Below are positions 1 to 21,434 of a DNA stretch of 21,434 nt, one piece after another. The position numbers and the translations under genes are program-made. The first letter of the stretch is position 1, and each line of letters starts with the position of its first letter. The stretch is taken from IMG/VR virus record IMGVR_UViG_3300040808_001895, positions 1-21,434 of that record; one strand, given 5' to 3'. This DNA is from a virus. The notes beneath the pieces were generated by a model. That model ran no database searches and was not told the DNA's origin. It worked only from the letters and a program-made list of their open reading frames with translations.

Positions 1-123
1 GAAGACGATTTCTTGGAAACTGCTAAGACCAACCCCGAACTGATGGGCAACGCCCTGAAAGAGTTCTTGGAGTCCTTACCGAAGGTTGAGAACAAGGAAG
101 GGGGAAAGGAGGAAGCGGACTAA
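1..123 (+). CDS. Tail assembly chaperone, short form (gpG-like), 3' end only
   Basis: The first 40 codons visible are the C-terminal tail of a protein that begins before the window. The end is Lys/Glu-rich and stops at a TAA at 121-123. I identify it by position and by the frameshift signal it carries: it sits directly before the tape measure gene and contains a lambda-type slippery heptamer a few codons before its stop, as in the lambda G gene. In lambda-like siphophages the short protein coats the tape measure and brings tail tube subunits to it during tail assembly; it is not part of the finished virion. Only the C-terminus is visible, so no domain can be checked. Confidence 0.7.
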   Translation, partial: EDDFLETAKTNPELMGNALKEFLESLPKVENKEGGKEEAD

Positions 124-425
124 CCTTCGACAAGGCTGAAGCCCTTTGGTGTGGTGACCTGGGCCTCCCGTTAGAACGCTTCTATAATACCACATTCAAA
201 GAGTTCATCTATCGTCTAGAGGGGGTGAATAGGCGTATGGCTAGGGAAGATGATCGTTGGAGGAATATGATGGCTGCCTTAATTAACCCACACGTCAAGA
301 AGCCCGTTAAGGCCAAGGACATTCTAGAGATACCACTTATAGACGGTGACCCCAAGAAACCAGCTATTTCCTTTGAGGAGCAAGCCAAGGTCTTAGAGGC
401 GTGGAATAAGGGGCAAGAAGGGTAA
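1..425 (+). CDS. Tail assembly chaperone, frameshifted long form (gpGT-like), 5' partial
   Basis: A -1 shift at 102-108 joins the upstream frame to a second frame that I read as open from 108 to the stop ending at 425, adding about 105 residues. The added part begins GGSGLTFDKAEALWCGDLGL and ends with EEQAKVLEAWNKGQEG. A GTG at 225 could be an internal start, but it has no spaced ribosome-binding site and the frame is open well upstream of it, so translation by frameshift explains the region better. In lambda the T extension recruits tail tube protein while the G part binds the tape measure. The gene ends 15 bases before the tape measure ATG. Position, slippery site and open -1 frame all agree; the extension itself shows no family I recognise. 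Confidence 0.72.
102..108 (+). other. Programmed -1 ribosomal frameshift site (GGGAAAG)
   Basis: In the upstream reading frame the heptamer is read G GGA AAG, which is the X XXY YYZ pattern and identical to the slippery site of the lambda G/T genes. It lies four codons before the zero-frame stop. A short inverted repeat, CCTT-CGAC-AAGG at 124-135, lies 15 bases downstream and could be a weak stimulator; I did not find a strong hairpin. Confidence 0.8.
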
Positions 426-428
426 AAC

Positions 429-436
429 TACTTTTG
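429..436 (+). promoter_or_regulatory. TACTTTTG promoter box directly before the tape measure gene
   Basis: TACTTTTG matches the Bacteroidota -7 consensus TAnnTTTG. It is followed by four bases (TCGT) and then the ATG at 441, so a start site at the usual distance would fall on or next to the A of the start codon. The same arrangement occurs before six other genes here. No clear TTTG is seen at the -33 position. Confidence 0.6.
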
Positions 437-440
437 TCGT

Positions 441-2057
441 ATGACCGTAGAAGAACTGAATGTTAAGGTAACTGCCGACATCTCCGACCTGAAGAGGGAC
501 TTAGCGAGAATGGAGGGGGCCGTTAAGGGAAGTGCTAAGAAGTCGGAAACGGCTATGAGTGCTGGCATGAAAAGGATCGGGGGAGCCATAGCAGCGGCTT
601 TCTCAGTTCAGGCAATAATTGGGTTCTCTAGGGCAGTCATTGAGGTAAGGTCTGAGTTTGAGAAGTTCGAAGCGGTTCTTACTAACACCCTTGGTTCTAG
701 CGGTGCGGCTAAATTAGCCTTGTTGGACATTAAAGAGATGGCGGCTAGAACGCCCTTTAGTGTCGCTGAGTTGTCAGGGGCTTTTGTCAAGCTTACTAAC
801 TACGGCCTCCAGCCATCAATGGAAGCAATGCGCCAATATGGTGACCTTGCTAGTTCGGTAGGTAAAGGGTTTGATCAACTCGCTGAAGCAGTCGCAGATG
901 CAACAACGGGGGAATTCGAAAGACTCAAGGAGTTTGGTATTAAGGCATCTAAGCAAGGGGATAAGGTTACATTCACCTTTAAGGAGCAAGCCACAACGGT
1001 AGACTTCACCACTAAGGCCATTGAGAACTACGTTAAGGGGCTAGGGGATATGAGAGGGGTTAGCGGATCTATGGCGGCTATATCTGAAACCCTAGGGGGT
1101 AAGGTGTCTAACCTTGGTGACAAGTGGGATAGCCTTCTTAATACCGTTGGTAATACAGACGTTTGGGGAGATGCTATTGAGGCAATGGGTGAAGCGTTGT
1201 CTAGGACTGAAAAGCTATTCAAGGTAGCTAACGACCTATCTAAGGGAAGGGGTATATACGGAACCTTTGACGCTTATAGGGAGGCTTATATGTTGGCCCT
1301 TTATGACTTGGTTGGTGTTGATTGGCTAGACGAGTCAGTTAAGAAGATAGACGAGGCATCTAAGAAGGCGGCAGAGTCACTAGCTAGGGCGCAGCGTATG
1401 GCTAACGAGCGTAGGGGTGCTGGTCTTCCAGGTGTCGGGCCATTACCCCAAGGTGCTCAAGCACCTCCCGTATTCGGCCCCACGGGTGAGCCATTTGAGA
1501 AGGTTAGAAAGTCCGCTGATCAATTAGCCAAAGAACTAGCCAAGGCAACCGAGGAGGCTACTAAGCTGAGAAGGGCTAGAATGGAAGGGGTGCAACTGCA
1601 AAGGAGTATGCAACAAGCCACGCAGTTAGGCCAAAGGCAAATGGGTACTTTTAACCTACGTCTTCGGGGGCAAATGGATACGGGTGGCTTCGTGAAGCCT
1701 ACCATTACGGGGCCTGAGATTAAGTATGAAGACACTTCTAACCTTGTTCTGTCACAACTGCAAGAACGGACTTTTGAGGCAGATGAAGCAATGTTCGACT
1801 TCGGTAGTTCGGCTGGTATACTTTCACAAAGCTTAGTAGCAGCGGCAGAAAATACCCAAGCGGCTGGGGACATCTTCGCTAATGCTATTGGGGCTATCGT
1901 TAGTGAACTCCTGACGCAAGCGTTAGCAACTAGGTTAGGTTCGTTCGCTGGGCCATTAGGCGGCTTGGTAGGAGGCTTCTTGACTTTAGGACTTAAAGGC
2001 CGTGACCTTGAAACATCTAGAGCAAGAACTAGAAATTCTGTAACTCGTTACAACTAA
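441..2057 (+). CDS. Tail tape measure protein
   Basis: This 538-residue protein is the ruler that sets tail length and is threaded through the tail tube. The N-terminal part (about 1-210) matches the phage tape measure family: an amphipathic start, an alanine-rich stretch (SAGMKRIGGAIAAAFSVQAI), then the FEKFEAVLTNTLGSS and AARTPFSVAELSGAFVKL segments seen in tape measure N-terminal regions. The middle is charged and helical, and the C-terminal part (about 480-515) is a hydrophobic Gly/Ala/Leu stretch. At about 0.15 nm per residue the tail would be near 80 nm, which is short for a siphovirus. It follows the frameshifted chaperone, its usual neighbour, and its stop overlaps the next start by one base. 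The ATG at 441 is supported by the promoter box just before it. Confidence 0.9.
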   Translation: MTVEELNVKVTADISDLKRDLARMEGAVKGSAKKSETAMSAGMKRIGGAIAAAFSVQAIIGFSRAVIEVRSEFEKFEAVLTNTLGSSGAAKLALLDIKEMAARTPFSVAELSGAFVKLTNYGLQPSMEAMRQYGDLASSVGKGFDQLAEAVADATTGEFERLKEFGIKASKQGDKVTFTFKEQATTVDFTTKAIENYVKGLGDMRGVSGSMAAISETLGGKVSNLGDKWDSLLNTVGNTDVWGDAIEAMGEALSRTEKLFKVANDLSKGRGIYGTFDAYREAYMLALYDLVGVDWLDESVKKIDEASKKAAESLARAQRMANERRGAGLPGVGPLPQGAQAPPVFGPTGEPFEKVRKSADQLAKELAKATEEATKLRRARMEGVQLQRSMQQATQLGQRQMGTFNLRLRGQMDTGGFVKPTITGPEIKYEDTSNLVLSQLQERTFEADEAMFDFGSSAGILSQSLVAAAENTQAAGDIFANAIGAIVSELLTQALATRLGSFAGPLGGLVGGFLTLGLKGRDLETSRARTRNSVTRYN

Positions 2058-4276
2058 TGGCGTTAATCTCAGACGTAAGAATTAGGGCAAAGGCCAAGTT
2101 CACTTCAACCGTTACAGATACAGAATTCGAGATTCATATAATTGATGACGAATACGACAACACCACGGACGGTGATCCATTAGAACTAACCCTAGACCGT
2201 GACGGGTTCACCCTAGAGCAAGGCGAGGGAGATAAACTCAAGCATATAATGGGCGGCTCATTCTCAATGGGCATAATGGTAGAGAACTCTTCAGTTGAAA
2301 CCTTGGCCTCTGACGTTATGGAACTCCAAGAAGATAGGTTCGGGGTTCGCTTGTACGAAGATGAAGACTTAATGTGGTTCGGTATGGTATACCAAGACGG
2401 GGTTAACGTGGACTTACAACACCAGCCCTATGTCTTTAGAGTAACCGCATTCGATGGGTTGGGCAAGCTTAAAGAGATATCTTCAGGCGCACCGTGGGCC
2501 ACGGGAGATGACCCTAGAAACTTCTCTTCTGTTCTCGTTAAGATGCTTAGAGAGGTAGACCCACTAGACCTAAGTAGCGGAACGGACTTCCTAGTTAGTG
2601 CGGTAGACCTTCGCTCAGATGGTCACGGGTCTTATAACACTCAGTTCGACACTCTAGCAGAAACCACCATTAACAATTATAACCCTTTGTTCTATAAGGT
2701 ATGGGATGGGAAGGGTGTTGAGTTCGATGGGCGCAACTGGTACGATATAGTTACTAGAATTATGTTCGCCTTCAACTCACAAATAAGGTTGATCAATGGT
2801 AGTTATGAGGTTGTCCCGTTCACTAAGATGCTTGTTTCGACATCAACACAAGTAAGGGAGTTTGACCGAGATTACTACGAAACGGATAGTAGTACTAGCA
2901 ACCCTAGAACCTTTACGGGAGTTTCCTATTCAACTAGGATATTCAACACGGGATTCACGAACGACAAGCTACAAGGGTTAACCGTTGGCTTCGAGCAAGC
3001 CGCTGACCGAGTGACCTTAAAAGAAGACTTTGGGCAAGAGATTCTTAACGAGCCTTTGTACTTGGCTAATAATGCCGCTTCAGGAACTTTCACCACGAGC
3101 GATAGCGGAAACATAACCTTGTCCGTTGTACCTGGAGTATTCCCAGCCGAAAACCAACTAAGCACTACAAAGGAATGTTGGCTAGAACTTCGCCTTTATG
3201 TAACAACGGTTTACAACTCTCAAACGTACTATTGGGGGCCATATAGGGACACTAGTTCGGGACACAACTTCGGTAGGGTTGACAACCTAAATAATGCTTG
3301 GGACACTACTGAGCGGTGGAACACCGTGGCGGCTACTAACTTCTTTGACACCTTGAAGAGTGGTTCAACTGGTCACGTTTATCCTGACTTCTCAACCTTT
3401 GGGCCTTTCGGTGAACTTACGGCTAATGAATTGGTCATAGCTAGTGTCAACGCCCTTAGTCCAAATAGGGAAGACCTACACGTTTTGATCAACACCACTA
3501 ACGGCCTTAGAGGGGGTAACGGGCTAGGCGTGTTCGGTGTTAAGCACCCTTCGGGTAGCCAAGGGTCGATAACGGTTCAGGTTCAGTTAGTGGCCCTAGA
3601 TAAAAACCCTAATACAATAACATCTGACGTTGACACGGACACAATAACGCTAACCTCTTCACAGATTCAAGCCGCTGGACTTAGGAACCTAACCCAAGGG
3701 GCCACCGTTTACGCTATAGATGATCCACTAGTGGACACCTTCACGCACTCTCTAGGAACGGGTCAGAATGGCCTTGGTGTTCTCGTTAAGGATATTGGAA
3801 GCTTACACATTAATGACGCTATTGGGGGCGTTCCCACGGAAGCAAGGGCTTGGGATGGTACAGATTGGGACAACGAAACTTCTAATTGGACGGACGGGAC
3901 GGGAACGGCAGACACGCCCTTGGTTACTTACCTTCTTAGGAAACACGCTCAGATTTACCAAAAGCCCGTTAAAAGGCCTGACATGACCTTTATTAGTGAT
4001 GTTAACCTATATGGTCGAACCATTACGGGGGCTGGGTTCCCTTTGGGGTCGGCTGGTGAAGTCCAATACATTGTCTTAAACTCTAGGTTTATGGCTAGGG
4101 ACAACATAATGGAACAGACTTGGCTTGAGTACGATTCTAACGAAGTAACGGGAGTACCAGTAACCGAGTTACCTAATAGGCCAAATGCGTCCCCGTACAA
4201 CCTTAATAATGGAGCGTCAGACTCTCCAGGTGCTAGAGATTCAGAAGACCCAGGTTTATTACCCGAAGTAGAATGA
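2057..4276 (+). CDS. Large tail-tip / tail-hub structural protein
   Basis: A 739-residue protein with many Asp, Thr and Gly residues and a beta-rich appearance, no signal peptide and no membrane segment. I do not recognise an enzyme motif. The N-terminal 150 residues (RIRAKAKFTSTVTDTEFEIH, later VFRVTAFDGLGKLKEIS) resemble the start of large proteins found after the tape measure in Bacteroidota phages, where they are annotated as structural or tail proteins. By gene order it should occupy the distal tail or hub position, roughly where Dit and Tal proteins sit in other siphophages. Its ATG overlaps the tape measure stop by one base, and its stop overlaps the next gene in an ATGA, so it is translationally coupled on both sides. 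The role is inferred from position; the length is typical for such hubs. Confidence 0.6.
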   Translation: MALISDVRIRAKAKFTSTVTDTEFEIHIIDDEYDNTTDGDPLELTLDRDGFTLEQGEGDKLKHIMGGSFSMGIMVENSSVETLASDVMELQEDRFGVRLYEDEDLMWFGMVYQDGVNVDLQHQPYVFRVTAFDGLGKLKEISSGAPWATGDDPRNFSSVLVKMLREVDPLDLSSGTDFLVSAVDLRSDGHGSYNTQFDTLAETTINNYNPLFYKVWDGKGVEFDGRNWYDIVTRIMFAFNSQIRLINGSYEVVPFTKMLVSTSTQVREFDRDYYETDSSTSNPRTFTGVSYSTRIFNTGFTNDKLQGLTVGFEQAADRVTLKEDFGQEILNEPLYLANNAASGTFTTSDSGNITLSVVPGVFPAENQLSTTKECWLELRLYVTTVYNSQTYYWGPYRDTSSGHNFGRVDNLNNAWDTTERWNTVAATNFFDTLKSGSTGHVYPDFSTFGPFGELTANELVIASVNALSPNREDLHVLINTTNGLRGGNGLGVFGVKHPSGSQGSITVQVQLVALDKNPNTITSDVDTDTITLTSSQIQAAGLRNLTQGATVYAIDDPLVDTFTHSLGTGQNGLGVLVKDIGSLHINDAIGGVPTEARAWDGTDWDNETSNWTDGTGTADTPLVTYLLRKHAQIYQKPVKRPDMTFISDVNLYGRTITGAGFPLGSAGEVQYIVLNSRFMARDNIMEQTWLEYDSNEVTGVPVTELPNRPNASPYNLNNGASDSPGARDSEDPGLLPEVE

Positions 4277-4737
4277 CAATAACAAAACCCACCCCCGACA
4301 TTATTAAGGTTCTAGCGATCATTAGCCTTATTTGTCTAGTGGCCTTAACGTCTTGTTCCGCAAGCTTCCACCTAAGGAGAGCAATACAGAAAGACCCTAC
4401 AATTATCCAACCCGAAATAGTGCAAGTGGTGGACACGGTTATTATTACGCCCTTAGAACGCGTAGAAACGACTTTCGTGGCTCTCCCGATAGATACCATT
4501 ACAATCGAGAAAGAACGCCTTAGAATTAAGATTAGACGCATTCACGACACTTTGAGGGTTGAGGGTGAGTGTAGGTCAGACACAATAACCATAACAGAAA
4601 CGATTGAACTCCCCCCAGTTATTAAGTACGAAGATAGACCTTGGTGGTCTAAATGGCTAATGTGGGGGCTTGCGGCTCTATTCGCTATTAAGGTGCTGAA
4701 TATGGCTATAGACAGACTCTTAGGGGGCAGGGGGTAG
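4273..4737 (+). CDS. Probable one-piece spanin (u-spanin) lipoprotein
   Basis: This 154-residue protein has both marks of a unimolecular spanin. Residues 10-27 form a hydrophobic signal ending in a lipobox, L25-T26-S27-C28, with Ser at +2, which favours the outer membrane. A second hydrophobic segment near residues 128-146 (WLMWGLAALFAIKVLNMAI) would anchor the C-terminus in the inner membrane. Between them are about 95 residues rich in beta-type DT(V/I/L) repeats (VVDTVIITP, IDTITIEK, HDTLRVEG, SDTITITE). T1 gp11, the known model, is similar in size and also beta-rich. Spanins fuse the two membranes in the last lysis step. The gene overlaps the tail-tip gene in an ATGA and lies about 1.5 kb before the endolysin and holin. 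An ordinary lipoprotein with an extra membrane segment remains possible. Confidence 0.65.
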   Translation: MTITKPTPDIIKVLAIISLICLVALTSCSASFHLRRAIQKDPTIIQPEIVQVVDTVIITPLERVETTFVALPIDTITIEKERLRIKIRRIHDTLRVEGECRSDTITITETIELPPVIKYEDRPWWSKWLMWGLAALFAIKVLNMAIDRLLGGRG

Positions 4738-4741
4738 GTCT

Positions 4742-4749
4742 TATTTTAG
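4742..4749 (+). promoter_or_regulatory. TATTTTAG promoter-like box before the receptor-binding gene
   Basis: TATTTTAG followed by CCCT and the ATG at 4754 has the same four-base spacing as the other start-proximal boxes in this window, with A in place of the last T of the TAnnTTTG consensus. It begins five bases after the spanin stop, so it fits a new transcript start for the receptor-binding gene. Confidence 0.45.
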
Positions 4750-4753
4750 CCCT

Positions 4754-6070
4754 ATGAATCTGAACCACTTCTACCATTACTATAAGTCTAAGAGCGGTGG
4801 GGTTTCTAACTTGCTTAAAGCTACCGAGGACTTTACTAGTTCATTGGACTGGCTTAAAAAACCCGACACGGACGCTCCCACAATTACGGGAGGTGTAACA
4901 GACCCGAACGGGGGAACAGATGCCCAGCGCGTAAACTTCACGGCAAATAGGCAGTCGAGGGTTCAGCAATCTGTGACCTTATCCGCTTCTACTCAATACA
5001 CTTTTAGTGTTTACGCTCGTGTGAATACGGGAACGGATCAGTTCAGGCTGAGAAACGTCACTTTAAGCGCGGCTGAAGCTAAGACTGCAACGACTAGCTG
5101 GACACGGTTTGAATACACTTTCACGACCACAACGGGTGGGGTGTACGAGTTGAGCATTCAGAATACTGAGAATGCAGCGGCTAACATTGAGTTCTTTGGG
5201 GCTATGCTTAATGTGGGGTCTAGTGCTAACGATTATGTGAAGGTTGACCCAAGCACGGGAGGCTCTACACCAACCCCAGCTTATTCAGGCTTTGGCGATG
5301 TGTTCGGAGGGGTTACGGCTTACTACTCTCTGCGCCAATTCACCGAGGCTGAAACGCTCAACGCCATACGGGTGAGAAGGTCAAGCGATGACACGGAGCA
5401 AGATATTGGCTTCGATGCGAATGGAGACCTTGACAGCACGGCTCTGCTTGATTTTGTGGGAACGGGAGGTACAGATAACGGCTATGTTTCAAAATGGTAC
5501 GACCAAAGTGGTAATGGAAATGACGCGATAAACGCGGACGCATCCGAGCAACCTTTGGTAGTGAGTGGGGGCACACTTGTTGAAGAGAATAGCAAGGCGG
5601 CAATTGAGTTCGATGGGGTGGATGACAAACTTGGCTTTGCGTCTAACTTGAATATCGGAGGCAGCCCTTCTATTATTGGCGTTTTGAATACCGCAGCAGG
5701 GGACATTGTTTGGCGAGGGGGAGGAAGTGATTATTGGTATTTTCTGGCCTCTCAATATTTCCGCTATCGAAATGGTGACTTTGACGCAAACTGGCAGAAC
5801 TTAGAAGGCTTGCCTGTTATTACAGGTGCACAAAAATTAATAGGGACCTACAAGAATTCGACAAGTGTGGAACTTGCAGTTGATGGAACGAGCATTTCGA
5901 CAAAGTCAAGCGGAACAGGGACGGATGGTTTGTTCAATAACATAGGCAGCGATGCCGCTTATATGGACGGGGTTTATCAGGAACTCATCATCTTCGACAC
6001 CGACCAAAGCGGCATCCGCACGAGCATTGAAACGAACATCAACGACCACTTCTCAATTTTTGAGGCATGA
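4754..6070 (+). CDS. Receptor-binding / tail fibre protein with CBM-like and lectin-like domains
   Basis: A 438-residue protein in two parts. Residues about 15-160 look like a carbohydrate-binding-module jelly roll (LLKATEDFTSSLDW, QQSVTLSASTQYTFSVYAR, TTTGGVYELSIQNTENAA), followed by a Thr/Pro linker near 170-178. Residues about 185-438 resemble the segment shared by the GH54 arabinofuranosidase family and many Bacteroidota phage fibres (YYSLRQF, AIRVRRSSDDTEQDIGFDAN, KWYDQSGNGNDA, IEFDGVDDKL) and end in NINDHFSIF, giving a concanavalin-like fold. I infer that it binds host surface polysaccharide at the tail tip; catalytic activity cannot be shown. The second half has a different base composition from the rest of the window (no CTAG from 5224 on), suggesting the tip was exchanged horizontally. 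Its stop overlaps the next gene by four bases (ATGA). Confidence 0.7.
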   Translation: MNLNHFYHYYKSKSGGVSNLLKATEDFTSSLDWLKKPDTDAPTITGGVTDPNGGTDAQRVNFTANRQSRVQQSVTLSASTQYTFSVYARVNTGTDQFRLRNVTLSAAEAKTATTSWTRFEYTFTTTTGGVYELSIQNTENAAANIEFFGAMLNVGSSANDYVKVDPSTGGSTPTPAYSGFGDVFGGVTAYYSLRQFTEAETLNAIRVRRSSDDTEQDIGFDANGDLDSTALLDFVGTGGTDNGYVSKWYDQSGNGNDAINADASEQPLVVSGGTLVEENSKAAIEFDGVDDKLGFASNLNIGGSPSIIGVLNTAAGDIVWRGGGSDYWYFLASQYFRYRNGDFDANWQNLEGLPVITGAQKLIGTYKNSTSVELAVDGTSISTKSSGTGTDGLFNNIGSDAAYMDGVYQELIIFDTDQSGIRTSIETNINDHFSIFEA

Positions 6071-6291
6071 GCTGGTACATCGGAACACTTGAAGAGTGCA
6101 ACGCATATAATTCGAAGGTCAATCAGGCGAAGGCATACACGGGAAGCATCACAAGCAACTGGGCGACCCCACGCCAACACCCTGACGGAAGCAAGTGGGC
6201 GATAGTTGCACATACCATCGAACCCGATGAAGAGAGCGGCCTAACCTTAGTTGAAGAACTTACAGAAGATTGGAATAGTGAGGTACTTTAA
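6067..6291 (+). CDS. Small protein paired with the receptor-binding gene, unknown function
   Basis: A 74-residue soluble, acidic, Trp-containing protein (MSWYIGTLEECNAYNSKVNQ, SNWATPRQHPDGSKWAI). I recognise the general type, small proteins encoded right after fibre genes in Bacteroidota phages, but no function is known to me; a fibre-folding or tip accessory role is only a guess from position. The start overlaps the fibre stop in an ATGA, so the two are coupled. It shares the fibre tip's CTAG-free composition, so the pair probably moved together. Its last five codons overlap the start of the M15 peptidase. Confidence 0.65.
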   Translation: MSWYIGTLEECNAYNSKVNQAKAYTGSITSNWATPRQHPDGSKWAIVAHTIEPDEESGLTLVEELTEDWNSEVL

Positions 6292-6631
6292 ACTAGAAGA
6301 GTTCGATAGTCCCGACAAACCTGGTAGCGGTGAGTTGATGGATGAAAGTCTTTTGACTATGCTAGATGAGTTAAGGGGCAATTGTGGTTTTCCGCTCAAG
6401 ATCAATTCGGGAGTGAGAACGGTAGCGAGGAATGAAGCGGTTGGAGGGTCAGTTAACTCAAGCCACCTAAAGGGCCTAGCCGTGGACATTCATTGCACCG
6501 AGTCCGCTAAGAGGTTTAAGATTGTTGATGAAGCGTTAAGGCTGGGCTTTGACCGAATTGGAATAGCGAAGACCTTCATTCACTTGGACATTGACCTACA
6601 TAAATCACCTGACGTAATTTGGATGTACTAA
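6278..6631 (+). CDS. Peptidoglycan peptidase, M15 family (probable endolysin)
   Basis: A 117-residue zinc peptidase of the compact Peptidase_M15_3 type, expected to cut peptide cross-links in the cell wall at lysis. From the GTG at 6278 the protein begins VRYFKLEEFDSPDKPGSGE, the usual family start. The zinc ligands are visible in order: H63 in NSSHLKG, D70 in LAVDIH, and H102 in FIHLDID; the INSGVRT segment is also typical. A TTG at 6251 would add nine residues that the family does not have, so I prefer GTG. It overlaps the small upstream gene by 14 bases and is followed directly by the holin-like gene. Some phages carry this family as a virion-associated wall enzyme instead, but the holin beside it favours endolysin. 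Confidence 0.85.
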   Translation: MRYFKLEEFDSPDKPGSGELMDESLLTMLDELRGNCGFPLKINSGVRTVARNEAVGGSVNSSHLKGLAVDIHCTESAKRFKIVDEALRLGFDRIGIAKTFIHLDIDLHKSPDVIWMY

Positions 6632-6900
6632 TGAGCCTGAGCGAACTAGGAATAAATATAGGTTTGATGATAGGGGGATTCTTCGGGTCGCTTATAACCG
6701 TCAAAAAAAAGAGATGTGTAAAGGAGCAACTCCTTGCCGTGGTCACGGGAACTATGGCCGCTAACTACCTTTCTCCCGTCCTTATAGAGTGGTTTAACCT
6801 AACGGGGTCTAGTCAGTATGGTACGGCCTTTATTGTAGGGTTCGGAGGCTTGAAAGTGGTAGAAGCGTTCTACGACAAATTCTTCAATAAAATAGGATGA
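6631..6900 (+). CDS. Probable holin
   Basis: An 89-residue membrane protein. The hydrophobic stretches are at about 5-25 (LGINIGLMIGGFFGSLITV), 36-56 (EQLLAVVTGTMAANYLSPVL) and 66-80 (YGTAFIVGFGGLKVV), with a KKK patch after the first, giving two or three membrane passes. Size, topology and position after the endolysin match small phage holins, which open the inner membrane at a set time to release the endolysin. I chose the ATG at 6631, which shares its A with the endolysin stop (TAATG), over an in-frame TTG at 6619. The gene is followed by an ATGA overlap with the next one. The family cannot be named with certainty. Confidence 0.65.
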   Translation: MSLSELGINIGLMIGGFFGSLITVKKKRCVKEQLLAVVTGTMAANYLSPVLIEWFNLTGSSQYGTAFIVGFGGLKVVEAFYDKFFNKIG

Positions 6901-7094
6901 ATAAGCTACTTTGGGAAGGTCTTCAATTTGCTATCATTGCGCTCCTTGCGTTCTCCTTGTTTGCGTGGATCGAGGTTAAATTCTTCTTACCCACCCTAGA
7001 GAGGGACATCGTAGAACACCTACCCCACGACACCGTTTACATTGTCAGCGATAGCGTAAAGGTAGATTCTAGCCTAGTAAACGTCATAGAATAA
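6897..7094 (+). CDS. Small membrane protein at the end of the lysis block
   Basis: A 65-residue protein with one N-terminal membrane segment (about 8-30, GLQFAIIALLAFSLFAWIEV) and a short, acidic C-terminal part likely to face the periplasm. The C-terminal phrase HDTVYIVSDSVKVDSS resembles the DTV-type beta repeats in the spanin encoded at 4273. That could mean it contacts the spanin or peptidoglycan, or acts as an antiholin-like regulator, but none of this is shown. It overlaps the holin by four bases (ATGA) and is the last plus-strand gene of the left block. Its stop lies in the A-tract of the terminator serving the opposite strand. Confidence 0.6.
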   Translation: MNKLLWEGLQFAIIALLAFSLFAWIEVKFFLPTLERDIVEHLPHDTVYIVSDSVKVDSSLVNVIE

Positions 7095-7115
7095 AAAAAG
7101 ACCCCGAAGGGTCTT
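7092..7115 (-). terminator. Rho-independent terminator of the leftward operon
   Basis: Read on the minus strand this is AAGACCC, a TTCG loop, GGGTCTT and then a run of T. The seven-base stem is perfect (7098-7104 with 7109-7115). The U-run is only on the minus strand, so it should stop leftward transcription; in the plus direction the hairpin is followed by AGTGACG and would be weak. It sits exactly between the converging gene blocks. Confidence 0.85.
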
Positions 7116-7137
7116 AGTGACGATTAAGCGTAAGGGT

Positions 7138-7335
7138 TTAAAGGTCTTCACCGCAGTTCTCACAAACTGCAACCACACCTATTAAGTTGTAGTCTTGATC
7201 ATAGCCTTTGACCCCGTGGGTTTCTCCACATCCACAACGTGCGGTTTTCTGTTCTATTTCAGTAGCACCCTTAGATGCTAAGAATTCAACGGCTTCGCTT
7301 TCGTTGTTGCTGATGTATTTTTCGAAGTGGTTCAT
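7138..7335 (-). CDS. Small zinc-ribbon protein
   Basis: A 65-residue protein with a short helical N-terminal half (FEKYISNNESEAVEFLASKG) and a C-terminal CxC...CxxC pattern (C34, C36 and then CENC at the end) that should hold one zinc ion. The function is unknown; small zinc ribbons in phages often bind nucleic acid or host transcription factors, but nothing here proves it. The gene is last in the leftward block, 23 bases upstream of the terminator hairpin, and has its own promoter with near-consensus spacing, so it can be made as a separate short message. Confidence 0.7.
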   Translation of the reverse strand: MNHFEKYISNNESEAVEFLASKGATEIEQKTARCGCGETHGVKGYDQDYNLIGVVAVCENCGEDL

Positions 7336-7356
7336 TGTTGTTGTTTTATGATGGGG

Positions 7357-7387
7357 CTAAGATAGAAAGAATTTCTAAACCACCAAA
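7357..7387 (-). promoter_or_regulatory. Bacteroidota-type promoter of the zinc-ribbon gene
   Basis: On the minus strand a TTTG (7387-7384) is followed by 19 bases and TATCTTAG (7364-7357). This fits the published Bacteroidota pattern TTTG-N19-TAnnTTTG with one mismatch. The ATG follows 21 bases after the box, leaving a normal short leader, unlike the start-proximal boxes elsewhere in the window. Confidence 0.55.
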
Positions 7388-7394
7388 AAAAACT

Positions 7395-7568
7395 TTACGA
7401 CCCACAAGCTTCGCATTCCTCATCGTCCAGGTTGCACGTTGTTTCCTCATCCTCGTCAAGACTCTTAACGAAGTCATCCATACTAACGGGCTCATCCTTA
7501 ATTATCTTAACAACTTTAGGGTCTAACGGCACTTCTTGGCCCGTTGTTAAATCTACTTGTTTAGGCAT
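7395..7568 (-). CDS. Small acidic protein of unknown function
   Basis: A 57-residue reading frame starting at an ATG (MPKQVDLTTGQEVPLDPKVV) and ending DEEECEACGS-like, with three cysteines near the C-terminus and a strongly acidic second half. The start overlaps the end of the GIY-YIG gene by 16 bases, the same coupling used throughout this operon, which supports it as a real gene. I do not recognise the family. Confidence 0.6.
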   Translation of the reverse strand: MPKQVDLTTGQEVPLDPKVVKIIKDEPVSMDDFVKSLDEDEETTCNLDDEECEACGS

Positions 7569-7921
7569 TGTGTGTTGAATTTAGGTTTGTATTCTTGGAT
7601 TAATTGTAATTCTAATAATGAAGATTCTTCATTGTCCTCACACCTTATGTAACTAACGTACTGACAAGAATCAATCACTTCAGGCATTCCCCCCAACCTC
7701 TTATCTTTCCCATACATTAAGACCCTATTCCTAGCTTTAACGGCCTTACCTATCCTAATGGGCTTGTCATCCCATCCCCAAAAGATATAGACCCCACAAT
7801 CGTGATTTATTTGATCATCTGAGGCCGTGTAGGTCTTTAAGTCCCTAGACTCATTCATAACATACCAGCATTCACTAGCTGAGATTCGTAAAGTTTTACC
7901 CCTTAGAAGTATTGTCCTCAT
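7553..7921 (-). CDS. GIY-YIG domain nuclease
   Basis: A 122-residue protein. Residues 43-116 carry the GIY-YIG order: GVY at 43-45, RIG at 56-58 (in place of YIG) in PIRIGKAVKARNRV, arginines at 64 and 66, the catalytic-type Glu at E104 in LLELQLIQEYKPKFN, and the closing Asn N116. This family cuts DNA (UvrC N-domain, Slx1, homing enzymes). The Tyr-to-Arg change in the second motif is unusual and could lower or alter activity. There is no separate DNA-binding domain, so a repair or recombination role fits better than a classical homing endonuclease. It overlaps genes on both sides. Confidence 0.75.
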   Translation of the reverse strand: MRTILLRGKTLRISASECWYVMNESRDLKTYTASDDQINHDCGVYIFWGWDDKPIRIGKAVKARNRVLMYGKDKRLGGMPEVIDSCQYVSYIRCEDNEESSLLELQLIQEYKPKFNTQCLNK

Positions 7922-8084
7922 TCAATCGTTCAACTTTCTTTTCAATAAAACCCCTTTCAAGGTAGTACTTAATAAGCTTTGAATCTATGCTAGTCACTCG
8001 TTGGCCCTTCTGTATTACCCTCCCCCTTTGTCGGAAGTCTTTTAAGGCGTAGTATGCAGTTCTTACCCCACTAGGCACAACCAA
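7896..8084 (-). CDS. Small basic protein, unknown function
   Basis: Up to 62 residues, Lys/Arg-rich, with the phrase RGRVIQKGQRVTSIDSKLIKYYLERGFIEKK, a pattern common in short phage proteins where a beta-strand pair is followed by a helix. No ATG is available: TTG at 8084 or GTG at 8078 are the candidates, both inside or next to the end of the upstream gene. It overlaps the GIY-YIG gene by 26 bases. Reality is supported by operon packing rather than by a known family. Confidence 0.5.
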   Translation of the reverse strand: MVVPSGVRTAYYALKDFRQRGRVIQKGQRVTSIDSKLIKYYLERGFIEKKVERLNEDNTSKG

Positions 8085-8292
8085 ACCACTTCACGAGCGT
8101 AACAACAAGGATAACAAAGCCAGCTGAAAGCGTCATCATTAGCGCGGCTAACCAAGCGATCATAACAAAAGCCTTGCTTCTGCTAATTACCTTCTTCCCT
8201 AATTGGCTCTCTGTGAAGCATTTACGCATTTCAGTAGGGCCGCAATCACAACCCCTTGCTAGTAGTTCGCACTTAGTTTCCATATTAGGCAT
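8071..8292 (-). CDS. Small single-pass membrane protein with Cys-rich N-terminus
   Basis: A 73-residue protein starting MPNMETKCELLARGCDCGPT. The N-terminal part has four cysteines within about 30 residues; a strongly hydrophobic segment follows near residues 45-70 (AFVMIAWLAALMMTLSAGFV). I chose the ATG at 8292, which overlaps the preceding stop by eight bases, over an upstream start deep inside that gene. Function unknown. Membrane proteins among phage early genes sometimes act in superinfection exclusion, but nothing specific is visible here. Confidence 0.6.
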   Translation of the reverse strand: MPNMETKCELLARGCDCGPTEMRKCFTESQLGKKVISRSKAFVMIAWLAALMMTLSAGFVILVVTLVKWFGCA

Positions 8293-8539
8293 TTTCCACA
8301 TATTGATAAACTTCTTCGGTGTCCATAATGTCCAAATATATGGGATATCCTTCACCTTGAACACACCAGGTATTGAATTCTAGATACTCTATAGCCTCTT
8401 CCCTTGTTTGTCCGTCAAGTATTAGTATTTCTACCATACGTTGCTTAGAGTAAACAATCCTTGCTTCGGGTATTTCAACTATTCCAATAATAGCCTTATC
8501 AAACCCATCACAACGCATAGAGTTAACCCTAGTTCCCAT
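8285..8539 (-). CDS. Hypothetical protein
   Basis: An 84-residue protein (MGTRVNSMRCDGFDKAIIGI) with alternating beta-like and helical stretches and an acidic C-terminus (DIMDTEEVYQYVENA). No motif is recognised and there is no signal or membrane segment. It starts inside the last codons of the metallophosphoesterase and ends within the next gene, so it belongs to the same polycistronic message. Confidence 0.65.
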   Translation of the reverse strand: MGTRVNSMRCDGFDKAIIGIVEIPEARIVYSKQRMVEILILDGQTREEAIEYLEFNTWCVQGEGYPIYLDIMDTEEVYQYVENA

Positions 8540-9527
8540 AGATGTTCCCTTTTATGATTATTTTATTTTCAAAGGCCCAGCCGTCTTCTGTAACGTCAAG
8601 CATCCCAAAACCGTGAACCCAAACAAGTTTAGCCTTACCGTAATAGTCAGCGTTCAAGTTACACAAACATCCCATAGTAGCGCACATAATGTCCTGACCT
8701 AGGCCGTTCTTTATGTTGTAGGACTCTGATCGGTGAAGGTGTCCCTGAATGGCTGACGTTTTAAGTTCTTGGGCCATCTTCCTCGATGGGTTAACGCCAC
8801 TAATACCATACTCGTGCCCGTGAAGAACTAGAAGCCCGTTAGCGTCTATAATGGTTTGGTCGTGCAAGACTTCTATGCCGTATTCTTTAGTTCTGAAGAA
8901 TTGTTCAATCCCCATATTCATCCCGAAGTTCATCGACAAAAGACCAGCGATGTAAGGAGCGTTCTTATTCAAGTCCCTGAATAGCCTATTCTCGTGGTTA
9001 CCTAGCTTCCAAATGATCTTAGCCTTCGGGAACTCTTCGACTAGACCCTGAAAAAATTCTTGTGCTATTTCTATTTCACCTACCAGGTCAACACCGTCCC
9101 ACTTCTTAGCGTGGTTAGAAATAGAATAAAAGTCACACAAGTCCCCATTCAAAAGAATTCCATCTACGTCCCTTTCTTTGGCGTACATTAAAGCCGTTTT
9201 AAGGGCCTTTTCATCGTGATAGGGAAAGTGAATGTCGTTAAGGACTATCCAAGTACCTTCAGGAAGTTTAAACGTCTTAGAACCCTTCTTTAACGCTCTA
9301 GGGATTAACGCTTCAATTCCTCTTTCTACCCTCTTTCTGTTCTCCTTTGTTATTTTATTACAAGGAAGAATATTAGTCACTTGCCTCCTAACGCTATTAA
9401 TCTGCTTATCGGTTTGTTCAAACACTTCGGGGAAGGCTCTGACAACCATCCTAGCAATAGTCCTCTTAGGCTCCTTATGAAGCTGGTTCTCTTCTATATA
9501 TTGCCTAATTAGTTCTTTCTTAGTCAT
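8529..9527 (-). CDS. Metallophosphoesterase (calcineurin-like)
   Basis: A 332-residue two-metal phosphoesterase. All the family motifs are present in order: DIHFP (D98, H100), GDLCD (D129), GNHENR (N177, H178), LHGHE near 238 and GHLHR near 262. The first 85 residues are a charged helical extension (KKELIRQYIEENQL, DKQINSVRRQVTNIL) that may bind DNA or a partner. Substrates in this family include DNA ends, cyclic nucleotides and phosphoproteins; the neighbouring DNA genes make a nucleic-acid substrate likely, but it is not shown. No SbcC-like partner is in the window. The ATG overlaps the preceding gene by eight bases. Confidence 0.85.
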   Translation of the reverse strand: MTKKELIRQYIEENQLHKEPKRTIARMVVRAFPEVFEQTDKQINSVRRQVTNILPCNKITKENRKRVERGIEALIPRALKKGSKTFKLPEGTWIVLNDIHFPYHDEKALKTALMYAKERDVDGILLNGDLCDFYSISNHAKKWDGVDLVGEIEIAQEFFQGLVEEFPKAKIIWKLGNHENRLFRDLNKNAPYIAGLLSMNFGMNMGIEQFFRTKEYGIEVLHDQTIIDANGLLVLHGHEYGISGVNPSRKMAQELKTSAIQGHLHRSESYNIKNGLGQDIMCATMGCLCNLNADYYGKAKLVWVHGFGMLDVTEDGWAFENKIIIKGNIYGN

Positions 9528-9720
9528 TTAGAAGGCGCATTATAAGGTCAGGGTCGTAGTTCATCAACTTCGTTAGAATTCTTTGCTCTTGTTCCTTAGC
9601 CTCGTCATAGGCTTCCTTTGGATCGGTGCAACCTAGATTAGCGAAGAGTAAAGCACATTGGTGTAATGCTTCGTCTATCATCTCCTTAACCTTGGGGTCT
9701 GTATAGTATGGGCTACTCAT
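9520..9720 (-). CDS. Hypothetical small helical protein
   Basis: A 66-residue, mostly helical acidic protein (MSSPYYTDPKVKEMIDEALH, KEQEQRILTKLMNYDPDLIM). The start overlaps the end of the DUF1599-like gene by eight bases and the end overlaps the metallophosphoesterase start, so translation is coupled. No known family is recognised. Confidence 0.65.
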   Translation of the reverse strand: MSSPYYTDPKVKEMIDEALHQCALLFANLGCTDPKEAYDEAKEQEQRILTKLMNYDPDLIMRLLND

Positions 9721-9979
9721 TGTCTAGAATTAAGAGGATTACAAGATAACCAATTAAGTCCTTTATTGTATCCCCCTTACTTTCACTCACCTCCAGGTTC
9801 TCACTCTCCAACCTCTTTAGCTTGTCTGCTATCCTTGCTAGAATGCCGTTCTTCGCTGGTATGATCTCACCAAAAACCTCAACGTCATCAAAGGCACTAT
9901 TGCCGTAGTCTGCATTCTTGGAAAGTTGCAGTTCTTTAAGCTGGTCGTAGACCCTAGAAATTTGTTCGGCTCGTGTCAT
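9713..9979 (-). CDS. DUF1599 / nucleotide-modification-associated domain protein
   Basis: An 88-residue protein with the pattern KNADYGNSAFDDVEVFG...GILARIADKLKRLE...KDTIKDLIGYLVILL, i.e. a DYG motif, an RI-DK motif and a D-x3-Y/L helix, as in the DUF1599 family (also called nucleotide modification associated domain 1). These proteins resemble MazG-type all-helical folds and occur in phages, sometimes near base-modification genes; no such genes are visible here. I chose ATG 9979 because the 15 bases before it are identical to those before the next gene upstream (10215); an upstream ATG at 10012 would run into that leader and the previous gene. Confidence 0.65.
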   Translation of the reverse strand: MTRAEQISRVYDQLKELQLSKNADYGNSAFDDVEVFGEIIPAKNGILARIADKLKRLESENLEVSESKGDTIKDLIGYLVILLILDNE

Positions 9980-9994
9980 CTCTCTTTGGTGTTT
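9977..9994 (-). repeat. 18-base start-region repeat, copy 1
   Basis: On the minus strand AAACACCAAAGAGAG followed by the ATG of the DUF1599-like gene. It is identical over all 18 bases to the sequence around the start codon at 10215 and flanks differ on both sides. It probably is a shared or duplicated translation-initiation leader. Confidence 0.7.
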
Positions 9995-10005
9995 GTTATT
10001 AGGTA

Positions 10006-10215
10006 TTAGCAAACATTTTCTCGATCATACCTCCATTGATAAATTTTAGCATCAAGCTCTTTATTATCTAAAAGCCTTGGGTCTGCATTTAACCATTCTA
10101 AGAAATCTTGTACATCGTCATCTTCATGAAATATACTTCCAAATGCGACCATTGTTGTTGAGCAGTAAAGGGCTTTATAGCCATCTTCTGCATTTTCTAA
10201 AATTCTTACTGCCAT
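10006..10215 (-). CDS. Hypothetical small acidic protein
   Basis: A 69-residue protein (MAVRILENAEDGYKALYCST) with an acidic middle (HEDDDVQDFLEWLNADPRLL) and a WRYDRENVC end. No signal, membrane segment or known motif. It lies between NinG (37-base gap) and the DUF1599-like gene (26-base gap), one of the few places in the operon where genes do not overlap. Its start has the repeated leader. Confidence 0.6.
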   Translation of the reverse strand: MAVRILENAEDGYKALYCSTTMVAFGSIFHEDDDVQDFLEWLNADPRLLDNKELDAKIYQWRYDRENVC

Positions 10216-10230
10216 CTCTCTTTGGTGTTT
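10213..10230 (-). repeat. 18-base start-region repeat, copy 2
   Basis: Second copy of the AAACACCAAAGAGAG-ATG block, here at the start of the 69-residue gene. The two copies are 236 bases apart and in the same orientation. Confidence 0.7.
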
Positions 10231-10252
10231 ATGTGCATCATTGGGACTAATA

Positions 10253-10879
10253 TTAAAGGCTACTGATGTTTTTCCGCATCAAATCCACCTCATATAGCCC
10301 AGTCAATTCCGTTAACTCCCTCTTCAGTTTTATTCTATCCTCATTCTCAAGGTAGTAACCTTTTTTCTCAAAGTCAAGAACGAAGGCCCTGACAACGTCA
10401 CGAGCGGTAGCCAACTCAGGAATACTCCATTTGCCCGTTTTAAATACTTGTGGGAGCGTTTCTATCTCTTCTAGCAGTTCACTACCACCCACCAAAGAAA
10501 GTCCCTTAGAATAGCCTTGGCGGTTTCCTTCCATAAAACGATTATCGTACTTGGACTGACCCCAAATGTTTAATAGGTGGAACCTTAGAACGGGGTGAGT
10601 TGATCTAGCATAGTAGTGCCCAGCGTCCATAACACCTTCCTTGAAGGCCGAACCATTACTTATACAAGGGTGACCGTGGTCTATCAACCTGACGGCTTTG
10701 TTAACGTCCCTTTGCAGTTCCTCTAGCCAACGGGAATGAGTCCAAGTAGACTTCTTAGACATTATGCCATTTTGGAGATTTATTGCGCACTCCACGGAGC
10801 AAACCATTTGCTCTCTTTTGTTCTTCAGGAACATTGTCCCGCAACTCCAGCAAAGTGTTGAGCCGTGAGATTTCCTCAT
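10253..10879 (-). CDS. ninG: NinG-like recombination protein
   Basis: A 208-residue homologue of lambda NinG (Rap), a structure-specific nuclease factor that helps phage recombination at branched DNA. The N-terminal zinc motif is clear: C10-x2-C13 and C27-x3-C31 (LCWSCGTMF, MVCSVECA). The central block HPCISNGSAF...VMDAGHYYARSTHPVLRFHLLNIWGQSKYDNRFMEGN follows the NinG order. Two positions differ from the usual pattern: CISxG has Asn where Cys is common, and the N-x-H-x-Q-C element reads NIWGQS. The second metal or HNH-type site may therefore be altered. The first 41 codons lie inside the 3' end of the DnaA-like gene in another frame. It fits with the Erf, exonuclease and SSB genes of the neighbouring operon. 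Confidence 0.85.
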   Translation of the reverse strand: MRKSHGSTLCWSCGTMFLKNKREQMVCSVECAINLQNGIMSKKSTWTHSRWLEELQRDVNKAVRLIDHGHPCISNGSAFKEGVMDAGHYYARSTHPVLRFHLLNIWGQSKYDNRFMEGNRQGYSKGLSLVGGSELLEEIETLPQVFKTGKWSIPELATARDVVRAFVLDFEKKGYYLENEDRIKLKRELTELTGLYEVDLMRKNISSL

Positions 10880-11330
10880 TTAACAAAGGTAACAACTTGA
10901 TCTTAACCCACTTCTCTTTGACTTGGTCAAGATTGCCCTTAATAATTCGTAGGTTCTCTAGTGATCTCTTCCGCTCCTTAAATACCCGAAGCTTTAGCTT
11001 ATCATTCAGGTCAAAGATGGAAAGTTCTTGGTCTGTAAAAGCCTCTAGTTCATGTCCATGCATATCGGTGAAAGCCTTGGTAGCGTTTAGTATCAAATCA
11101 CGGTGAACCTCAGAAGGCTTCCTATCCGTGTAGTGGATAATTGTGGCGTGATCACGACCAATAAGGGAAGCTATTTCCCCAAGGGTTTTGTTGGTTAGCC
11201 CCCTAGCTATACTAGCATAAATGATACGGGTCTTAACTAGTGGCGTGGTTCTCGTGGTGGACATCACCTCACTAACGTCCGTTCCCATATAATCACAGGC
11301 AAAAAGGAGTACATCTCTAAGCTTCAGCAT
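10755..11330 (-). CDS. DnaA domain IV-type DNA-binding protein
   Basis: A 191-residue protein. Residues 1-80 match the C-terminal DNA-binding domain of DnaA: VSEVMSTTRTTPLVKTRIIY, then LGEIASLIGRDHATIIHYTD, including the signature RDHATIIH (59-66) that contacts DnaA boxes. The AAA+ ATPase part is absent. The rest (about 110-191) is charged and helical, likely coiled coil (KLKLRVFKERKRSLENLRII, LNEEISRLNTLLELRD). Such stand-alone domains may bind the phage origin, compete with host DnaA or act as a regulator. I start at the ATG at 11330, which overlaps the previous stop by 14 bases; a longer start would add 26 residues from inside the previous gene. It overlaps NinG by 125 bases. Confidence 0.85.
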   Translation of the reverse strand: MLKLRDVLLFACDYMGTDVSEVMSTTRTTPLVKTRIIYASIARGLTNKTLGEIASLIGRDHATIIHYTDRKPSEVHRDLILNATKAFTDMHGHELEAFTDQELSIFDLNDKLKLRVFKERKRSLENLRIIKGNLDQVKEKWVKIKLLPLLNEEISRLNTLLELRDNVPEEQKRANGLLRGVRNKSPKWHNV

Positions 11331-11523
11331 CTTCGAAAAGTTCAATAAATTTAGTAAAGGAGAAACGGCCTTCAACAACCCCAGCCTTCCGCATTGCAAA
11401 CCACACACCAGCCGCAGTATAAAGCGGAAGCATAGAGGGGTAAAGGTTGACCTTCAAAGTTCGGATAACGTCTTTTTCAAACGTCACCCCGTGGTGCTCT
11501 AATCTTTCAAATAGGTTTCTCAT
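11317..11523 (-). CDS. Hypothetical protein
   Basis: A 68-residue soluble protein (MRNLFERLEHHGVTFEKDVI) with a helical C-terminus (FSFTKFIELFEDAEA). I see no known motif. It is joined by ATGA overlap to the gene before it and overlaps the DnaA-like start by 14 bases, so it is part of the same message and may be a partner of the DnaA-like protein. Confidence 0.6.
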   Translation of the reverse strand: MRNLFERLEHHGVTFEKDVIRTLKVNLYPSMLPLYTAAGVWFAMRKAGVVEGRFSFTKFIELFEDAEA

Positions 11524-11876
11524 CTTAGTTCGAATTCTAGGTAAACAACGGGGCTATCGTTAAAGTCTTCAATGTAAAGGACGGGATCAAAATCTTTCAA
11601 CTCAGTACCTGGAGCGTCCTTAAAGTAGAAGTCTTCTATCTCTAGGGTAACGTCATACTCATTGTCAATCCTATTAACGTGGTTCGTCCACCCATCACTA
11701 AATGCCTCTTCGGTCTTGTACTCCGTTATGCTAACGGTAGCCTCACCGCTGAACGCAAACCTGAACCCTTCCTTAGAGTTGGGTATTATTTCAACCTTGT
11801 AGTCTACTTCCACGGAGTTTACTTCTTGCATCTCAGTTAACCCGTAGATGTCGTAAACGGTTATTCTTTGCTTCAT
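11520..11876 (-). CDS. Hypothetical acidic protein, first gene of the leftward accessory operon
   Basis: A 118-residue, very acidic, beta-rich protein (MKQRITVYDIYGLTEMQEVN, TLEIEDFYFKDAPGTELKDF). The acidity and size are reminiscent of DNA-mimic or inhibitor proteins, but no family is recognised, so this is only an observation. I start at the ATG at 11876, not at a TTG seven codons upstream, because a TAGCTTTG box lies at 11895-11902, leaving an 18-base leader. It is joined to the next gene by an ATGA. Confidence 0.6.
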   Translation of the reverse strand: MKQRITVYDIYGLTEMQEVNSVEVDYKVEIIPNSKEGFRFAFSGEATVSITEYKTEEAFSDGWTNHVNRIDNEYDVTLEIEDFYFKDAPGTELKDFDPVLYIEDFNDSPVVYLEFELR

Positions 11877-11894
11877 TGTTTTTATTGTTTGCAA

Positions 11895-11902
11895 CAAAGC
11901 TA
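11895..11902 (-). promoter_or_regulatory. TAGCTTTG promoter box of the accessory operon
   Basis: Perfect match to TAnnTTTG on the minus strand, 18 bases before the ATG at 11876. The region 20-30 bases upstream is T-rich (it is the U-tract of the tail-tube terminator) without a clear TTTG. It is the only candidate start for the long leftward operon. Confidence 0.6.
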
Positions 11903-11918
11903 ATGTAAATAATTGGAT

Positions 11919-11943
11919 AAAAAAAAAGGAGGCCGAAGCCTCC
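11919..11943 (-). terminator. Rho-independent terminator after the tail tube gene
   Basis: On the minus strand: GGAGGC, TTCG loop, GCCTCC, then nine T. It lies 24 bases after the stop of the tail tube gene and should isolate that gene from the accessory operon, whose promoter follows within 20 bases. Confidence 0.88.
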
Positions 11944-11966
11944 CTTAAACAAATACAGAAAACTAA

Positions 11967-12383
11967 TTAAGGAGCAACCCCAAGAGTGAGCGCACCAGTA
12001 ACACGGAAAGACATAGATAGGTTAACCGCTGAATCAATGCTAGCAGTAATGTTCATAGCAGTAATGTAGCAGCTTCCTGAAATCTGAAAGTCACCTGGAT
12101 CGGTTCCACCGTAAACGAAGGTTAAGATAGTACCAGACTTTTGGTCAGCCATCAGAGTGGTAAGGTTTGATCCGTCAGACTCAAGGTGGAAATCAGCGGA
12201 AAAGTCAGCGGAACGAGTTCCAGCTATACCCGTATAATCTCCATTCCCTTCGTAAGAAGTGGTATCAATCTCGTTAGTAGTGATGTTCATTGCCGAACTA
12301 ACCACCCCAGCGATTGCCGCATTCGTTGCTGGTGTTGCTGAATCAGTTTGAATACGGACATAAAGCCCATCCATCTTAGCCAT
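11967..12383 (-). CDS. Probable major tail (tube) protein
   Basis: A 138-residue protein, Thr/Ser/Ala-rich and beta-rich, that looks like a small tail tube subunit of the TP901-1 major tail type: it starts MAKMDGLYVRIQTDSATPAT, has SAMNITTNEIDTTSYEGNGD and RSADFSADFHLE in the middle, and ends SMSFRVTGALTLGVAP with the SITGSC-like strand before it. Tube subunits stack as rings around the tape measure. It is encoded opposite to and far from the other tail genes, alone, with its own TATATTTG promoter and terminators on each side, as expected for a protein needed in very high copy. The ATG is supported by the promoter 21 bases upstream. I have no structure search to exclude another virion protein. 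Confidence 0.7.
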   Translation of the reverse strand: MAKMDGLYVRIQTDSATPATNAAIAGVVSSAMNITTNEIDTTSYEGNGDYTGIAGTRSADFSADFHLESDGSNLTTLMADQKSGTILTFVYGGTDPGDFQISGSCYITAMNITASIDSAVNLSMSFRVTGALTLGVAP

Positions 12384-12404
12384 TTCAAGTCTTTTTGATT
12401 ACCA

Positions 12405-12412
12405 CAAATATA
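12405..12412 (-). promoter_or_regulatory. TATATTTG promoter of the tail tube gene
   Basis: Perfect TAnnTTTG on the minus strand, 21 bases before the ATG at 12383. Its first T and A form part of the U-tract of the terminator just upstream, so stop and restart of transcription are fused. Confidence 0.7.
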
Positions 12413-12431
12413 AAAGGGGGCCAAAGCCCCC
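12412..12431 (-). terminator. Rho-independent terminator after the recombination operon
   Basis: On the minus strand: GGGGGC-type stem (12431-12426 with 12421-12416), loop TTTG, then TTTTATATTTG. The stem is six G-C pairs. The U-run is short but the stem is strong. It ends transcription from the ssb operon before the tail tube promoter. Confidence 0.75.
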
Positions 12432-12516
12432 CTATAAACTCAAACCCCCACGGGCTGCAACCCTGTCACTCCCCAATGTTTAGACTATGCAAACCTACAA
12501 AAGGGCGTGATGGTGG

Positions 12517-12684
12517 TTATGAGTTGAAGTCTGCTACGGTTATAGAGTCGGGGTCTGTCCCACTTATTGGGAAGTCGGCTCTTTGTCCAAGGTCGGGGTC
12601 ACTAAAGTAGTAACGCCCATCATACTGGAAGTAAAGTAGCCCGTGATTGTTAACCCTCATTCTAGTGTTTTTAGGAATGTCCAT
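12517..12684 (-). CDS. Small hypothetical protein after ssb
   Basis: A 55-residue frame (MDIPKNTRMRVNNHGLLYFQ, then YDGRYYFSDPDLGQ) with an acidic C-terminus (DPDSITVADFNS). It starts three bases after the ssb stop, so it is translationally coupled. It looks like a compact beta-hairpin protein; I know no family. The 85 bases between its stop and the terminator hold nothing I can identify. Confidence 0.6.
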   Translation of the reverse strand: MDIPKNTRMRVNNHGLLYFQYDGRYYFSDPDLGQRADFPISGTDPDSITVADFNS

Positions 12685-12687
12685 AGC

Positions 12688-13020
12688 TTAGAACGGTAGT
12701 CCGTCTGAGGATTCACTTGCACCCCCTTTGCTTTCGGAACCCATAAAGGTCAGCGTGTCCACGGCTAGGTTTAAATAACCCTTATCACCTTTCGCACTTA
12801 CCCAAGGTTTTCCGCTGACGGCTACCTTAATTGACTTGACATCCTTAAAGAAGGGCCATAGCTTTTCCGCTCTTACCCCATACATCGAACAACTAACCCA
12901 AGCGGTTGAATCTTTACCCGTCTTAACGGCTATTGAGAAAGACAAACGGCACGGCTTATCCCCCATTGCTTCCGTGAACTTGTGTGTTGCTGAGTTACCA
13001 GCACAATTAAGATTTAGCAT
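12688..13020 (-). CDS. ssb: Single-stranded DNA-binding protein
   Basis: A 110-residue protein with the layout of a short phage SSB: an N-terminal OB-fold (FSIAVKTGKDSTAWVSCSMY, AEKLWPFFKDVKSIKVAVSG, GYLNLAVDTLTFMGS), a Gly/Ser linker and the C-terminal tip SSDGLPF, which resembles the SSB interaction tail (DDDIPF). It would coat single strands during replication and recombination and recruit partners through the tip. The ATG follows an A-rich leader without a Shine-Dalgarno sequence. It is third in the operon after Erf and exonuclease. Confidence 0.85.
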   Translation of the reverse strand: MLNLNCAGNSATHKFTEAMGDKPCRLSFSIAVKTGKDSTAWVSCSMYGVRAEKLWPFFKDVKSIKVAVSGKPWVSAKGDKGYLNLAVDTLTFMGSESKGGASESSDGLPF

Positions 13021-13046
13021 CTTTTTATTTTTTTGCTAAGTTAACA

Positions 13047-13739
13047 CTAGTCAAGACCTTCCGAGTCCCAACGCTTTACTATTTCTTGACATTCTTGAAC
13101 CCTAGCCTTGATAAGTCTAAAGTTGTTTGGATCAACCTTAAAGTTAAAAGACCTAACACGCTCGTGAATTTCGATGTCATCAAACGTATGGTTTCTCGTT
13201 ACCTCTTCCTGAATCTTGGTATAAAGTGGATTAGAGTCACCACCCTCCAATTTAAGAGCCTCCCTATAAATAAGACCCTCAACGATGTCTTCAGGTGTAT
13301 TAGAAAGGCAGTAACTAAGTTGCAAGTCCTCGACTTCCCAAAGCCAAGCGTAGGCGGTTAACTGCCAGCCATAAGGCGTAAGCTTTCCCGACTTGTTAAT
13401 TGGCCCCTCACCCTTATGAAAGGTGTAGATGTCGAAGGAACTCTTAACGTCAATGACCTTATCTCCCGTGTAGATGTCAGCCTCTCCAGTTATGTAGTCG
13501 TTTGACTTACGCTCCGTGTTCTTCTCGTAAAGCTCACCGTCTACCATACCTAGCAGAGCAATAGACTTCTCTTCCACGGCTAACCCTTTGGCTATTTGTG
13601 CGGTGTTGATCTCCCTAGTACGTCCGTACTTTTGGAAAAGATACATTTCCTTGAGGGCAGTTAGTGCGGTAGCACCGATAGTATTTGACCCTCTTCCGTT
13701 GGTCATTATCTGACCTAATGCGCTTGCTCTTATTTTCAT
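13047..13739 (-). CDS. PD-(D/E)XK recombination exonuclease (YqaJ-like)
   Basis: A 230-residue nuclease. The core is ITGEADIYTGDKVIDVKSSF with D88 and D97-V-K99, the metal-binding PD-(D/E)XK residues; a conserved Gln follows in PYGWQLTAYAWLW. Glu residues near 56-57 (VEEKS) match the helix motif before the core. This layout is that of lambda-exo/YqaJ-type enzymes that chew back one strand at DNA ends for annealing. The gene overlaps the Erf gene in an ATGA, and annealing protein plus exonuclease is the standard phage two-component recombinase. A RecB-like Cas4-type protein is unlikely: no cysteine cluster is present. Confidence 0.85.
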   Translation of the reverse strand: MKIRASALGQIMTNGRGSNTIGATALTALKEMYLFQKYGRTREINTAQIAKGLAVEEKSIALLGMVDGELYEKNTERKSNDYITGEADIYTGDKVIDVKSSFDIYTFHKGEGPINKSGKLTPYGWQLTAYAWLWEVEDLQLSYCLSNTPEDIVEGLIYREALKLEGGDSNPLYTKIQEEVTRNHTFDDIEIHERVRSFNFKVDPNNFRLIKARVQECQEIVKRWDSEGLD

Positions 13740-14287
13740 TTGTTCATTTTTTCTGCAAGTTCAACAATAGCCTGAAGCTTCTTGAATTCATCATCGGTAA
13801 ACACCGAACCCATTTTTACCGCCAACTTATCGTAGTTGTTTTGGGTTGGGTTAGCAGTTAACCACATCAAAGCCTTTTCAAAGTCATTTTCTTTCTTCTT
13901 ACCGTGGTCGTTCGTTCCGTCAGCGTCCTTAGTGTCATCCAATAACAGAAGACCACCAGCGGCATACTTTCTAGCGTAAGAACTAGCAGAGCCAAACGCT
14001 TGGGCCATATTCATTCCCTTAATTTGATCCACTTCGGCATAAGCCGTGACGCTTAAATCATCCTTGCCGTCTTGAATGCAAGCGGTTGCCTGAATAACTA
14101 CCCTACCAGCTACCTCAACAACTTCGTCCGAGAAGTTTAACACGCATCCGTGTTTTTTAAGGTGGGGCTTTACCGCTTCCTGAATGTCCTCAATAGAACG
14201 GTATTTGTATTTCCCGAAAGAATTGAAATTAGACTTTGGGGCTTTTAGGTCGTGCTGAATCTGTGTCAGCTTTGCAATTAAATCCAT
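13736..14287 (-). CDS. erf: Erf-family single-strand annealing protein
   Basis: A 183-residue annealing protein of the Erf family. The signature KSNFNSFGKYKYRSIEDIQE followed by AVKPHLKKHGC lies at about 16-45; NMAQAFGSASSYARKYAAGGLLLLDD (about 92-117) is the second conserved block. The C-terminal third (KKKENDFEKALMWLTANPTQ onward) is a small helical tail. Erf promotes pairing of single strands and can circularise phage DNA with terminal repeats. I use the internal ATG that begins MDLIAKLTQIQ, as the longer frame back to 14353 would have a TTG start inside the preceding gene. It is followed by its exonuclease partner. Confidence 0.9.
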   Translation of the reverse strand: MDLIAKLTQIQHDLKAPKSNFNSFGKYKYRSIEDIQEAVKPHLKKHGCVLNFSDEVVEVAGRVVIQATACIQDGKDDLSVTAYAEVDQIKGMNMAQAFGSASSYARKYAAGGLLLLDDTKDADGTNDHGKKKENDFEKALMWLTANPTQNNYDKLAVKMGSVFTDDEFKKLQAIVELAEKMNK

Positions 14288-14306
14288 TTGTTTTTGTTTT
14301 TGTGGA

Positions 14307-14651
14307 TTAGAGTTCAATTTCGTTCGGGTTAAATTCAGCCCGTCCACTCTCAATAAGTGAATTCAGCTGGCTTTGATTCCCGTTATTTTCTATATAGTCT
14401 AGACAAGCGTCATGATCGTAGAACTTCCATTCTCGTTCCAATGCGTGAAAGGTTGCACCTAGTACCCCCTTATCTCTAAGGAATAGTTCAACCTGGTATG
14501 TCTTAAACGCTACCGCTCTAATTAACTCAGAACCATTATAGGCAACGATAGCACCGCTATCTCTATTGGTTTCAATGTACCTATACCCTTGGTAAAACAA
14601 GTATTCAGCAAGTGTCTGAGGCATTAACCCTCTTGGTTGTGTCTGAGCCAT
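14307..14651 (-). CDS. Hypothetical protein, first gene of the recombination operon
   Basis: A 114-residue soluble protein (MAQTQPRGLMPQTLAEYLFY, later DACLDYIENNGNQSQLNSLI). I do not recognise it. The start is decided by a TATATTTG box four bases before the ATG at 14651; an ATG 81 bases upstream (14732) would add a Gly-rich, low-complexity leader translated from the poly-C tract and would precede the promoter. Being first in an operon with Erf, exonuclease and SSB, it may be a recombination accessory or a regulator. Confidence 0.6.
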   Translation of the reverse strand: MAQTQPRGLMPQTLAEYLFYQGYRYIETNRDSGAIVAYNGSELIRAVAFKTYQVELFLRDKGVLGATFHALEREWKFYDHDACLDYIENNGNQSQLNSLIESGRAEFNPNEIEL

Positions 14652-14655
14652 GGGA

Positions 14656-14663
14656 CAAATATA
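14656..14663 (-). promoter_or_regulatory. TATATTTG promoter directly before the recombination operon
   Basis: On the minus strand TATATTTG, TCCC, ATG. This is a perfect TAnnTTTG with the same four-base spacing to the start codon as four plus-strand genes, predicting a leaderless message. Confidence 0.65.
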
Positions 14664-15006
14664 GTAATTATTTTTTTTCTTTCGCTCTAAATCTAAGCCA
14701 CCCAAAGCAAGTAACGCCCCCCCTCCCCCCATTACAGAGAGGAAATATAATCTTGCTTCGGTACGGCTTGAGTTTGTCGCTTTAGATCACTTGCACCCCT
14801 TCGGACAGACAGTCTACGACTTGTTGCCTTTCGGGATAACGGTACTGGATGGCTTATGCTTTCACGGAGTACCAACCCCCTAACCTCTTCGGTGTCTGCT
14901 AGTTAAACGATTCGTTGCCGCCTTCTACTAGCTTCTTATGTCTACAAAGGTACGCAAACCTATAAAACAAGTCAAGAACCCCTTAAACGGCTTCCGCTCG
15001 TGGGCC
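14664..15006. other. Divergent non-coding control region, possible origin
   Basis: About 340 bases between two divergent promoters. It holds a poly-C block (14717-14730), three CTTCGG copies (14756, 14799, 14887) and an inverted repeat GGTACT / AGTACC (14841-14846 and 14868-14873). Frames on the plus strand stay open for 40-70 codons but lack a usable start. I found no tRNA. Its position between the recombination operon and the loader/helicase genes makes an origin or operator plausible; no DnaA-box array was recognised. Confidence 0.4.
14717..14730. repeat. Poly-C tract (C7-T-C6)
   Basis: Seven C, one T, six C on the plus strand; the minus strand is G-rich and could fold as a G-quadruplex or slip during replication. 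It lies about 55 bases upstream of the leftward promoter box. Confidence 0.8.
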
Positions 15007-15014
15007 TACTTTTG
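15007..15014 (+). promoter_or_regulatory. TACTTTTG promoter directly before the tail terminator gene
   Basis: TACTTTTG, CCCT, ATG at 15019. Same motif and four-base spacing as at 441 and 19067. It decides the start of the following gene. Confidence 0.62.
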
Positions 15015-15018
15015 CCCT

Positions 15019-15474
15019 ATGCGACAGACTACCGATATAATGCGTTTGGTACACAATGCAATTAGAACCGTCTTAAACGCCAATGGTCAGAGTTCCGTAG
15101 CTATCCAGTATAGCCGAACCAACGTCAGCGACCTTGACAAGTACGTTTATATAGATATAGGTGGCGCAGATAGAACGGGTTCACAGACTGACCTGAGTTA
15201 TGACTATACGATTACCACGGGAGTGATCTTCTACGAAACTAGCCCAGCGTACTCAGTCACTAACCATAACACTTTAATTGACCTGGTGTATAAGGCTTTC
15301 CAAGACACCACCTTAACGGGCGAAATCCACAACGAGGCTAGAACCCTAGACCTAGAACTAGAGAGCGTTAGCGATCTTGGGGCAAGTAAGGAGCAGACCC
15401 GAAGCGATGATGGTAGGTATATAGTCCGCTATCTAATGGACTTCAACCTTCGTATGAACCTAACTGCTAGCTAG
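15019..15474 (+). CDS. Probable tail terminator / tail completion protein
   Basis: A 151-residue protein (MRQTTDIMRLVHNAIRTVLN). The order of elements, an N-terminal helix, YVYIDIGGADRTGSQTDLSY, a YTITTGVIFYETSP strand, a helix NHNTLIDLVYKAF and a final DGRYIVRYLMDFNLRM strand, resembles the DUF3168/gpU-like proteins that cap the tail tube and join it to the head. The match is by pattern only. A frame from 14938 would add 27 residues, but the promoter box lies inside that extension, so I start at 15019. It is apart from the main tail block, as is the tail tube gene across the divergent region. Confidence 0.5.
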   Translation: MRQTTDIMRLVHNAIRTVLNANGQSSVAIQYSRTNVSDLDKYVYIDIGGADRTGSQTDLSYDYTITTGVIFYETSPAYSVTNHNTLIDLVYKAFQDTTLTGEIHNEARTLDLELESVSDLGASKEQTRSDDGRYIVRYLMDFNLRMNLTAS

Positions 15475-15478
15475 TTAG
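15460..15478 (+). terminator. Weak hairpin at the end of the tail terminator gene
   Basis: CTAACT (15460-15465) and AGTTAG (15473-15478) form a six-base, AT-rich stem overlapping the stop codon and followed by a T-rich stretch. It could be a weak terminator; the low G-C content makes it uncertain. Confidence 0.3.
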
Positions 15479-15510
15479 AACTTCTTTTTATTTGTTTGCT
15501 CTTTTTGTTC

Positions 15511-15518
15511 TAGCTTTG
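15511..15518 (+). promoter_or_regulatory. TAGCTTTG promoter before the loader gene
   Basis: TAGCTTTG, ACGCT, ATG at 15524: perfect TAnnTTTG with a five-base gap to the start. TTTG copies at 15491 and 15495 lie 12-16 bases upstream, somewhat closer than the usual -33 distance. Confidence 0.62.
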
Positions 15519-15523
15519 ACGCT

Positions 15524-15853
15524 ATGACAGAAAAAGAAAAAAAGACCTTGCGTGAGGCCATTATAATAATACAAGGGCTTTTAGACTCAGGGCAATTAGA
15601 TTTATTCGGGGAAAAGAAGTCGAACGAACGAATACCCGAACGATTCACCGCACCGACAAAGGAACAAGTCCGAGAATACTTCTTAGAAAAGGGCTACACG
15701 GCTTGGAGGGCTGACGAAATGTGGGAGTATTACGAAGCCTTGAACTGGTGCGATTCCCACAACAACACCATAAAATCTTGGAAACATAAGGCCCTTAATG
15801 TTTGGATGACCCCCGAACACAAGCTAACCAAGAAGACGGGTTTTGATCTATGA
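15524..15853 (+). CDS. Helicase-loader-like replication protein
   Basis: A 109-residue protein. The C-terminal part, FTAPTKEQVREYFLEKGYTA...WEYYEALNWCDSHNNTIKSWKHKALNVW, is the small helical module found at the C-terminus of phage replication initiators and DnaD-like loader proteins. The N-terminus (MTEKEKKTLREAIIIIQGLL) is a short helix. Being directly upstream of and overlapping the DnaB gene by four bases supports a role in bringing the helicase to the origin. It is much shorter than full initiators, with no N-terminal DNA-binding domain, so it may need the DnaA-like protein or another factor to find DNA. Confidence 0.6.
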   Translation: MTEKEKKTLREAIIIIQGLLDSGQLDLFGEKKSNERIPERFTAPTKEQVREYFLEKGYTAWRADEMWEYYEALNWCDSHNNTIKSWKHKALNVWMTPEHKLTKKTGFDL

Positions 15854-17082
15854 ACCTAGAAGCCTCTTTAGTTGGGTTACTGATTAACGACCCAGCGGCA
15901 ATAGATAGCGTTAGGATAGAACCCGAATGGTTCGAAGACCCTACTTATTTTAAGATTGTCAAGGCTTGTAAAGACACAAGGGCAAAAGGAAGCTATGAGG
16001 ACTTGGTGACATTGGGTAAGAGATTCCCCGACCAGGTCACAACCTTAGTAGAACTTTCCAAAAATGCACCGTTTCGGGTCGATGTTATCCCCTACGCCAC
16101 CCTAGTTCAAGAGGACTTCATTAAACGGCAAGCCCAACGGGTAGGACAAGACCTAATTCAGACCCAAGACATAGAGGGGGTTTTTAAGGCTTCTAACGAC
16201 ATTAACCAACTTCTTGAAGGTAGCACACCCCAAACCACTAAGACGCTCTTAGAACTAATGAACGTGGCGTTAGAACGGATAAAAGACACGTCTATGGGCG
16301 CACCCACGGGGAATAGCGTTCTAGATGGGGTCTTGAATGGCTTAAAAGGTGGGGACTTGAGTGTTTTGGCGGCACGTCCAGCAATGGGTAAGACTGCTTT
16401 CGCTATTGAAACTGCCGTGGCTTCGCAGTCAAAGGGCCGTGTTCTGTTCTTCTCTTTAGAGATGCCTAGCGACCAACTAATAAAAAGGCTTTGGGCCAAC
16501 ACTAGGGAGGTTGAAATGAAGGAGGTTTTTAGTTCTAGCCCTGACGTTAGCAAGCTTCAGAAGGCTATGATCAAAAGTGAAGGCTATAAGATTGAGGTTT
16601 TAGAGGATTATGTGTACGTTGAGGACATAGCTAGTAAGGTAGCCAAGGAAAATAGGAGGGGAGATGTTGCGCTCGTGGTGGTTGATTACTTACAACTAGC
16701 CAAGACAAGGCAAAAGACCAACAACCGAGAAAGGGAGGTAGGGGAAATGTCTTGGGCGTTTAAGATGATAGCTAAAAAGAACAACCTTCCCGTTTTACTC
16801 TTATCCCAACTTAGCAGAGCCGTAGAAAGCACCGAAACAAAAGAACCCGATAGCCACCACCTAAGAGATTCAGGAAGTATAGAACAAGACGCTTCGGTTA
16901 TTATAATGCTTTATAGGTCAGTAGTTTACGGCATTCAAGAAGATGGGGAATACTTCGACTTAATAAAGGTCACCAAGAACAGAAACGGGGAAACTGGACG
17001 CATTAAGGGGAGTTATTTCGATGGACGATACCAAAGCTGGAGTGGAAAAACTTTCAACGAAGGAAAAGACCCACCCTTTTAA
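15850..17082 (+). CDS. dnaB: Replicative DNA helicase, DnaB family
   Basis: A 410-residue hexameric helicase. Residues 1-105 are the DnaB N-terminal helical domain (MNLEASLVGLLINDPAAIDS); the RecA-like motor follows with Walker A ARPAMGKT (175-182), FFSLEMP after it, Walker B VVVDYLQL (D279) and LLSQLSRAVE, then the H4-type QDASVIIMLYR and an arginine-rich end. It unwinds DNA ahead of the phage fork. It starts with an ATGA overlap to the loader gene and ends 17 bases before the next ATG. The length is slightly under bacterial DnaB, as usual for phage forms. No primase is seen in the window, so host primase may be used. Confidence 0.93.
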   Translation: MNLEASLVGLLINDPAAIDSVRIEPEWFEDPTYFKIVKACKDTRAKGSYEDLVTLGKRFPDQVTTLVELSKNAPFRVDVIPYATLVQEDFIKRQAQRVGQDLIQTQDIEGVFKASNDINQLLEGSTPQTTKTLLELMNVALERIKDTSMGAPTGNSVLDGVLNGLKGGDLSVLAARPAMGKTAFAIETAVASQSKGRVLFFSLEMPSDQLIKRLWANTREVEMKEVFSSSPDVSKLQKAMIKSEGYKIEVLEDYVYVEDIASKVAKENRRGDVALVVVDYLQLAKTRQKTNNREREVGEMSWAFKMIAKKNNLPVLLLSQLSRAVESTETKEPDSHHLRDSGSIEQDASVIIMLYRSVVYGIQEDGEYFDLIKVTKNRNGETGRIKGSYFDGRYQSWSGKTFNEGKDPPF

Positions 17083-17087
17083 GTGGC

Positions 17088-17095
17088 TATATTTA
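17088..17095 (+). promoter_or_regulatory. TATATTTA promoter-like box before the terminase block
   Basis: TATATTTA, GGCT, ATG at 17100: one mismatch to TAnnTTTG, with the four-base spacing. It would start transcription of the 88-residue gene and the terminases. Confidence 0.45.
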
Positions 17096-17099
17096 GGCT

Positions 17100-17366
17100 A
17101 TGGAGGTAGAAGACTACTTGGAGGCTATGCGGTTGATCAAACTAATCGACCTGACCCCTGAAGACTACCTAGACCTTTCGGCTAGCCACGTTCTTCTTTA
17201 CGATGAGTTTATTGAATGGCTCAAGGACTTCATACTTTCCCACGAAACCACCAGCTATCAGCTTCAGATGATTGAAGACCTTATGGAAATTAGGGCGTAT
17301 GACGCTATTGCTGAACTATTTTTACCGAAGGACAACGAGCAGTTAAGTATTTACGACATACTTTGA
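17100..17366 (+). CDS. Hypothetical acidic protein upstream of terminase
   Basis: An 88-residue, acidic, helical protein (MEVEDYLEAMRLIKLIDLTP, YQLQMIEDLMEIRAYDAIAE). No family recognised. It lies 17 bases after the helicase and overlaps the next small gene by four bases (TTGA), so it can be made with either the replication or packaging genes. Confidence 0.65.
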   Translation: MEVEDYLEAMRLIKLIDLTPEDYLDLSASHVLLYDEFIEWLKDFILSHETTSYQLQMIEDLMEIRAYDAIAELFLPKDNEQLSIYDIL

Positions 17367-17503
17367 ACAAACTTAGGGAGATGGGTATTAGCAAAAACAC
17401 CTTTTGCATTACCGAATATGGGGACATTGTGAGCGTTTATGATGTTGTACAAGCAATATTAGAATATGAACGAGGAAGAAAAGGCGAGGGAGAACTTAGC
17501 TAA
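17363..17503 (+). CDS. Small unannotated frame before the small terminase
   Basis: A 46-residue frame starting at a TTG that overlaps the previous stop (TTGA), or 40 residues from the ATG at 17381. It reads NKLREMGISKNTFCITEYGD, then IVSVYDVVQAILEYERGRKG, and ends inside the small terminase gene (38-base overlap). It fills the only gap in the block and looks protein-like, but the start is uncertain. Confidence 0.4.
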   Translation: MNKLREMGISKNTFCITEYGDIVSVYDVVQAILEYERGRKGEGELS

Positions 17504-17930
17504 TACCAAGCAAGGGAAGCACCTGGCTAAAGTTCGGCATAGATTCACCGAGGAAGACCGAAAGAAGTCAGCTAGTAAGCGGCACAAGTCTTCTAAAAGG
17601 GAAATAGAGGAGATAAGAAGAATCTTCGCTAAGATGGCTGACGGTGTTCAGCCTAGAATTCATAAGTTCCTAATGGACACGGCTGAAGGTGTGCCCCAAA
17701 GAGATGAGGGAGGGAACGTAATTCGGGACGAACGTGGGGCCGTTGTGTGGTCTAACGCTCCTGACCCAGCCCGTGCGGTTGACATTTTTCTAAAAATCAG
17801 TAAATTCGTTATTCCTGAACTCAAGGCGGTAAGTGTGGAGGCTCTAGTAAGAGATGAAAGCGGCACACAAATAACCTTACCCCCTTGGATGATTCAGGAG
17901 GCTATTGAGGATGACGAACCCGAACCTTAA
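17466..17930 (+). CDS. Probable terminase small subunit
   Basis: A 154-residue protein called by position directly before, and overlapping by 20 bases, the large terminase gene. The N-terminal 50 residues are Lys/Arg/Glu-rich (KARENLANTKQGKHLAKVRH, RHKSSKREIEEIRRI) and could bind DNA; the middle is helical (ARAVDIFLKISKFVIPELKA) and the end acidic (IEDDEPEP). Small terminases recognise the packaging site and regulate the motor. There is no classical helix-turn-helix that I can identify, so the call rests mainly on gene order. Bacteroidota phages often have such divergent proteins at this place. Confidence 0.55.
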   Translation: MNEEEKARENLANTKQGKHLAKVRHRFTEEDRKKSASKRHKSSKREIEEIRRIFAKMADGVQPRIHKFLMDTAEGVPQRDEGGNVIRDERGAVVWSNAPDPARAVDIFLKISKFVIPELKAVSVEALVRDESGTQITLPPWMIQEAIEDDEPEP

Positions 17931-19044
17931 ATTTCTAAGAGAAAACCACGAGTCTAAGAGGCTAATAAGCCTAAGAGGGGGCACAAGGTCGGGAAAGTCA
18001 TATAGTGCCGTTCAATTCCTTATTGAACTTTGTTATAAGTACCCCAATGCTGGGATGGTTATTACCATAGCACGGCAAACATTACCAGCCTTAAAGGCTT
18101 CAACCCTTCGGGACTTCGTTGAAATACTACAAAGCTTTGAGGCATACGTTGAAGAAGACCACAATAAAACAGAAGGAATCTATAAGCTTAGAGGGAACAC
18201 CGTTGAGTTTATTAGTTTGGATCAACCCCAAAAGCTAAGAGGTAGGAAACGGGATGCACTTTTCTTAGACGAATGCAACGAGATAACCGCTGAGTCATTT
18301 AGACAACTATCTTACAGAACCACGGGGTTTATTGTGCTTAGTTATAACCCTAGCGATTTAGACGGCTGGTGGTACGAAGTAGAAGCAAGGGAAGATGCGG
18401 CTTTAATTGTCACCACCTACAAGGACAACCCACACCTTCCGAAGTCTATCATTGCCGAAATCGAAAGCCTTAAAACGTCAAGCCCTGAAGATTGGGCGGT
18501 GTTTGGTTTAGGTGAGAGGGGACGAGGCAAGAAGGGTAGAATTTATAGGAACTTCACCAAGGTAGAAGAACTAGACTTTTCGGAGTGTTCAGATGTTTGC
18601 GTTGGTATCGACTTCGGGTTTTCACAAGACCCCACGGCAGTCCTAAAGGTCGGTAAGCATAATGACCGTGTCTATGTGGATGAACTCGTGTACGAAACGC
18701 ATCTTACTAATACTGAGTTAGTTGAGAAGATAAAACACGAATGTGAGGGGTTAAGGGTTATTTGTGATAGTGCAGAACCCAAGAGCATAGCGGAACTAAG
18801 AAGAGGGGGACTAAACGCAATAGGAGCAATTAAGGGGCCTGACTCCATTAGAAACGGGATCAAACTACTCCAGTCCAAGGAGGTTCTTTACACAAGACGA
18901 AGCAAAGACTTGGAGAGGGAACTAGGGTCTTATGTTTGGCACTTAGACAAAAACGAACGCCCAACTGAAAAGCCAATAGATTCCTTCAACCACCTTCTTG
19001 ACGCTCTGAGGTATAGCGTGGGGTTTTTATATAAACGGGGCTAA
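17911..19044 (+). CDS. terL: Terminase large subunit
   Basis: A 377-residue packaging motor of the Terminase_3/PBSX-like type. The ATPase has Walker A GGTRSGKS (23-30) and Walker B ALFLDE (D120, E121) with SYNPSD (motif III-like) near 144. The RNase H-like nuclease has its acidic residues in GIDFGFSQD (D234), VICDSAEP (D286) and FNHLLDALRY (D364). It pumps DNA through the portal and cuts the concatemer. The ATG at 17911 is preferred over a TTG two codons earlier; it lies inside the 3' end of the small terminase gene. It ends 22 bases before the portal start. All catalytic positions are present, so it should be functional. Confidence 0.95.
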   Translation: MTNPNLKFLRENHESKRLISLRGGTRSGKSYSAVQFLIELCYKYPNAGMVITIARQTLPALKASTLRDFVEILQSFEAYVEEDHNKTEGIYKLRGNTVEFISLDQPQKLRGRKRDALFLDECNEITAESFRQLSYRTTGFIVLSYNPSDLDGWWYEVEAREDAALIVTTYKDNPHLPKSIIAEIESLKTSSPEDWAVFGLGERGRGKKGRIYRNFTKVEELDFSECSDVCVGIDFGFSQDPTAVLKVGKHNDRVYVDELVYETHLTNTELVEKIKHECEGLRVICDSAEPKSIAELRRGGLNAIGAIKGPDSIRNGIKLLQSKEVLYTRRSKDLERELGSYVWHLDKNERPTEKPIDSFNHLLDALRYSVGFLYKRG

Positions 19045-19054
19045 AGGGCTAAAT

Positions 19055-19062
19055 TACTTTTG
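19055..19062 (+). promoter_or_regulatory. TACTTTTG promoter directly before the portal gene
   Basis: TACTTTTG, TGCT, ATG at 19067, the same as at 441 and 15019. It begins 11 bases after the terL stop and would start a separate structural message. Confidence 0.62.
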
Positions 19063-19066
19063 TGCT

Positions 19067-20332
19067 ATGGCGTTATTAGATTTCCTCAAGTACGACCGCA
19101 AAGAGTCGAAAATTCAAGAGCAGTTAAGCAAACTACTCACGGCCCAGCTAACCCACTTGGGGGCTAACTCAGCAATCTGGCAGCCGTTCAACTTTGAGAG
19201 TTTACTAGAGCAAGCCTATCAGAAGAACCCTGACGTATATTCAGTAATTAACTTCCTTAGTAAGAAGATGTCTAACGTTCCTTTGTGTGCGTATGATGCT
19301 GAGGGGAATAAGATTGAATACGAGCCATTTGAGAGGGTCAAAGACCAGCCCAATAGCTACCAAAGTTTTAACGACTTCCTAGCTAATCTCTATTCTAACT
19401 ACCTTTTAACGGGTAACGGTTATATCTATTGTCAGAAGGGTGAAACCGCAATAACTGAAGGTCGAATTCTGCTCGTGGAAGCTTTGCCTAGCGTATACAT
19501 AGAAGCCATCTCAGGTAAGAGCGGTAGAGGTGTCGCAGAATACAGATTTACAGAAGGCTATATAAACACGAAGATGGACGCTGAGAATGTGATCCATATT
19601 AAGAACGTCCAAATGGCCTTCGGAAGCGGTGAACATTTATACGGACAAAGTCCCTTACAAGCGGCCTTTAAATCAATTCAGACTTCAAATAGTGGCTATG
19701 ATTCCCAAAAAGCGTCTATGGATAACCAGGGAGCCGCTGGTATTCTCTATAATAAAGGAATTGACTTCGCGGGGGGTAAAGATGCTTGGACACAAGACGA
19801 GATTAACGAGATGCGCCAAAGCATTAAGGAAGTCCGAAAGAACTCAAATTCTAATTCTATTGGTGTTGGTGTCGGTGACCTGGGTTACATTAACTTTGGT
19901 ATCACTCCCGTGGATATGGGAATAATGGAGGTTCTAGACCTTTCCCTTAGTGACGTTTGCAACGCCTACAACTTGCCCGTTGGTCTGTTCAACAACAACG
20001 ATTCTAGCACATTCTCAAATCAGGAGCAGTACAGAAAGCAAGCTTACACGGACTCTATCTTACCTACTCTGAGCAAGTTCGAATATAGCTTCAATCATTT
20101 GTTTATGAATGACGAGGGGGTTTATTTCAAGTTTGACACTTCAGAGATTCCCGAACTTCAGGCCGACAAGAAGGAGCAAGTTTCTGCCCTTAGTGGTGCG
20201 TATTGGATGACCCCGAACGAGAAAAGGGAAATGATGGGGCTTGCCGCTATTGAGGACGCTGATATGAATCAAGTCTATGTACCTTCTAGCCTTACGCCAA
20301 TTGATTTAAGCGGCTTTGAAGGTGAAGAATGA
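19067..20332 (+). CDS. Portal protein (HK97 type)
   Basis: A 421-residue portal of the HK97/Phage_portal family: the ring at the special vertex through which DNA enters and leaves. Typical segments are NPDVYSVINFLSKKMSNVPL near 45-65, FLANLYSNYLLTGNGYIYCQ near 105-124, NVIHIKNVQMAFGSGEHLYGQSPLQAA, the QGAAGILYNKG block, DLSLSDVCNAYNLPVGLFNNND and the C-terminal WMTPNEKREMMGLAAIED. The length is normal. It overlaps the MuF gene in an ATGA. The start is supported by the promoter box. Confidence 0.92.
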   Translation: MALLDFLKYDRKESKIQEQLSKLLTAQLTHLGANSAIWQPFNFESLLEQAYQKNPDVYSVINFLSKKMSNVPLCAYDAEGNKIEYEPFERVKDQPNSYQSFNDFLANLYSNYLLTGNGYIYCQKGETAITEGRILLVEALPSVYIEAISGKSGRGVAEYRFTEGYINTKMDAENVIHIKNVQMAFGSGEHLYGQSPLQAAFKSIQTSNSGYDSQKASMDNQGAAGILYNKGIDFAGGKDAWTQDEINEMRQSIKEVRKNSNSNSIGVGVGDLGYINFGITPVDMGIMEVLDLSLSDVCNAYNLPVGLFNNNDSSTFSNQEQYRKQAYTDSILPTLSKFEYSFNHLFMNDEGVYFKFDTSEIPELQADKKEQVSALSGAYWMTPNEKREMMGLAAIEDADMNQVYVPSSLTPIDLSGFEGEE

Positions 20333-21434
20333 GCCCAGCCGACAAGCGATATTTAGACGTTAACAGACGTAGGGACAAGATTTCTAGGCGTTACGCTCGT
20401 GAACTCACGGAAGAAATCTACAAGGCTAACCTAAAGTATATAAAGGGGGCCGACCTAAGTAACCTGGAGAACGTCATTTACCCCGTAAACTACCCTTCTA
20501 CTGATGTAGAGAAGCTAGTTGAAGACCTTTATTTTGATGCTGGCTATTTGTTCTCTGACCAGTTCGTTAAGGACTTTGCACAAGGCAAGTTTAAGAGTGA
20601 TCTAAGCGAGGGTATACCCAAGGTGCAATGGAAGACCGAGGCTATTGGGAAATATTTTCGGAGCAACCTAAACCAAATAAAGACCATTAGCCTAACTTCT
20701 GAGATTGGGGCGCAAAGGCTACTTAATTCGGTTGTCTACGATGCTATTCAGGACGGAAAAGGGATAAGGGCGGTAACCGATGCACTCAAAAACGACAAGT
20801 TTCTAAGGAACCTTAAGAGAAGTTCACGCTTCCAAGCTGAAAGAATAGCCCGAACTGAAACCCTTAGTGCCGCTTCTTACGGTGAGTATCTAGGCTCACA
20901 AGAGTTATTTCAGAAGTACGGGGTTACAATGGGTAAATATTGGATTGCTAAGAAGGATTCTAGAACCCGTAATTCTCACAACGAGATGAAACGGAGCGAA
21001 ACCATAGGAGCAGAAGAAGACTTTGAGGTTGGTGGGGCTAAGATGCAGTTTCCAGGTGACCGAAGAGGAGGCCCAAGCCAAGTAATCAACTGCCGTTGTG
21101 CGTTAGGGTGGCGAAGAATAGAAGAGGAAACACCAGCACCCCCACCATCTCAAGCAAACATTCCAACGCCTATAATCCCTGAAGATGTTAAGCCTACGGG
21201 CTTCGGTATCTCTAAGGAGGTGACCAATTCACTAGACAAGGTGTTTAAGTGGTACAAGGCCAACGGGATAAAAGTCCCCAAGCTAGATGAGAAGTTTTTG
21301 AAATTGTTATCTTTAGCCCCTAAAAAGACTAATAAGCCAGGTAGTTACTTCGGCATAAAGCCAATCCACAAGGGAAGTGGTTCATATTATATGGGCTCTA
21401 CAAACGAGATAAATATAACAGAGCCAGCAAGACT
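20329..21434 (+). CDS. MuF-like minor head protein with C-terminal extension, 3' partial
   Basis: At least 368 residues, open to the end of the window. It starts MSPADKRYLDVNRRRDKISR. The MuF (SPP1 gp7-like) domain is clear at about 165-258: ERIARTETLSAASYGEYLGS, WIAKKDSRTRNSHNEM, GGAKMQFPGDRRGGPSQ and INCRCAL, the family's invariant RTE-T and C-R-C features. After a Pro-rich linker (about 265-285: TPAPPPSQANIPTPIIPE) a second domain starts (DKVFKWYKANGIKVPKLDEK, YFGIKPIHKGSGSYYMGSTN, EINIT). MuF proteins sit inside the head near the portal and some carry C-terminal enzyme or toxin domains delivered with DNA; the second domain here is cut off, so it cannot be named. It starts in an ATGA overlap with the portal gene. 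Confidence 0.88.
   Translation, partial: MSPADKRYLDVNRRRDKISRRYARELTEEIYKANLKYIKGADLSNLENVIYPVNYPSTDVEKLVEDLYFDAGYLFSDQFVKDFAQGKFKSDLSEGIPKVQWKTEAIGKYFRSNLNQIKTISLTSEIGAQRLLNSVVYDAIQDGKGIRAVTDALKNDKFLRNLKRSSRFQAERIARTETLSAASYGEYLGSQELFQKYGVTMGKYWIAKKDSRTRNSHNEMKRSETIGAEEDFEVGGAKMQFPGDRRGGPSQVINCRCALGWRRIEEETPAPPPSQANIPTPIIPEDVKPTGFGISKEVTNSLDKVFKWYKANGIKVPKLDEKFLKLLSLAPKKTNKPGSYFGIKPIHKGSGSYYMGSTNEINITEPAR

Follow-up and report, generated by a model that had tools for sequence, protein, structure and literature searches.

The window analysed here is the whole of a linear virus record of metagenomic origin (IMG/VR IMGVR_UViG_3300040808_001895, 21,434 bases). Its left part encodes on the plus strand the end of the tail chaperone, followed by the tape measure, tail tip, fibre and lysis genes, and its right part carries the DnaB, terminase, portal and MuF genes, also on the plus strand. 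A minus-strand block from 14651 to 7138 contains the ERF recombinase, SSB-like, DnaA C-terminal-like, NinG and metallophosphoesterase genes. The major tail (tube) protein gene is located within this block, with SSB on one side and m11520 on the other. The original prediction placed the tube gene away from the tail block, and the gene is indeed found on the minus strand inside the recombination and replication genes. It was also described as inverted, which is true relative to the tail genes, whereas the gene has the same direction as both of its neighbours. The segment from MuF/portal to the chaperone is outside the window, and its content was deduced from relatives. Comparisons were based on 14 IMG/VR contigs with the same tube gene, all metagenomic and from various samples. 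A TerL alignment scanned against 84,980 bacterial and archaeal genomes revealed no relative; assignment of the host to the Bacteroidota is therefore tentative and based on the promoters and the nearest TerL. At the left edge of the window (1-425), the end of the chaperone gene has an in-frame lambda-type slip site, GGGAAAG, at about 102-108, after which the -1 frame is open to 425, making a programmed -1 frameshift in the tail chaperone likely.

The minus-strand gene was predicted to encode the major tail protein, and searches with its 138-aa product agree. Its PHROG matches are 1407 (major tail protein, 3.6e-10) and 10528 (1.4e-6), and its score against Pfam PF06199 (Phage_tail_2), 24.4 bits, is narrowly above the curated cutoff of 23.8; the match to NF047353 is under its own cutoff. 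The AlphaFold model has low confidence (pLDDT 57); its fold matches are mostly tail tubes, including those of SPP1, lambda, NF5 and GTA (gene transfer agent), and Z up to 8.8. The nearest match beyond its own group is the tube protein of a sister group, with 28% identity (2e-17). A tblastn search of 50,697 phage records with this protein and the sister tube gave zero matches. From these sequence comparisons, the open reading frame 12383-11967 is assigned as the major tail (tube) protein gene.

Table 1. Positions of the tail genes, hairpins and promoter boxes in the window
Feature	Position	Strand	Remarks
Major tail (tube) protein gene	11967..12383	minus	138 aa; PHROG, Pfam, fold list, sister-group homology
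Intrinsic-terminator-like hairpin upstream of tube gene	12414..12433	minus	8 pairs, 6 GC; would close the recombination-gene unit
-7 promoter box TATATTTG	12405..12412	minus	fits Bacteroidota TAHHTTTG consensus (PMC6847099)
Predicted 17-nt mRNA leader AATCAAAAAGACTTGAA	12384..12400	minus	inferred; +1 = 4 nt past the -7 box (PMC6847099 rule)
Intrinsic terminator downstream of tube gene	11925..11946	minus	9 pairs, then long T run; kept in relatives
TAGCTTTG, possible -7 box of next minus-strand unit	11895..11902	minus	conserved; third-position G deviates from TAHHTTTG
Third strong terminator	7098..7115	minus	end of minus-strand gene block
TAnnTTTG-N4/5-ATG gene starts	429, 14663(-), 15007, 15511, 19055, 10891(-)	plus unless marked (-)	pattern scan
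Tail terminator protein gene	15019..15474	plus	151 aa; AlphaFold model pLDDT 75; Foldseek, VIA
TACTTTTG box, leaderless type	15007..15014	plus	exactly 4 nt ahead of tail terminator ATG

The tube gene is flanked by two hairpins, as expected from the predicted terminator upstream and strong terminator downstream. Folded alone, the upstream hairpin has an energy of -17.5 kcal/mol (z -2.4 vs. shuffles) and the downstream hairpin, which ends in the long T run, one of -14.4 kcal/mol (z -3.2). On the minus strand of the window, only one further terminator-like hairpin, at 7115-7098, matches these two in strength; the other hits of the scan in the rest of the window are weak, and the total counts are close to the shuffled expectation. 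Both flanking hairpins have a GC-rich stem and a U run. The T tail of the upstream one is interrupted (TTTTATATTT), so termination at this position may be partial.

The -7 box of Flavobacterium johnsoniae reads TAHHTTTG, transcription begins 4-5 nt later and the -33 element is faint (PMC6847099), this element being rated weak in Flavobacterium (PMC6847099). The claim of a perfect promoter for the tube gene is borne out for the -7 box, TATATTTG, which fits the consensus, but a -33 TTTG at the usual spacing is missing; none was found at 17-24 nt ahead of any box in the window. By itself, TATATTTG is no rarity as an 8-mer (3 occurrences vs. 0.9 expected). Because of the box-to-start spacing rule (PMC6847099), the transcription start was placed at 12400, from which the leader would be 17 nt and the transcript about 480 nt long, a correction of the about 450 bases originally proposed. 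With its flanking hairpins and its own box, the tube gene looks like the single-gene transcription unit that had been envisaged.

The hairpin, box and start are retained in all 14 relatives (14/14). The upstream stem is likewise kept in 14/14, with variation chiefly in the loop. A run of 30 consecutive bases from the 3' arm of the hairpin through the box and leader is invariant in 10 aligned sequences, in a comparison where about 45% of the four-fold sites vary (30/66 in the tube gene, 22/47 in ssb). The order SSB-tube-m11520 on one strand is found in the 14 tube contigs wherever both sides are covered. The DNA from SSB to the hairpin is replaced between relatives, and in several of them it folds into a further hairpin. 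This segment (12434-12690, SSB stop to tube hairpin) contains a 55-codon open reading frame in the window, L002 and L008, and otherwise a short hairpin of one of two unrelated types.

Comparisons of the structural gene blocks showed that the usual slot of the tube gene is empty in the same group. The gene order in the 30.5-kb contig G014 is protease, capsid, small gene, Ad1, Hc1, Ne1, chaperone and tape measure, with a 4-nt overlap of Ne1 and the chaperone. Altogether, 13 contigs of the group span Ne1 to the chaperone (G014, G012, G004 and ten more), all without a tube or a tail terminator gene at this junction, and Ne1 and the chaperone abut or overlap in most of them. In each of G014, G012 and G004, a single molecule combines the junction lacking both genes with the relocated tube gene. 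A second tail-tube gene between the portal and the chaperone, which would have spoken against the original prediction, was not found in the relatives: the Ne1-to-chaperone junction has none in the 13 contigs, and the structural block of L016 has no other PHROG or Pfam tube match. The tube gene of this group (13 contigs) is thus not directly before the chaperone, a position that is usual and not required for function.

The tail terminator gene has moved as well, which goes beyond the original prediction. The product of 15019-15474 has no PHROG or Pfam match. The best Foldseek match of its model reaches 4.4e-7, with many terminators among the matches, and the model superimposes on lambda gpU (Z 13.6, 127 residues, rmsd 2.6) and T5 p142 (Z 13.2, VIA). 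On the basis of the modelled gpU fold, this protein is assigned as the tail terminator, also displaced from the tail block. Its gene likely starts at the ATG at 15019, right after TACTTTTGCCCT. Similarity to the sister protein in the terminator slot is weak (22% over 77 aa), with a non-significant hhalign result. A tail terminator match in L079/L080 was rejected as spurious, being weak and overlapping the phosphoesterase N terminus. Compared with the window, L012 (2006-4480), L011 and L015 have an insert of about 2.4 kb between p15524 and the tail terminator gene.

The sister group consists of uncultured phages (L052-L075, L107-L114) with TerL about 54% identical. Their genes are all on the plus strand in the order Ne1, glycosyltransferase-like gene, 178-aa protein (terminator slot), tube, chaperone and tape measure, and the tube gene overlaps the chaperone start. 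The outgroup L117 has the usual order of terminator-slot protein, tube, chaperone and tape measure, and the outgroup L115 has the tube followed by the chaperone and tape measure. Thus, the gene order in relatives, a check suggested with the original prediction, has the tube gene outside the usual slot in the 13 contigs of its own group that cover this slot and in the usual place in the sister group. Since the sister group and two outgroups keep the tube in place, the displaced position is, by gene order, the derived state. The between-group identity of the tube (28%) is close to those of the neighbouring head-tail genes Ad1, Hc1, Ne1 and TAC (24-27%), which fits and favours vertical descent over import.

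The sister tube gene is preceded, within roughly 115 nt, by a hairpin with a T run, a TAATTTTG box, an 18-nt A-rich leader and the ATG. The box positions are nearly equal, at -31 in the sister group and -29 in the window. The presence of these elements at an in-place tube gene indicates that the insulated start signals are probably older than the move and were not created by it. The downstream terminator is present only in the relocated form, and the sister tube has none. Elsewhere in the sister contig L069, the conserved 249-aa glycosyltransferase-like open reading frame between Ne1 and the terminator slot (16551-17300) was named by eye only. The m11520 homologue (1649-2026) is encoded on the plus strand and diverges from ERF/exonuclease, in the type of spot that the tail terminator gene occupies in the window. 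This region has apparently undergone more than one rearrangement. Contigs of a third group (L048-L051/L074/L076-L080) stop short of the tail genes. Parabacteroides phage PM708P3 was discarded as a comparison, being distant, with another module order and no PHROG-recognised tube among the proteins scanned.

The pattern TAnnTTTG followed by 4-5 nt and ATG occurs at six gene starts, compared with 0.4 expected in shuffles. The copies at the portal, tape measure, tail terminator and m14307 genes are retained in most relatives, and near-matches (TAnnTTTA/TTAG) are located ahead of the fibre, p17100 and Ad1 genes. As the start-site rule of 4-5 nt after the box lands on the ATG at the six starts, several operons of this phage seem to begin with leaderless mRNAs. 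Such mRNAs account for only 5.5% in F. psychrophilum (PMC9723704). Unlike the portal, tape measure and tail terminator genes, the tube gene is predicted to have a leader. Of all genes in the window, it has the codon usage most similar to that of the capsid gene (0.484, others 0.27-0.48). This hints weakly at strong expression, and high expression of the tube is plausible.

We propose, with a probability of about 0.8, that the tube gene forms its own transcription unit and left the head-to-tail block of a Bacteroidota siphophage for the recombination/replication region, either jointly with the tail terminator gene or in the course of the same history. The RNA of the recombination genes (m14307, ERF, exonuclease, SSB) would stop at the hairpin 12433-12414, and RNA polymerase would restart from TATATTTG, at about 12400. 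The product would be a single-gene mRNA of roughly 480 nt with the 17-nt leader and an end at 11946-11925, and the next unit, from m11520 onward, would use its own box. The dose of tube protein would thus be uncoupled from the tail operon and from the early operons. A more far-reaching reading, in which the gene forms an insulated, portable cassette that needs its own promoter for translation, with tube dose and timing set apart from those of the other tail genes, is rather unlikely. It draws on predicted folds in which read-through RNA pairs the -7 box region with the start codon and the own-start mRNA would leave the start free: the start codon is predicted to be unpaired at 10-26% in read-through RNA vs. 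72-92% in own-start RNA in 9 of 10 sequences, with a weaker contrast for the window copy (70% vs. 91%).

The gene could instead have been moved by a chance rearrangement, the hairpins and box merely sustaining expression at the new place with no special dose or timing. Other gene moves in the same region, such as that of the sister m11520 homologue on the plus strand, keep this explanation in contention, although it is not the one we favour: the terminator, box and leader are present in the sister group, where the gene has not moved, and their layout is unlike the leaderless type of the tape measure, portal and tail terminator genes and therefore looks gene-specific. Some phages encode two or more tube-like proteins, and the 138-aa protein might be a second or auxiliary one, with the true tail-tube gene elsewhere. 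This is very improbable given the empty slot in 13 contigs, the lack of another PHROG or Pfam tube match in the L016 structural block and the fact that its closest match outside the group is the sister tube in the usual slot. Every contig is metagenomic, but identical junctions in 14 contigs from different samples with normal divergence leave almost no room for an assembly artefact as the source of the unusual order.

Few features of long-tailed phages are as steady as the order of tail terminator, tail tube, chaperone and tape measure, from which genes are named. The structural genes of this group can be compared with the HK97/lambda-type siphophage module (portal, protease, capsid, Ad1, Hc1, Ne1, tail terminator, tail tube, chaperone with frameshift, tape measure): the same families are present in otherwise the same order, with no part missing and a lambda-type slip site in the chaperone, whereas the tail terminator and tube genes are out of their slot, on opposite strands, flanking the recombination genes. 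Compared with the sister group, the tube is homologous and the hairpin, TAnnTTTG box and A-rich leader are directly upstream in both, whereas the sister tube is in the standard place, overlaps the chaperone start and lacks the downstream terminator. The -7 box and its spacing resemble those of Bacteroidota sigma-A promoters (TAHHTTTG, PMC6847099, PMC9723704); however, the -33 element is not evident, and several other boxed phage genes have leaderless-type starts. A search by title and abstract in the open-access literature yielded no account of a phage whose major tail gene is displaced; as evidence of absence, this is weak. For annotation, a tube gene absent from the usual slot does not mean that the tube is absent. 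With both tail genes outside the block and unmoved in relatives, the two states offer a natural before-and-after comparison, in which one can ask if assembly depends on the gene order or if the order affects dose alone.
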